The translations under genes were made by a program, and so were the position numbers. 64,000 nt of DNA, taken from positions 62,001 through 126,000 of the forward strand of contig JAGIAR010000007.1 in the NCBI GenBank assembly GCA_017744735.1, in the 5' to 3' direction. Positions 1-64,000 of the stretch are shown in pieces. Positions within the stretch are counted from its first letter, which is position 1, and each line of letters opens with the position of its first letter. The stretch is from Novosphingobium sp. GTDB lineage: Bacteria > Pseudomonadota > Alphaproteobacteria > Sphingomonadales > Sphingomonadaceae. A model generated the notes under the pieces. That model was not told where the DNA came from, ran no database searches, and was given only the letters and a program-made list of their open reading frames with translations.

Positions 1-438
1 CGGCGCGTCGGCCGGCGGATGGCCGCGGCCGTCCATGAAGATCACCCGGGTCTGATCGAAATATTCGTACTTGAACACGATCATCGCGTCGGTCTGGTAG
101 ACCTCGAACGGGAACGGGCCCTGGATCGCATAGATGATCGACGGCGCGGCGCAGACCTTCGTCAGGGTCATCTCGTCGGTCGGCTTCCACGCTTTCGCGT
201 GCGCGAGTGCGGCGGGCTTGGGCTTCAGGCCACCGTATTCGTTGGCGGGGAATTCGACCACGCCCGTGTCCTCGATCACCACCGTATTGGGCGGCAGTGC
301 GTCGGTCATCGCCTTCGCTTCCGGCACCAGCGGGCCGAAATCGAGGTTCCAGAAACCGGTGAGGTCGGGGTGTTCGGCAAGGGCGGGCGCCGCGAACGAG
401 AGGGTCCCCAGCGCGGCCGCGAGAACGAGGTGCCGCAT
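1..438 (-). CDS. Secreted protein of unknown function (3' end beyond window)
   Basis: This gene starts with ATG at 438 and runs off the left edge; 146 codons are visible. Residues 1-21 look like a Sec signal peptide (MRHLVLAAALG..., Ala-rich, ending Ala-Leu-Ala), so the product is probably periplasmic. The mature part opens HPDLTGFWNLDFG and near the edge carries MDGRGHPP. I do not recognise the family, and the visible part gives no catalytic motif. Its ATG overlaps the stop of the upstream DUF6152 gene as TGATG, which indicates translational coupling and a shared transcript. Function is unknown; the pairing with DUF6152 is the only clue. Confidence 0.7.
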   Translation of the reverse strand, partial: MRHLVLAAALGTLSFAAPALAEHPDLTGFWNLDFGPLVPEAKAMTDALPPNTVVIEDTGVVEFPANEYGGLKPKPAALAHAKAWKPTDEMTLTKVCAAPSIIYAIQGPFPFEVYQTDAMIVFKYEYFDQTRVIFMDGRGHPPADAP

Positions 439-830
439 CAGCCCTTGTCCGTCACGCCGAAGGGCGCCGTGCCGATGAGCTTGCCGTTCGCGTCGAACGC
501 TTGCCGCAGGCGCATGTAGGGCTTGCCGTCGCGCGACATCCAGCCCTCGATCGTCACGACGTCGCCCGGCTTGAGGATGTCGCGGTTCCATCCGCGCCGC
601 ACCAGCACCACCGGAGCGTTGGTCTCGGCCCGCCAGTGGACCACCTTGCCATCCGCCCCCGCGACATCGAAGGCGATCGTGCCGTGCGGATTGGTGAAGC
701 GGAACGCAGTGACCGTGCCTTTCTCCTTCACCAGCTTGTCCGGATCGAAGAAGGCGGCGAAGGAATGGTGGGCCGCGGCCGGTGCCGCAACGGCGACCGC
801 CACTGCGGCGGCGAGCCAAAGTCTGCGCAT
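438..830 (-). CDS. DUF6152 family periplasmic protein
   Basis: This is a 130-residue exported protein with a signal peptide (about residues 1-20, ending in Ala-rich sequence before HHSFAAFFD). The mature start HHSFA, then GTVTAFRFTNPHG and the RDILKPGDVVTIEG block, match the small DUF6152 family as I know it, whose biochemical role is unknown. The start is supported by an AGGAG sequence just upstream of the ATG. It lies 18 bases downstream of a flavin reductase gene on the same strand and overlaps the next gene by TGATG, so the three genes probably form one operon. Function cannot be inferred beyond an envelope location. Confidence 0.75.
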   Translation of the reverse strand: MRRLWLAAAVAVAVAAPAAAHHSFAAFFDPDKLVKEKGTVTAFRFTNPHGTIAFDVAGADGKVVHWRAETNAPVVLVRRGWNRDILKPGDVVTIEGWMSRDGKPYMRLRQAFDANGKLIGTAPFGVTDKG

Positions 831-848
831 GCGAATCTCTCCTGGCGC

Positions 849-1340
849 CTATTGGTCTGGCGCTTCGGTGATATCGATATACCGTCCGTCGTAATATGTC
901 AGCGGCTTCGCATTGGCGCGGTGCCGCGCTGCGACCAGCTCGCCGATGAAGATCGTGTGGGTGCCGAAGGCCTCGCGCCGGGCGACACGGCAGATCAGGC
1001 TGGACTGTGCGCTCGCGAGGACCGGAACGCCCAGTTCCTCTTCCCACTCGCCGACCGAGAAGCGCTCGCTGCCGCCCTTGGCGAAGCAATCCGCGACGGC
1101 CCGGTTGCCGATCCCGAGCACATTGACGCAGAACATTTCGGCGGTCTGCAGCGGATCGTGGAGCGAAGCCGAATGGTTCACGCAGACGAGCAGCGACGGG
1201 GGATCGAAGCTCAGCGAATTGACCGCCGTCGCGATGATCCCGAAGCGCTCGCCGCCATGGCCGGTGGTGATAGCGTAGACGGTCGCGGCGATATGCCGCA
1301 AGGAAAGGCGGAAGGTATCGAGAAGGGCTTGGTCGCTCAT
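849..1340 (-). CDS. Flavin reductase family protein (FMN-binding split barrel)
   Basis: This 163-residue protein resembles the HpaC/flavin reductase family, which uses NAD(P)H to reduce FMN or FAD for a partner monooxygenase. The typical pattern is visible: an N-terminal GIIATAVNSLSFDPPSLLVCVN segment, here split as GIIATAVNSLSF at residues 34-45 and PPSLLVCVN just after, then FCVNVLG, FAKGGSERF and an AFGTHTIFIGEL strand near the C terminus. It stands divergently opposite the riboflavin gene ribBX across an 82-base gap with a perfect palindrome, so flavin supply and flavin use may be co-regulated. Its partner oxygenase is not in the window. Confidence 0.85.
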   Translation of the reverse strand: MSDQALLDTFRLSLRHIAATVYAITTGHGGERFGIIATAVNSLSFDPPSLLVCVNHSASLHDPLQTAEMFCVNVLGIGNRAVADCFAKGGSERFSVGEWEEELGVPVLASAQSSLICRVARREAFGTHTIFIGELVAARHRANAKPLTYYDGRYIDITEAPDQ

Positions 1341-1402
1341 CCTCTCACTCTAACCACGCGCGCCGCCAACCGCCAGAAGAATGTGATCGTTGCACCTTGT
1401 CA

Positions 1403-1418
1403 TCACATTTCAATGTGA
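1403..1418. promoter_or_regulatory. Perfect palindrome between flavin reductase and HTH-ribBX
   Basis: The sequence TCACATTTCAATGTGA is a 6+6 inverted repeat with a 4-base spacer. It ends five bases before the first possible ribBX start codon, in the divergent promoter region shared with the flavin reductase gene. A third half-site, ATGTGA, lies at 1381-1386. The symmetry and position are those of a repressor operator. The obvious candidate protein is the HTH domain at the N terminus of the adjacent RibBX fusion, but that is inference. Confidence 0.6.
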
Positions 1419-1422
1419 CTAG

Positions 1423-2739
1423 ATGCGAGCCATGAACAACAGCACCATCGACCGGGTCCGCGAGATCGTCACCGACGGCCGCATGTCCCGCGCCGGGCTT
1501 GCCCGCGCCGCGGGGCTCCACTCCAACACCCTGCGCGATTGCACCGATCCGGGCTGGAACCCGACGGCCGACACGCTCGCCAAGCTCGAGCGCTTCCTCT
1601 CGGCCAACGACGACGCCCCGGTGCTGGTGCCGATCGAGCAGATCATCGATGAGGCGCGCAACGGGCGGATGTTCATCCTGGTCGATGACGAGGACCGCGA
1701 GAACGAGGGCGATCTGATCATCCCGGCGCAGATGGCCACACCCGATGCGATCAATTTCATGGCGACCCACGGCCGCGGGCTGATCTGCCTCGCCCTGCCC
1801 GCCGCCCGGGTCGACCAGCTCGGTCTCGAGCTGATGAGCCGCAACAACCGCACAAGGCACGAGACCGCCTTCACCACCTCGATCGAGGCGCGCACCGGCG
1901 TCACCACGGGAATCAGCGCGGCCGACCGTGCACGCACGATCTCGGTCGCGATCGACGCCTCGAAAGGCGCAGACGACATCGTTACCCCGGGCCACGTCTT
2001 CCCGTTGGTGGCGCGCGACGGCGGGGTGCTGGTGCGCGCCGGGCATACCGAAGCCTCGGTCGACATTTCCCGCCTCGCCGGCCTCAACCCCTCGGGCGTG
2101 ATCTGCGAGATCATGAACGAGGACGGCTCGATGGCGCGGATGGACGATCTGATCCGCTTCGCCCGCCTCCACGGGCTGAAAATGGCGACGATCCGCGATT
2201 TGATCGCCTATCGCCGTCGCCACGACCATCTGGTGGAGAAGGTGGCCGAAACGCGCTTCAGCAGCCGCTGGGGCGGCGAATGGAGCGCGATGAGCTTCTA
2301 CAACAAAGCGACCCGCGAAGAGACCATGGCGCTGGTCAAGGGCAGGATCGATCCGGCGAAACCCACGCTGGTGCGGATGCATGCCATGTCGATCTTCGAC
2401 GATATCTTCGGCGATGAAAGCGGCCGCCACGGGCTGCTCGAAGGCGCGATGCGGGCGATCGGCGAAGAAGGCGCCGGCGTGGTGGTGCTGATCAGCCGCC
2501 CGACCGGCGATTACGCCACCCGCGCGATCCGCGGGCGCGAGATGCGCTCCGAACGCAGCGACGCGCCCGGCGACATGGCCCAGGAACAGCGCGACTACGG
2601 CGTCGGCGCGCAGATTCTCGCCGAGCTCGGGGTCCACGACATGGTCCTGCTCACCAATACCCAGCATTCGCTGGTCGGTCTCGAGGGCTACGATCTTTCC
2701 ATCGTCGGCGAGCGGCCGATCCCCTGTTCCGGAGCTTAA
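1423..2739 (+). CDS. ribB: HTH-RibB-RibX fusion: 3,4-dihydroxy-2-butanone-4-phosphate synthase with degenerate GTP cyclohydrolase II domain
   Basis: RibB converts ribulose 5-phosphate to 3,4-dihydroxy-2-butanone 4-phosphate for riboflavin synthesis. Residues 7-60 form an extra helix-turn-helix-like domain ([19 protein letters not shown]). Residues 66-265 are RibB with its acidic loop [11 protein letters not shown] (88-98), [20 protein letters not shown] and NEDGSMAR. Residues 315-435 align with GTP cyclohydrolase II ([21 protein letters not shown]), but the zinc cysteines are absent: the RCDCG site reads SGRHG, and the EGRGIGL motif is missing. This is the RibBX type known from Proteobacteria, so a separate ribA must supply cyclohydrolase activity. 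ATG 1432 is an alternative start; neither has a clear ribosome binding site. ribH follows after 2 bases. Confidence 0.9.
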
Positions 2740-2741
2740 CC

Positions 2742-3161
2742 ATGGCCAATTTCCTGATTGTCGAAGCGCGCTTCTACGACCATCTCAACGATCTCCTGGT
2801 GGTAGGTGCGCGGGCCGCGCTCGAAGCCGCCGGGCATACCGCCGAGGTCCTGACCGTTCCCGGGGCGCTCGAGATTCCCGGCGCGATCGCGACCGTTTCC
2901 GAAAGCGGCCGCTATGACGGCTTTGTCGCGATCGGCGTGGTGATCCGCGGCGAGACCTATCATTTCGAGATCGTGGCCGGCGAAAGCGCGCGCGGAATCA
3001 TGGCCCTGACGATGGATGGGCTTGCGATCGGCAACGGCGTGCTTACCGTGGAGAACGAGGAGCAGGCGCTGGTTCGCGCCGATCCCAAACAGAAGGACAA
3101 GGGTGGCGAAGCGGCGAAGGCCGCGCTGGCCTTGCTCGCGATACGGGAGAACTACGCGTGA
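2742..3161 (+). CDS. ribH: 6,7-dimethyl-8-ribityllumazine synthase
   Basis: RibH condenses the RibB product with 5-amino-6-ribitylaminouracil to give lumazine, the last intermediate before riboflavin. The 139-residue length is normal for a lumazine synthase subunit. Visible motifs are [12 protein letters not shown] (39-50), [14 protein letters not shown] (65-78) with the probable catalytic His74, and [17 protein letters not shown]. The gene begins 2 bases after the ribBX stop and its TGA overlaps the GTG start of the next gene, so it is in the middle of a translationally coupled operon. The other riboflavin genes (ribA, ribD, ribE) are not in the window. Confidence 0.95.
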
Positions 3162-4078
3162 CCCATGCAGCGATCGGCGGAATCCGCCTGTGTCTTGGCG
3201 GCAATGTGTTCGGCTGGACCTCGGATGAGGACACCAGCTTCGCGGTGCTCGACAAGTTCTATGCGGCGGGCGGACGGATGGTCGACACGGCACAGGGCTA
3301 TTCGGTGTGGGCCCCCGGGCATGTCGGCGGCGAGAGCGAGACGGTGCTCGGCAAGTGGATGGCCGCGCGCGGCAACCGGGCCGAGATGAAGATCGCGACC
3401 AAGACCGGCATGATGGGTAACCCGGGCGACCTCGCGCCCGTGAAGCTGGCCGAGGAGCTGGAGAAGTCGCTCGACCGGCTGCAGACCGACTATGTCGACA
3501 TCTACTACGCCCACCGTGATGAGGAAAGCACCCCGCTGGACGAGATCGCCGGCGGCTTCGACGCGCTGGTCAAGGCCGGCAAGGTCCGCGAAGTGGGGGC
3601 CTCGAACTTTACCGCCGAGCGCCTCTCCGCCGCGCTTGCGGTCGCAGAAAGCGGCGGGTTCACGCCCTATTCGGTGCTCCAGAACGAATTCAACCTGGTC
3701 AACCGCGACGCCTATGACGCTGCGCTCCAGCAGCTCTGTGTCGCGCGCGACATCGCGCATTTGCCGTTCTTCGGCCTCGCCTCCGGCTTCCTCACCGGCA
3801 AGTACCGGACCACCGCCGACTTCGCGCAGTCGGCGCGCGGCGGCGGGATGGACCGCTTCTTCGAGAAGGGCCTGCCGGTCCTCGGGGTGATGGATGTGAT
3901 CGCGAGCGAGACCGGCGCGAGCCATGCGGCGATCGCGCTCGCCTGGATCAATGCGCAGCCCGGCATCGCCGCGCCGATCGCGAGCGCGCGCGTGCCCGAG
4001 CAGCTCGACGCGCTGCTCGAAGGCGCCGGCTTGCAGCTGACCGACGACCAGCTCGCGCGCCTCAGCCAGACGCGATGA
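3158..4078 (+). CDS. Aldo/keto reductase
   Basis: This is a 306-residue NADPH-dependent oxidoreductase of the aldo-keto reductase (TIM barrel) superfamily. The catalytic tetrad is visible: Asp43 and Tyr48 in MVDTAQGY, Lys82 in IATKTG and His119 in YYAHRD. The coupling sequence [10 protein letters not shown] and the C-terminal cofactor loop [10 protein letters not shown] are typical. The start is GTG in a GTGA overlap with the ribH stop, and its own TGA overlaps the ATG of the transporter gene. Its substrate is unknown. Its place in the riboflavin operon may be only co-transcription. Confidence 0.9.
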
Positions 4079-4905
4079 TCCCCTTCGCCGCGCTGCTGAT
4101 GCTCCTTTCGGGAGCGGCGCATGCGGCGGTCAACACGATCCTCAAGTCCGGCGGCGACAAGATGGCCGGGCGCGCGCTGATCGACGGGTCGAGCGCTCTG
4201 ATCGTGCTGCCCTTCGCCTTCGTCGTGCCGCTGCCGCACGGGGCATGGGGGTGGCTCTGCGCCTCGATGGCGATCCACCTCGTCTACCTGTTTGCGCTGA
4301 TCAAGGCGTTCGAGGGGGCAGACATGAACGCGGTCTACCCGGTGATGCGCGGCGTCGCGCCCGCGCTCGCGGCGGCAGTCGCGGTGCTTGCGCTGGGCGA
4401 TCCGGTGAGCGCAGGGATCTTCGCCGGGATCGTGCTGGTGAGCGCGGGAACCATGGCAATCGCCTTCTGGCGCCCGCCGAGCCGCACCGCGCTCGGCTGG
4501 GCGCTGCTGACCGGCGCGACCATCGCGGCCTATACGGTGGTCGACGCCAAGGGGGCCCGGGCGGCGCCGAGTGCGGCGAGCTACATCGTCTGGGGTTTCC
4601 TGTTCCTCGGCAGCGGGATCGGGACGATCTTCGCGGTGTGGCGGGGCAAGGTGTTCTTCGTCCAGGCGAAGCAGCAATGGAAGCCGGGCGTGCTGGCCGG
4701 GGCCTTGTCGATCGTCTCCTACGGCTCGGCGCTGTGGTCCTATCGCCTCGGCGACGTCCCGCGCCTCGCCGCGCTGCGCGAGACCTCGATCGTATTCGGC
4801 GTGATCCTCGCCGCCTTCGTGTTGCGCGAGAAAGTCACCCGCGTCCGGGCCCTCAGTGCGGCGATCATCGCGGCGGGTGCGGTGATCCTGGTCGCGGCGC
4901 CCTGA
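4075..4905 (+). CDS. EamA/DMT-family membrane transporter
   Basis: This 276-residue protein is hydrophobic throughout, with about ten predicted membrane helices in two repeated halves, as in drug/metabolite transporters of the EamA family. Helices such as AALLMLLSGAAHAAV near the N terminus and AAIIAAGAVILVAAP at the very end are clear. The start ATG overlaps the preceding stop as ATGA, making it the fourth gene of the ribBX-ribH operon. RibN-type riboflavin importers of alphaproteobacteria belong to the same superfamily, so a flavin substrate is possible but unproven. Its stop codon abuts the stop of the convergent gene on the minus strand. Confidence 0.85.
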   Translation: MIPFAALLMLLSGAAHAAVNTILKSGGDKMAGRALIDGSSALIVLPFAFVVPLPHGAWGWLCASMAIHLVYLFALIKAFEGADMNAVYPVMRGVAPALAAAVAVLALGDPVSAGIFAGIVLVSAGTMAIAFWRPPSRTALGWALLTGATIAAYTVVDAKGARAAPSAASYIVWGFLFLGSGIGTIFAVWRGKVFFVQAKQQWKPGVLAGALSIVSYGSALWSYRLGDVPRLAALRETSIVFGVILAAFVLREKVTRVRALSAAIIAAGAVILVAAP

Positions 4906-5382
4906 TTATTTGACCCGGGTGAAATAGTTGTAGCGCGTGTAGGGTGTGCCGTCCGGGTTGAAATAGGATGCGGTCTCGATCTGGTGATCGCCATCGGGCT
5001 GGATCGCATAGACCCGGAACGATCCCGGCACCCCGCCCTTGCTCAAACCCACGATGAGCACCCCCGGCGCCGGCAGCCGCGCCGCCGCCAGATCGGCCTC
5101 GGGATTGCCCGAAGCCGGCGCCGGAGTGCCGTCGAGATCGAAGGTGGTGATGCCGTGGCTATAGGTCCCGTCGGCCAGCGTGATCTCGACATCCATGTGC
5201 CACTTGCCGCCGGCGGCTTCGGAGAAACTGATGATCACGCTTTTCGGCCGCTGCTCGGGCGGCACCGGCAGCCGGGCGGTATCGACCGACCAGCTGCCGA
5301 GCAGCGGAGATTTTTCGGCGAATGCGGGCACCGAACAGACCAGCGCGGCACCCATCGCAACGGCGGAAATCGCTCTTTTCAT
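4906..5382 (-). CDS. Exported protein of unknown function
   Basis: This is a 158-residue protein with a clear signal peptide (MKRAISAVAMGAALVCSVPAFA, cleaved after Ala22) and a mature part opening EKSPLLGSWSVDTARLP. That LLGSWSVD opening and the later GSFRVYAIQPDGDH and YFNPDGTPYTRYNYFTR segments suggest a small beta-rich lipocalin-like fold, but I do not recognise a family. It lies 30 bases downstream of the M13 peptidase gene on the same strand, so both may be transcribed together. No catalytic motif is evident. Confidence 0.7.
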   Translation of the reverse strand: MKRAISAVAMGAALVCSVPAFAEKSPLLGSWSVDTARLPVPPEQRPKSVIISFSEAAGGKWHMDVEITLADGTYSHGITTFDLDGTPAPASGNPEADLAAARLPAPGVLIVGLSKGGVPGSFRVYAIQPDGDHQIETASYFNPDGTPYTRYNYFTRVK

Positions 5383-5412
5383 ACCCGCCCCTTCCAGGTC
5401 GAAAATGAACGA

Positions 5413-7491
5413 CTACCACACCCTGACGCGCTTCTCGGGCGGCAGGTAGAGCTTGTCGCCCGGCTTCACGTCGAACGCCTTATACCACGCATCGAGGTTG
5501 CGCACCGTCAGCGCGCGATACTGGCCCGGCGCGTGGCCGTCGGTCGCGATCCGCTTGCGCAGCGCCGCGTCGCGCATCTTGGTCGCCCAGGCCTGGGCAT
5601 AGGCGATGAAGAACCGCTGGTCGCCGGTGAAGCCGTCGATCACCGGCGCCTCCTTGCCGCCGAGCGAGGCGTGATAGGCGTCGTAGGCCGCGGCCAGCCC
5701 GGCGACGTCGGCGATGTTCTCGCCGAGCGTCAGCTCGCCGTTCACATGCAGGCCGGGGAACGGCTCGTAGGTATCGAACTGGTCGGCCAGCGCCTTGCCC
5801 GAGACTTCGAACTTCCTGAGGTCCTCGGGCGTCCACCAGTTGTGCAGCGCGCCGGTGGAATCGAACATCGCCCCGTTGTTGTCGAAGCTGTGGCTGATCT
5901 CGTGCCCGATCACCGCGCCGATCGCGCCATAGTTGAACGCGGCATCGGCCTTGGGATCGAAGAACGGCGGCTGCAGGATCGCGGCCGGGAAGTTGAGCGC
6001 GTTCTGCACCGGCAGGTTGACCGCGTTGATCGTCTGCGGGGTCATCCACCATTCGCCCTTGTCGAGCGGCTTGCCGATCTTCGCGAGCTGGTGCGCATAT
6101 TCGGCCTTCTCGGCGTCCTGGAACGCCAGGTAGGGGTTGCCCTTGGGAATGTTCACGGACGAGAAGTCGCGCCAGGTCTCGGGATAGCCGACCCCGACCT
6201 GGATCGTCTCGACCTTCTTGAGCGCCTCTTCCTTGGTCGCGGGAGCGAGCCAGTCGATCGCCTTCACCCGGGTGCCGAAAGCGGTCTTGATGTTGCCGAC
6301 GATGCCCTCGATCTCGGCCTTGGCCGAAGCCGGGAAGTACTTGTCGACATAGAGCTTGCCGAGATCGTCGCCGAGCAGCCGATTGACCGCCGCCAGCGCC
6401 CGCTTGTCGCGGCTGCGCGGTTCGGGCGTGCCGTTGATCACGGTTTCGTTGAAGGCGAAGCTCAGCTGGTCGAATGTCTTGGGCAGCACCTCGGCGTTCT
6501 TGTTGATCTGATGGAATTCGAGCCAAGCCTTCCACGCATCGAGCGGTTCGGACTGCACCAGCGCAGCCAGCCGCGGGATCGCACTTGCATGATAGGCCGC
6601 GAACTGTCCCTGCTTGCCCAGCTGCGCGGCATCGAGCAGCGCGCCCCAGTCGATTCCGGGGGCCTTCTTTTCCAGATCGGCGCGGCTCCACAGCACGGCC
6701 GACTTGGTGAAGTCCTCGCTCTCGGCGCGGGTCGCGTGGGCCTTGGCGATCTTGGTCTCGAGATCGAAAATCGCCTGCGCCTTGGCCTGCGCATCGGGGT
6801 CGCCGGCGGCAGTCAGCATGTCGGCGATGTATTTCTTGTATGCGGTGCGGATCTTGACCATCTCGGGGTCGGACGAGAGATAGTATTCGCGCTCGGGCAT
6901 GCCGAGCCCGCCCTGCAGGATGTAGGGCACCACATCCTTGCCCGCGAGCGCCTGGGTCACGAAGATCCCGAACAGGTTCTCGGTGAAGAAATTGGTCGCG
7001 TTGAGCGGATCGACGTCGGCACGGATCTGGCTGCCGAGGACCGCCGACAGCTCCTTCTTGTCCTTGATCGCGGCGAAGCGGTCGAGGTCCGGCTTGATCG
7101 GCGACAGACCGGCCTGCTCGATCGCCGCGGTGTCGAGATAGGCATTGTAGAGATTGCGGATCCGCCCCTGCGGCGTGTTGTCGGCCGCGTCGGACTTCGA
7201 AATATCCGCAAGCAGGCTGCCGAGCTGCTGCTCGGTCTGGTTGGACGCGATCACGAAGCCGCCCACGCTCGAGCGGTCGGCCGGGATCGGGGTGTTCCGC
7301 ATCCAGGCTCCGTCCGCATAGGCATAGAAGTCGTCGCCCGGCTTGACCGAGCTATCCATCCAGCCCTTCTCGATGCCCAGGCCCGTCCCCGGAGTGGCGG
7401 CGACTTCGGTGCCCTTCTGGGTGCAGCCGATCGGGCCCGCGATCACGGTGGCCGTGCCGAGCAACAGCGCGGCGAAGATGGATTTGCTCAT
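5413..7491 (-). CDS. M13 family zinc metallopeptidase (PepO/neprilysin-like), exported
   Basis: This 692-residue protein is an M13 endopeptidase that probably degrades oligopeptides in the periplasm. The zinc site HEISH is at residues 530-534, and the third ligand Glu591 lies in GENIADVAG. The substrate-binding NAxN-like stretch TINAVNLPVQNALNFPA and the C-terminal RVRVW ending fit the family. The N terminus is a signal sequence ending GPIGC, a weak lipobox, so it may be a lipoprotein. Length is normal. It is transcribed in the same direction as enolase but is separated from it by 280 bases containing a pair of palindromic repeats, so it is probably a separate unit. Confidence 0.93.
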   Translation of the reverse strand: MSKSIFAALLLGTATVIAGPIGCTQKGTEVAATPGTGLGIEKGWMDSSVKPGDDFYAYADGAWMRNTPIPADRSSVGGFVIASNQTEQQLGSLLADISKSDAADNTPQGRIRNLYNAYLDTAAIEQAGLSPIKPDLDRFAAIKDKKELSAVLGSQIRADVDPLNATNFFTENLFGIFVTQALAGKDVVPYILQGGLGMPEREYYLSSDPEMVKIRTAYKKYIADMLTAAGDPDAQAKAQAIFDLETKIAKAHATRAESEDFTKSAVLWSRADLEKKAPGIDWGALLDAAQLGKQGQFAAYHASAIPRLAALVQSEPLDAWKAWLEFHQINKNAEVLPKTFDQLSFAFNETVINGTPEPRSRDKRALAAVNRLLGDDLGKLYVDKYFPASAKAEIEGIVGNIKTAFGTRVKAIDWLAPATKEEALKKVETIQVGVGYPETWRDFSSVNIPKGNPYLAFQDAEKAEYAHQLAKIGKPLDKGEWWMTPQTINAVNLPVQNALNFPAAILQPPFFDPKADAAFNYGAIGAVIGHEISHSFDNNGAMFDSTGALHNWWTPEDLRKFEVSGKALADQFDTYEPFPGLHVNGELTLGENIADVAGLAAAYDAYHASLGGKEAPVIDGFTGDQRFFIAYAQAWATKMRDAALRKRIATDGHAPGQYRALTVRNLDAWYKAFDVKPGDKLYLPPEKRVRVW

Positions 7492-7625
7492 GTCAGTCCC
7501 TTTCCTGCGGCCACGGCGCAGCGCGCCGCGCAGCCGGTTTCAAGCGCAACCTGATAGGCCGCCTGCGCGCAAAGGCAAATTCCGCTCGTCGATCAAGCGA
7601 TGATGTTGGTCGATGACCGACAATA

Positions 7626-7762
7626 CCGCCCCGGAATGGGGAGAGGGGCCGTCGGAGACGGTGGAGGGGCACTGCGGCAAACCATAACGAGGAAAGGCAG
7701 GATCGACCGACCCTGCCCCTCCACCACGCTGCGCATGATCCCCCTTCCCCGTTCCGGGGAGG
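7626..7762. repeat. Inverted pair of REP-like palindromic elements
   Basis: Two similar GC-rich units lie in opposite orientation: 7626-7670 on the plus strand and 7715-7762 as its reverse complement. Each starts with a hairpin CCCCGGAA(T/C)GGGGA, continues with a short variable arm and ends TGGAGGGGC. They fill most of the 280-base gap between enolase and the M13 peptidase. They resemble, but are not identical to, the repeats near 17.6 and 53.9 kb. No T-tract follows, so they are not simple terminators. I see nothing else in this gap. Confidence 0.6.
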
Positions 7763-7771
7763 AATACGTTC

Positions 7772-9118
<1,347 letters not shown>

Positions 9119-9123
9119 TCACC

Positions 9124-9148
9124 GGAACATTGGCAAGCAAGCCACGTT
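9124..9148 (+). promoter_or_regulatory. EcfG-type general stress promoter
   Basis: GGAAC at 9124-9128 is followed after 17 bases by GTT (CGTT at 9145-9148). This matches the promoter consensus of the alphaproteobacterial EcfG general stress sigma factor, GGAAC-N16/17-CGTT. It ends 78 bases before the ATG of the DUF883-like gene at 9227, a sensible distance. The site lies inside a larger inverted repeat (GGAAACGTGG at 9100-9109 and CCACGTTTCC at 9142-9151). Confidence 0.6.
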
Positions 9149-9226
9149 TCCTATCTATCCGAAGGGCGGGATCATCCCGTTCGCTGTCGACTGCCTCCTT
9201 CCCGGGAGGGTGAAAGGAAGAATCGA

Positions 9227-9796
9227 ATGGCCAAGACTCCTGCAAAACCCGCCGCGAAGAAGCCCGCGGCGCCGCGCGCCAAGGCCGCCGCGGCAAAGGC
9301 TCCCGCGAAATCGGCGAATACCGAGGTTGCGAAGGCGAAGTTCTCCAAGGCGCTCGACGATGCCAAGGCCGGCGCCGCCGCACTCGGTGCCGAGGCCAAG
9401 ACCCGCGCCGAAGCCTATCGGGACCAGGCCGTCGCCAAGTCGGGCGAATGGGTCGACGAAGCCAAGGTCTACGGCGAGCAGGCCAAGAAGAAGGCCGGCG
9501 AGCTGGCGGTCGAAGGCAAGTCCCGGGCGAGCGACGCGATATCGGGCCTCGGCAAACTGGTGTCGGACAATGCCGAAACGATCGACGACCGCTTCGGCAC
9601 CAAATACGGCGACTATGCCCGCACGGCCTCGCGCAAGATGCAGGAAACCGCAGCCAAGATCGAAGCCAAGGATCTCGACGAACTGGGCGACGATGCGCGC
9701 GAATTTGTGCGCAAGAGCCCCGGCCTCGCGGTCGGTATCGCCGCGGTTGCCGGGTTCTTCCTCGCGCGCCTGTTTTCGGGGTCGAACAAGTCTTAA
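9227..9796 (+). CDS. DUF883/YqjD-like tail-anchored membrane protein
   Basis: This 189-residue protein starts with a Lys/Ala/Pro-rich tail (residues 1-35, histone-like low complexity), continues with a long amphipathic, probably coiled-coil helix region (about 36-160), and ends in one membrane helix KSPGLAVGIAAVAGFFLARLF. That layout and the RKSPGLAVG...GFFLARLF ending are those of the ElaB/YqjD/DUF883 family, stress-induced inner-membrane proteins, some of which bind ribosomes. AAGGAAG lies just before the start. It heads a run of four membrane-protein genes, and the EcfG-type promoter upstream suggests stress induction. Confidence 0.75.
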   Translation: MAKTPAKPAAKKPAAPRAKAAAAKAPAKSANTEVAKAKFSKALDDAKAGAAALGAEAKTRAEAYRDQAVAKSGEWVDEAKVYGEQAKKKAGELAVEGKSRASDAISGLGKLVSDNAETIDDRFGTKYGDYARTASRKMQETAAKIEAKDLDELGDDAREFVRKSPGLAVGIAAVAGFFLARLFSGSNKS

Positions 9797-9814
9797 CTTC
9801 ACCCGAGACGGACC

Positions 9815-10240
9815 TTGACACAGGCGGCCATGGACGGTTCACCCGGCCCCATGGCCGCTGATCCCGACGAAATCGAGACCGATCCGGAAACCGACGGCGA
9901 AAGTCCCGGTTCGCTGTTCGACGACATCGGCGCGCTGATCGAGGACGGGCGTACTTACGCCGAGGCCGAACTGGCCTTCCAGAAGACCCGTCTCGGCTAT
10001 ATCGCCGGCCACGCGAAATGGATTGCGATCTTCGCCGGGCTGGCAATCCTGCTGGTGACGCTCTCGGTGGTGGTGCTGGTGGTCGGGATATTGATTTCGC
10101 TGATGCAGGTGATGCCGCCGATCGCGGCGACGCTGGTCACGATGTTCGGCATGCTCCTCGCTGCCGCACTGCTCGGCTTGATCGCCAAGCGCGGGGTGCG
10201 CGGGATCGCCGGGGCGTTCGAAAGCGAGAGCGATGGCTGA
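9815..10240 (+). CDS. Phage-holin-X/YqjE-like membrane protein
   Basis: This protein has up to 141 residues. An acidic N-terminal region is followed by an amphipathic stretch (YAEAELAFQKTRLGYIAGHAKW) and two membrane helices (IAIFAGLAILLVTLSVVVLVV and IAATLVTMFGMLLAAALLGLIA, each described here only in part). This is the layout of the putative Actinobacterial holin-X/YqjE family; despite the name, nothing here is phage. The start may be TTG 9815, which has GAGACGGA just upstream, or ATG 9830. It overlaps the next gene by 8 bases, so the cluster is translationally coupled, as with yqjD-yqjE in enterobacteria. Confidence 0.7.
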   Translation: MTQAAMDGSPGPMAADPDEIETDPETDGESPGSLFDDIGALIEDGRTYAEAELAFQKTRLGYIAGHAKWIAIFAGLAILLVTLSVVVLVVGILISLMQVMPPIAATLVTMFGMLLAAALLGLIAKRGVRGIAGAFESESDG

Positions 10241-10562
10241 TCTCGAGCAGCAGATGAAGGAAGACCGGGCGCTGAGGGATTCGGCGCGGGCGCTGTTCCG
10301 CGACGAGCTAAAGCACGTCCGGCGCGAGGCCACGCCCGGCGCGATCGGCGAGCGCATCGCCAACCGCATCGGCGCCAAGGCCGACGCGGCGAGCGACGCG
10401 GCGGTCGATTTCGCGGCAGGCCACGGCAGGATGCTGGCGGCGGTGCTGGCCGGCGTCGCCGCGGGCGCGAGCCTGTGGTTCGCGCGCAAACCGCTCGGCC
10501 GCTGGCTCGCGGGAAGAGACGAAACAGGGGACGGGGAAGAAGGTGAGGAAGATCCGAAATGA
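10233..10562 (+). CDS. Small single-helix membrane protein of stress cluster
   Basis: This 109-residue protein has a charged N-terminal half (DRALRDSARALFRDELKHVR), an Ala-rich segment, one membrane helix around residues 66-84 (MLAAVLAGVAAGASLWFA) and an acidic tail (DETGDGEEGEED). I do not recognise a named family; it resembles DUF3618-like proteins found with YqjD/YqjE homologues. It overlaps its upstream neighbour by 8 bases and its downstream neighbour by 4, so all are made from one transcript. A role as a partner of the membrane stress proteins is inferred from context only. Confidence 0.65.
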   Translation: MADLEQQMKEDRALRDSARALFRDELKHVRREATPGAIGERIANRIGAKADAASDAAVDFAAGHGRMLAAVLAGVAAGASLWFARKPLGRWLAGRDETGDGEEGEEDPK

Positions 10563-10945
10563 GCGATGCCACACGACCCACCCTGCGTGAGCGGATCGAG
10601 GCCGGCAAGGCCCGGCAGGCGAAGCGCGATGCGCAGGCCGCCGGCCCGATCGACCGGCTGACCTCGGCCGCGAAGGAGCATCCGCTGCTGGTGGTGCTCG
10701 GCGGGGTCGCGATCGGGGTCGCGCTCTCGACCCTGATCCCGCGTTCGCCCACGCGGCGCCTGAGCAGGAACGCGCTCGGTTTCCTGACCACGGTGGCCGA
10801 GCTGGGGCTTGCCTATGGCCGGCAGGCCTTCGAAGCGGCCGAAGAAGTGGGCGGGCCCACGCGTGAGCGGCTCGGCGATTTCGGCAGTTCGCTGCAGGAT
10901 GCCGCGGCCCGGCTCAAGGACAAGGTTGTGGCGGGCCGCGATTAG
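10559..10945 (+). CDS. Small membrane protein of stress cluster
   Basis: This 128-residue protein has a basic N terminus (RERIEAGKARQAKRDAQ), a hydrophobic segment with a glycine-zipper look (LLVVLGGVAIGVALSTLIP, about residues 43-61) and an amphipathic C-terminal half. No family is recognised. It is the last gene of the four-gene cluster starting at 9227; its ATG overlaps the preceding stop as ATGA. The stop is followed by a short gap of 78 bases before the DUF4170 gene. It probably acts at the inner membrane with its neighbours. Confidence 0.65.
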   Translation: MSDATRPTLRERIEAGKARQAKRDAQAAGPIDRLTSAAKEHPLLVVLGGVAIGVALSTLIPRSPTRRLSRNALGFLTTVAELGLAYGRQAFEAAEEVGGPTRERLGDFGSSLQDAAARLKDKVVAGRD

Positions 10946-11023
10946 CGGCCCGCGCCCCACTTGCCAGCCCGCTCCAAGCCGCTATTGCAGAGGCGGTTTA
11001 TTGCACTGCAACAGGCGAAACAC

Positions 11024-11251
11024 ATGTCCAATCAATTGCTGCACCTGGTGATGGGCGGACGCGTCACCGACCCCCAGAAGATCGAGTTCCAGGACCTCAA
11101 GGACATCCATGTGGTGGGGTTCTACAACTCGCGCGCCGAGGCGGAAGATGCCTGGCGCGCATGGGCGCAGCGCACGGTCGACGATGCCGAGATGAAATAC
11201 GTCATCGTGCACCTGCACAAGCTGCTGGAGCCCGATATTCCGCTGAAGTGA
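11024..11251 (+). CDS. DUF4170 family protein
   Basis: This 75-residue cytoplasmic protein is recognisable as DUF4170, a small family common in alphaproteobacteria: GGRVTDPQKIEFQDLK, then VVGFYNSRAEAEDAWRAWAQ and a final AEMKYVIVHLHKL strand. The frame is open further upstream, but the ATG at 11024 (protein start MSNQLLHLVMGG) gives the normal length and homologous start. Function is unknown; elsewhere the family is often found near lipid A and envelope genes, which is not the case here. It is followed by a palindromic repeat and then convergent greA. Confidence 0.8.
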   Translation: MSNQLLHLVMGGRVTDPQKIEFQDLKDIHVVGFYNSRAEAEDAWRAWAQRTVDDAEMKYVIVHLHKLLEPDIPLK

Positions 11252-11278
11252 AGTTCGGTTGAGGTTGGGCGGGTTTGC

Positions 11279-11358
11279 ACCGCCCTCCCCGCTGCGACGA
11301 GCCTCACATACGTTCGGCAAGTCTCGCTCCCCTCCCGCTGGCGGGGGGATAGGGAGGG
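11279..11358. repeat. REP-like palindromic element between DUF4170 gene and greA
   Basis: The gap between the two convergent genes holds a GC-rich imperfect palindrome. Its core is CCCCTCCCGCTGGCGGGGGG at 11329-11348, with CCGCCCTCCCCGCTGCG on the left and AGGGAGGG on the right. A second small hairpin (GGGCGG/CCGCCC, 11267-11285) precedes it. There is no T-tract. It resembles the CTCTCCC repeat family seen elsewhere in the window, although it could also act as a weak bidirectional transcription stop. Confidence 0.5.
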
Positions 11359-11362
11359 TTCT

Positions 11363-11830
11363 TCAGATGAACTCGATCTTGTCGACCAGGTAGAACCGGT
11401 CGCCCGAAGGCACGGTCACCTCGACATCCTCGCCCACCTTGCGCCCGATCAGCGCCTTGCCGAGCGGCGAGTTGTACGAGATCCGGCCCTTGCGCGCGTC
11501 GGCCTCGGTCATGCCGACGATCTGGTAGCGGTTCGGCTTGTCCTCTTCGTCGAGCAGGGTCACGGTCGCGCCGAAGATCACCCGGTCGCCCGAGAGCGTC
11601 GCCGGATCGATGATCTGCGCACGGCTGACCTTGTCCTCGATCTCGGCGATCTGCGCCTCGACCTGGCCCTGGCGTTCCTTGGCCGCGTGGTATTCCGCGT
11701 TTTCCGACAGGTCGCCGTGGGCGCGCGCTTCCTCGATCGCATCGACGATCAGGGGGCGCTCCTGGCGCAGTGCATTCAGCTCGGCGGTGAGCATTTCATA
11801 GCCTTCCGCCAGCATCGGGACCTTTTCCAT
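11363..11830 (-). CDS. greA: Transcription elongation factor GreA
   Basis: GreA rescues backtracked RNA polymerase by stimulating transcript cleavage. The 155-residue protein has the usual two parts: an N-terminal coiled coil with the acidic tip ([20 protein letters not shown] and [15 protein letters not shown]) and a C-terminal FKBP-like domain ending [20 protein letters not shown]. Length is normal. It lies about 130 bases downstream of carB on the same strand, the carB-greA order seen in many alphaproteobacteria, so it may be read through from the carAB transcript. Confidence 0.97.
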
Positions 11831-11959
11831 TCTACAACCCCGTAGCGTCTATCTCTTCAGCGCCGCCCCCGTTTCGAGAAAACCTTGCCTTCCGGTTCCC
11901 GCTACAGTGACGGGAAACGGCCTGGTTCAGCGCTCGAATGTTTGGGGAAGACGCGCGTT

Positions 11960-14900
11960 TCACGAACTGTAATAGTCCTGAAGCGAGCGCACTTCAAGTT
12001 GGCTCGCTTTCAGGCCCGCGATCGCCCTCGCCACCGCGTCGGATGCCGCCGCGGTGGTGTAATAGGGCAGCTTCATGATCAGCGCGGTCGCGCGGATCGA
12101 TTGGGAGTCCTTCAGGCTCTGCCAGCCTTCGGTGGTGTTGAAGATCAGCGCCACCTCGCCATCGACGATCTTGTCGACCACGTGCGGGCGGCCTTCGGCG
12201 ACCTTGTTGACCCGCTCGACCGGCAGGCCGTTCTCGGCCAGGAACTGCGCGGTGCCGCCGGTCGCGATGATCCTGAAGCCCTGTTCCACCAGCAGCTTCG
12301 CCGCCGGCAGGATCACCTGCTTGTCGCTGTCCTTGACCGATATGAACACCGTCCCGCCCTGAGGCAGCACCATGCCCGCGCCGAGCTGCGCCTTGGCGAA
12401 GGCGATCGGGAAATCGGCATCGATGCCCATCACCTCGCCGGTCGACTTCATTTCGGGCGACAGCACCGGGTCGGTCCCGGGGAAGCGCGCGAAGGGGAAC
12501 ACTGCCTCCTTCACTGCCATATAGGGCACGTCGCGCTTGATCGCGGGGAGGTCTGCCAGCTTGGTGCCGGCCATCACCCGCGCGGCCATCTTGGCGACCG
12601 GCTGGCCGATCGCCTTGGCGACGAAGGGCACCGTGCGGCTGGCGCGCGGATTGACCTCGATCAGATAGACCTTGCCGTCCTTCACCGCGAACTGGATGTT
12701 CATCAGGCCCTTCACGCCCAATGCCATCGCCAGCGCCTCGGCCTGGCGCTCCATTTCCGCGATAATCTCCTGCGGCAGGCTGTAGGGCGGCAGGGTGCAG
12801 GCGCTGTCGCCCGAATGGACGCCGGCTTCCTCGATATGCTGCATCACCCCGGCGATCACCACCTGCTCGCCGTCGCACAGCGCATCGACGTCGCATTCGA
12901 TCGCATCGCGCAGATACTGGTCGATCAGCACCGGGCTGTCGCCCGAAACGTTGACCGCGGTGGCGATGTAGTCGTCGAGCTGCGCCTCGCTGTCGACGAT
13001 CTCCATCGCGCGGCCGCCGAGCACATAGCTCGGGCGGATCAGCACCGGGTAGCCGATGCGGTTGGCCACCGCGACCGCCTCGTCGCGGCTGCGCGCGATG
13101 CCGTTGGCCGGCTGGAGCAGCTTGAGCTGGTTGACCAGCTTGGCGAAGCGCTCGCGGTCTTCGGCGAGGTCGATCGCGTCGGGCGAGGTGCCGAGGATCG
13201 GGATCCCGGCATCCTCGAGCGCCTGCGCCAGCTTGAGCGGGGTCTGCCCGCCGAACTGCACGATCACGCCGAGCAGTTCGCCGGCCGACTGTTCGACCCG
13301 CAGGATCTCGAGCACGTCCTCGGCGGTCAGCGGCTCGAAATAGAGCCGGTCCGAAGTGTCGTAGTCGGTCGAGACCGTTTCCGGGTTGCAATTGACCATG
13401 ATGGTCTCGAACCCGTCTTCGGCCAGCGCGAAGCACGCGTGGCAGCAGCAGTAGTCGAACTCGATCCCTTGCCCGATCCGGTTCGGCCCGCCGCCAAGGA
13501 TCACGATCTTCTGGCGGTCGGAAGGCTGCGCCTCGTCCTCGGCCGCGCCGAAGCTCGGGGCCTCGTAGGTCGAGTACATATAGGGCGTGACCGCCTCGAA
13601 CTCGGCCGCGCAACTGTCGATCCGCTTGAACACCGGCAGCACGCCCAGCTTGTGGCGCAACTTGCGCACTTCCTCTTCGCTGGTCGCCCCCGCCATCGCG
13701 CGCACCGCATCGTGCAGCAGGCCCGAGCGGGTGGCCTGGGTCTCGCCCAACCCGCCTGCGACATGGACCGAGCGCACCGCCAGCGTGGCGAGCCGCTTGT
13801 CCGAAAAGCCCATCGCCTTCAGGCGGCGAAGACCCGCCGCATCGTTCGGCAGCCCGTCTTTCGAAATGCGCTGCTCTTCCTCGACGATCTGGCAGATGTG
13901 GCGCAGGAACCAGGGATCGAAATGAGTGATCGCCTGCACTTCGTCGACCGTGAAGCCCTCACGGAAGGCCTGCGCGATCTGGAGGATGCGCTCGGGCGTG
14001 CGGCGCGAGAGCGCGGCGGTGATCTGGTCGCGCCCCGCACCTTCGAGCGCGAGCACGCGGTTGAACCCGTCGAGCCCGGTTTCGAGGCCGCGCAGCGCCT
14101 TCTGCATCGATTCCTTGAAGCTGCGGCCGATCGCCATCACCTCGCCGACCGACTTCATCGCGGTCGACAGCGTCGGCTCGGCGCCCTTGAACTTTTCGAA
14201 CGCGAAGCGCGGGATCTTGGTCACGACATAGTCGATCGTCGGCTCGAAGCTCGCCGGGGTCGCCCCGGTGATCTCGTTGGTCAGCTCGTCGAGCGTGTAG
14301 CCGACCGCCAGCTTCGCCGCGACGCGGGCGATCGGGAAGCCGGTCGCCTTGGAAGCCAGCGCCGAACTGCGCGACACGCGCGGGTTCATCTCGATCACGA
14401 TCAGGCGGCCGTCCTTCGGATTGACCGCGAACTGCACGTTCGACCCGCCGGTCTCGACCCCGATCTCGCGCAGCACCGCGATGCTCGCGTTGCGCATGAT
14501 CTGGTATTCCTTGTCGGTCAGCGTCAGCGCCGGCGCGACGGTGATGGAATCGCCCGTGTGGACGCCCATCGGATCGACGTTCTCGATCGAGCAGATGATG
14601 ATGCAATTGTCATGGCGGTCGCGCACGACCTCCATCTCGAACTCCTTCCACCCGAGGAGCGATTCCTCGATCAGGACTTCGGTGGTGGGGCTGGCGTCGA
14701 GGCCCGAGCGCACGATCGCCTCGAACTCGGTGCGGTTGTAGGCGATCCCGCCGCCGGTGCCGCCGAGGGTGAAGCTCGGGCGGATGATCGCCGGCAGGCC
14801 GGTGGTCTCGAGCACCTTGTTGGCTTCCTCGACCGTATGCGCGACGCCGCTGCGCGCGCTTTCGAGGCCGATCTTGTCCATCGCGTCGCGGAACCGCTGG

Positions 14901-15286
14901 CGGTCTTCCGCCTTGTCGATCGCGTCGGCATCGGCGCCGATCATCTGCACGCCGAACTTCTCCAGCGTGCCGTCGTTGAACAGGGCCAGCGCGCAGTTGA
15001 GCGCGGTCTGCCCGCCCATCGTCGGCAGCAGCGCGTCGGGGCGTTCCTTCTCGATGATCTTGGCGACGATCTCGGGGGTGATCGGCTCGACATAGGTCGC
15101 ATCGGCCATTTCCGGATCGGTCATGATCGTGGCGGGGTTGGAGTTGACCAGGACCACGCGGTAGCCCTCCTCCTTCAGCGCCTTGATCGCCTGGGTGCCG
15201 GAATAGTCGAACTCGCAGGCCTGGCCGATGATGATCGGGCCGGCGCCGATGACGAGGATCGAGGAGATGTCAGTGCGTTTGGGCAT
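11960..15286 (-). CDS. carB: Carbamoyl-phosphate synthase large subunit
   Basis: CarB makes carbamoyl phosphate from bicarbonate, ATP and ammonia delivered by CarA, feeding pyrimidine and arginine synthesis. At 1108 residues it is full length: two ATP-grasp halves (first opening [20 protein letters not shown], second around [19 protein letters not shown]), an oligomerisation domain between them, and a C-terminal MGS-like allosteric domain ([26 protein letters not shown]). Its partner carA lies upstream on the same strand but is separated by 521 bases holding an oppositely oriented DUF559 gene and repeats, an unusual interruption of carAB. Confidence 0.98.
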
Positions 15287-15308
15287 TTAGATAACCGCTG
15301 CCATAAAG

Positions 15309-15351
15309 CCCCTCTCACCCTTCAGGGGGAGAGGGGTTGGGGAGAGGGGGG
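15309..15351. repeat. Palindromic repeat, left boundary of DUF559 module
   Basis: This 43-base element reads CCCCTCTCACCCTTCAGGGG and continues GAGAGGGGTTGGGGAGAGGGGGG. It contains its own hairpin (CCCTTCAGGG type) and, as a whole, is an imperfect inverted copy of the element at 15736-15791. The two therefore bracket the DUF559 gene like terminal inverted repeats. It begins 22 bases upstream of the carB start codon. Confidence 0.7.
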
Positions 15352-15361
15352 ACGCTCGCTC

Positions 15362-15724
15362 ATGGCCAAACGTCACGGACCCACGCGAGAGCGTGCGAAA
15401 GAATTGCGAAAAAACATGACGGCGCCCGAGCAGGCGCTGTGGGCGATCGTCCGCGCGAAGCGCCTTGGCGGGGTCAAATTCGTCCGGCAGGCGGTGCGCG
15501 CGCCGTTCATTCCCGACTTTGCAGCGCGTGCCGAGCGGCTGATTGTCGAACTGGATGGCGACACCCACTTCGCTCCCGGCGCGGAAGCCTACGACGCGCG
15601 GCGAACCGCCCTGCTTGAAGATCAGGGCTGGCGCGTGCTGCGCATCCCCAACAACGAGGTCATGTCCAACCCCGATGGTGTCGCTCGCGCGATCCTGATC
15701 GCTTTGGGAAGAGATTTTGAATGA
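15362..15724 (+). CDS. DUF559 family protein (Vsr-like PD-(D/E)xK nuclease fold)
   Basis: This 120-residue basic protein belongs to DUF559, a family related to very-short-patch-repair endonucleases. It has the N-terminal RAKELRKNMTAPEQALWAIVR helix (here quoted in part), then the nuclease core: Asp52 in PFIPDF, Glu63 and Asp65 in LIVELDGDTH, and the C-terminal strand WRVLRIPNNEV typical of the family. All expected acidic residues are present, so it may be active. It is oriented against carA and carB, between which it lies, and is bracketed by inverted palindromic repeats. No own regulator is visible. It may be a mobile or selfish module; its natural substrate is unknown. Confidence 0.88.
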   Translation: MAKRHGPTRERAKELRKNMTAPEQALWAIVRAKRLGGVKFVRQAVRAPFIPDFAARAERLIVELDGDTHFAPGAEAYDARRTALLEDQGWRVLRIPNNEVMSNPDGVARAILIALGRDFE

Positions 15725-15735
15725 CCTGAGCGCGG

Positions 15736-15791
15736 CCCCCCTCTCCCCGGCGCTGACGCGCCGACCCTCTCCCCCTGAAGGGGGTGAGGGG
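15736..15791. repeat. Palindromic repeat, right boundary of DUF559 module
   Basis: This 56-base element starts CCCCCCTCTCCCC, has an inserted small hairpin GGCGCTGACGCGCC, and ends with CTCTCCCCCTGAAGGGGG and TGAGGGG. Apart from the inserted hairpin it is the reverse complement of the left element at 15309-15351 with few mismatches. It follows the DUF559 stop by 11 bases and ends 16 bases before the carA stop codon. Confidence 0.7.
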
Positions 15792-15807
15792 AACGTAAGG
15801 GCTCGCA

Positions 15808-16974
15808 TCACTGAAGCATCCCCACGAACTTCTCGAACAGGTAGAAGCTGTCCTGCGGACCCGGGCTCGCCTCGGGATGGTACTGCACCCCGAACGCCTG
15901 CTTGCCCTTGATCGCGATCCCGCAGTTCGAGCCGTCGAACAGCGAGACGTGGGTCTCCTCCACCGCGTCGGGCAGCGCCGAATTGTCGACCGCGAAGCCG
16001 TGGTTCATGCTGGTGATCTCGACCACACCGTCGCTCAGCCGCTTGACCGGGTGGTTCGCGCCGCGGTGGCCCTGGTGCATCTTGACCGTCTTCGCGCCCG
16101 CCGCGAGGCCGAGCATCTGGTGGCCGAGGCAGATGCCGAACACCGGCACGTCGCGCTCGAGCAGGCCCTGGATCACCGGCACCGCATAGGCGCCGGTGGC
16201 CGCCGGATCGCCCGGGCCGTTCGACAGGAACACGCCCTTGGGGTTCAGCGCGAGGATCGCCTCCAGCGGGGTCTCGGCCGGCACCACCGTCACCTTCGCT
16301 CCGGCCTTTACCAGATTGCGGAAGATGTTGTCCTTGGCGCCGTAATCGACCGCCACGACATGCGGGCGCTCCTCATAGGGCGACCGGCCGTAGCCCGACC
16401 CGAGCTTCCAGACATTGCCTTCCCAGTCCTGCTCGTGCGCGCGGCTAACGATCTTGGCGAGGTCCATGCCCTCGAGCCCCGGCCAGCTCCGCGCGCGTTC
16501 GAGCAGCGCGGGAATGTCGAACTTGCCCGAAGGTTCGTGCGCGATCACCGCATTGGGTGCGCCCTGCAGGCGGATCCGGCGGGTCAGCGCGCGGGTATCG
16601 ACCCCGGCGAGGCCGATCTTGCCGGCGGCCGCCAGCCATTCGCCGAAAGTCCCGGCCGAACGGAAGTTGGAAGGATCGGTTACATCCTCGCGCACCACGC
16701 AGCCGACCGCGCCCTCGACCCGGGATTCGATATCCTCGTCGTTGGCGCCGACGTTGCCGATATGGGGGAAGGTGAAGGCGATGATCTGCCCGGCGTAGGA
16801 CGGGTCGGTCAGCGATTCCTGATAACCGGTCATCGCGGTGTTGAAGCACACCTCGCCCACCGCGCTGCCGGTGGCGCCGAAGCCCTTGCCCCACACCACG
16901 GTTCCGTCGGCAAGCACGATGACTCCCGTCGCACCTTTCGGTTGTGGCGCAGACGAAGAGGCGGGGTCGGCCAT
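15808..16974 (-). CDS. carA: Carbamoyl-phosphate synthase small subunit (glutaminase)
   Basis: CarA hydrolyses glutamine and passes ammonia to CarB. The 388-residue protein has the CarA N-terminal domain (GEVCFNTAMTGYQESLTDPS) and a C-terminal class I amidotransferase domain with nucleophile Cys282 in GICLGHQ, and His366 and Glu368 in VQYHPEASPGP. It is full length. carB lies downstream on the same strand, beyond the inserted DUF559 module, so read-through across the two palindromes would be needed for joint transcription. Upstream, it is divergent from yqeY across 154 bases in which I see no clear regulatory motif. Confidence 0.98.
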   Translation of the reverse strand: MADPASSSAPQPKGATGVIVLADGTVVWGKGFGATGSAVGEVCFNTAMTGYQESLTDPSYAGQIIAFTFPHIGNVGANDEDIESRVEGAVGCVVREDVTDPSNFRSAGTFGEWLAAAGKIGLAGVDTRALTRRIRLQGAPNAVIAHEPSGKFDIPALLERARSWPGLEGMDLAKIVSRAHEQDWEGNVWKLGSGYGRSPYEERPHVVAVDYGAKDNIFRNLVKAGAKVTVVPAETPLEAILALNPKGVFLSNGPGDPAATGAYAVPVIQGLLERDVPVFGICLGHQMLGLAAGAKTVKMHQGHRGANHPVKRLSDGVVEITSMNHGFAVDNSALPDAVEETHVSLFDGSNCGIAIKGKQAFGVQYHPEASPGPQDSFYLFEKFVGMLQ

Positions 16975-17128
16975 GAGGCGCTCCGTTAGAAAGTTGCGGC
17001 GATGTTCGCTAAGGCTCGGCGGCTAGACGTGCATCCCCTCCCCGTCAACCGTGCGGGGAAAGATTGTTGCCATCGCACTGCCGCTTCCCCATTTGGGGCG
17101 CGAAACATCCACAGGAAAGTAGGAACGC

Positions 17129-17581
17129 ATGCTCCGCGATACAATCAAGGCCGCCCAGATCACCGCGATGAAGGGCGGCGAGAAAGAGCGCCTGGCCGCC
17201 GTCCGCCTGATCCTCGCCAAGATCAAGGACCGCGACATCGAGCTGCGGACCGCCAGCGCCCCGGCCGACGACGACGCGATGGTGATCGACGTCCTCCAGA
17301 AAATGGCTAAGCAGCGCCGCGAATCGATCCAGATGTTCGAAACCGGTGGCCGCGACGAACTGGCCGCGCAGGAAAAGAGCGAACTCGCGGTGATCGAGGA
17401 ATTCCTCCCCGCACAGCTTTCGGACGCGGAAGTCGCCAGCCTGATCGACGGGATCAAGGCCGAGACCGGCGCGGAGAGCATCAAGGACATGGGCAAGGTC
17501 ATGGCGCTGCTCAAGGAGCGCCACGGGACCGAGATCGACATGTCCAAGGCATCGGGCCTGGTGAAGGCCAGTTTTGGGTAG
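17129..17581 (+). CDS. GatB/YqeY domain protein
   Basis: This 150-residue cytoplasmic protein is a YqeY-type protein, a free-standing relative of the C-terminal tRNA-binding domain of the amidotransferase subunit GatB. The typical blocks are visible: an N-terminal helix with MKGGEKERLAAVRLI, then KQRRESIQMFETGGRDELA, EEFLPAQLSDAEV and MGKVMALLKERHG. Its precise role is not known. In alphaproteobacteria it usually precedes dnaG and rpoD, as here, although 332 bases of repeats and a gene remnant intervene before dnaG. Confidence 0.92.
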   Translation: MLRDTIKAAQITAMKGGEKERLAAVRLILAKIKDRDIELRTASAPADDDAMVIDVLQKMAKQRRESIQMFETGGRDELAAQEKSELAVIEEFLPAQLSDAEVASLIDGIKAETGAESIKDMGKVMALLKERHGTEIDMSKASGLVKASFG

Positions 17582-17586
17582 GTAGC

Positions 17587-17660
17587 TATCCTCTCCCCTC
17601 GCGGGAGAGGATAGCGTAGCTTGCGCCCGAAGTGGCGCTAGTGAAGCTTGGAGAGGGGGC
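17587..17660. repeat. REP-like element, first of an inverted doublet
   Basis: The element opens with a near-perfect hairpin TATCCTCTCCCCTCGCGGGA followed by GAGGATA, continues AGCGTAGCTTGC, has a variable hairpin (GCGCCCGAAGTGGCGC) and ends AGCTTGGAGAGGGGGC. The first 37 bases match the element at 53930 with one mismatch. There is no T-tract and it occurs in several places, so it is a dispersed repeat. Being just downstream of the yqeY stop, it may still affect mRNA ends. Confidence 0.75.
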
Positions 17661-17670
17661 GTTACGTGCC

Positions 17671-17741
17671 GCCCCTCTCCAACTCCGGCTACGGCGACAA
17701 GTCGCCAAGCCTCCGTATCCTCTCCCGCGAGGGGAGAGGAT
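17671..17741. repeat. REP-like element, second of an inverted doublet
   Basis: This is the same repeat type in reverse orientation: GCCCCTCTCCAACTCCGGCT, a variable hairpin (GGCGACAAGTCGCC), then GTATCCTCTCCCGCGAGGGG ending AGAGGAT. It closely matches 53850-53919. Together with 17587-17660 it makes a tail-to-tail doublet. Confidence 0.72.
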
Positions 17742-17752
17742 CATGTCGTGCA

Positions 17753-17843
17753 CAGGGTTATCACGTGATCCGCTTCTGGAATCACGACGTTTTGGATAAT
17801 CTTGCGGGCGTTCTATTTCGGATCGAACAGGTGCTTGCGGACA
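17753..17843 (+). pseudogene. C-terminal remnant of a DUF559 gene
   Basis: About 30 codons in one frame read QGYHVIRFWNHDVLDNLAGV and then LFRIEQVLADR. This is the typical C-terminal strand and helix of DUF559 proteins and aligns with the intact copy at 15362 (QGWRVLRIPNNEVMSNPDGV). The N-terminal nuclease core is missing and replaced by the repeat doublet, so this is a decayed copy. It is directly followed by the same palindrome type that follows the intact gene. The 332-base gap between yqeY and dnaG is filled by this remnant and the repeats. Confidence 0.75.
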
Positions 17844-17880
17844 GGCCCTCCCCCAACCCCTCCCTGAAGGGGGGGAGACC
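17844..17880. repeat. Palindromic repeat following the DUF559 remnant
   Basis: The sequence GGCCCTCCCCCAACCCCTCC followed by CTGAAGGGGGGGAGACC matches the right boundary repeat of the intact DUF559 module (CTCTCCCC, ACCCTCTCCCCCTGAAGGGGG) in the same orientation relative to the DUF559 frame. It ends 33 bases before the dnaG start codon. Confidence 0.68.
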
Positions 17881-17913
17881 GAGAGCCCTCGCGCCTCTCG
17901 CACGGAGTGAGTA

Positions 17914-19806
17914 GTGTTAAGTCCCCAATGGCTCGATGAACTGCGCGCGCGCGTCACGCTGTCCAGCGTGATCCAGCGCACGACCAAGCTCATCAAGGCC
18001 GGGCGCGAGTGGAAGGCGTGCTGTCCGTTCCACAACGAGAAAAGCCCCAGCTTCACGGTCAACGACGAGAAGGGGTTCTACCACTGCTTCGGCTGCGGCG
18101 CGCATGGCGACGTGATCCGCTGGATGACCGACCAGCGCGGCCTCTCATTCATGGACGCGGTGAAGGAACTCGCCGCGGAAGCGGGGCTGGAAGTCCCCCC
18201 CCCCGATCCGCGCACGGCCGCGCGGGCCGAACGGCAATCGGGCCTGCAGGACGTGATGGCCGCCACCCAGGAATGGTTCAAGGCAAGCCTGCGCGCGCCC
18301 GAGGGCGAGCGCGCGCGCGCCTATCTGAAGAAGCGCGGCTTCGACGCGCATACGATCGAGCGGTTCGGCTTCGGCTATGCGCCAGAAGGCAGGCAGGCGC
18401 TCAAGGCGGCGCTCGGCGGCCGGTTCGACGAGCGGATGCTGATCGAGGCGGGGCTGCGGATCGAGGTCGAGGGCAAGGAGCCCTACGACCGGTTCCGCGG
18501 GCGGCTGATGCTGCCGATCGAGGACCCGCGCGGGCGGATCGTCGGCTTCGGCGGGCGCATCCTCGACGCGGCAAAGACCGATGCCCCCAAGTACCTGAAC
18601 TCGCCGGACACGCCGTTATTCGACAAGGGCCGCACGCTCTACAACCTCAACCGCGCGGGGCCGGTTTCGCGCCAGACCGGCCGGATCGTGGTGGTCGAAG
18701 GCTATATGGACGTGATCGCGCTGGCCGCCGCCGGGATCGGCGAGGCGGTCGCGCCGATGGGCACCGCGCTGACCGAACGCCAGCTCGAACTGCTGTGGCG
18801 CATGGTCGAGGTGCCGATCCTGTGCTTCGACGGCGATGCCGCGGGCCAGCGTGCCGCGATGCGGGCGATTAGCCGCGCCCTTCCGCTGCTCCGCCCCGGC
18901 CATTCGCTGGGCATCGTGCGCCTTCCGGCCGGGCTCGATCCGGACGATCTGATCAAGCAGCGCGGCGCGGCCGCGATGGAGAAGCTGCTCGGCGCGCCGC
19001 AGACCTTGCTCGATACGATCTGGGAGCACGAACGCGAGGCGGGACCGCTGGCGACACCGGAGGACAAGGCCGGACTGCGCGCGCGGCTGATCGAACAGGT
19101 CGAGCTGATCGCGGACAAGGAGATCAAGTCGCTCTACCGCCGCGATCTGCTCGACCGGTTCTACGCCTTCGCCTTCCCCAAGCGCGAATTCCAGCCCCGC
19201 CCCGCGCGCGGGCAGAAACCCGCCTTCGCCGCCCGCCCGGCGCTCACTCCGGAAGCGAAGGATCGCCTGCAGGCCTTCGCCGCGGGCGGCTCGCGCGACC
19301 GGCTGGCGGAGGCGGTGGTCGCCGGGCTGGCGCGTCATCCCGAGCTGATCGCCCGGCACGCCGAGGCGCTCGGCCGCCTGACTCCGAACGACATGGGCTT
19401 CGCCGCCTCGATCGACGCATTGCTCGAAATGTCCGACAGGCTTGATTCGCGGGCCGAAATGCCCATATCGCCGGCTGACAGCTTCGCACCGCAGTCGGAC
19501 AAGGCACTCTATTCCTTCCTCGTGGAAGGCTCCGATCCGCAAGGCGCGCGCGAAGATCTGGCCGAAGCGGTTAGTCTGCTGGTCGAAAGGCCCGCCCTCG
19601 AAGCCGCGCTTGCCGACGCCACGCAACGGTTCGAACAGACCTTCGAGCCGGCGGCTTTCGAGGAGCAGCAGCGGCTGCTCAAACGAAAGCTGGAATTTGA
19701 GCGGCGACTCGGGCAAATGGCCAGCAAACGGGCGGCCCTACCGGCTAAGGAAACAGCACCCGCCGAGCCGCGCGAAACGGCTCCGGGCGAGGAAGAATTG
19801 GACTAG
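17914..19806 (+). CDS. dnaG: DNA primase
   Basis: DnaG synthesises RNA primers at the replication fork with DnaB. The 630-residue protein has the CHC2 zinc ribbon (Cys37-x2-His40, Cys58-x2-Cys61 in CPFHNEKSPSF and HCFGCG), the RNAP basic region, a TOPRIM domain (VVVEGYMDVIAL, FDGDAAGQRAA) and a C-terminal helical DnaB-binding region. The start is GTG at 17914 with GGAG 6 bases upstream. It is followed 9 bases later by rpoD, the usual macromolecular-synthesis order, while a repeat cluster separates it from yqeY. Confidence 0.98.
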   Translation: MLSPQWLDELRARVTLSSVIQRTTKLIKAGREWKACCPFHNEKSPSFTVNDEKGFYHCFGCGAHGDVIRWMTDQRGLSFMDAVKELAAEAGLEVPPPDPRTAARAERQSGLQDVMAATQEWFKASLRAPEGERARAYLKKRGFDAHTIERFGFGYAPEGRQALKAALGGRFDERMLIEAGLRIEVEGKEPYDRFRGRLMLPIEDPRGRIVGFGGRILDAAKTDAPKYLNSPDTPLFDKGRTLYNLNRAGPVSRQTGRIVVVEGYMDVIALAAAGIGEAVAPMGTALTERQLELLWRMVEVPILCFDGDAAGQRAAMRAISRALPLLRPGHSLGIVRLPAGLDPDDLIKQRGAAAMEKLLGAPQTLLDTIWEHEREAGPLATPEDKAGLRARLIEQVELIADKEIKSLYRRDLLDRFYAFAFPKREFQPRPARGQKPAFAARPALTPEAKDRLQAFAAGGSRDRLAEAVVAGLARHPELIARHAEALGRLTPNDMGFAASIDALLEMSDRLDSRAEMPISPADSFAPQSDKALYSFLVEGSDPQGAREDLAEAVSLLVERPALEAALADATQRFEQTFEPAAFEEQQRLLKRKLEFERRLGQMASKRAALPAKETAPAEPRETAPGEEELD

Positions 19807-19815
19807 AAACGACCT

Positions 19816-21834
19816 ATGGCGTCAGACAAGAAGAACGGCGGCAGCGATGGCAATGATGACGCGCCGCTGATCGACCTCAACGATGCATCGATCAAGAAGC
19901 TGATCGCGAAGGCCAAGCGCCGCGGCTACGTCACGGTCGACGAGCTCAACGAAGCCCTCCCGCAGGACGAGATGACCAACGAGCAGATCGAGGACATCAT
20001 GTCCGCGATCTCCGAAATGGGCGTCAACATCGTCGAGAGCGACGAGGATGCGGAATCGCAGGACGACGATGCCGGCGCCGACGACACCGCCGACGAGCAG
20101 GACGACGGCCGGTCCGTTCCCGAATCGCCCAAGAAGGCGACGACCACCGAGCGCACCGACGATCCGGTGCGGATGTACCTGCGCGAGATGGGCGCGGTCG
20201 AGCTGCTCAGCCGCGAAGGCGAGATCGCGATCGCCAAGCGCATCGAGGCCGGGCGCGACACCATGATCCTCGGGCTGTGCGAAAGCCCGATCACCTTCCA
20301 CGCGATCATCCAGTGGTCCGACGCGCTCAACAAGGAAGAGATGCAGCTGCGCGAGATTCTCGATCTCGACGCGATGCTCTCGAAGGAGCCTCCGGTCGAG
20401 AACATGGAGGAAGGCGCCGAAGGCGAGGACGACGGCGAGATCAGCGAGGCGACCGCCGGCCCTTCCTACAAGGAAGAGGAAGACGTCGAGGAAGAGGAAG
20501 AGGTCGATGAGGACGAGGACGGCGAAAGCCGCCCGCGCCGCCGCGAAGAGGACGACGAGGAAGACAACACCCTCTCCCTCGCCCAGATGGAAGCCGCGCT
20601 GAAGCCGGCTGCGCTGGAGAAGTTCGCGAACATCACCCAGCTGTTCAAGAAGTTCGAGAAGATCCAGGCCGAGCGCGTCGAGGCCCAGGGCCACGCCGAG
20701 GAATTCCCGGCGGCGAAGGAAAAGAAATACGAGCAGCTGCGCGAACAGCTCACCGCCGAGGTCGAGAGCGTGCAGTTCCACGCGACCAAGATCGAATATC
20801 TGGTCGACAATCTCTATGCCTTCAACCGGCGCCTGACCGCGCTCGGCGGCCAGATGCTGCGCCTTGCCGAGCGCCACAAGGTCAAGCGCAACCTGTTCCT
20901 CGACGAATATGTCGGGCACGAGCTCGACGAGGCCTGGCTCGCCGGCATGGCGAAGAAGGACAAGTACTGGGCGGCCTTCGTCGAGAAGGAAGCCGAGGGA
21001 GTCGAGCGCATCCGCGCCGAGATCGCCGACATCGCCGGCCAGACCGGCATGAGCCTGACCGAGTTCCGCCGGATCGTGAACATGGTCCAGAAGGGCGAGC
21101 GCGAGGCGCGCATCGCCAAGAAGGAAATGGTCGAGGCCAACCTGCGCCTGGTGATCTCGATCGCCAAGAAATACACCAACCGCGGACTGCAGTTCCTCGA
21201 CCTGATCCAGGAAGGCAACATCGGACTGATGAAGGCGGTCGACAAGTTCGAATACCGCCGCGGCTACAAGTTCAGCACTTACGCAACGTGGTGGATCCGC
21301 CAGGCGATCACCCGCTCGATCGCCGACCAGGCGCGCACGATCCGCATCCCGGTCCATATGATCGAGACGATCAACAAGCTGGTCCGCACGAGCCGCCAGT
21401 TCCTTCACGAGCAGGGCCGCGAGCCCACGCCCGAGGAGATGGCCGAGCGTCTTTCGATGCCGCTTGAGAAGGTCCGCAAGGTGATGAAGATCGCCAAGGA
21501 GCCGATCAGCCTCGAGACGCCGATCGGAGACGAGGAGGATTCGCACCTCGGCGATTTCATCGAGGACAAGAACGCGGTGATCCCGGTGGATGCGGCGATC
21601 CAGTCGAACCTCAAGGAAACCGTCACCCGCGTGCTCGCGAGCCTCACCCCGCGCGAGGAACGCGTGCTGCGCATGCGCTTCGGCATCGGGATGAACACCG
21701 ATCACACGCTCGAGGAAGTCGGCCAGCAGTTCTCGGTCACCCGCGAACGCATCCGCCAGATCGAGGCGAAGGCGCTGCGCAAGCTCAAGCACCCATCGCG
21801 CTCGCGCAAGATGCGCTCGTTCCTCGATCAGTAA
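19816..21834 (+). CDS. rpoD: Primary RNA polymerase sigma factor (sigma-70)
   Basis: RpoD directs RNA polymerase to housekeeping promoters. The 672-residue protein shows all regions: 1.1 at the N terminus ([20 protein letters not shown]), 1.2 ([21 protein letters not shown] in part), a very acidic non-conserved insert (about 190-255, runs of Glu and Asp), region 2 ([34 protein letters not shown]), region 3 and the 4.2 helix-turn-helix ([19 protein letters not shown]). It is downstream of dnaG by 9 bases and followed by a strong terminator. Confidence 0.98.
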
Positions 21835-21864
21835 AGACCCGTCCTTACCGGACCGGGAGGCATG

Positions 21865-21892
21865 AAAAGGGCGGGGTTTCCCGCCCTTTTTT
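21865..21892 (+). terminator. Intrinsic terminator after rpoD
   Basis: AAAAGGGCGGG, loop GTTT, CCCGCCCTTTTTT: a 7-base GC stem extended by A/T pairs with a six-T tract, 31 bases after the rpoD stop. It closes the yqeY-dnaG-rpoD transcript and isolates the small lipoprotein gene downstream. Confidence 0.92.
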
Positions 21893-21911
21893 GCGTCCGG
21901 CCGAGCCCGAA

Positions 21912-21936
21912 GGAACCAAGCTCTTCCCTGCCGGTT
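21912..21936 (+). promoter_or_regulatory. Possible EcfG-type promoter of the His-rich lipoprotein gene
   Basis: GGAAC at 21912-21916 is followed after 17 bases by GTT at 21934-21936 (GGTT instead of the usual CGTT). The spacing is identical to the site at 9124. It lies 24 bases before the lipoprotein start codon, so the predicted mRNA would begin close to the ribosome binding site. The match is weaker than at 9124. Confidence 0.4.
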
Positions 21937-21959
21937 GATCGGGCAAAGGAGTTTTAACT

Positions 21960-22136
21960 ATGGATAACAAAGCTGCCGTGCTTCGCACATTGGCCCGCCG
22001 CACTGCCCTGGCTGCCCTGCTCGCCTCGGGCGTGCTGCTGTCGGGCTGCTACGATCGCCACCACCCCGGCTACGACAGCGACCGGCATCATCACCATCAT
22101 GGCGACCACCACGACGGCGATCACCACTATTACTGA
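21960..22136 (+). CDS. Small histidine-rich lipoprotein (58 aa)
   Basis: This short gene encodes 58 residues. AAAGGAG at 21945-21951, 8 bases from the ATG, is an excellent ribosome binding site. Residues 1-29 form a lipoprotein signal with twin Arg and the lipobox LLSGC, so Cys30 should be lipidated. The mature 29 residues (CYDRHHPGYDSDRHHHHHGD, then HHDGDHHYY) contain 11 His and 6 Asp with no hydrophobic core, which suggests metal binding or buffering (Zn, Ni or Cu) at the membrane surface. It stands alone between the rpoD terminator and a convergent regulator gene whose end overlaps by 7 bases. I know no named family for it. Confidence 0.8.
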   Translation: MDNKAAVLRTLARRTALAALLASGVLLSGCYDRHHPGYDSDRHHHHHGDHHDGDHHYY

Positions 22137-22969
22137 GGCCCCGCCGCGGGGCCGCCGCCTCGGGCGATGAGTTCGCGGAACCGGGCGGCAAGGCCGGGCG
22201 TGGCCGGGTTGTAGACCATCATGCTCAGGTCCGATCGGCCTTCGACCGCGAAGGTCGAGAATTCGAGTTCGATCGGGCCGAGTTCGGCGTGCCGCAGGCG
22301 CTTCACGCCTTCCTTCTGGCTGACGATCTCGTTGTCGTTCCACAGCGCCCGGAAATGCGGGCTCGTGCTCGAAAGCTCCTCCACCAGCTGGCGGACTTCC
22401 ACGCCCGCGCCCGCGCGCGCGGCGTCGGCCCGGAACGCACCGACCACATAGCGCGCGACGCTGAGCCAATCCGCCTGCGCCGACCGTACCCGCTCGTCGG
22501 AGAACATCATCCTGAGAATGTTGCGCCCTTCGCGCGGAAGCTGTGCATAGTCGGTCAGCACCACCTGCGCCGCGCGGTTCCACGCGACCACATCCCAGGT
22601 GGCGGTGCGGACCAGCGCCGGGCTCCATTCGAGCGCGTCGAGCACCCGCTGCAGGCGCGGAGAGATCGCTTCCGCCCCGCGATAGCGCGCCTCGGGCGGA
22701 TGACCGAAGGCAAGGATGTGGAGATGGTCGCGCTCGGGATCGGTCAGCATGAGCCCGGCGGCGATCCGATCGAGCACCTCGGCGGAAGGCGCCCCGCCCC
22801 TGCCCTGCTCGAGCCAGGTATACCAGGTCGGGCTGATATTCGCGCGCTGCGCGACTTCCTCGCGCCGGAGGCCGGGCGTGCGGCGGCGGCCGGAGGGGAA
22901 ACCCAGGCTCGCGGGATCGAGCCGCATGCGCCGGTCGCGCAGGAATGTTCCCAGATCGTCCCTCGCCAT
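22130..22969 (-). CDS. XRE/MmyB-type transcriptional regulator
   Basis: This 279-residue regulator has an N-terminal helix-turn-helix (about residues 28-70, TPGLRREEVAQRANISPTWY) and a PAS-like C-terminal domain of the MmyB type (SPALVRTATWDVVAWNRAAQ, then AELGPIELEFSTFAVEG near the C terminus). Such regulators are usually single-gene repressors of a divergent oxidoreductase gene, and here an NAD-dependent epimerase/SDR gene starts 102 bases away on the other strand, with nested inverted repeats between. It most likely controls that gene and itself. The ligand is unknown; MmyB family structures bind fatty acids. Confidence 0.9.
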   Translation of the reverse strand: MARDDLGTFLRDRRMRLDPASLGFPSGRRRTPGLRREEVAQRANISPTWYTWLEQGRGGAPSAEVLDRIAAGLMLTDPERDHLHILAFGHPPEARYRGAEAISPRLQRVLDALEWSPALVRTATWDVVAWNRAAQVVLTDYAQLPREGRNILRMMFSDERVRSAQADWLSVARYVVGAFRADAARAGAGVEVRQLVEELSSTSPHFRALWNDNEIVSQKEGVKRLRHAELGPIELEFSTFAVEGRSDLSMMVYNPATPGLAARFRELIARGGGPAAGPQ

Positions 22970-22977
22970 CGCCTTGG

Positions 22978-23022
22978 TCCTGTTAGCTCTTATACCATGA
23001 TAAAGTCACTACTTTAACAGGA
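22978..23022. promoter_or_regulatory. Nested inverted repeats in regulator/SDR divergent promoter
   Basis: An inner palindrome TAAAGTCACTACTTTA (23001-23016) lies inside an outer 8+8 perfect inverted repeat, TCCTGTTA at 22978-22985 and TAACAGGA at 23015-23022. Both lie in the 102-base region between the MmyB-type regulator and the divergent SDR gene and are the natural candidates for its operator sites. Confidence 0.6.
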
Positions 23023-23071
23023 TAGACCATCCCCTATTTCGGCGGACATCGCAACATCCGGAGAGTTTTCC

Positions 23072-23971
23072 ATGCGTGTCTTCCTTACCGGCGCAACCGG
23101 CTTCATCGGCTCGCGCATCGTTCCCGAACTGCTCGCCGCAGGTCACGAAGTGAGCGGGCTCACGCGGTCCGATAGCGGTGCCCGGCAACTCGAGGCGGCC
23201 GGGGCCACACCCTATCGCGCCACGCTGGAGGACCCCGCCGGTCTGGCCCGCGGCGCGGAAAATGCCGACGCGGTGATCCACGCCGCCTTCGACCACGATT
23301 TCTCCAACTTCGTCGCCAATTGCGAAAAGGACCGCCGCGTGATCGAGGCGCTCGGCGCGGTACTCAACGGCTCGGACCGCCCGCTGCTGATCACCTCGGG
23401 CGTCGGCATCGGCGACCCCGGCGACGGCACGCCGGCACGCGAGGACGTGTTCAACCTCGAACACGGCAATCCGCGCATCGCTTCGGAACTGACCGGGCAG
23501 GCCCTGCTCGACGCCGGAGTGAACGTCTCGGTGATGCGCCTGCCGCAGGTCCACGACCCGGTGAAGCAGGGCCTGATCACGCCCTATATCGCGACCGCGC
23601 GCGCGAAGGGCTCGGTCGCGTATGTCGGCGAAGGGCGCAACCGCTGGTCGGCCGCGCACGTGCTCGACGTCGCCAAGCTCTATGCGCTGGCGATCGAGCG
23701 CGGCGAGGCCGGCGCGCGCTACAACGCCGTGGCCGAGGAAGGCGTGGCGATGCGCGAGATTGCAGAGACGGTCGCTGCGGGCCTCGGCCTGCCGCTCGTG
23801 TCGCTCGCGCCCGAACAGGCGCCCGACTATTTCGGCTGGTTCGCGATATTCGCTTCGGCCGACCTGCCTGCTTCGAGCGCACAGACGCGGGCGAAGACCG
23901 GCTGGGACCCGACCGGCCCGAGCCTGATCGCGGATCTTCGGGCGATGGATTATTCCGCCATTCCGTCCTAA
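23072..23971 (+). CDS. NAD-dependent epimerase/SDR family oxidoreductase
   Basis: This 299-residue protein is an extended short-chain dehydrogenase of the NmrA/epimerase type. The N-terminal Rossmann motif GATGFIG is at residues 7-13, followed by GLTRSD and ATLEDPAGL, as in SDRs that bind NAD(P). The canonical catalytic YxxxK is not evident; the active-site region reads ITSGVGIGDPGDGTP, so it may be a sugar or quinone reductase-like member or non-catalytic. It is divergent from, and probably controlled by, the MmyB-type regulator. Confidence 0.85.
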   Translation: MRVFLTGATGFIGSRIVPELLAAGHEVSGLTRSDSGARQLEAAGATPYRATLEDPAGLARGAENADAVIHAAFDHDFSNFVANCEKDRRVIEALGAVLNGSDRPLLITSGVGIGDPGDGTPAREDVFNLEHGNPRIASELTGQALLDAGVNVSVMRLPQVHDPVKQGLITPYIATARAKGSVAYVGEGRNRWSAAHVLDVAKLYALAIERGEAGARYNAVAEEGVAMREIAETVAAGLGLPLVSLAPEQAPDYFGWFAIFASADLPASSAQTRAKTGWDPTGPSLIADLRAMDYSAIPS

Positions 23972-24000
23972 TCGCAGGTCGAACAACACGGAGGGTCGCA

Positions 24001-24636
24001 GTGAAGACGATTTGGATGCCGCTTGCGGGCGCGGTGCTGGTGCTCGCGGCACCGGCTGCGGCCACGGCGCAAGAGACGGCCGGCGGCGCGAACCCTGCCG
24101 TCGCAAACGCGGATGCTCCGCTCGACCCGGCTTCGGTCGCCCTCGCGCACCGGATCGTCGACCTCGCCTTCCCGCCCGAAAAGCGGAAAGCCATGTTTGC
24201 CGGAGTAATGGATGCGCTGGTCAACCAGATGCGCGGCGCGATGGCGGCGGCCAATCCCGACGGGGACAAGGAACTTGCGACGATCGTGGACCATTCGGTG
24301 CAGCGCATGTTCGAGCAGATGCAGCCGATCATCAACGCGCATCTTCCGGACTATTTCGACGCCATGGCAAACGCCTATGCGCGCGCGTTTTCGCCCGACG
24401 AGTTGCAGCAGCTGCTTGCCTTCGCGAGCACGCAGACCGGGCAGCACTTCTTCGAGCGAAGCACTACCCTCCTCAAGGATCCCGACGTGATCGCCGCCAA
24501 CCAGCGGATGACCGGCGAACTGCTGAAAGACATGCCGCAGCTGACCGCCGAGATGAAGGCCGACGTCGCGGCTTACGTCGAAAAGAAGATGAAGCGCAGC
24601 GAGGCGGACCAGCGCGGGGCGCGCAACAAGACGTAA
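24001..24636 (+). CDS. DUF2059 domain exported protein
   Basis: This is a 211-residue protein with a signal peptide (MKTIWMPLAGAVLVLAAPAA, cleaved near residue 22). The C-terminal half has the DUF2059 pattern, an all-helical domain: AYARAFSPDELQQLLAFAST, QTGQHFFERSTTLLKDPDV and a Lys-rich end. The start is GTG at 24001 with GGAGG about 7 bases upstream; the frame is open far upstream but that part is antisense to nothing conserved and overlaps the SDR gene. Function is unknown; the protein is probably periplasmic. It stops 12 bases before the convergent GST gene. Confidence 0.8.
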   Translation: MKTIWMPLAGAVLVLAAPAAATAQETAGGANPAVANADAPLDPASVALAHRIVDLAFPPEKRKAMFAGVMDALVNQMRGAMAAANPDGDKELATIVDHSVQRMFEQMQPIINAHLPDYFDAMANAYARAFSPDELQQLLAFASTQTGQHFFERSTTLLKDPDVIAANQRMTGELLKDMPQLTAEMKADVAAYVEKKMKRSEADQRGARNKT

Positions 24637-24648
24637 CGATCCCGGCTG

Positions 24649-25287
24649 CTAGCACGCGCGGGCCGCATCCGCCCCGGCGAACAGCGCAAGCTGGTCGGCT
24701 TCGGCTTTCCGGAAAGCCGGGCGGCCGGTGACCCGCGCGACGTAGGCCTCGCTCGCCGGCCGCTCGCCGAAAGCGCGCACCTGCGGGATCCGGAGCACAT
24801 CCGCCATCAGCAGGTCGGCGACGGTGAAACGGCCCGCCGCCAGCCACTCGCGCTGTGCCAGCACGGTTTCGACATGCCCGAGCCTGCTCGCCGTCCACGC
24901 GGTCAGCGCTTCGTCCGGCGTGCCCGAGATGGTCATGAACCACCAGGGCACGGTGGTCATCTCGAGCGAGTTGAGCGCCGCGACCGTCCATTCGAGCGTC
25001 TCCGCCTCGCCCGCCGGGTCGCGCGGCATCAGCGCCTCGCTCTTGCGGGCGAGGTGGAGCAGGCAGGCGCCGCTCTCGAACATCCGGACCTCTCCGTCGT
25101 CGAGATAGGGGACCTGGCCGAAGGGCTGGCGATCGAGGTGGTTGGTCGCGCGGTCGTCGAACGGGACCGTGCGGATCTCGTACGGCAGCCCGGCCTCTTC
25201 GCAGGCCCAGCGCAGGCGCAGGTCGCGCACGAAGCCGCGCGGCCCCTCGGGCACCCAGTCGAGCGTCCAGATCGTCAAACCGGCCAT
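24649..25287 (-). CDS. Glutathione S-transferase family protein
   Basis: This 212-residue protein has the N-terminal thioredoxin-like GST domain (residues 1-80: [40 protein letters not shown] in part) and a helical C-terminal domain ([19 protein letters not shown]). The cis-Pro in GQVPYL and the following ES pair used for glutathione binding are present. The start at 25287 ([11 protein letters not shown]) is preferred over an upstream in-frame ATG because it gives the normal domain start. It is divergent from the pseudouridine synthase gene. The substrate is unknown. Confidence 0.9.
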
Positions 25288-25324
25288 CGTGGCAACTCTC
25301 CCGTTTTGCTGTATCGGCGAAAGG

Positions 25325-25873
25325 ATGGCCCGGCTGATCCTGTTCAACAAGCCCTACGGCGTGCTCTCGCAATTCACCGACCGCGGCACCGACACGGCCC
25401 GGCAGACGCTGTCGGAGTTCATCCAAGTGCCCGGGGTCTATCCGGCCGGCCGGCTCGACCGCGACAGCGAGGGGCTGCTTCTGCTGACCGACGACGGGCG
25501 CCTGCAGGCGCGGATCGCCGACCCGAAGTTCAAGCTGCCCAAGACCTATTGGGTGCAGGTCGAGGGGGAGGTTTCCGACGCGGCGCTGGCCCGGCTCGCG
25601 CAGGGCGTCACGCTGAAGGACGGCCCGACCCGGCCCGCCACGGTCGGGCGGATCGAACGGCCCGGCCTCTGGCCGCGCGATCCGCCGATCCGCGTGCGGC
25701 AGAGCATTCCCGACAGCTGGATCGCGCTGACGATCGCGGAAGGGCGCAACCGGCAGGTCCGCCGGATGACCGCCGCGGTCGGCTTCCCGACCCTGCGCCT
25801 GGTGCGCTGGAGCATCGGCGAGTGGTCCCTCGCCGGAATCGCGCCGGGCGAATGGCGCGAAATCCGGGTCTAG
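25325..25873 (+). CDS. rluE: Pseudouridine synthase, RluE/RsuA family
   Basis: This 182-residue enzyme of the RsuA/RluE family isomerises a uridine in 23S rRNA. The start [19 protein letters not shown] is typical, the catalytic Asp45 lies in [17 protein letters not shown], and the [11 protein letters not shown] and [20 protein letters not shown] motifs are present. It lacks the S4 domain of larger relatives, as RluE does; that subfamily acts at position 2457 of E. coli 23S rRNA. AAGG lies directly before the ATG. It ends in a 4-base overlap with the convergent RoxA-like gene. Confidence 0.9.
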
Positions 25874-27030
25874 CCGTCCTCGTCGAACGCGAGGCAGCCC
25901 TGGTTGACCAGATCGGCAACCAGGTCGAGCACCGCTTCCGGCGCCGCGGGGTCGAGCACCAGGCTGGTTTCGGCGCACAGCCGCTCGGCGAAGGCGGCGC
26001 AGGCGTCGCGGCACTCGGTGCCGACGCCGTCGGCGAACAGCACGATCGACGATCCCTCGCGCAGGAAGCAGAACCGGCTCGCGGGATTGCGCGCGAGCGG
26101 AACCCCATCCGCAGCCAGCGCGCGCAGCTCTCCCGGTTCCAGCGGCTCCTCGGGCCGCCAGTCGATCTCGGGATATTTCGGCGTGCTGGCATATTCGCCG
26201 AACCAGCGCGCGAACTCCGCCCGCTCGCCGGCACCGCCCGCGAGCCGATAGAGCCGGTCGAGCGCGCTTGCCGCGATCTCGCCCGGATTGGCCTGGCGCA
26301 CGAGATCGGGATCCTCGTAGCGCTCGTCCTCGCCCGGAAGGTCGGGCTCGCCTTCGGCCCATCCGGCCAGCAGTTCGCGGCGCGAGGGCGCGCGGAAACC
26401 GACCGAATAGGTCATGCAATCGTCGCCCACCGCGATCCCGTCATGCGCGATGCCCGGCGGCAGATAGAGAATGTCGCCCGGTTCAAGCACCCATTCGTCG
26501 ATCGGATCAAGCCGCGCGAGCAGCCGCAGCTGGCCATGGGGCAGCAGCTCGCTGGCTTCGTCGCACGGTCCGCCCACCCGCCAGCGCCGCCGGCCGAGAC
26601 CCTGTACCAGGAACACGTCGTAGCGATCGAAATGCGGCCCCACCCCGCCCCCGTCGCTCGCATAGCTGACCATCACGTCGTCGATCCGCCAGTCGGGCAC
26701 GAAGCGGAACGGCTCGATCAGCGCAGCCACCTCGGGCACGTGCTGGTCGACCGCCTGCACCAGCAGCGTCCACGGATCCGTGCCCAGTTCGCCGAAGCGG
26801 TCTTCGGGGATCGGACCGTGCTCGAGCGACCAGCCATCGGCCCCATGGACCACGAGGCGCGCCTCCACCCCGTCCTCGCAGGCGAGACCCGCCAACTCGT
26901 CGGGCTCGAGCGGATTGCGCCATCCGGCCCACGGATTGCGGATCAGCAGGGGCCGTTTCTGCCAGTAATCGCGCAGGAACGAGTCGGCATCGAAGCGCCC
27001 GAACGCCGGAAAACATGCATCTGCGGCCAT
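25870..27030 (-). CDS. JmjC/cupin ribosomal oxygenase, RoxA (YcfD)-like
   Basis: This 386-residue protein is a 2-oxoglutarate/Fe(II) oxygenase like E. coli YcfD (RoxA), which hydroxylates an arginine of ribosomal protein L16. The N-terminal part opens [15 protein letters not shown], the JmjC core has Fe ligands His133 and Asp135 in [10 protein letters not shown] and His196 in LPPGIAHDG, and a C-terminal winged-helix-like domain follows. Length is as in the family. It faces the sterol desaturase gene divergently across about 200 A/T-rich bases. Assignment to L16 hydroxylation is by family, not proven here. Confidence 0.88.
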
Positions 27031-27234
27031 CGGGCGCGTGTAGAAGGGGTAGACGACCGGGGCAAGGCGTGCACAAATGCCGACCGATCGCGAATATATG
27101 TGTCCTTTTGATTATTACGCTTGACGCTTTCGTTAATATCGATAGCTTTCCGTCAAACAGCACCAAAACACGTTCACGGGAGAGATTCTGCAACGTTCGG
27201 GCCGGTTTTCCGGCTCGATGGAGGGAGACTTTCC

Positions 27235-28236
27235 GTGGCTGGAGTACAGGTAGGCAAAAGGATCATCGGCGCGGATGCGCCGGTCACGATCGGATGGGAA
27301 AACATCGGCCGCGTCGAAGGCGGGCCGGTAAAGCGATTCATCTTCACCTGGTTCCAGCCCACGCTGCTGTTTGCGGCGCTGGCGTTCTGGTATTACGCGC
27401 CGGATTCGGTCGCCAAGGCATCGACCGGGATCTCGATCGCTTTCGGCACCAAGATCTTCTTCCTCGCCCTTGAATGGGTCAGCCCGCGCTACAAGAGCTG
27501 GCGCCTGACCTGGAAGGAACTGATCAGCGACCTGTTCTACGTCGGTCTCGGCGCGACCATGCTGCGGATCGTCAGCAGCCACTTCGGCAGCGGCGCGATG
27601 ACCGATGCGATCCAGAACTTCTTTCTGTGGGACAAGTTCGCCTGGTTCACCGGCCTGCCGCTCCTGATCCAGGCCTTCATGATCTCGTTCATCTTCGATT
27701 TCGGCCAGTACTGGATGCACCGCGGGATGCATAACTGGTACCCGCTGTGGCTGGCCCACGCGCCGCACCACTACGTCACCCAGCTCAACATCCAGAAGGG
27801 CGCGGTCGGCAATCCGATCGAGCTGTTCCTGATCGGCCTGGGCATCGGCGGGTTCTTCGACTTCCTGCCGCGCGCCGCGCTGATCGCCGGCACCCTCGGC
27901 CTCGCTGTCGGCACCTACCAGCACATCAACGTGCGCTTCAATTCGCCGCGCTGGTGGCGCTTCCTGTTCAACACCACCGAGCATCACAGCCTGCACCACT
28001 CGCAGGATTACGAGGCAACCCGCAGCAACTACGCCGGCACCTGGATCATCATCGACCGCATGTTCGGCACCTGCGTGGACGGTGAAGCCGAGAAGCTCGG
28101 TATCGAAGGCGGCCGCCGGATGCCGATCCACGAGACGATGCATTACACCGTTTCGGAAGGCTACAAGGCCGTGCGCCGCCGGGTCCGCCGCCTGGGCAAG
28201 CGCCTGCAGGGCCCGACTGCGGTGCCTGCCGAGTAA
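27235..28236 (+). CDS. Sterol desaturase/fatty acid hydroxylase family membrane protein
   Basis: This 333-residue diiron membrane enzyme carries the eight-histidine signature: HRGMH (162-166), HAPHH (175-179) and HHSLHH (250-255), between hydrophobic helices. Such enzymes hydroxylate or desaturate sterols, carotenoids or fatty acids. The frame extends upstream to 27121, but GTG 27235 with GGAGGGAG about 8 bases before it is the better start. An inverted repeat TTGACG/CGTCAA (27121-27126 and 27151-27156) lies upstream. A membrane protein gene of unknown role follows and may be co-transcribed. The substrate cannot be told from sequence. Confidence 0.88.
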   Translation: MAGVQVGKRIIGADAPVTIGWENIGRVEGGPVKRFIFTWFQPTLLFAALAFWYYAPDSVAKASTGISIAFGTKIFFLALEWVSPRYKSWRLTWKELISDLFYVGLGATMLRIVSSHFGSGAMTDAIQNFFLWDKFAWFTGLPLLIQAFMISFIFDFGQYWMHRGMHNWYPLWLAHAPHHYVTQLNIQKGAVGNPIELFLIGLGIGGFFDFLPRAALIAGTLGLAVGTYQHINVRFNSPRWWRFLFNTTEHHSLHHSQDYEATRSNYAGTWIIIDRMFGTCVDGEAEKLGIEGGRRMPIHETMHYTVSEGYKAVRRRVRRLGKRLQGPTAVPAE

Positions 28237-28372
28237 CCCGGACGGGCGTGAACGGGAGCCACCCCCGCGGCGGCTCCCGACTTTCCTCAACCTGCCGCTC
28301 GCCTCGCCTCCCCCGGGCCGAGGAGAGGAAACCCGCGCCTGCCGGACCGGACCTATCTCTGGAGAATTTCAA

Positions 28373-29059
28373 GTGAAGTTGCCGAACCTGCCTTACCTCG
28401 ATCGAATCTGGCGCATCAAAGGGGCGCTTCCGCTCGATCCTCCGCAGTCGCCTGCCGAGGTCTTCGACAAGTTGAACCCGCTGTTCGCCTCGGTCGGCAA
28501 CGACAAGACCAGCCACACGGTCGACGGTGACACGCTCAGCTACGGCAACAGGAACCCGAATCCGCAGAACCGGCTGGCGACCTTCAACCGCGGCACGCTG
28601 CGGGTTGCCGACGGGGGTGCGAAGCTGGTCTACGATGCGACCAGCCCGGCGCTGCTGTTCTGCTTCCTGGCGCCCCTGCTGTTCCTTCTGTTCAGCCAGA
28701 TCATGGTCCAGCACGACGCCTATTTCAAACCGACCGCTGCCGAGCAGGCGAAGGCCAAGGCCGAGCAGAAGCGGCTCGACGAGGCACACATGGCCACGCC
28801 GATGAACCCGATCGACAAGTTCCTGGGCGCCCCGCAACCCGAAAAGCCCAAAGGCGACGATGGCGGCAACGGGAAAGGCGGCAAGGGCGGCAAGGGTGGA
28901 AAGGGGTCTCCCCTGATCGCCTATATCTACGCCGGCATCTTCGCCGCGATGTATGTGATCGGCCGGATACTCGAGCCGTTCCTCTTCCGCAGGACCCTGC
29001 GCAAGACGCTGGCCGGCGAGTTCCCCGAAACCGCGTTCGAACCGGCGCTGGCGGAATAG
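28373..29059 (+). CDS. Membrane protein of unknown function with Gly/Lys-rich linker
   Basis: This 228-residue protein starts with GTG at 28373, supported by GGAG 8 bases upstream. It has a soluble N-terminal part (about 1-85, LPYLDRIWRIKGALPLDPPQ), a first membrane helix (LLFCFLAPLLFLLF, about residues 93-108), a charged stretch, a low-complexity linker made of GKGG repeats (about 163-179) and a second helix (IAYIYAGIFAAMYVIGRILE). I recognise no family. It follows the sterol desaturase gene by 136 bases, with a weak hairpin (28254-28278) in between, and ends before a strong terminator. Confidence 0.7.
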   Translation: MKLPNLPYLDRIWRIKGALPLDPPQSPAEVFDKLNPLFASVGNDKTSHTVDGDTLSYGNRNPNPQNRLATFNRGTLRVADGGAKLVYDATSPALLFCFLAPLLFLLFSQIMVQHDAYFKPTAAEQAKAKAEQKRLDEAHMATPMNPIDKFLGAPQPEKPKGDDGGNGKGGKGGKGGKGSPLIAYIYAGIFAAMYVIGRILEPFLFRRTLRKTLAGEFPETAFEPALAE

Positions 29060-29116
29060 ACGGATCAACGCAACAGGACTGGCCGGCCCCACCCGGAATC
29101 CCGGGGCCGTGCCGAA

Positions 29117-29166
29117 GGATGCCGGAGCGAAGTATAGACGGATGCTTCGCTCCGGCATCCGCTTTT
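29117..29166 (+). terminator. Intrinsic terminator with 16-bp stem
   Basis: GGATGCCGGAGCGAAG (29117-29132) pairs perfectly with CTTCGCTCCGGCATCC (29145-29160) around a 12-base loop and is followed by GCTTTT. It lies between the stop of the membrane protein gene (29059) and the convergent end of the SnoaL-like gene (29192) and can serve the plus-strand transcript. On the minus strand the T-tract is weak. Confidence 0.8.
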
Positions 29167-29191
29167 CCCCGCCGCGGCTCGTGTGCAGGCG

Positions 29192-29608
29192 TCAGGCGGA
29201 CGGAGCCTCGGGCACCCACACCGCACCCTTGATATACTGGATGAGCCCATCCGCGTTCAGGATGTAGTGGATGTAGAATTCCACATCCACGCTCACGCCG
29301 ACCGGCACCGGGGTCATGCCCGGATAGCCCTTGGCGTCGAGCACCTCCTGCGACAGCGCCTTCTGCCCGGTGAAGCGGATCACCACGTTGGAAACGAACC
29401 CGTCCTTGCCCGGGAAGAAGCCCTTGAAGATGACCTGTTCCTGGCAATATTCGTGGAAGAAAGCGTAGAAGGCCCGGAAGGCGGGCTTGCCCTGGACCCG
29501 GAAGCCGGCGTTCTCGAGCGCGAAATCCTCGGCGAAAAAGGTCTCGAGCGTGTCGTAGTCGCGTGCGTTGAAGGCATCGATATAGCGGTGGTAGTCGGCT
29601 TCGTTCAT
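29192..29608 (-). CDS. SnoaL/NTF2-like protein
   Basis: This 138-residue protein has the small cone-shaped NTF2-like fold: an N-terminal YIDAFNARDYDTLETFFAED helix pair, FRVQGKPAFRAFY and the C-terminal NADGLIQYIKGAVW strands. Members are ketosteroid-isomerase- or dehydratase-like enzymes or binding proteins. The start MNEADYHRYI at 29608 overlaps the stop of the aldo/keto reductase as ATGA, so it is the second gene of a coupled pair and probably acts in the same, unidentified, pathway. No signal peptide. Confidence 0.82.
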   Translation of the reverse strand: MNEADYHRYIDAFNARDYDTLETFFAEDFALENAGFRVQGKPAFRAFYAFFHEYCQEQVIFKGFFPGKDGFVSNVVIRFTGQKALSQEVLDAKGYPGMTPVPVGVSVDVEFYIHYILNADGLIQYIKGAVWVPEAPSA

Positions 29609-30609
29609 CTCAGGGGACGTCCTTCGATCGGATAGAGCGGGTCGGTGTAGCCCGGGGTCGAGGCGTGGCCGGGCGGCACCAGCGCGTCGATAAAGGCTTC
29701 GTCCTCCGCGTCCAGCACCGCGTCGAGCGCCGGGAGATAGGCGTCCCACTGCTCCTCGGTGCGCGGGCCGACGATCGGCGCGCTGATCAGGCGGTTGCGC
29801 AGCACCCAGGCGATCGCGAAGGCGGTGGTGGTAATGCCCTTACCCGCCGCCCGTTCGGCGATCTGCCGCGCGATGCCGAGCGATTCCGGGCGCCATTCGG
29901 TCTGCATGATCCGCGGGTCGCCGCGCCCCGCACGCGAATCCGCAGGCGGCGCCTTGCCCGGATCGTACTTTCCCGACAGAACTCCGCGCGCGAGCGGGCT
30001 GTAGGGCGCGACCCCGATCCCGCAATGGCCGGCGACCGGGAGCTGCTCGACCTCGGCGAGGCGGTCGACGATATTGTAGAGCGGCTGGCTGACGATCGGC
30101 CGGTCCATCCCGAGCTGGTCGGCAATGCGGCAGACCTCCATGATCCGCCACGCCTTGAAGTTGGAGATGCCGTAATAGCGGACCTTGCCTTGCGCCATCA
30201 GGTCCCTGATCGCGCGGAGCGGCTCGTCGAACGGCGCGTCGCCGTCGGACTTGTGGAAATAGAGGATATCGATGAAGTCGGTGCCGAGCCGGCGCAGGCT
30301 GTCGTCGACGTCCTGGAAGATCCATTTGCGCGACTGGCCGCCCTCGTTCGGCTCCCCGCCCATCCGGTGCCCGAACTTGGTCGCGACCACCCAGTGGTGA
30401 CGGCTGCCGGCAATGCAGCGCCCGACGACTTCCTCGCAGGCGCCGCCGTTGTAGAGATCGGCGGTATCCAGGAAATTGATCCCCTGCCCGCGCGCCTTGT
30501 CGATGATCCGCTTGGCCACCGCCTCCTCGGTCGCGCCGCCGAACATCATCGTGCCGAGGCACAGCGGGGACACCTTGAGCGCGCTGCGGCCGAGATAGCG
30601 ATAGTCCAT
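29605..30609 (-). CDS. Aldo/keto reductase
   Basis: This is a 334-residue NADPH-dependent oxidoreductase. The tetrad is visible: Asp and Tyr in NFLDTADLYNGG, Lys in VATKFGHR and His in LYFHKSDGD; the cofactor loop near the C terminus reads SAPIVGPRTEEQWDAYLPA. It resembles YajO/Tas-like members that act on aromatic or sugar aldehydes. It is coupled by a 4-base overlap to the SnoaL-like gene downstream. The gene is distinct from the reductase at 3158, with which it shares only family features. Confidence 0.92.
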   Translation of the reverse strand: MDYRYLGRSALKVSPLCLGTMMFGGATEEAVAKRIIDKARGQGINFLDTADLYNGGACEEVVGRCIAGSRHHWVVATKFGHRMGGEPNEGGQSRKWIFQDVDDSLRRLGTDFIDILYFHKSDGDAPFDEPLRAIRDLMAQGKVRYYGISNFKAWRIMEVCRIADQLGMDRPIVSQPLYNIVDRLAEVEQLPVAGHCGIGVAPYSPLARGVLSGKYDPGKAPPADSRAGRGDPRIMQTEWRPESLGIARQIAERAAGKGITTTAFAIAWVLRNRLISAPIVGPRTEEQWDAYLPALDAVLDAEDEAFIDALVPPGHASTPGYTDPLYPIEGRPLR

Positions 30610-30640
30610 GATCTCTCCCGTGCCAGTCTGGCTTTTCGAC

Positions 30641-31006
30641 TTACTTCAATTCGTCCTTCGGAAAATCCCGGGGAAACACCAAGATGCCCAAAAGCTCGTC
30701 CTGTTGATCGATCCAAACCGCTATCGCGCCTCGGTCCAACTCTAACGTTCGCATCTGTACCGGTACGTCATTGGCAGCCAATGTTTGAATCATCTCATCC
30801 AACCCTATCGCTGCCCCAGGCTTGATGTATCCGATCCTTTTTCTGAACGCATAAAGGTCGGAAAACCACTTTGAAGACGGATGGATCGTCTCTTCACCTT
30901 GGTCGCATTCGATGGTCCGGGAAGCCACAAACTCAATGGCCGCAGCCACAGTCGTCTTGAAGACCGGATGGTTTATGTTGTCCTGCAGGATTTGAAGCGT
31001 CTTCAT
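30641..31006 (-). CDS. Orphan protein of unknown function in low-G+C DNA
   Basis: This 121-residue protein has an excellent ribosome binding site (AGGAGGAG, 9 bases from the ATG at 31006). It is cytoplasmic by composition, with no signal or membrane segment, and has segments NINHPVFKTTVAAAIEFVAS and GYIKPGAAIGLDEMIQTL that I do not recognise. The base composition is visibly lower in G+C (close to half by eye) than its neighbours and many codons end in A or T, which suggests recent horizontal acquisition. It sits between an aldo/keto reductase and divergent rpiB. No function is offered. Confidence 0.65.
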   Translation of the reverse strand: MKTLQILQDNINHPVFKTTVAAAIEFVASRTIECDQGEETIHPSSKWFSDLYAFRKRIGYIKPGAAIGLDEMIQTLAANDVPVQMRTLELDRGAIAVWIDQQDELLGILVFPRDFPKDELK

Positions 31007-31101
31007 GTCGCTAATCTCCTCCTGAAGCCTATAGCTCACCTCCCCGGGGAGAAAGCGCTTTTGCGGTGGCACTGGCGGGACCAAGTGCCTATGTGCGCGC
31101 C

Positions 31102-31542
31102 ATGAAGATAGGTATCGCCTCGGATCACGCGGCTTTCGAGCTCAAGGGCCAGCTCGCGGAGTGGCTGCGCGAACAGGGCCACGAGGTCGCCGACCTCGGG
31201 CCGGACAGCACCGCCTCGGTCGATTATCCCGATTTCGGCTACAAGCTTGCCGAGCATCTCGCCGCGGGCAAGGCCGAGCGCGGGATCGCGCTGTGCGGCT
31301 CGGGCATCGGCATCTCGATCGCGGTCAACCGCAACCCGCAGGTCCGCTGCGCGCTGGTCTCGGAGCCGCTTTCGGCAAAGCTGGCGCGCGAACACAACAA
31401 TGCCAATGCGATCGCACTCGGCGCACGGCTGACCGGCATCGACATGGCCAAGGCCTGTGTCGAAACCTTCCTCTCGACGCCCTTCGCCGGCGACCGGCAC
31501 CTCCGCCGGGTCGAGAAGCTTACCAACCCTCCGCAGGACTGA
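31102..31542 (+). CDS. rpiB: Ribose-5-phosphate isomerase B
   Basis: RpiB interconverts ribose and ribulose 5-phosphate in the pentose phosphate pathway. The 146-residue protein opens [16 protein letters not shown] and has the catalytic Cys65 in [17 protein letters not shown], plus [15 protein letters not shown]. The start at 31102 is preferred over an upstream in-frame ATG because the family begins here. glyA follows after 8 bases, an arrangement common in alphaproteobacteria. Confidence 0.95.
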
Positions 31543-31550
31543 ACCCGACA

Positions 31551-32861
31551 ATGAGCACCGCGCCCGCGACCCATTCCGACGCCTTGCAGCACTTCTGGCA
31601 CGATAGCCTGGAGGCTTCCGATCCCGAAGTCTTCGCCGCGATCCGCAGCGAGCTCGGCCGGCAGCGCAACAAGATCGAACTGATCGCGAGCGAGAACATC
31701 GCCTCGCCCGCCGTGCTCGAGGCGACCGGCTCGGTGTTCACCAACAAATATGCCGAGGGCTATCCGGGGCGCCGCTATTACGGCGGCTGCGAATATGCCG
31801 ACATCGTCGAGAACCTCGCGATCGAGCGGGCGAAGAAGCTGTTCGGCTGCCAGTTCGCCAACGTCCAGCCCAACAGCGGCAGCCAGATGAACCAGGCGGT
31901 GTTCCTCGCGCTGCTCAATCCGGGCGACACCTTCATGGGCCTCAGCCTCGCGGCGGGCGGCCATTTGACCCACGGGTCGCCGGTCAACATGAGCGGCAAG
32001 TGGTTCAACGTGGTGCCCTATGGCGTGCGCCAAGAAGACCAGCTGCTCGACATGGACGAGATCGCGCGGCTCGCGCGCGAGCACAAGCCGAAGCTGATCA
32101 TCGCGGGCGCCACCGCCTACCCGCGCCACTGGGATTTCGCCGCCTTCCGCGCGATCGCGGACGAGGTCGGAGCCTACCTGCTGGTCGACATGTCGCACTT
32201 CTCGGGCCTCGTCGCCGGCGGCGCGCATCCGCATCCCTTCCCCCACGCCCATGTCGTGACCACCACCACTCACAAGAGCCTGCGCGGCCCGCGCTCGGGC
32301 GTGATCCTGTGGAACGACGAGGAGCTGAGCAAGAAGTTCAACATGGCGGTGTTCCCGGGTCTTCAGGGCGGGCCGCTGATGCATGTGATCGCGGCCAAGG
32401 CGGTTGCGTTCCAGGAAGCGCTGCGCCCCGATTTCCGCGACTATGCGGCACGCATCGTCGAGAATGCGAAGGCGCTTTCCGCCAGTCTCGCCGAGAACGG
32501 CTTGCGCTGCGTTTCGGGCGGCACCGACAACCACCTGATGCTGGTCGACCTGACCGCCGCCGGGGTCACCGGCAAGGCGGCCGAAGTCGGGCTCGACCGC
32601 GCGTCGCTCACCTGCAACAAGAACGCGATCCCGTTCGATCCGCTGCCGCCGACGAAAACCTCGGGCGTCCGCCTCGGCACACCGGCCGGGACGACCCGCG
32701 GTTTCGGCCCGGCCGAGTTCCGCGTCGTGGGCGAACTGATCGCGCAGGTGATCGAAGGCATGAAGCACAATGGCGACGAAGGCGACGCGCAGATCGAAGC
32801 GGCCGTGCGCAGCCGGGTCGAGGAATTGTGCGAAGCGTTCCCCGTCTATCCAGGGAGGTAA
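31551..32861 (+). CDS. glyA: Serine hydroxymethyltransferase
   Basis: GlyA converts serine and tetrahydrofolate to glycine and 5,10-methylene-tetrahydrofolate. The 436-residue PLP enzyme has [20 protein letters not shown], the PLP-binding Lys242 in [14 protein letters not shown], and [15 protein letters not shown] near the C terminus. It is full length. It lies in a tight plus-strand operon: 8 bases after rpiB and 2 bases before a small membrane protein gene, followed by nrdR. Confidence 0.98.
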
Positions 32862-32863
32862 GC

Positions 32864-33079
32864 ATGGCAGGTCCGGACAAGGGCGACGATCTGATCGAGA
32901 ACATCACCGCCGATGTGAAGGACATGGCGAAGGAAGGCTTCGCCCATCCGGGCAGCAAGCAGGTGCTCACCGGCGCGGCCGTGGGCGCGCTGATCGGCGG
33001 GGTTCTGCCGGTGGTAAGCTGGCCGCTCGGGCTGATCGCCGGGGCCGGCTTCATGCTGTGGCAACGGAACAAGACGTAA
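32864..33079 (+). CDS. Small membrane protein (71 aa) in glyA-nrdR operon
   Basis: This 71-residue protein starts 2 bases after the glyA stop, with GGGAGG 5 bases before its ATG. It has an acidic soluble N terminus ([20 protein letters not shown]) and a hydrophobic, Gly-rich C-terminal half ([20 protein letters not shown] and [12 protein letters not shown]) that could form one or two membrane helices. No family is recognised; its function is unknown. nrdR starts 7 bases after its stop. Confidence 0.72.
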
Positions 33080-33086
33080 GCCCGCG

Positions 33087-33548
33087 ATGCGCTGCCCTTT
33101 CTGTGCCCACGACGATTCCCAGGTGAAGGATTCGCGTCCGACCGAGGACAACACCGCGATCCGCCGCCGCCGCCAGTGCGAAGGCTGCGGCGCGCGCTTC
33201 ACCACTTTCGAACGGGTGCAGCTGCGCGACATCACCGTGGTCAAGAGCGACGACACCCGCGAGGCTTTCGATCGCGAGAAGATCGAACGTTCGGTCGCCC
33301 TCGCCTGTCGCAAGCGCGGGGTCGCGCAGGAACGGCTCGACCAGCTCGTTTCCGGGATCCAGCGCCAGGTCGAGACGCTGGGCGACGGCGAGATCGCCTC
33401 GGCCCGGATCGGCGAGATGGTGATGGACGGGCTGCGCGCGCTCGATAGCGTGGCTTATATCCGCTTCGCCTCGGTCTATCGCGATTTCTCCGAAGCCCGC
33501 GATTTCGAGGAATTCGCCAGCACGGTGCGGGACATTGCCGCGGACTAG
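33087..33548 (+). CDS. nrdR: Transcriptional repressor NrdR
   Basis: NrdR represses ribonucleotide reductase genes in response to (d)ATP. The 153-residue protein has the zinc ribbon Cys3, Cys6, Cys31 and Cys34 (MRCPFC..., [14 protein letters not shown]) and an ATP-cone ([20 protein letters not shown]). Length and motifs are canonical. It lies in the rpiB-glyA operon and its end overlaps the start of the tRNA methyltransferase gene by 14 bases. No NrdR-box target genes are in the window. Confidence 0.97.
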
Positions 33549-34284
33549 CACTTCCCCGGTCATCGTCCTCGTCCGTCCGCAACTGGGCGAGAACATCGGC
33601 AAGGCCGCGCGGGCGATGCTCAATTTCGGGCTTGCCGAGATGCGGCTGGTTTCGCCACGCGACGGTTGGCCTAACCCTTCGGCGGGGCCGGCGGCCTCGG
33701 GTGCCGACATCGTGCTCGAGCAAGCGAAGGTGTTCGAAACCGTGGCCGATGCGGTGGCCGATTGTGCCCATGTCTATGCGACCACCGTGCGCAAGCGCGG
33801 CGTTACCAAGCCGGTCCTGACGCCCGAGGTCGCCGCGCGCGAGATCGTCGGCAACGAGGGCGGCAGCGCGATCCTGTTCGGGCCCGAACGCTCGGGCCTG
33901 GAAACCGAAGACGTCGCCCTCGCCCGTGCGATCCTGACCGTGCCGATCAACCCCCAATTCGCGTCGCTCAACCTCGCCCAGGCGGTGATCCTGGTCGCCT
34001 ACGAATGGTCCAAGCACCGCGATCTCGCGATTCCGCCGCGCGAGGATCTGCTGCCCCCCGCCCCGCAGGAAGAACTCGAGGGGCTGATCGGCCATTTCGG
34101 GCAACTGCTCGAACCGAAGGGCTATTTCTTTCCCGAAAGCCGGGCGGAATCGACCCGGCTGACGCTGCGCAATCTGCTGACCAAACCCGGCTGGAACCAC
34201 CTCGAGGTGCGCACGCTGCGGGGGGTCCTGTCGGCGCTGGGAAGGTCCGGCCCCAAGCCCGGCGGGCCCGTTGATACAAATTAG
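33535..34284 (+). CDS. trmJ: tRNA/rRNA 2'-O-methyltransferase, TrmJ-like (SPOUT)
   Basis: This 249-residue SPOUT methyltransferase resembles TrmJ, which methylates the 2'-OH of tRNA position 32. The knotted-fold motifs are [35 protein letters not shown] and [19 protein letters not shown]. The only start that keeps the first motif is TTG at 33535, inside the end of nrdR, giving a 14-base overlap. TrmJ versus another TrmH-family target is by similarity only. Confidence 0.87.
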
Positions 34285-34359
34285 TACTCGTGCGGACTTT
34301 GTCATCGAAGGCAAAGGCGATAGCTTCCCTTGCAAAATACCGACAACGGGAGAGGTTCG

Positions 34360-34635
34360 ATGAAGGCGGTTGGCTTGGCTATGATGCTCGCACTGGCGGG
34401 AATGCCGCTGTCCCCGGCACCCGCGAAGGATAGCGGCAAGGCCGCTGCCGCAGACGGAAAGGGCGAGGCCCGGAAGGATACGAAGGACAAGCTGATCTGC
34501 CGCAGCGAGCCGGTCACCGGATCGCGCACCCAGGTCAAGCGCACCTGCATGACCCAGGCACAGTGGGACGATCTTGCCGAACGCACCCGGAACGGCCTGC
34601 GTCAATTCGACCAGCAGTCCGGGAAATCCTCCTAG
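34360..34635 (+). CDS. Small exported protein with CRSEPVTGSR motif
   Basis: This 91-residue protein starts at ATG 34360 (GAGAGG upstream) with a signal peptide of about 22 residues (MKAVGLAMMLALAGMPLSPA), followed by a Lys/Ala-rich stretch and a compact end LICRSEPVTGSRTQVKRTC followed by MTQAQWDDL. The two cysteines (in ICRSEP and RTCMTQ) could form a disulfide. I have seen this CRSEPVTGSR..RTCMT ending in other sphingomonad exported proteins, but no function is known to me. It stands alone between trmJ and rpsD. Confidence 0.7.
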   Translation: MKAVGLAMMLALAGMPLSPAPAKDSGKAAAADGKGEARKDTKDKLICRSEPVTGSRTQVKRTCMTQAQWDDLAERTRNGLRQFDQQSGKSS

Positions 34636-34659
34636 GACCGCGCCTTCGGGCCTTACCAT

Positions 34660-34688
34660 TTGACTTTTCGCTGCCGAGCGGCCAATGG
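34660..34688 (+). promoter_or_regulatory. Possible rpsD promoter
   Basis: TTGACT at 34660-34665 is a good -35 element. A 17-base spacer leads to CAATGG, a poor -10 hexamer, just before GCGCCGCTC. Strong ribosomal promoters in this group can look similar (TTGACT with a degenerate -10 then GGCGCC), but this is a weak prediction. Confidence 0.35.
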
Positions 34689-34699
34689 CGCCGCTCACT

Positions 34700-34842
34700 T
34701 TGGGGCCGCCGGGGATTCTCCGGCGGTATCCGATTGGCCCCGCACCCCGGTGAAGCGGCGGCCGCGATGGACGGAAGGTCCATCGGTGCGACCCGGGTTC
34801 GAGCGTTCCCGCAGTGGGAATGCAGCAGATTGGAGACGACAT
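34700..34842 (+). promoter_or_regulatory. Structured 5' leader of rpsD
   Basis: The leader contains consecutive strong hairpins: CCGCCGG/CCGGCGG (34706-34726) extended by GGGGCC/GGCCCC (34702-34707 with 34736-34741); an outer CGCACC/GGTGCG stem (34741-34790) enclosing GATGGAC/GTCCATC (34766-34784); and GCGTTCCC/GGGAATGC (34803-34823) 20 bases before the start codon. Such a leader before the S4 gene suggests autoregulation by S4 binding its own mRNA, as known in other bacteria with different structures. Confidence 0.5.
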
Positions 34843-35457
34843 ATGTCGAAGCGCAAGAGCGCCAAGCATAAGCTTGACCGCCGCATGGGCGAAAACATCT
34901 GGGGCCGCCCGCATAGCCCCGTCAACCGCCGTTCCTATGGGCCGGGCCAGCACGGCCAGCGCCGCAAGAGCAAGATGTCCGACTTCGGGCTGCAACTGCG
35001 CGCCAAGCAGAAGCTCAAGGGCTATTACGGCGACGTGACCGAAAAGCAGTTCAAGGCGACCTACAAGGAAGCCGACCGCATGAAGGGCGATACCGGCCAG
35101 AACCTGGTCGGCCTGCTCGAGCAGCGCCTCGACATGGTGGTCTATCGCGCCAAGTTCGCGCCGACCATCTTCGCCGCGCGCCAGATCGTCAGCCACGGCC
35201 ACATCCGCGTGAACGGCGTGAAGTGCAACATCGCGAGCCGCCGCGTCGTGGTGGGCGACGTGATCAGCCTGGGCAACAAGGCCAAGGACATGGCCCTGAT
35301 CGCCGAAGCGCAGAGCCTCCCCGAGCGCGACGTGCCGGATTACGTCTCGGTCGACGGCACCGACAAGGTGACCTTCACCCGCGTGCCCAAGCTCGACGAA
35401 GTGCCCTACCCGGTCACGATGGAACCGAACCTGGTGGTCGAGTTCTACTCGCGCTGA
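34843..35457 (+). CDS. rpsD: 30S ribosomal protein S4
   Basis: S4 is a primary 16S rRNA binding protein of the small subunit. The 204-residue protein opens [20 protein letters not shown] and has [17 protein letters not shown], and an S4 RNA-binding domain ([19 protein letters not shown]). GGAG lies 7-8 bases before the ATG. It is a single-gene unit between a structured leader and a strong terminator, away from the alpha operon, as usual in alphaproteobacteria. Confidence 0.98.
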
Positions 35458-35478
35458 TCGGTTAGCCGGTCGCCAACA

Positions 35479-35511
35479 CGAAAGGGCGGTCCTGCGGGGC
35501 CGCCCTTTTCG
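35479..35511. terminator. Bidirectional intrinsic terminator, rpsD / S9 peptidase
   Basis: CGAAAGGGCGG, loop TCCTGCGGGG, CCGCCCTTTTCG: a GC stem with A-tract on one side and T-tract on the other, between the convergent ends of rpsD and the S9 peptidase gene. It can terminate both transcripts. Confidence 0.88.
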
Positions 35512-35526
35512 TATCCGGCCCTCGCG

Positions 35527-37506
35527 TTACTCCGCAGCGCCCAGCGTTTTCGCGAGGAACCGGTCGATATCGGTCAGCATCTGCGTGCGCGCGGAGGCGT
35601 CGGCCAGCTGGTGGCTGCGGCCGTCGAATTCGACATAGGTGACCTGCTTGCCTGCATCCTCTAGCCGCTGCTTCATCAGCCGCGACTGTTCGACCGGCAC
35701 GTTCTGATCGAGCGTGCCGTGGAACAGCAGCACCGGCGCCGCAAAGGCCTTGGCGTTGCGGGCCGGACTGCCTTCTTCGATCTGCGGGCCGGTGCCGACC
35801 TGGTCCTTGACCACTTGGTAGGTCACGTACTGGCTCGCGTTCTCGACCAGCCTGCCCAGGTCGGTGACCGGCGCGATCGCAACCACCGCCTTGTAGAGCT
35901 TGTTGTCGAGCACCTGCGACTGCAGCGCCGCGTAGCCTCCATAGGACCATCCGACGATCGCGAGCTTGTCCGGCGCGGCGATCCCCTGCGCGACCAGCCA
36001 GCGCCCGGCGTCGTCGACATCGCCGATCGCGGTCTTCCAGGCCTTGAACCCGTTCTGCCCGAACCACGCGTCGCCATAGCCGGTCGATCCGCGGAAATTC
36101 GGCTGCAGCACCGCATAGCCCCGCGCGACGAAGAACTGCACCAGCCAGTCGAAACCCCATTCGTCGCGCGCATCCGGGCCGCCGTGCGGCAGCACGATCG
36201 CCGGCAGGCGCTTTCCGTCCGAGCCGGGCGGCAGGGTGAGATAACCGGGGATCATCGTCCCGTCGCCAGCCGGAAAGCTCACCGGGGTCATCTTGGCCAT
36301 CATCTGCCCGTGAAGCTCGGCGCGCCAGGGCAGCACCTCGGTCAGCTTGTGCGCGCCGCGATCGAACAGATAGGTCATGCCAGGATCGGTGTCGCTCGAC
36401 GCCATCAGCAGCAGTTTCGTCTCGTCCGCGCTCGCGTCGATGATGTCGACCAGCGGCGTACCCGGTAGGGCCCGTTGCAACTGGCCCGCCAGCTTCGTCA
36501 GATCGGGGTCGAGATAGGCGACCTGGCGCTTCTCGGTCGCATAGGACACGCCGACCACCCTCCGTTGGCGCCCGATCCGGATCAGTTCGTCGACGTCCGC
36601 ATCGCCGCGCGCGAGCACGATCTGCGTCGCATTCGTCCCGTCGAGCGCGATCGTCTCGACTGCCTGGTGTCCGTTCCGGCTCACGAAGCCGTAGGCGACA
36701 TTCTTCGCCGCATCGACCGCTTCGGGGCTGAAGCCGTCGTCACCCTTGAAGCCGATCCACTTGTCGGAATCGGCCCCGCGATAGAAATACTGCAGCCGGT
36801 CCTTCAGATAATCCTGCGTGTTGGATTCCTGGCGCACCTTCAACCGCACCGCGCCGCGATCGTCGGCGGTGTAATCGACCGTATCGCGATCGGGCGCGTC
36901 GACCTTCAGGCGCCGCCCGGTCCGCACATCGACTTCCTCGACGCCCAGGCCCTCGTCGGTATTCGCGAGCCGCGTGCCGGTTGAGGTTTCCTCTACCCAG
37001 TCGCGGGTCATCAGAATCTTGTCGGGCTTTCCGGCGAGATCGAATGCGAGCACATAGCCACCATTCTGCTGGAGACCGAGCGCGTTCGTGCTGTCCTGTG
37101 CGGTGAGCTGGATCGGGTTGGTCCCGTCCGCCCCGACGGCAATCAGCCGAGAGAAGCCGAGCAGCACGCCGTCCTCGTCCACCTTCTTGAAGCCGATCTG
37201 GCAGACCAGGCGGTCCTCGGTCGCCCATTTGCACCACACGAGGTCCGAATTCGGCTCGCGATAGCTGAACACGAGTTGCGGCGTGCCGTTGGCCGCCATA
37301 TCGACCACCAGCAGATTCTCGACGCTGGTGCCCCCCGCCTGGATATAGGCGATCTTCGACCCTGAAGGCGACAGGCTGATGTCGAGAAAGGTCGGCATCG
37401 CCCCGAAGCGCGCGGCCGTCTCCTCGACGGTCTCGGCCGAAACCGGCGCCGACAGAAGCGAGGCGGCCGCGATTGCCGTGGCCGACCACAAGATACTGCG
37501 CTTCAC
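35527..37506 (-). CDS. S9 family peptidase (prolyl oligopeptidase type), exported
   Basis: This 659-residue serine peptidase has a signal peptide (ILWSATAIAAASLLSAPVSA at the N terminus), a beta-propeller-like region (residues about 30-400) and a C-terminal alpha/beta hydrolase domain with Ser521 in VGWSYGG, Asp600 in HGTLDQ and His632 in GRSHQLAD. The start is GTG 37506 with GGAGG 6-9 bases upstream; the longer open frame upstream is antisense to tgt. It probably cleaves peptides in the periplasm. tgt ends about 100 bases upstream on the same strand. Confidence 0.92.
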   Translation of the reverse strand: MKRSILWSATAIAAASLLSAPVSAETVEETAARFGAMPTFLDISLSPSGSKIAYIQAGGTSVENLLVVDMAANGTPQLVFSYREPNSDLVWCKWATEDRLVCQIGFKKVDEDGVLLGFSRLIAVGADGTNPIQLTAQDSTNALGLQQNGGYVLAFDLAGKPDKILMTRDWVEETSTGTRLANTDEGLGVEEVDVRTGRRLKVDAPDRDTVDYTADDRGAVRLKVRQESNTQDYLKDRLQYFYRGADSDKWIGFKGDDGFSPEAVDAAKNVAYGFVSRNGHQAVETIALDGTNATQIVLARGDADVDELIRIGRQRRVVGVSYATEKRQVAYLDPDLTKLAGQLQRALPGTPLVDIIDASADETKLLLMASSDTDPGMTYLFDRGAHKLTEVLPWRAELHGQMMAKMTPVSFPAGDGTMIPGYLTLPPGSDGKRLPAIVLPHGGPDARDEWGFDWLVQFFVARGYAVLQPNFRGSTGYGDAWFGQNGFKAWKTAIGDVDDAGRWLVAQGIAAPDKLAIVGWSYGGYAALQSQVLDNKLYKAVVAIAPVTDLGRLVENASQYVTYQVVKDQVGTGPQIEEGSPARNAKAFAAPVLLFHGTLDQNVPVEQSRLMKQRLEDAGKQVTYVEFDGRSHQLADASARTQMLTDIDRFLAKTLGAAE

Positions 37507-37607
37507 GATTGCCCTCCGCGAACCCGTTTGCAGCGGGAATGCCACCGCCGCCGCGGCTTGTGAAGCGGTCTCTTGCCCTCCGTAATTTCCCTTAGATAAC
37601 CGAGCGC

Positions 37608-39738
<2,131 letters not shown>

Positions 39739-39758
39739 GCTCGCCGCTGCCTAGCGCG

Positions 39759-40532
39759 TCAGCCGCGCAAGCGCCACCCGGTCCGGAAAATGTATGCGAT
39801 AACCGCTATGCACAGCGCGACGAAACCGAGCGTGCAGGCCAGCGACAGGCCGATCGGCACGTCCGAATGGCCGGTGAAGCACCAGCGCAGCCCGTTGATC
39901 AGGTAGAACACCGGGTTGAACTGGGCGATCGTGCGCCACGGCTCAGCCAGCATCTTCACCGAATAGAAGGTGCCGCCGAGGAAGGTCAGCGGGGTGAGAA
40001 TCAGCATCGGGATGATCGAGAGCTTTTCGAACCCGTCGGCCCAGATTCCGAGGATGAAGCCGAACAGCGAGAAGGCCGCGGCGACCAGCACCACATAGCC
40101 CGCCGCATAGAGCGGATGCGCGATCGAATAATCGACGAACAGCCGCGCGGTGATCAGGATGATCGAGGCGATGATCAGCGATTTCATCGCCGCGGCGCCG
40201 ACGAAGCCGATCAGCGTCTCGGCCACCCCAACGGGGGCGCTGAGCAGCTCGTAAATCGCCCCGGTGAAACGCGGCATGTAGATCCCGAAGCTGGCATTGG
40301 AGGTGCTCTCGCTGAGCAGCGTCAGCATGATCAGCCCGGGCACGATGAACGCGCCGTAGGACGCTCCGCCGAACTGGCTCGGGTCCATCCGGCTGCCGAT
40401 CGCCGCCCCGAACACCACGATGTAGAGCGAGGTGGTGAGCACCGGCGACAGGATCGATCCGAACACCGTGCGGAAGAAGCGGAACAGCTCGTTGGTCAGG
40501 ATCGACCAGGCACCGCGAAGGTTCAGGTTCAT
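39759..40532 (-). CDS. ABC-2 type transporter permease
   Basis: This 257-residue permease has six hydrophobic helices typical of ABC-2 exporters (SLYIVVFGAAIG, YGAFIVPGLIMLTLLSESTS, IPMLILTPLTFLGGTFYSV, LACTLGFVALCIAVIAYIF). Its ATG overlaps the stop of the ATPase gene as ATGA, so the two are a coupled exporter, resembling YadG/YadH-type systems. The frame is open much further upstream but that part lies in the ATPase gene. The substrate is unknown. Confidence 0.92.
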   Translation of the reverse strand: MNLNLRGAWSILTNELFRFFRTVFGSILSPVLTTSLYIVVFGAAIGSRMDPSQFGGASYGAFIVPGLIMLTLLSESTSNASFGIYMPRFTGAIYELLSAPVGVAETLIGFVGAAAMKSLIIASIILITARLFVDYSIAHPLYAAGYVVLVAAAFSLFGFILGIWADGFEKLSIIPMLILTPLTFLGGTFYSVKMLAEPWRTIAQFNPVFYLINGLRWCFTGHSDVPIGLSLACTLGFVALCIAVIAYIFRTGWRLRG

Positions 40533-41470
40533 GCCGCGAGCCCTTCTCTGCCTTCGACCAGATCGACGAAGATGTCCTCGAGGCTCGATTCCTTGGTCAC
40601 GATACCTTCGAACCCGATTCCTGCGGCCACGACCGCCTTGACCAACTCGGCCGCGGCGCGCTTGCCCTCGCCTTCCGCGCCCGCATAGACCAGCGTGCGG
40701 TTCTCGTCCTCGAGCGTGAGATGCCACTTGTCGAGCGCCGACGGTATCTCGGGCAGCGGCTCGGTCAGCGTGATCCGCGCCTCGCTCCGCCCGAGCTTGG
40801 CCATGATCGCGTCCTTGTCGTCGACCAGCAGAATCTTGCCCTTGTTGATCACCCCTACCCGGTCGGCCATTTCCTGGGCCTCCTCGATATAGTGCGTGGT
40901 GAGGATGATGGTGGTCCCGGCATCGCGCAGCGCGCCGATCTGCCTCCACATGTCGCGGCGCAGTTCGACGTCGACACCCGCGGTCGGCTCGTCGAGGAAC
41001 AGCAGCTCGGGATCGTGGCTCAGCGCCTTGGCGATCATCACCCGGCGCTTCATCCCGCCCGACAGTTCGCGGATCTTGGCGTCGCGCTTGTCCCACAGGC
41101 TCAGCGAGCGGAGCACCTGCTCGATCCGCTTCGGATCGGGCGCACAGCCGAACATGCCGCGCGAATAATTCACCGAATGCTCGACCTGCGCGAACATGTC
41201 GAAGCTCAGTTCCTGCGGCACCAGCCCGATCCGCTGGCGAACCTTGCGCCACTGACGCTGCGTATCGAGCCCGAAGGCCTCGATCGTCCCGCCGCTGGGC
41301 CGCAGCAGGCCACAGACCGCGCCGATCAGCGTGGTCTTGCCGGCGCCGTTAGGCCCGAGGAGGGCGAATATCTCGCCCTTGCGGATTTGAAGGTCGACCC
41401 CGTCAAGCGCGGTAAGCCCGCCCTTGTAGGTTTTCGACAGCCCCCTGATGTCCAGTATCGTCTCGCTCAC
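40529..41470 (-). CDS. ABC transporter ATP-binding protein
   Basis: This 313-residue ATPase has Walker A GPNGAGKTT (about residues 38-46), the signature ELSGGMKRRVMIAKALSHD, Walker B LLFLDEPTAGVD and the His switch TTHYIEEA. The C-terminal 90 residues form an extra domain found in drug or polysaccharide exporters of the CcmA/YadG type. It energises the permease encoded immediately downstream. The cargo is not evident from sequence. Confidence 0.95.
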   Translation of the reverse strand: MSETILDIRGLSKTYKGGLTALDGVDLQIRKGEIFALLGPNGAGKTTLIGAVCGLLRPSGGTIEAFGLDTQRQWRKVRQRIGLVPQELSFDMFAQVEHSVNYSRGMFGCAPDPKRIEQVLRSLSLWDKRDAKIRELSGGMKRRVMIAKALSHDPELLFLDEPTAGVDVELRRDMWRQIGALRDAGTTIILTTHYIEEAQEMADRVGVINKGKILLVDDKDAIMAKLGRSEARITLTEPLPEIPSALDKWHLTLEDENRTLVYAGAEGEGKRAAAELVKAVVAAGIGFEGIVTKESSLEDIFVDLVEGREGLAA

Positions 41471-41517
41471 GCGCGACCATTTGGGGGAACCGCGCGCGAA
41501 TGCAAGCGGTTGCCGTG

Positions 41518-42558
41518 CTAAGAATTTGCGCCCGGCAGAAGAAGCGAGGAATCCCCGTAGGAATAGAAGCGATATTCTCCCGAAATCGCATGCGCGTAGA
41601 CCGCCTGCATCCGCTCCAGCCCCATCAGCGCGCTGACCAGCATGAACAGAGTGGACCTGGGCAGGTGGAAATTGGTCATCAGCCCGTCAACCGCCTTGAA
41701 GCGATAGCCGGGGGTGATGAAGATCGCGGTGTCGCCGGCGAAGGCGTGGATCTTGCCGTGCTCGTCCGCCGCGCTTTCGAGCAGGCGGAGCGAGGTGGTG
41801 CCGACCGCGACGATCCGCCCGCCGGCCGCGCGCGCAGCGTTCAGGCGATCGGCGGTTGCCGGGTCGATTTCGCCCCATTCGGCGTGCATCGCATGGTCGA
41901 CCGTGTCTTCGGCCTTGACCGGCAGGAAGGTCCCGGCGCCGACATGCAGGGTCAGCGTCTCGCGCCTTATCCCGGCCCGGTCGAGCGCGGCGATCAGCTC
42001 CGGGGTGAAGTGGAGCGAAGCGGTCGGCGCGGCAACCGCGCCATCTTTCTCGGCGAACATGGTCTGGTAATCGGCCTTGTCGGCTTCGTCGGTCGCCCGC
42101 TTGCCGGCGATATAGGGCGGCAGCGGCATCCGCCCCGCACGCTCGAGCAGCACCTCGACCGGCTCATCCCCCGCAAAGGCCACCGTCCAGCTGCCGTCGG
42201 CGTGGCGGTGCTCTGCGACCGCGGAAACCCCGCTGGCGAAGGCGATCGTGTCGCCCTCGTGCAGCCGCTTGGCGTTGCGGACGAAGGCCTGCCAGCGCCG
42301 GAGGTCGATGCGCTTGTGCAGCGTCGCGCCGATCTTCGCCGCGCCGCGCATACCTTCGAGCTGGGCCGGGATCACGCGGGTGTCGTTGAATACCAGCACG
42401 TCGCCGGCACGCAGCAAGGCGGGGAGCTCGCGGACGGTGCGATCCGCGAACGGCGCCTCGCCATCGGCCACCAGCAGCCGTGCCGAATCGCGCGGCCGCG
42501 CCGGGCGCAGGGCGATGCGCTCGGGCGGGAGCTCGAAATCGAAAAGGTCGACACGCAT
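41518..42558 (-). CDS. queA: S-adenosylmethionine:tRNA ribosyltransferase-isomerase
   Basis: QueA adds the ribosyl part of S-adenosylmethionine to preQ1 in tRNA, forming epoxyqueuosine. The 346-residue protein opens [20 protein letters not shown] and has [14 protein letters not shown], the [12 protein letters not shown] motif, WGEI and the ending [16 protein letters not shown]. It is full length. It is separated from tgt by the DUF481 and ABC genes, all on the minus strand. Confidence 0.97.
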
Positions 42559-42608
42559 CGCGCGCGGCTAGGTCATCCCGCGCGGCACGGCAAGCGGATG
42601 GTTGACGC

Positions 42609-43385
<777 letters not shown>

Positions 43386-43477
43386 GGACTGGGCTGTTCT
43401 CTCGGAAATCTCTCGCGCGGCGGTTTAGCGGCGGCGGACTGTCGGTTCAATGAACGATTGGAACGGCGCGGCCAAGC

Positions 43478-43990
43478 TCAAAACTCGCCCCGGCGGCCGA
43501 GCTTCTCGACCCGCGCGGTGACGTCCGTGCAGACCGCCGGACTGACGAATCGCGCGATATCGCCCCCGAACAGGGCGATTTCCTTGACCAGTTTCGAAGC
43601 GATCGGCTGCAGGCTCACGTCGGCCATCAGGAACACCGTCTCGATATTGGGATTGAGCTGCTGGTTCATGCCCGCCATCTGGAATTCGTATTCGAAGTCC
43701 GCCACGGCGCGCAGGCCGCGCACGATCACGGTGGCGTTCTGCCGCTCGGCGAATTTCATCAACAGCGCGTTGAACCCGACCACCTCGACATTGGCCAGGC
43801 CCAGCGCGGCGACCTCGCGCTCGACCATGCTCAACCGCTCTTCGGGCGCGAACATCGGGTCTTTCGAGGGATTGGTGGTGACCCCGATGATCAACCGGTC
43901 GACCAGCTTCGCGCCGCGGCGGATGATGTCCGCATGGCCGAGCGTGATCGGGTCGAAGGTGCCCGGATAGATGCCGATGCGTTCCATCAT
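43478..43990 (-). CDS. coaD: Phosphopantetheine adenylyltransferase
   Basis: CoaD transfers AMP to 4'-phosphopantetheine in coenzyme A synthesis. The 170-residue nucleotidyltransferase has the T/HxGH-type motif in GIYPGTFDPITLGHADII, VRGLRAVADFEYEFQMAGMN and a typical ASKLVKEIALFGGD helix. Two adjacent ATG codons (43990 and 43987) could start it. It ends about 90 bases upstream of the cyclophilin gene and starts 6 bases downstream of ispA on the same strand. Confidence 0.96.
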   Translation of the reverse strand: MMERIGIYPGTFDPITLGHADIIRRGAKLVDRLIIGVTTNPSKDPMFAPEERLSMVEREVAALGLANVEVVGFNALLMKFAERQNATVIVRGLRAVADFEYEFQMAGMNQQLNPNIETVFLMADVSLQPIASKLVKEIALFGGDIARFVSPAVCTDVTARVEKLGRRGEF

Positions 43991-43996
43991 GCCCCC

Positions 43997-44917
43997 TCAG
44001 TGATCCCGCTCGACGATATAGCGCGCGATCGCGCGGAGCAAATCGGCTTCGTCGCCGTGGTTGGCGAGGTGACCCACCGCCTGCTCGACCAGCGCCCGCG
44101 CCTGGTCCCGGGCCCGCTCCGGGCCGAGCAGCGACACGAAGGTCTGCTTGCCTTGCGCATCGTCCTTGCGCAGCGCCTTGCCGGCGAGTTCCTCGTCGCC
44201 TTCATGGTCGAGCAGATCGTCGGCGATCTGGAACGCGAGGCCGATGTCGCGGGCGTAGTTGCGCAAATGGGTGCGGCCTTCGTGCGGCACTTTGCCGAGG
44301 ATCGCGCCCATCTCCACCGCCGCGCCAAGCAGCGCGCCGGTCTTGAGCTGTTGCAGCCGGGTGATCGTGTGGAGATCGAAGGTCTCGCTGTCGGCGACGA
44401 TGTCCATCATCTGTCCGCCGGCCATGCCCTCGTGGCCGCTCGCGCGGGCCAGCGTCGAGACCAGTTCGGCGCGGATGAACGGATCGCCGCTGATCGCCGG
44501 ATCGCCGAGGATCTCGAACGCCAGCGCGTGGAGCGAATCCCCTGCGAGCACCGCAGTAGCCTCGTCGAAGGCCTTGTGCACAGTGGGCTTGCCCCGGCGC
44601 AAATCGTCGTCGTCCATGCAGGGAAGATCGTCATGGATCAGCGAATAGACGTGGATCGCCTCGATCGCCGCGCCCGCACGCACCGCGCTGTCGCGATCGA
44701 CGCCGTAGAGATCGGCAGTCGCGGTGAGCAGCAACGGGCGCAGCCGCTTGCCCGAGCCGATCGTTGCATAGCGCATCGCTTCCACCAGGCGCGCCCGGGC
44801 ATCCTCCGGCACCGGCAGCAGCAGGTCGAAGGCACGGTCGATCTCGCCGCAGATGCGGTCCATCCCGCGCGCCAGCACGCCGTCGATGACGCCGGTGATC
44901 GCCCCCGAGCCCGGCAC
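43997..44917 (-). CDS. ispA: Geranyl/farnesyl diphosphate synthase
   Basis: IspA condenses isopentenyl and dimethylallyl diphosphates to farnesyl diphosphate. The 306-residue prenyltransferase has the first Asp-rich motif DDLPCMDDDDLRRGKPT and the second, DDLLDHEGD, with GSGKRLRPLL before them. The chosen start is GTG 44917, four bases after the xseB stop; no strong ribosome binding site is seen, so initiation is probably coupled to xseB. xseB-ispA is the usual order, often followed by dxs, which is absent here. Confidence 0.93.
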   Translation of the reverse strand: MPGSGAITGVIDGVLARGMDRICGEIDRAFDLLLPVPEDARARLVEAMRYATIGSGKRLRPLLLTATADLYGVDRDSAVRAGAAIEAIHVYSLIHDDLPCMDDDDLRRGKPTVHKAFDEATAVLAGDSLHALAFEILGDPAISGDPFIRAELVSTLARASGHEGMAGGQMMDIVADSETFDLHTITRLQQLKTGALLGAAVEMGAILGKVPHEGRTHLRNYARDIGLAFQIADDLLDHEGDEELAGKALRKDDAQGKQTFVSLLGPERARDQARALVEQAVGHLANHGDEADLLRAIARYIVERDH

Positions 44918-44921
44918 GCCG

Positions 44922-45179
44922 TCAGTTGTCCCGGTCGGGATCGAGCGGCACGGTGCCCGAGGGCTTGCCGTCCCCGCCCGCGACGATCTTCTCGATCCGT
45001 GCCTGCGCCGCGTCGAGCCGCGCCTGGCAATGCTTGCGCAGCGCCTCGCCCCGCTCGTAGAGCGTGAGCGATTCGTCGAGCGGCACTTCGCCGCCTTCGA
45101 GCCTGCGAACCACGTCCTCGAGCGCGCGCAGCGCATCCTCGAAGCTCATCGCGGCAATGTTTTCGGCGGTTTCGTCCAT
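44922..45179 (-). CDS. xseB: Exodeoxyribonuclease VII small subunit
   Basis: XseB is the small subunit that, with XseA, degrades single-stranded DNA. The 85-residue protein has the family pattern MSFEDALRALEDVVRRLEGG followed by EVPLDESLTLYERGEALRK and a short helical end. ATG 45179 is preferred over ATG 45203 because family members start here. It opens the minus-strand run xseB-ispA-coaD and is divergent from purL. Confidence 0.92.
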   Translation of the reverse strand: MDETAENIAAMSFEDALRALEDVVRRLEGGEVPLDESLTLYERGEALRKHCQARLDAAQARIEKIVAGGDGKPSGTVPLDPDRDN

Positions 45180-45264
45180 CGCCGGAAGCAATGGCGGGGA
45201 CAAGCCGCAGGGTCAAGCGCAGCAAGGGCTAGCGATGCGGGCAAGCCCCCGCTAAGGGCCGCTC

Positions 45265-47523
<2,259 letters not shown>

Positions 47524-47548
47524 CCGTCAGCACAGGGCAAACCGGCGG

Positions 47549-48397
47549 CTAAGCTGCCGCCTTCTTGCCGAGCACGTCATAGGGATCAACCCCCTGCGAA
47601 CGCCAGATGCGGTGAACCTCATGATAATGCTGCGCCGGGGTAATGTTGAGCTTCGCCCGGGCTTCTTCGAGCGGCAGCGGCAGGATCTCGCGCACCGCCT
47701 GCTCGGCCAGGCGCGGGCAGGCCTTGCCCAGGCGCTGTCCCTCGCGCACCGCCGCGAAGACCGGCGCCTTGGGCGCCCGCTTGGCGATTTCCCGCGCCCC
47801 GGCATAGGCGATCAGCAGATGCGCCGGCGCCGGCTGCTGGCTGTAGGTGAAGGCCAGCACGCATTGCTCGCCCAGCGCGTCGCGGCCGTAGCCGGTGAGG
47901 ATATGCAGCAGGTCGTGCGTGTCGCGGATCCGGTGGAGATAGAGCGCGAACTGGTCCTGATAGCGCGGGCGATCGCGCAGGAAGCCTTCGAACTCGTCGA
48001 CCAGTCCCTGCGCCGAAAGCCCTTCGCTCTCCATGAAGTCGCAATAGGCCTGGGCGACGCTGCCCTTGGGCAGGCGCCGGAGCGCCGCGTGATCGTCGAG
48101 AATTTCGGGCAGGAACGGCTCGCTCGCGATGATCCGACGGCCGCGCTCGCTGCCCAGAAACGCCTCGGCCGCCGCCGGCATGCCCTTCCAGGGGAGCGAT
48201 TCGAAGATGTGGAACACCTCGCCGGTGTTCTCCTTGTCTTTCACCAGTTCGCGGAAATGGTGCCACGCCTTGAGCGGACGATAGCGCGGCAATTCGCGGC
48301 GCGGGTCGGTGAGCGGAAGCGCGGCAACGGACAAGGCGTGCGGCACGTCCAACGCCGGCTCGGCGTCGGCTCGGGAGGAAAGGGCAACTGCGTCCAT
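47549..48397 (-). CDS. Coq4 family protein
   Basis: This 282-residue protein is of the Coq4 family, whose eukaryotic member acts in ubiquinone synthesis, probably in the decarboxylation-hydroxylation at ring C1. The zinc motif HDxxHx11E is intact: His161, Asp162, His165 and Glu177 (RDTHDLLHILTGYGRDALGE). An N-terminal region opens FHIFESLPWKGMPAAAEAF. A perfect 14-base palindrome lies 21 bases upstream of the start codon, and the start codon itself is inside a second palindrome, so its expression is probably regulated. The regulator is not in the window. Confidence 0.88.
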   Translation of the reverse strand: MDAVALSSRADAEPALDVPHALSVAALPLTDPRRELPRYRPLKAWHHFRELVKDKENTGEVFHIFESLPWKGMPAAAEAFLGSERGRRIIASEPFLPEILDDHAALRRLPKGSVAQAYCDFMESEGLSAQGLVDEFEGFLRDRPRYQDQFALYLHRIRDTHDLLHILTGYGRDALGEQCVLAFTYSQQPAPAHLLIAYAGAREIAKRAPKAPVFAAVREGQRLGKACPRLAEQAVREILPLPLEEARAKLNITPAQHYHEVHRIWRSQGVDPYDVLGKKAAA

Positions 48398-48417
48398 TTC
48401 GGCGAAATGGACTTTAC

Positions 48418-48431
48418 TGACATTAATGTCA
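48418..48431. promoter_or_regulatory. Palindromic operator upstream of Coq4-like gene
   Basis: TGACATTAATGTCA is a perfect 14-base palindrome in the 42-base gap between the Coq4-like start (48397) and the serB stop (48440). On the minus strand it contains TTGACA, a possible -35 element, so a bound repressor would block transcription. The symmetry is like TetR-family operators. A second palindrome, CCATTTCGGCGAAATGG (48394-48410), covers the start codon. Confidence 0.55.
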
Positions 48432-48439
48432 ATAGTTGA

Positions 48440-49321
48440 TCATTCGGCCCATTCGTGGCGGGGAATGTTGAGCAGTTCGAGGATCGCGGTCAGGTCGCCG
48501 CGGTCGATCCACCCATTGGCGGCGGCGCGAGCCCTGGGCTTGGCGCGATAGGCGACGCCATAGGTCGCCGCTTCGAGCATCGGGATGTCGTTTGCGCCGT
48601 CGCCGGTGGCGAGCGAGATCGCCTCGGCGCCGAGCTGTTCCAGTTCCTCGAGCAGCACCGCCTTCTTCACGCTGCTGTCGGTGATCGGGCCGACCAGGCC
48701 GCCGGTGAGCAGGTTATCGACGACTTCGAGCCGGTTGCCGACGACGCGCTCGAACCCGAGCATCTCCGCGACCGGATCGGCGAACTGGTGGAACCCGCCG
48801 GTCACCAGCACGGTCTTGCAGCCCTTGCGCTTGAGCGTCTCGACCAGCGTCCGGGCGCCCGGCATCGGCTCGATCCGGGTCGCGAGGCATTCGGCGATCT
48901 TGCTGTCGGACAGATCCCTGAGCAAGCCGACGCGTTCGCGCAGCGCGCTTTCGAAATCGAGCTCGCCCTGCATCGCGCGCTCGGTGATCGCGGCGATCTG
49001 GTCCTTGATCCCGGCGAAATCGGCCAGCTCGTCGATGCATTCCTGCCCGATCATGGTCGAATCCATGTCCGACACGAACAGGTGCGGAATGCCGAAGGCG
49101 GCGCTCGACACGATCAGGTCGGACGGCTGGAAATGCGCATCGAGCACCCGCGCCAGAACCGCCGGATCGCCCTCGGGCAGCATCAGTTCGAGCACATGGC
49201 TGCAGAATTCGAGCATTTCCGCCTGCGCCAGACGCAGTCCTTCGGCCTCCAGCGCGGCGGTCGCGGCATCGAGTCTTGCCGAAAGCGTGGCGGGGTCTGC
49301 TATCAGGCGGGCAATGAGCAA
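48440..49321 (-). CDS. serB: Phosphoserine phosphatase
   Basis: SerB dephosphorylates phosphoserine, the last step of serine synthesis. The 293-residue HAD phosphatase has the nucleophile motif [28 protein letters not shown] and [10 protein letters not shown]. Start codon choice: ATG 49354 would overlap the divergent miaA gene by 41 bases; TTG 49321 gives the homologous start [13 protein letters not shown], has GGAGA 9 bases upstream and overlaps miaA by only 8 bases, so it is preferred. The N-terminal ACT-like region is followed by the phosphatase domain. Confidence 0.95.
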
Positions 49322-50258
49322 GGGTACATCTCCGGGAAAATCGCTGGCGCTCATTGCAGGGCCGACCGCGAGCGGCAAGAGCGATCTCGCCGTGCGGCTG
49401 GCGCTGGCGCTGGCCGCGCGCGGGCAGCGCGGCGTGGTGGTCAACGCCGACAGCGCCCAGGTCTATGCGGACCTCGCGGTGCTCAGCGCCCGCCCCTCGG
49501 CCGAAGAGATGCGCGGGATCGAGCATCGCCTGTTCGGAGCCTGGGACGGCGCCGAAACCTGCTCGGCCGCAGACTGGGCGGCAGCGGCGAAGCGGGAGAT
49601 CGCGGCCATCCGGGCGGACGGCGCGGTGCCGATCCTGGTCGGCGGCACCGGGCTCTACATCCGCACCCTGCTCGACGGGATCGCCCCGATCCCCGCGATC
49701 GAGCCGGCAGTGCGCGACACGGTGCGCGCCCTCCCCGTCGCCGAAGCCTATGCCGCGCTGCTCGCGGAAGACCCCGAGCGCGCCGCGGCGCTCAATCCGG
49801 GCGACACCACCCGGATCGCTCGCGCGCTCGAGGTGGTCCGGTCGACCGGCAAGCCGATGCGGTTCTGGCAGCAACGGCGCACCGGGGGGATTGCCGACGA
49901 GATCGGCCTGCACGCGGCCGTGATCCTGCCGCCGCGCGACCTGCTCTATCGCCGGTGCGACCTGCGCTTCGCCCGCATGCTGGACGGCGGCGCGATCGCG
50001 GAGGTCGAAGCGCTGCTCGCCCGCAACCTCGATCCCGCCCTGCCCGTCATGCGGGCGATCGGAGTGCCCGAAATCGCGGCGCTGATCCGCGGCGAAAGCA
50101 GCCGCGACGAGGTGCTGTCGCGTGGCTCGCAGGCGACACGAAATTACGCAAAGCGGCAATATACATGGGCGCGCCACCAGTTCCCGGCCGATTGGAACCG
50201 CTTTGAATCGCATGATTTCGATTTGTCGATCCATTTTGAAATTTTATTATCCAATTAA
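49314..50258 (+). CDS. miaA: tRNA dimethylallyltransferase
   Basis: MiaA adds a dimethylallyl group to adenosine 37 of tRNAs reading codons beginning with U. The 314-residue protein has the P-loop [41 protein letters not shown] and the C-terminal [16 protein letters not shown]. It starts with ATG 49314, divergent from serB with overlapping 5' ends. The last 15 codons are A/T-rich and lead into the ilvB control region. Confidence 0.96.
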
Positions 50259-50300
50259 CCCTTGACGCGTTATAAACGGTCCCGTAGCAGCCTCCCCAAG

Positions 50301-50372
50301 CCGAGGTCGTAACGACCCGCGCAAGTTCGGAGAGGCGACCCGGCGCAGCCCACTGCGCCGGGTCGGTTTTTT
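50301..50372 (+). promoter_or_regulatory. Candidate transcription attenuator before ilvB
   Basis: A strong terminator hairpin GACCCGGCGCAG/CTGCGCCGGGTC (50337-50348 and 50353-50364) followed by GGTTTTTTC lies between miaA and ilvB. Upstream, GGTCG at 50305-50309 can pair either with CGACC at 50313-50317 or, extended by CCG/CGG around one bulge, with CGACCCGG at 50336-50343, the terminator's own 5' arm. Mutually exclusive pairing is the hallmark of attenuation. It could instead simply terminate miaA. Confidence 0.55.
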
Positions 50373-50466
50373 CAGGGGTATGGAGACTGTGAAGTCCCTC
50401 GCCCGAGAATTGCAGGAGGACCGGAAAGCCGTTCGGCAACCGGTCAGAGGAACGAAGGAATTACAC

Positions 50467-52215
50467 GTGGCCGAAGAGAAAAGCGGCGCGGCGATATTGG
50501 TCGAGACCCTGGTCAGGCAGGGAGTCGAATATGTGTTCGGCTATCCCGGCGGTGCCGTGCTGCCGATCTATGACGAGCTGTTCTCCGACCAGCGCATCCG
50601 CCACATCCTCGTCCGGCACGAAGCCGGCGCGGCCCATGCGGCCGAAGGCTATGCCCGGTCGACCGGCAAGCCCGGCGTGGTGCTGGTCACCTCGGGTCCG
50701 GGCGCAACCAATGCGGTCACCGGCATCGCCGACGCCTTCATGGATTCGATCCCGATGGTCGTCATCACCGGCCAGGTCGCGACGAACCTGATAGGCTCGG
50801 ACGCGTTCCAGGAAGCCGACACGATCGGCATCACCCGGCACTGCACCAAGCACAACTATCTGGTGAAGGACCCGCAGGATCTCGCCGCGACGCTGGACGA
50901 GGCGTTCCAGATCGCCACCACCGGCCGCCCCGGCCCGGTCGTGGTCGATATCCCCAAGAACGTCCAGGTCGCGGTCGCCGCCTGGCACGACGGCGAGATC
51001 CAGCGCAAGATCCGCTACGCACCCAACATGGCCGGCAGCATCGACGAGATCGCCGAGGCGGTCGAGATGATCGCCAACGCCAGGCGCCCGATCTTCTACA
51101 CCGGCGGCGGGATCATCAATTCCGGCCCGCGGGCGACCGAGCTGCTGCGCGAGTTCCAGAAGCTCGTCGGCGCTCCCGTCACCAGCACGCTGATGGGCCT
51201 CGGCGCCTTCCCGTCGGACGATCCCGACTGGCTCGGCATGCTGGGGATGCACGGCACCTACGAAGCCAACCTGGCGATGAACGAGTGCGATGTGATGGTG
51301 AACATCGGCGCGCGCTTCGACGACCGCGTGACCGGCCGGCTCGATGCGTTCTCGCCCAATTCGGCGAAGATCCACATCGATATCGACCGCAGCTCGATCA
51401 ACAAGATCATTCCGGTCGATCTCGGCATCGTCGGCGATTGCGCGACCGTGCTCGAGCAGCTGATCGCCGTCTGGGGCAGCCGCAAGGCGCCCGATCTCGG
51501 CGACTGGAAGCAGCGGATCGAGGAATGGCGCGGGAAGAAGAGCCTGGCCTATCCGGCCAAGGGCAAGACCGACGCGATCATGCCGCAGCATGCGATCGAG
51601 CGGCTCTATGCGCTTACCCGCAAGCACGATCCGATCATCACCACCGAGGTCGGCCAGCACCAGATGTGGGCCGCGCAGTATTTCGGCTTCGACAAGCCGA
51701 ACAAGTGGCTGACCTCCGGCGGTCTCGGCACGATGGGCTACGGCCTGCCCGCCGCGATCGGCGCGCAGCTCGGCAATCCGGATACGCTGGTGATCGACAT
51801 TGCGGGCGAGGCCTCGATCCAGATGAACATCCAGGAACTCGGCACCGCGAGCCAGTTCCGCCTGCCGGTCAAGGTGTTCATCCTCAACAACGAATACATG
51901 GGCATGGTCCGCCAGTGGCAGGAACTGACCTATGAGAGCCGCTATTCGAACAGCTACTCCGACAGCCTGCCCGATTTCGTGCGGCTGGCCGAAGCCTACG
52001 GCTGGAAGGGAATCCGGATCGAGGACGAAAAGGATCTCGACGCCGGGATCGAGGCGATGATCGCGCATGACGGGCCGGTGATCGTCGATTGCCGGGTGGC
52101 GCAGGATGCGAACTGCTTCCCGATGATCCCCTCGGGCGCGGCCCACACCGAAATGCTGCTCTACGGCGACATGGTCGCGGGCACGATGGACGACGAAGCG
52201 AAGGCATTGGTCTGA
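50467..52215 (+). CDS. ilvB: Acetolactate synthase large (catalytic) subunit
   Basis: IlvB is the thiamine-diphosphate enzyme that makes acetolactate or acetohydroxybutyrate for valine, leucine and isoleucine. The 582-residue protein has [15 protein letters not shown], catalytic Glu52 in [16 protein letters not shown], the FAD-binding middle domain and the TPP site around [18 protein letters not shown] 50467 with AAGGA upstream is chosen as start; an in-frame ATG at 50380 would add 29 unconserved residues directly behind the terminator hairpin. ilvN overlaps its stop. Confidence 0.97.
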
Positions 52216-52730
52216 TGAAAATCCAGCGACAAGCCGGTGAGCGCCACGTCCTCACCATCCTGGTCGACAACGAAGCGGGCATACTGGCGAAGATCGCCGG
52301 CCTGTTCACCGCGCGCGGCTACAATATCGACAGCCTGACCGTGGCCGATATCTCGGACAACCACGCGATCAGCCGGATCACCATCGTCACCAACGGTCCA
52401 CCGTCGGTGATCGACCAGATCCACGCCCAGCTCGAACGGCTGGTGCCGGTCCACAAGGTCATCGACCTCAGCGAGGCCGGCCCGCATGTCGAGCGCGAGC
52501 TTGCGCTGATCAAGGTCTCCGGCAAGGGCGACAACCGGGTCGAGGCCCTGCGCCTGGCCGACGTATTCCGCGCGAAGGTGGTCGACACCACCACCGCAAG
52601 CTTCATTTTCGAGCTCACCGGCCCGCCCGACAAGATCGACAGCTTCATCGCGCTGATGCGCGAGCTGGGGTTGGTCGAGGTCGGCCGCACCGGCGTGGTC
52701 GGCATGCTGCGCGGACCGGAGGGGCTTTAA
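52215..52730 (+). CDS. ilvN: Acetolactate synthase small (regulatory) subunit
   Basis: The regulatory subunit gives acetolactate synthase its valine feedback inhibition. The 171-residue protein has an N-terminal ACT domain (LTILVDNEAGILAKIAGLFT, ARGYNIDSLTVADISD) and a C-terminal ACT-like domain ending RTGVVGMLRG. Its ATG overlaps the ilvB stop as TGATG. ilvC follows after 93 bases. Confidence 0.97.
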   Translation: MKIQRQAGERHVLTILVDNEAGILAKIAGLFTARGYNIDSLTVADISDNHAISRITIVTNGPPSVIDQIHAQLERLVPVHKVIDLSEAGPHVERELALIKVSGKGDNRVEALRLADVFRAKVVDTTTASFIFELTGPPDKIDSFIALMRELGLVEVGRTGVVGMLRGPEGL

Positions 52731-53843
<1,113 letters not shown>

Positions 53844-53849
53844 GGGTTC

Positions 53850-53919
53850 ACCCCTCTCCAACTGCGGCTAGGCGACACGTCGCCAAGCCTGCGTATCCTC
53901 CCCCGCAAGGGGGGAGGAG
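53850..53919. repeat. REP-like element, first of an inverted doublet
   Basis: ACCCCTCTCCAACTGCGGCT, a variable hairpin GGCGACACGTCGCC, then GTATCCTCCCCCGCAAGGGG and GGAGGA. It matches 17671-17741 closely (same order of parts). It lies just after the ilvC stop. Confidence 0.72.
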
Positions 53920-53929
53920 CACCCCTTCC

Positions 53930-54001
53930 TATCCTCTCCCCTCGCGGGAGAGGATAGCGGAGCTTGCCGCGTAAGCGGTTAGCGCAGCTTGGAGAGGGGG
54001 C
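53930..54001. repeat. REP-like element, second of an inverted doublet
   Basis: TATCCTCTCCCCTCGCGGGA followed by GAGGATAGCGGAGCTTGC; the first 37 bases differ at one position from 17587. A variable hairpin and AGCTTGGAGAGGGGGC follow. The two units here are in the opposite order to the 17.6 kb doublet. The rest of the 232-base ilvC-yceI gap shows nothing else. Confidence 0.75.
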
Positions 54002-54075
54002 TGGGTTATCCATAGACAACGCCCCCCGCCCGCGCCACACTGCACCCGAGATTCTTGACCTCGGGAGACCCCACA

Positions 54076-54702
54076 ATGCGTAAGCTCTATCTCGGCATCG
54101 CCGGCGCCGCCGGCGCGGCACTGCTTTCTGGCGCCATCGTCCATGCCCAGGCCGGCGCGCCGCCGGCGCCCTCGATGAATCCGGGCGACATCTCGGGCGG
54201 CACCTACACGATCGACGGCGGCCACACCCAGGTGCTGTTTACCTATCTCCACTTCGGCCTGACCAGCAACATGGGCCTGCTCTCGGGCGCGAGCGGTTCG
54301 CTCGCGATCGATCCCAAGGCCCCGCAGAATGCGAAGCTCTCGGTCGACATGCCGATCAACACGCTGCACTCGACGATCGACAAGCTCGACGAGGAATTCC
54401 AGGGCAAGATGTTCTTCGACGCGGCGACCTATCCCACCGCGCATTTCGAATCGACCGGCGTGACCGTCAGCGGCAGCAGCGCCCAGATCGCCGGCAATCT
54501 CACGATCCACGGCGTGACCAAGCCCGCGGTGATCGACGCGACCTTCGCCGCGGTCGGCACCAATCCCTATTCCAAGAAGGAAACCATCGCGTTCAAGGGC
54601 ACCGCTTCGGTCAACCGGGCGGACTTCGGCCTCGGCATGGCCGTGCCGATGGTGAGCGACAAGGTCGATCTGACCATCACCGCCGCCTTCGAGAAGCAAT
54701 AA
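54076..54702 (+). CDS. YceI family periplasmic protein
   Basis: This 208-residue protein has a signal peptide (cleaved near AIVHA, residue 24) and a YceI domain, a lipocalin-like barrel thought to bind isoprenoids: GTYTIDGGHTQVLFTYLHFG, MFFDAATYPTAHFESTG, GNLTIHGVTKPAVIDATF and FGLGMAVPMVSDKVDLTI. ATG 54076 gives the usual signal peptide start. It is a single-gene unit with a strong hairpin after it. Confidence 0.9.
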   Translation: MRKLYLGIAGAAGAALLSGAIVHAQAGAPPAPSMNPGDISGGTYTIDGGHTQVLFTYLHFGLTSNMGLLSGASGSLAIDPKAPQNAKLSVDMPINTLHSTIDKLDEEFQGKMFFDAATYPTAHFESTGVTVSGSSAQIAGNLTIHGVTKPAVIDATFAAVGTNPYSKKETIAFKGTASVNRADFGLGMAVPMVSDKVDLTITAAFEKQ

Positions 54703-54710
54703 GCCTCACG

Positions 54711-54741
54711 ATCCTCCCCGGGACGGTCTCCCGGGGAGGAT
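54711..54741. terminator. Strong hairpin after yceI-family gene
   Basis: ATCCTCCCCGGGA, loop CGGTC, TCCCGGGGAGGAT: a perfect 13-base stem, 8 bases after the stop codon. There is no T-tract, so it may act as a Rho-dependent end or mRNA stabiliser, or be a relative of the palindromic repeats. Confidence 0.6.
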
Positions 54742-54782
54742 ATGACTTGAATATTTACCGCTTATCGGCCATCTGGCCTGCG

Positions 54783-54830
54783 ATGACGAACCGCACGATC
54801 CTTGCGCTGCTTCGACTTACGCGCCCTTAG
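54783..54830 (+). CDS. leuL: leuA leader peptide (15 aa, four Leu)
   Basis: The short frame ATG to TAG encodes MTNRTILALLRLTRP, with Leu at positions 7, 9, 10 and 12. Its stop codon lies within GCCCTTAGGCG (54823-54833), which is perfectly complementary to CGCCTAAGGGC (54867-54877). It is 118 bases upstream of leuA. Leu-rich leader peptides that sense charged tRNA-Leu by ribosome stalling are known before leu operons. No strong ribosome binding site is seen upstream, which lowers confidence. Confidence 0.65.
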   Translation: MTNRTILALLRLTRP

Positions 54831-54877
54831 GCGCGTCTTCTGCTTTGCGCGCGGCGCAGGCAACCCCGCCTAAGGGC
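54823..54877 (+). promoter_or_regulatory. leuA leader stem with alternative pairings
   Basis: GCCCTTAGGCG at 54823-54833 and CGCCTAAGGGC at 54867-54877 form an 11-base perfect stem. The first arm can also form a local hairpin (GCGCC/GGCGC, 54821-54834) and can pair, with one bulge, with the leuA ribosome binding region TAAGGCG (54935-54941). A ribosome stalled on the Leu codons would cover the first arm. No T-tract follows, so control may be at translation. Confidence 0.5.
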
Positions 54878-54948
54878 TCTGCAACCCCCGGTAAAACACA
54901 GGCGCGAAGGCTTTGCCGCGCGTGCCCAAGTCTCTAAGGCGAATTCCC

Positions 54949-56628
54949 ATGTCGATGCTCAAGGATCCGAGCCAGAAATACCGCCCCTTCCCGCAGGTCC
55001 CGATCGCGGACCGGCAGTGGCCCTCGCGCACCATCACCGCGCCGCCGCGCTGGCTCTCGACCGATCTGCGCGACGGCAACCAGTCGATCATCGATCCGAT
55101 GGATGCGGTGAAGAAGAACCGCTTCTTCGACATGCTGGTCGAAATCGGGTTGAAGGAAATCGAGGTCGGCTTCCCCGCCGCGGGCAAGACCGAGTTCGAC
55201 TTCATCCAGAGCCTGGTCCAGTCCGGCCGCATCCCCGACGACGTGATCGTCCAGGTGCTGACCCAGTCGCGCGAGGACCTGATCCGCACCAGCTTCGAAA
55301 GCCTCGAAGGGGCGAAGCAGGCGATCGTCCATCTCTACAACGCGGTCAGCCCCGCGTGGCGCGACATCGTGTTCCGCATGAGCAGGGACGAAGTGCGCGA
55401 AATCGCCGTCAGCGGGGCGAAGATCCTGCGCGACGAGGCGGCCAAGCGTCCCGACACCGACTGGTATTTCGAATACAGCCCCGAGACCTTCTCGACCGCC
55501 GAGCTCGATTTCAGCCTCGAGGTTTGCGAAGCGGTGATGGACGTGCTGCAGCCGACCGAGGATCACAAATTGATCCTCAACCTGCCGGCGACGGTCGAAG
55601 CGGCGACGCCCAACATCTATGCCGACCAGATCGAGTATTTCTGCCGCAATTTGCCGCGGCGGAACACGGTCGCGGTCAGCCTGCACACGCATAACGACCG
55701 CGGCACCGGCGTCGCGGCGGCCGAGCTGGGCCTGATGGCCGGCGCCGACCGCGTCGAGGGCTGCCTGTTCGGCAATGGCGAGCGCACCGGCAATTGCTGC
55801 CTGGTGACGGTGGGGCTCAACATGTACACGCAGGGGGTCGATCCCGGCCTCGATTTCTCGGACATCGACGCGATCATCGAGACGGTCGAATACTGCAACC
55901 AGATCCCGGTCCACCAGCGCCATCCCTATGGCGGCGAACTGGTGTTCACCGCCTTCTCGGGCAGCCATCAGGACGCGATCAAGAAGGGCTTCGAGGCGCA
56001 GGCCGCCCGCAACGACCAGTTGTGGCGCGTGCCCTACCTGCCGATCGACCCGCACGATCTGGGCCGCGATTACGAGGCGGTGATCCGCGTCAACTCGCAG
56101 TCCGGCAAGGGCGGCTTCGCCTGGGTGCTGGAACAGGACCAGGGACTGAAGCTGCCCAAGCGGCTGCAGGCCGACTTCTCCAAGCACGTCCAGCGGATCG
56201 CCGACGAACTGGGCCGCGAGCTCAACGCCGCCGACATCTGGCAGGTGTTCCGCGAGGCCTATTTCGTGAAGGTCGACAAGCGGCGCTTCCGCCTGGTCGA
56301 TTACGACGAAGGCCGCGCCGCGGATGGCGAGCGCATCTTTACCGGCACGATCGAGGTCGACGGGGTCGCGCAAAGCGTGTCGGGCCGCGGCAAGGGCCTG
56401 ATCTCGTCGGTCCTCGCCACACTCAAGAACGCCTTCGGGGTCGAGCTGGAAGTGCGCGACTATTCCGAACACGCGCTCAGCACCGGGACCGATGCGAACG
56501 CGGCCGCCTATCTCGAATGCGCCCTGCCCGACGGACGCGTGGTCTGGGGGGTCGGGATCGACGAGGACGTGGCCTCGGCCAGCGTCCGCGCCATATTGAG
56601 CGCCGCCAACGGCGCCACACGGGAGTGA
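54949..56628 (+). CDS. leuA: 2-isopropylmalate synthase
   Basis: LeuA condenses ketoisovalerate and acetyl-CoA, the first step to leucine. The 559-residue protein is the longer (yeast-like) type, with RWLSTDLRDGNQSIIDPMD, GFPAAGKTEFDF, metal-binding SLHTHNDRGTGVAAAE, and a C-terminal LeuA regulatory domain (about 430-559) for leucine feedback. The start MSMLKDPSQKYRPFPQ is family-like, with AAGGCGA upstream. A leader peptide region precedes it. The SnoaL-like gene follows after 6 bases. Confidence 0.97.
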   Translation: MSMLKDPSQKYRPFPQVPIADRQWPSRTITAPPRWLSTDLRDGNQSIIDPMDAVKKNRFFDMLVEIGLKEIEVGFPAAGKTEFDFIQSLVQSGRIPDDVIVQVLTQSREDLIRTSFESLEGAKQAIVHLYNAVSPAWRDIVFRMSRDEVREIAVSGAKILRDEAAKRPDTDWYFEYSPETFSTAELDFSLEVCEAVMDVLQPTEDHKLILNLPATVEAATPNIYADQIEYFCRNLPRRNTVAVSLHTHNDRGTGVAAAELGLMAGADRVEGCLFGNGERTGNCCLVTVGLNMYTQGVDPGLDFSDIDAIIETVEYCNQIPVHQRHPYGGELVFTAFSGSHQDAIKKGFEAQAARNDQLWRVPYLPIDPHDLGRDYEAVIRVNSQSGKGGFAWVLEQDQGLKLPKRLQADFSKHVQRIADELGRELNAADIWQVFREAYFVKVDKRRFRLVDYDEGRAADGERIFTGTIEVDGVAQSVSGRGKGLISSVLATLKNAFGVELEVRDYSEHALSTGTDANAAAYLECALPDGRVVWGVGIDEDVASASVRAILSAANGATRE

Positions 56629-56634
56629 TGTGAC

Positions 56635-57126
56635 ATGAAGCGATTTCTTGCCTTCGTCGTGCTACCGGCCCTGTTCCTTGGGGCATGCCAGTTGCGGAAA
56701 GACGACGAGGGCAAGGATCGCGCCGAAATCCATGCCTTGCTGGTGTCCTACGGCAGCACGCTCGACGCGCGCGACTTCGACGGCTTCGCGAAGCTGTTCG
56801 CGAAGAACGGGGTCTACGTCACCGGGTCCGGCAAGGGCGTGAGCGGCAAGGAAGCCGGGGAGACCATGCGGCAGGTGTTCGCCGAGAACGCGCTGGGCTT
56901 CAGGGAGCCGAACTTCCACGTGTTCCTCAACGAGGTGGTAGCGCTCGACGATATCGACCACGCCCATGCCAGCTCGATGTCGCTCTACATGGTCCCGGGG
57001 GCGGACAACCGCCCGACCCCGGCGCTGATGGCGCGCTACGAGGACAAGCTCGTGCGCGAGGACGGCGCGTGGAAGTTCGCCAGCCGCAAGGTGATCAGCC
57101 TGATTCCCGCTCCGCCGAAGAAGTAG
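56635..57126 (+). CDS. SnoaL/NTF2-like lipoprotein
   Basis: This 163-residue protein has a lipoprotein signal with lipobox LGAC (Cys18 in FLGACQLRKDD) and a small NTF2/SnoaL domain: AEIHALLVSYGSTLDARDFD, GFAKLFAKNGVYV and ALMARYEDKLVREDGAWKF. It starts 6 bases after the leuA stop and may be read from the same transcript. Its function is unknown; members bind or isomerise small hydrophobic molecules. The next gene encodes a related protein. Confidence 0.8.
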   Translation: MKRFLAFVVLPALFLGACQLRKDDEGKDRAEIHALLVSYGSTLDARDFDGFAKLFAKNGVYVTGSGKGVSGKEAGETMRQVFAENALGFREPNFHVFLNEVVALDDIDHAHASSMSLYMVPGADNRPTPALMARYEDKLVREDGAWKFASRKVISLIPAPPKK

Positions 57127-57164
57127 CTAAGCTCCCGCCCGACCAACGAGTCGGGAGAGGGAAT

Positions 57165-57743
57165 ATGATTCGTCGCGCCGTTCTGGCCGCAGCATTGCTC
57201 GTCGCGCCCATCGCGGGCCAGGCCGCATCCCCCGAGACACCGCTGGAACGGCGGGTCGGGCAGCTTGAGGCCCGCCTTCAGCATGCCGAGGACACGCTCG
57301 CCATCCAGCGAGTGATGACGGACTACGCCAGGTTCATCGATGCCGAGGATTACGACAGCTACGCCGCGCTTTTTGCCCCGGACGGCATCTGGCAGAACGG
57401 CACCAGCGTCCATCGCGGGCCGGCCGAGATCAAGGCGATGCTGGTCGGCCTGTTCGGCACCCCGCCGCCGGGCTTCGTCAATGGCGAGAGTTTCCACCTG
57501 GTCTCGAACATGGAGGTGAACGTCGACGGCGATCATGCCACCGCGCGCTCGCGCTACCTGTTCGTGATGCGCGGCGACGGCGGCGCGCCGGTGCCGATGC
57601 TGGCCGGCCGCTACGAGGACGAGTTCGTGCGGATCGGCGGGACATGGAAAATCCAGCACCGCACCGACTTCTCGGTGATGCCCACCCCGGCGGAATGGCT
57701 CAAGACGATCACCGCGCGCAACGCGGCCAAGGCCAAACCCTGA
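57165..57743 (+). CDS. SnoaL/NTF2-like exported protein
   Basis: This 192-residue protein has a signal peptide (MIRRAVLAAALLVAPIAGQA), a short coiled-coil-like helix (LERRVGQLEARLQHAEDTLA) and a SnoaL domain (VMTDYARFIDAEDYDSYAAL, FAPDGIWQNGTSVHRGPAEI, MLAGRYEDEFVRIGGTWKI). GGGAGAGGG precedes the ATG. It is a paralogue in architecture of the preceding lipoprotein gene (RYEDEFVRIGGTWKI versus RYEDKLVREDGAWKF), so the pair probably arose by duplication. Its function is unknown. Confidence 0.8.
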   Translation: MIRRAVLAAALLVAPIAGQAASPETPLERRVGQLEARLQHAEDTLAIQRVMTDYARFIDAEDYDSYAALFAPDGIWQNGTSVHRGPAEIKAMLVGLFGTPPPGFVNGESFHLVSNMEVNVDGDHATARSRYLFVMRGDGGAPVPMLAGRYEDEFVRIGGTWKIQHRTDFSVMPTPAEWLKTITARNAAKAKP

Positions 57744-57746
57744 TCG

Positions 57747-59771
57747 CTACTTAAGGTACTTGTCGTACCACGCCAGCCACCGCTTCATCCGGTCGACGAC
57801 ATAACTCGGCCGGGTGAAGTGGTGATACTGGTCCGGGTAGATCACCAGCTCGCTGTCGATCCCCTGGGTCTTGAGCGCCTGGTACATCTGCTCGCTCGCC
57901 AGCGTCGGCACGTTCACGTCCGCCCCGCCGACCATGTAGAGCGTCGGGGTCTTGATCCGGTCGGCGTGGAGGAACGGGTAGGAGTTCTTGATCCAAACAT
58001 CGAGGTTCTTCCACGGCACGCCGAGCTCGGTGTCGTAGTCGAGCACGTATTGGTCGGTGCCGTAACCGGCGAAGACGTTGCCGATCGAGGCCCCCGCCAT
58101 CGCCGCCTTGAAGCGCGTGTCCGACGCGATCAGGTAATTGGTCGCCATCCCGCCATAGGACCACCCGCCGACCACGAGCCTGTCGGGGTCCGAAATCCCT
58201 TTGCTCACCGCCAGATCGACCAGCGCGAGGTCTTCGGGCACGTCCACCCCGCCCCACGCGGCATTGAGCGCATTGGCATAGGCGGTCCCGCGCCCGGTGC
58301 TGCCGCGCGGGTTGGGGGTCAGCACCACGAAGCCGGCCCCGGCGAACACGTTCTGCCACATGTCGAACGACCAGTCGTATTGCGCGGCCGGCCCGCCATG
58401 CGGGTGGAGGATCGTCTTGAGCTTCTGCCCCGCGGCGACGCCCGGCGCCGAGGCCGGCGGGGTGAGGATGAACCCGTGGACCTCGGTCCCATCGGGCCCC
58501 TTCCACGCGTTGAAGGTCAATTGGCCGAAGTCGATTTCCTTCAGCCAGTCGTCGTTCTGGTGGCTGAGCGGGCGCAATTTGCCCGCATCGAAGGCATAGA
58601 CCTCGAACGGCTTGCGGGGCGAGCTCTGCAGCAGCGCGGTATGGCCGTTCTTCGCGATCGTCGGGCTCGCGACGACGAATTCGCCCTCGGCCAGCCGGCT
58701 CACCGCGCCGCCGTTCGGCGAAACCGACGCCAGCACCTGCTTGCCGTCGTCTTCCAGCACGAAGCGGATCGCCTTGCCGTCGGGGGTCCACACCGGGCTG
58801 AAATAGGTGTTGCGATCGAGATCCTTGGTCAGCAGGCGCGGCTCGCCCCCCGTCGAGGGGATCACCGCCACCGTGTTGGCGGCGTAATAGATCAGCTTGG
58901 GGTCGCCGTTGCGGATATAGGCGATCTGCTTCCCGTCCGGGCTCCACGCGGGATAGGCCCCCGCATCCTGCGGCACGTCCGCGCCTTCGTAAGTGGTGAG
59001 CCGGAACGGCGCGGCGCCCGGCATGGCGACCGCGGCGATGAAGATGTCGCTGTTGTAGGTCCGGTCGGGATCGGGCGCGCGCTTGGAAGCGAAGGCGACC
59101 TTGGTGGAGTCGGGCGACCAGGCGGGGAGATATTCGTCGTAATCCCCGTCGGTCATCCGCTTCATCGTGCCCGCGGCGAGATCGTAGAGGAACAGGCGCT
59201 GGCGGCGGTTGTCGAGGATGCCGATGTCGTCGACCTTGAAGTGATAGCGGTCGACCACGATCGGCGCGGGGATCTCGTCGCCGTTCGAATCCTTGCCGAG
59301 GTCGGGCTGCTTGTCGCTGACGATCAGCGCGAGATACTTGCCGTCGGGCGAGAAGGCGAAATCGTCGACCGATCCCGCGATCCCGTCGAGCGGCTTGGCC
59401 TCGCCGCCGTTCATCGGCAGCAGCCACAGCCTGGTCTCGCCCTGCTTGTCCTTGTCGGCCCGGCTCGAGAGGAAACCGAGCGTCTTGCCGTCGGGGCTGA
59501 ACTTCGCGCCGCTCTCGCTCTCGCCCGCGCGCCCGGTCAACTGGCGCGGCGCGGCACCGTCCCACGGGGCGAGCCAGATGTGCGAGGCCATCTGGTCCGC
59601 CGCGGTGTCATAGGTCGTGACGGTGTAGGCAACCGCCGACCCGTCGGGCGCGATCTGCGGATCGCCGACCATCTGTTCCTTGAGCTGGTCTTCGGGCCCG
59701 ATCGGGCGGGCGAAGACGGCAACGGGCAGCACGGCAAGCGCCAGCGCAGAGGCGGTGATCAGCAGTCGCAT
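57747..59771 (-). CDS. S9 family peptidase (dipeptidyl/acylaminoacyl peptidase), exported
   Basis: This 674-residue protein has a signal peptide (cleaved near VAVFA, residue 21), a WD-like propeller with repeated SPDGK motifs (KFSPDGKTLGFLSSRAD, AWSPDSTKVAF, AWSPDGKQIAY, VWTPDGKAIRF) and a catalytic domain with Ser538 in GGWSYGG, Asp618 in VGGADVN and His650 or His651 in DQYHHF. It probably removes dipeptides from peptides in the periplasm. It is distinct from the S9 peptidase at 35527. Its stop abuts the SnoaL-like gene's end. Confidence 0.93.
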   Translation of the reverse strand: MRLLITASALALAVLPVAVFARPIGPEDQLKEQMVGDPQIAPDGSAVAYTVTTYDTAADQMASHIWLAPWDGAAPRQLTGRAGESESGAKFSPDGKTLGFLSSRADKDKQGETRLWLLPMNGGEAKPLDGIAGSVDDFAFSPDGKYLALIVSDKQPDLGKDSNGDEIPAPIVVDRYHFKVDDIGILDNRRQRLFLYDLAAGTMKRMTDGDYDEYLPAWSPDSTKVAFASKRAPDPDRTYNSDIFIAAVAMPGAAPFRLTTYEGADVPQDAGAYPAWSPDGKQIAYIRNGDPKLIYYAANTVAVIPSTGGEPRLLTKDLDRNTYFSPVWTPDGKAIRFVLEDDGKQVLASVSPNGGAVSRLAEGEFVVASPTIAKNGHTALLQSSPRKPFEVYAFDAGKLRPLSHQNDDWLKEIDFGQLTFNAWKGPDGTEVHGFILTPPASAPGVAAGQKLKTILHPHGGPAAQYDWSFDMWQNVFAGAGFVVLTPNPRGSTGRGTAYANALNAAWGGVDVPEDLALVDLAVSKGISDPDRLVVGGWSYGGMATNYLIASDTRFKAAMAGASIGNVFAGYGTDQYVLDYDTELGVPWKNLDVWIKNSYPFLHADRIKTPTLYMVGGADVNVPTLASEQMYQALKTQGIDSELVIYPDQYHHFTRPSYVVDRMKRWLAWYDKYLK

Positions 59772-59839
59772 GAAAGATCTCCCTGTTGAGAGACCTTTCT
59801 ACGCAATCGCCGCCTGCGCACAATTGCTTACCGGTGAAA

Positions 59840-62536
59840 CTAGGGCGCGACCGTCACCGTGCCCTGCCACAGGATGTCGCGCGAAGAACGGCCGAGATAG
59901 ACCGTGTAGTCGCCCGGCGCGACCCGCCAGCCGGGCGCATCCTCGTTCCAGTAGCGCAGATCCTCGCGCTTCACCGCGATCGCCACGTCCTTCGCCTCGC
60001 CCGGCTTCAGCGTGACCTTGGCGAAGCCCTTGAGCTGCTTCGGCGCCGGCCCGGCCTCCGCCGGGAAGCCGAGATAAAGCTGGAGCACCTCGCTCCCCGC
60101 GCGCTTGCCGCTGTTGGTCAGCCGCGCGCTCGCAAGGATGCCGCCGTCAGGCTGGAGGCTCGCGCTTTCGCCCGTCACCCCGATCCGGCCGTAGGAAAGC
60201 CCGTAGCCGAAGGGGAACAGCGGCTGCTGGCCGTGCGCATCCCAATAGCGATAGCCGACCAGCACGCCCTCGTCGAAATAGGAGGTGTCGAGCCGCCCGG
60301 TCGCGGGATCGACCGTTCCGGGGAATTCGTAGGAATGGGTCGCCGGGCCCTGGCTTGCGTCCGCGGGGAAGGTCACCGGCAGGCGCCCGTCCGGCTCGCG
60401 GTCGCCGAACAGCATGCCCGCGACCGCCGGGCCATAGGCATCGCCGCCCATCCAGGTCTCGAGCACGCCGCGCACCTTGGGCAGCCACGGCATCGCGACC
60501 GGCCCGCCGGTGCTCAGCACCACCACCGTGTTCGGATTGGCCGCCGCGACCGCCGCGATCAGCGCGTCCTGGTCGTTCTGGAGCGACAGCGAGGCGCGGT
60601 CCATGCCTTCGCCGAAGCGCTCGCCCGCGAACACCACCGCGACATCGGCCTGCTTCGCCGCCGCCACCGCCCGCGCGATCAGATCGTCGGGCGGGGCATA
60701 GCCGAAGCGCAGGCTCAGCCCCATGTCCTGCCCGAACATCGTCATCCGCTCGGGCCGCAGCGCCGCGCGCGGGGTATAGTCGATCCGCACCTCGACCGGC
60801 CTGCCCGCCTGCAACTCCACCGGCGCGAAGATCGCATTGGCGAAGTCCGCCAGCTCGAATTCGGAGCGAAGCTTGCCGTCGACGAACAGCCGCGCCGAAC
60901 CGGAGCCGTGCAGCGCGAACTTGTGAAGGCCGCTCACCTGCGGCGTGAACCGCGCCGTGTAACGCACCGACCACTGGTTGTTTTCCGGCAGGCCCGCGAT
61001 CGCCGGCGCCTTCGCCAGCGACGGATCTGCCACCACTTCGCTCGCCAGCGGCGTGCCCGAGAAATCGAGGTTCGGATTGGCGTAATACTCGGCCGCGAAA
61101 CCGGCCGCGCCGTTCGCGGCGGTGAACAGGCCCGGCGCGGGTTCCGGCAGCGGAGCCGTGCCAAGGGTCCCCTGTGCGTAGGCAACCTTGACCTTGCCCG
61201 CCGCCCGCGCCTCGATCGCATCGAGCGCCGGCACCAGGTGCTTCGGATCGACATAGGGCGAACCCAGCTCGACCACATCGGCCTTCGGCCCCGCCTGCAT
61301 CCCGATCACCGCGACCGAGCGCACCTGCGCGCCGAAGGGCAGGATGCCCGCGTCGTTCTTGAGCAGCACGCTGCCGCCGGCGAGAATCTCGGCCGCGGTC
61401 TCGCGCGCCGCCGGGGTCGATACGTCGTCGCCGACCTTCTTCGGCGGATCGTCGAAGATGCCGAGCCGGTAATAGGGGATCAGGCGGCGCAGGATCATGT
61501 CGTCGAGCCGGCTTTCGGGCACGTCGCCGTCGCGTACCGCGTCGGCAAGGCTCTTTTCATGCGCCAGCGCGGCGTTGAAGCTGCTCGCGACGAACGATCC
61601 GCTGTCGAGCCCCGCCATCACCGCGCGGGTGATGCTGCGCTGTCCGCTCGGGAAATCGGGCCCGACGAAACCGTCGAAGCGCCATTCGCGCTTGAGGATG
61701 TCGAACAGATGCGCGTTCTCGCAGGAATAGACCCCGTTGATGCGCGGGAACGAGCACATCACCCCGCCCGCGCCGCCCTGCTTCACCGCCGCCTCGAAGC
61801 TCGGCAGGTAGATCTCGCGCAGCGCCTTCTCGCTCACCGCATTGTTGCCCGCCGGCGCCCCGCCCGAGGGCTGATCGCCGACGCGCCCGGCTTCCTGCCC
61901 GTAATTGGCGAAGTGCTTCATCTGCACCAGCACCTTGCGGTCGCCGATCGCCTTGACCTCGGCGGCGGCCTGGTGCGCCATCAGGAACGGATCCTCGCCC
62001 ATGCTTTCGGACAGGCGGCCGAACTTCCAGCTCCGCGCGACGTCGAACGCCGGGCCGAGAATCGTGCCGAGTCCGGCCGCGCGAAATTCGCTGCCGATCA
62101 CGTCGCCGTATTTGGCCGCGATCGCGGGATCGAAACTCGCCCCTACCGCCAGCGGTGATGGCAGCGCGGTCGCCGTCGCCCCCCGCACCAGCCCGGCCGG
62201 CCCGTCGGATCCGCCGATCTGCGGGATGCCGAGTTCCTTCCCAACGTCGCGCACGTTGGTGGCTGCCGCCTTGTCGGCATCGAGTCCCGGCGGCGGCGGC
62301 GAGAGGAACCGCAATTTTTCTTCGACCGTCCTGAACTGCTCCAGCACGAAGCGCGCCCGGCACTCGGGGCTGTACGACGGATCGGCCCAGGGCTTGTCCT
62401 CGCCCGGCTTCGCGGCGCAGTCCTGGCCTTGCGAGCCCCACAGGGCGGCCTGCGCGGAAACCTGCGCCGCGCCGGGTCCACTCGCGCAAAGCGCGCTGCC
62501 CAGCAGTAATGCGATCGTGAGTGCGCGCCGCGCCAT
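59840..62536 (-). CDS. Glycoside hydrolase family 3 with PA14 insert, exported
   Basis: This 898-residue protein is a GH3 beta-glucosidase or beta-xylosidase. A signal peptide (about residues 1-25) is followed by the (alpha/beta)8 domain with nucleophile Asp294 in GFVGPDFPSG and KHFANYGQEAG, the second domain (AGGSVLLKNDAGILPFG), an inserted PA14 domain (about 470-620; AEYYANPNLDFSG, WSVRYTARFTPQVSGLHKFA) that usually binds sugars, and a C-terminal fibronectin-like domain. The start is ATG 62536 with GGAGG 5 bases upstream. A LacI-type palindrome lies 40 bases upstream. The exact sugar is not evident. Confidence 0.93.
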   Translation of the reverse strand: MARRALTIALLLGSALCASGPGAAQVSAQAALWGSQGQDCAAKPGEDKPWADPSYSPECRARFVLEQFRTVEEKLRFLSPPPPGLDADKAAATNVRDVGKELGIPQIGGSDGPAGLVRGATATALPSPLAVGASFDPAIAAKYGDVIGSEFRAAGLGTILGPAFDVARSWKFGRLSESMGEDPFLMAHQAAAEVKAIGDRKVLVQMKHFANYGQEAGRVGDQPSGGAPAGNNAVSEKALREIYLPSFEAAVKQGGAGGVMCSFPRINGVYSCENAHLFDILKREWRFDGFVGPDFPSGQRSITRAVMAGLDSGSFVASSFNAALAHEKSLADAVRDGDVPESRLDDMILRRLIPYYRLGIFDDPPKKVGDDVSTPAARETAAEILAGGSVLLKNDAGILPFGAQVRSVAVIGMQAGPKADVVELGSPYVDPKHLVPALDAIEARAAGKVKVAYAQGTLGTAPLPEPAPGLFTAANGAAGFAAEYYANPNLDFSGTPLASEVVADPSLAKAPAIAGLPENNQWSVRYTARFTPQVSGLHKFALHGSGSARLFVDGKLRSEFELADFANAIFAPVELQAGRPVEVRIDYTPRAALRPERMTMFGQDMGLSLRFGYAPPDDLIARAVAAAKQADVAVVFAGERFGEGMDRASLSLQNDQDALIAAVAAANPNTVVVLSTGGPVAMPWLPKVRGVLETWMGGDAYGPAVAGMLFGDREPDGRLPVTFPADASQGPATHSYEFPGTVDPATGRLDTSYFDEGVLVGYRYWDAHGQQPLFPFGYGLSYGRIGVTGESASLQPDGGILASARLTNSGKRAGSEVLQLYLGFPAEAGPAPKQLKGFAKVTLKPGEAKDVAIAVKREDLRYWNEDAPGWRVAPGDYTVYLGRSSRDILWQGTVTVAP

Positions 62537-62576
62537 GGTTCCTCCCATAGAATTCTGTTTGCCCCGGCCATCGACT

Positions 62577-62588
62577 GACAACGTTGTC
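62577..62588. promoter_or_regulatory. LacI-type operator palindrome before GH3 gene
   Basis: GACAACGTTGTC is a perfect 12-base palindrome with central CG, 41 bases upstream of the GH3 start codon. LacI-family sugar repressors bind palindromes of this shape. No LacI gene is in the window. This is inference from position and symmetry. Confidence 0.5.
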
Positions 62589-62754
62589 TCGTCAAGAGCG
62601 GAGCGACCTCCCCTTTCGCCGAAGCGGCGTGCCGTAGCGCATTTTCCTACACGCCCCAAACCTGCTAGCCCGGCCGGATGACCACCCGTTTGCTCATGCC
62701 AGAACCCGCCGGAACGGGCGACCGCGGCGGGCGGGATTTTTGCCTCTATAACCC

Positions 62755-62793
62755 TGTCACATGTGTCACACCCCTCCCGGCGCGATGTGTCAC
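62755..62793 (+). promoter_or_regulatory. Three TGTCAC repeats before flavin oxidoreductase gene
   Basis: TGTCAC occurs at 62755-62760, 62764-62769 and 62788-62793; the last two are each preceded by ATG, giving ATGTGTCAC twice, 24 bases apart. They lie just after a possible -10 element TATAAC (62747-62752), so they would overlap the transcript start. This looks like a repressor site, but the binding protein is unknown. Confidence 0.4.
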
Positions 62794-62811
62794 CTTGCGC
62801 GGAGCGAACTG

Positions 62812-63792
62812 ATGCCCCTGCCCCCGATTTTCGACCGCCTGCGCCTGCCGGTGATCGGCTCGCCGTTGTTCATCGTCTCGAACCCGGACCTGGTGATCGC
62901 GCAATGCAAGGCGGGGATCGTCGGCAGCTTCCCTACGCTCAATGCGCGGCCATCGGGCATGCTCGACGAATGGCTGCACCGGATCACCGAGGAACTGACC
63001 GCGCACGACCGCGACCATCCCGAGAGCCCTTCGGCGCCCTTCGCCTGCAATCTGATCGTCCACCGTTCGAACCCCCGGCTGATGGAAGACGCGGCAGTGC
63101 TGGCGAAATGGAAGGTGCCGCTGGTGATCACCTCGCTCGGTGCGGTCGAGGAGATCAACCGGGGGGCGCACAGCTGGGGCGGGATCGTGCTGCACGATGT
63201 GATCAACCAGCGCTTCGCCCACAAGGCCATCGAGAAGGGCGCCGACGGGCTGATCCCGGTCGCGGCCGGCGCCGGCGGCCATGCCGGGGCGCAATCGCCC
63301 TTCGCGCTGATGCAGGAGATCAGGGAGTGGTTCGACGGGCCGGTCGCGCTGTCGGGAGCGATCGCGCATGGTCGCTCGATCCTCGCGGCGCAGGCGATGG
63401 GGGCGGACTTCGCCTATATCGGCAGCCCGTGGATCGCGACGGTCGAGGCCAATGCGGTCGAGGCCTACAAGCAGGCGATCGTCGACGGCGAGGCGAAGGA
63501 CATCGTCTATTCGAACCTTTTCACCGGGGTGCACGGCAATTACCTGCGCCGCTCGATCGAGAACGCCGGGATGGATCCCGATCGCCTGCCCGAAAGCGAT
63601 CCGAGCAAGATGGATTTCAGCCAGGTGACCGGCAGCGAGGCCAAGGCGTGGAAGGATATCTGGGGCTCGGGCCAGGGCATCGGTGCGGTCCACGCGATCG
63701 AGCCGGTCGCCGCCCGGGTCGCGCGGCTGGCCGCGGAATACGAGGAGGCGAAGCGTCAGTTGGCGGCCAGGACCGGGATGAAGGCGTCCTGA
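62812..63792 (+). CDS. NAD(P)H-dependent FMN oxidoreductase (nitronate monooxygenase-like)
   Basis: This 326-residue TIM-barrel flavoprotein resembles nitronate monooxygenase/enoyl reductase FabK-type enzymes. Visible are the N-terminal PVIGSPLFIVSNPDLVIAQC, the FMN phosphate site in AAGAGGHAGAQSPFALMQEI and GADFAYIGSPWIAT. The start at ATG 62812, GGAG 7 bases upstream, is chosen over an upstream in-frame ATG. It oxidises nitronates or reduces unknown substrates using FMN. Its 3' end overlaps the convergent partial gene by 37 bases. Confidence 0.88.
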   Translation: MPLPPIFDRLRLPVIGSPLFIVSNPDLVIAQCKAGIVGSFPTLNARPSGMLDEWLHRITEELTAHDRDHPESPSAPFACNLIVHRSNPRLMEDAAVLAKWKVPLVITSLGAVEEINRGAHSWGGIVLHDVINQRFAHKAIEKGADGLIPVAAGAGGHAGAQSPFALMQEIREWFDGPVALSGAIAHGRSILAAQAMGADFAYIGSPWIATVEANAVEAYKQAIVDGEAKDIVYSNLFTGVHGNYLRRSIENAGMDPDRLPESDPSKMDFSQVTGSEAKAWKDIWGSGQGIGAVHAIEPVAARVARLAAEYEEAKRQLAARTGMKAS

Positions 63793-64000
63793 CTGGCACC
63801 CCACAGCGCTTCCGCCATCGCGTCGAGCTCGCCGAAGTCGATCCCGGCGCCGGGCCGATCGCGCAGGTTGAGCCGCAACGGGCGACGCTGTGCCAGCAGC
63901 CGGCGACGCAACGCCCGCTGCAGCAGGGCGAGCCGCATCCAGGCCTGGTCGAGCGCGATTTCGGGCGCCCGCAGGCGCAGGTCGGACCACGCCGCCTCCA
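63756..64000 (-). CDS. C-terminal part of a protein of unknown function
   Basis: About 81 codons of a minus-strand gene whose start is beyond the right edge. The visible C terminus is Leu/Arg/Ala-rich (SDLRLRAPEIALDQAWMRLA, LRRRLLAQRRPLRLN), with GAGIDFGELDAMAEALWGAS before the stop, and no recognisable motif. The 3' end overlaps the oxidoreductase gene by 37 bases, both strands being open there, so this call is less certain than others. Confidence 0.5.
   Translation of the reverse strand, partial: EAAWSDLRLRAPEIALDQAWMRLALLQRALRRRLLAQRRPLRLNLRDRPGAGIDFGELDAMAEALWGASQDAFIPVLAAN

Follow-up and report, generated by a model that had tools for sequence, protein, structure and literature searches.

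The gap between carA and carB in the 64-kb stretch of DNA analysed here (the window) is occupied, at 15309-15791, by a 120-aa DUF559 nuclease gene that lies antisense to both neighbours and is bordered on either side by inverted units, each composed of a hairpin and a G-rich tail (Table 1). These limits and the antisense placement of the gene are exactly those given by a previous description made from the letters alone (the sequence-only reading). In each unit, the GC-rich hairpin stands outermost and is followed gene-ward by the G-rich tail (TTGGGGAGAGGGGGG at the left), and the tails contain no T-runs. The two ends had also been described as imperfect inverted copies of each other, each palindromic in itself, and this description holds: the arms at 15309-15335 and 15765-15791 are 93% complementary over 27 nt, and DNA folding gives each arm its own hairpin, at -11.6 kcal/mol for the left arm (15309-15355) and -19.2 kcal/mol for the right one. 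A second pair of arms is found at 15339-15355 and 15732-15748. When the arms are aligned in register, the main difference is a 13-nt inner hairpin carried by the right arm only.

Table 1. Features of the carA-carB element and of the other repeat elements in the window (positions counted from the first letter of the window)
Feature	Position	Strand	Evidence or remark
carB	11960-15286	-	intact
Left outer hairpin, CCCCTCTCACCC-TTCA-GGGGGAGAGGGG	15309-15336		inverted repeat I1; DNA fold
Left inner tail, TTGGGGAGAGGGGGG	15337-15351		repeat I2; hairpin-and-tail layout recurs at other DUF559 loci
DUF559 (PF04480) Vsr-fold nuclease gene, 120 aa	15362-15724	+	ORF, profile, conservation, structure model
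Right inner tail, CCCCCCTCTCCCC (left tail inverted)	15736-15748		inverted repeat; alignment and fold
Extra inner hairpin (GGCGC-TGAC-GCGCC), right arm only	15749-15763		alignment and fold
Right outer hairpin, ACCCTCTCCCCCTGAAGGGGGTGAGGGG (left hairpin inverted)	15764-15791		inverted repeat I1; fold
carA	15808-16974	-	intact
MITE-like element, gene-less and belonging to a different repeat class, between the GatB/YqeY gene and dnaG	17588-17743		aligns with the solo element at 53.9 kb with a score of 101
DUF559 C-terminal relic (PF04480 positions 79-108)	17747-17836	+	junction occupied by an intact DUF559 in eight other loci
Repeat remnant, right end of the DUF559 relic	17846-17882		repeat search; alignment and fold
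Third window element, gene-less tail-hairpin-hairpin-tail unit	53850-54000		same class as the 17.6 kb element

The window protein is recognised by the PF04480 profile with E = 2.2e-33 and 114.9 bits (gathering cut-off 20.6), and it matches DUF559, not Y1_Tnp (PF01797). The acidic residues singled out by the sequence-only reading, Asp52, Glu63 and Asp65, do stand at the positions named; among 90 homologues, D52 and D65 are at least 90% conserved, while E63 is invariant together with E23, W27, G66 and H69. The AlphaFold model of the protein (pLDDT 91) is matched by the DUF559 crystal structure 3hrl (Z 16.0), by the catalytic domain of I-Bth0305I (3r3p, Z 12.9) and by Vsr (1cw0, Z 10.7 over 99 residues at 2.5 A). 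Sequence profiles agree with the matches to 3hrl-type DUF559 and to I-Bth0305I, and the EDxHD homing endonuclease profile is matched with E = 7e-5. Between close pairs of repeat-flanked DUF559 loci, dN/dS ranges from 0.05 to 0.18, and the DUF559 protein is therefore kept functional. A role in anti-phage defence was considered and rejected, the PADLOC search giving a weak partial match to the long protein Hhe only (E = 7e-4, 14.9 bits).

The sequence-only reading had pointed to flanking palindromes as something other DUF559 genes might share, and a comparison extended to several hundred bacterial genomes bears this out. Flanks were scored by the best local alignment between the 300 bp to the left of the domain and the reverse complement of the 300 bp to its right, and controls used this geometry after a shift of 850 bp. 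Among the 109 DUF559 domains collected in 119 genomes (same family, plus the genus), a score of at least 40 is reached by 78 of 106 loci (74%; median 58), as against none of 209 shifted controls (maximum 28); a general lack of palindromes around DUF559 genes was thus not found. Loci beyond the family, gathered by a genome-contig search with a three-sequence alignment, behave similarly, with 51/75 loci at or above 40 versus 0/143 controls (one locus whose flanks consist of Ns, L247, being omitted), and they span alpha-, beta- and gamma-proteobacteria, Nitrospirota, Thermodesulfobacteriota and others. When the same geometry is slid over the window, the carA-carB element is the sole position with a score of at least 40 (44; 631 positions, median 20). 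It could be argued that such inverted repeats arise spuriously from GC-rich flanks, given that the repeats are low-complexity C/T versus G/A tracts and that a score of 30 occurs at about 2% of window positions. Chance or base composition is nevertheless hardly credible as an explanation, since no control reaches 40 when 74% of the loci do, and since one DUF559 subfamily present in the same genomes (L005, L010, L011, L017, L020, L021) lacks flanking repeats and provides an internal negative control. Members of this repeat-free subfamily largely share their genomic neighbourhoods and appear to be vertically inherited; they are possibly a domesticated form. In Neisseria gonorrhoeae, a DUF559 gene of the 3hrl type (L314) has a hairpin-plus-tail motif on both flanks, in direct rather than inverted orientation.

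The sequence of the repeats follows the lineage of the nuclease. Over 85 loci, repeat similarity and protein similarity are correlated with a Mantel coefficient of 0.40, no permutation exceeding 0.19 (p about 0.001), and the coefficient is 0.35 (largest of 1000 permutations 0.16) when homologous-site pairs are removed and left arms are compared with right arms only, both measures being meant to exclude shared flanking genes. DUF559 genes residing within one genome have repeats that are no more alike (26.3) than those of equally diverged pairs across genomes (27.5). By these comparisons, the repeats go with the nuclease lineage and not with the host genome.

The same correspondence is seen among dispersed copies, counted genome-wide, as in the source genome, by pattern searches. 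In the case of class A repeats (GGAGGGGGACC-stem-GGTGGAGGGG), copies are found in 49 of the 119 genomes, with up to 91 copies each, and the reversed pattern has no occurrence in the same pattern search. Class A repeats are present in 35/42 genomes that have a class A nuclease and in 14/77 genomes that do not (odds ratio 22, p = 3e-12, an exact value weakened by the shared phylogeny of the genomes, which are not independent), and they occur in none of the 17 genomes devoid of any DUF559. Contrasts in nuclease status within a genus, though few, agree (G037/G122, G040/G124, G031/G119). Exact class A repeats are missing from seven genomes that carry a class A nuclease. Conversely, some genomes rich in class A repeats lack the nuclease. 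One of these (G016) has the most class A repeats (91), and its class A nuclease is absent above threshold, a state that may reflect either recent loss of the nuclease or movement in trans. For class B, repeats are present in 6/20 genomes with a class B nuclease versus 4/99 others, and 84 of 90 copies lie in genomes with the class B nuclease.

Class A copies are mostly gene-less, because nuclease-bearing genomes hold about 645 of them for about 66 nuclease genes. Close plus/minus pairs are bimodal in spacing, being either 42-120 bp apart and gene-less or 382-424 bp apart with a DUF559 gene between them, and 18 of the gene-less pairs have the order found around the gene against one in the opposite order. 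In the inner stem of class A, 98% of cells are paired, and covariation is 0.437 versus 0.156 after shuffling; the compensating changes show that the hairpin is conserved rather than its letters.

These counts also bear on the possibility that another enzyme, such as a RAYT-type Y1 transposase or an insertion sequence, moves the repeats, and that DUF559 is mere cargo. Class A repeats are indeed somewhat commoner where the genome has a Y1 transposase (15/22 versus 34/97). However, a Y1 transposase is found in only 22 of the 119 family genomes and is absent from 34 of the 49 repeat-bearing ones, and the association with the class A nuclease persists among Y1-less genomes (25/31 versus 9/66, p = 2e-10, subject to the same shared phylogeny). 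Moreover, the repeat that flanks the Y1 (RAYT-like) gene of the source genome (L170, G000:C10:198167-200496), AATTCGGTGACAGTTTACTT, is unrelated, and different DUF559 genes of a single genome can carry repeats unrelated to one another. A passenger role for DUF559 is, on this evidence, improbable.

Evidence of movement comes from sites that are occupied in one genome and empty in another. As the sequence-only reading had anticipated in drawing attention to carA-carB spacing, some relatives (L025, L028) have about 5 bp between these genes and no DUF559, while others hold other content, and the gene is therefore not a constant resident of this position lacking repeats. The window element is indeed an insertion at carA-carB. 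At recN-ligA, one genome (G003) carries the unit, two (G002, G005) are empty, two species hold unrelated ORFs, and in a further genome (G004) the exact position of the G003 gene is taken by a solo hairpin belonging to the same class. In Sinorhizobium, a DUF559 gene lies between two complete hairpin doublets, which we take to be RIME-like units, and Shinella joins the neighbouring genes directly. Solo copies also have empty counterparts, at valS and at guaB-rsmB. Indeed, a gene-less class A element of 135 nt is inserted in frame within valS in the source genome (L165, G000:C12:146048-147549), valS being uninterrupted in three sister species, and another, of 144 nt, lies in frame within truB in a sister species (L164, G001:C3:387683-389194). 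These insertions add about 45-48 residues to the products of genes that are essential or near-essential. No empty site was available among Azospirillum plasmids, all seven near-identical records being occupied.

Insertions recur at particular places. Many DUF559 insertions are found at carA-carB and eight at yqeY-dnaG, with one constant orientation at each of these two tabulated spots. The carA-carB, yqeY-dnaG, recN-ligA and pntA-type junctions are recurrent insertion spots within the family, and in other species they hold unrelated small ORFs. In the DUF559 tree, which is built on 102 columns only and has weak deep branches, many copies are old and have been vertically inherited at fixed places. 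Three of the four carA-carB copies initially labelled as same-family group with L119, and the others lie elsewhere, as L097 and its relatives and as the other-family copies L039, L048 and L049. A single origin of all carA-carB insertions is unlikely given this scatter, and the tree, within the limits of its length, suggests several independent arrivals followed by long vertical inheritance. As for target-site duplication, direct repeats of at least 6 nt at the outer ends are not in excess across 83 loci compared with mismatched pairings, and direct 5-mers within 15 bp of the outer ends show a weak excess in the same comparison. Single direct repeats are suggestive (GTGAGTG at L013, ATGAAG at Sinorhizobium K101, TGTGAA at L016), some of which can be explained by overlap of start and stop codons.

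The strongest rival is homing into existing repeats, whereby the hairpins would be older residents spread by other means, and DUF559 would copy itself into them by cutting repeat-only alleles that are then repaired from a gene-bearing copy. It draws on the fact that the nearest enzyme with known function and structure, I-Bth0305I, is a homing endonuclease, on the solo hairpin found right where the G003 gene stands at recN-ligA, and on the gene-less pairs being oriented like the pairs that surround the gene. Yet gene-bearing copies occur where relatives lack any repeat (the recN-ligA site of G002 and G005, Shinella, carA-carB), and homing is therefore disfavoured as the sole route. Nor does homing into foreign repeats predict the genome-wide dependence of each repeat class on its own nuclease. 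We regard it as unlikely, if less so than the passenger reading.

Alternatively, DUF559 might serve the host as a repair or defence nuclease, the hairpins having been selected as terminators or insulators that shield the operon from it. In Caulobacter, the DUF559 protein VsrA is genetically required for the DNA-damage response that follows loss of a cytosine methyltransferase, is functionally linked to the methyltransferase ScmA, and is read by the authors of that study as a mismatch-repair enzyme (PMC12907096); the link to ScmA is in keeping with a host function, as is the long persistence of many copies at fixed junctions in constant orientation. The requirement for VsrA also lends in vivo support to the view that DUF559 proteins damage DNA. 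Against a host-serving role stand the occurrence of these repeats in hundreds of copies without a gene, the in-frame insertions within valS and truB, the repeat sequence that tracks the protein and not the genome, and tails that are G-rich instead of forming T-runs. Such a role appears very improbable.

Altogether, the segment is probably a minimal mobile element whose lineage-specific Vsr-fold nuclease cuts its hairpins and which is spread by host repair. The earlier proposal of a repeat-plus-gene unit acting as a mobile module is well supported by the recurrent flanks, the co-inheritance of gene and repeat, the dispersed gene-less copies and the empty sites, and on comparative grounds both mobility and the pairing of nuclease with repeat can be regarded as shown. 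One copy would have the layout [hairpin][tail]-DUF559-[tail][hairpin]; the nuclease would recognise hairpin repeats belonging to its own lineage, at which it would nick or cut the DNA; host repair would then copy the unit or re-insert it at other sites, either complete or lacking the gene, usually between operon genes and occasionally in frame within genes. Gene-less pairs and single hairpins would be the non-autonomous offspring of this process, MITE- or REPIN-like. Action of the nuclease on the palindromes can be inferred with good reason from the cognate matching, the conserved catalytic residues, the purifying selection and the predicted fold shared with I-Bth0305I and Vsr. The nuclease is presumed to be the mobilising enzyme and to act on the repeats, and insertion is presumed to rely on host repair, PD-(D/E)XK enzymes hydrolysing DNA and not being known to join strands or to transpose on their own. 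Some observations weigh against this reading: no target-site duplication stands out statistically; many copies are old, and movement need not be active today; class A repeats and their nuclease can occur apart, in either direction; and VsrA has been read as a mismatch-repair enzyme.

Proteobacterial genomes are full of short palindromic repeats, and many of these families have no known mover. The present comparison of sequences suggests that DUF559 genes and their private hairpin repeats travel and multiply together as a type of minimal mobile element not previously reported, and that the DUF559 nuclease is a candidate mover for bacterial repeat families previously without one. A likely role thereby emerges for DUF559, whose function was previously unknown, from its matching to repeats class by class. 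No literature tying DUF559/COG2852 to such repeats was found in open-access full texts, and an earlier report may exist elsewhere. If the nuclease alone drives movement, the mobility enzyme would be far smaller than known transposases, and mobility would stem from a fold that is otherwise familiar from repair, restriction and homing; the question is directly testable with a 120-aa protein and 50 bp of DNA. A broader proposition is advanced tentatively, as a real possibility that falls somewhat short of an even chance: these elements would form a widespread new class of autonomous elements, having as their sole protein a 110-130-aa Vsr/PD-(D/E)XK nuclease that works on lineage-specific hairpins, would have arrived at the RAYT-REP strategy independently, and would be the source of most proteobacterial intergenic repeats of the 'CCCTCTCC...GGAGAGGG' type, including RIMEs.

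Several known systems share part of this organisation. As in an insertion sequence or a MITE, terminal inverted repeats and empty sites are found for DUF559 elements. Rickettsia palindromic elements lie in frame inside protein genes, as some of the copies described here do, the difference being that an associated nuclease family is identified in the present case. RPE-4 and RPE-6 have been grouped with the CGTC-tagged REPs of alphaproteobacteria, which are stated to have no dedicated transposase (PMC3733652), and the RIMEs of Rhizobium are dispersed palindromic repeats whose function is described as unknown (PMC2573895). Like CGTC REPs and RIMEs, DUF559 repeats are dispersed palindromes in the same bacterial groups (PMC3733652, PMC2573895). 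An identity with CGTC/dRS3 repeats was rejected: among the loci scanned, only one DUF559 locus has at least two CGTCATTCC-type motifs nearby, and the window element has none.

On the enzyme side, the DUF559 protein shares the catalytic-domain fold of EDxHD homing endonucleases and a sequence relationship with them (I-Bth0305I; PMC3943268). Unlike these, it is a free-standing single domain of 120 aa with no separate or linked DNA-binding module, and its gene lies outside any intron or intein and is bracketed by hairpin repeats. The fold is also that of Vsr (Z 10.7), and Caulobacter VsrA carries a DUF559 domain (PMC12907096). Unlike Vsr, however, the window protein scores 16.8 bits with the TIGR00632 (Vsr) profile, far under the family cut-off of 97.85, and no cytosine methyltransferase adjoins its gene.

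The closest parallel in architecture is the RAYT/REP system, in which an enzyme gene is flanked by two inverted palindromic repeats matched to its lineage, and gene-less inverted doublets are abundant (PMC2817692). Like RAYT/REP and REPINs, the DUF559 system places one small enzyme gene between two inverted palindromes, its repeats match the enzyme lineage, and gene-less copies are dispersed as inverted doublets. The analogy with RAYTs drawn by the sequence-only reading thus stands for the architecture and fails for the enzyme, which is a Vsr-fold DUF559 nuclease and not a RAYT, i.e., an HUH Y1 transposase (PF01797). The GTAG tag of REPs is also missing from the window arms (15309-15361 and 15725-15791 inspected); DUF559 repeats have instead a hairpin with a G-rich tail, for example TTGGGGAGAGGGG. 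We conclude that the window element is a mobile REP-like element, the dedicated enzyme of which would be a nuclease of the Vsr fold, where RAYT/REP systems have an HUH transposase.
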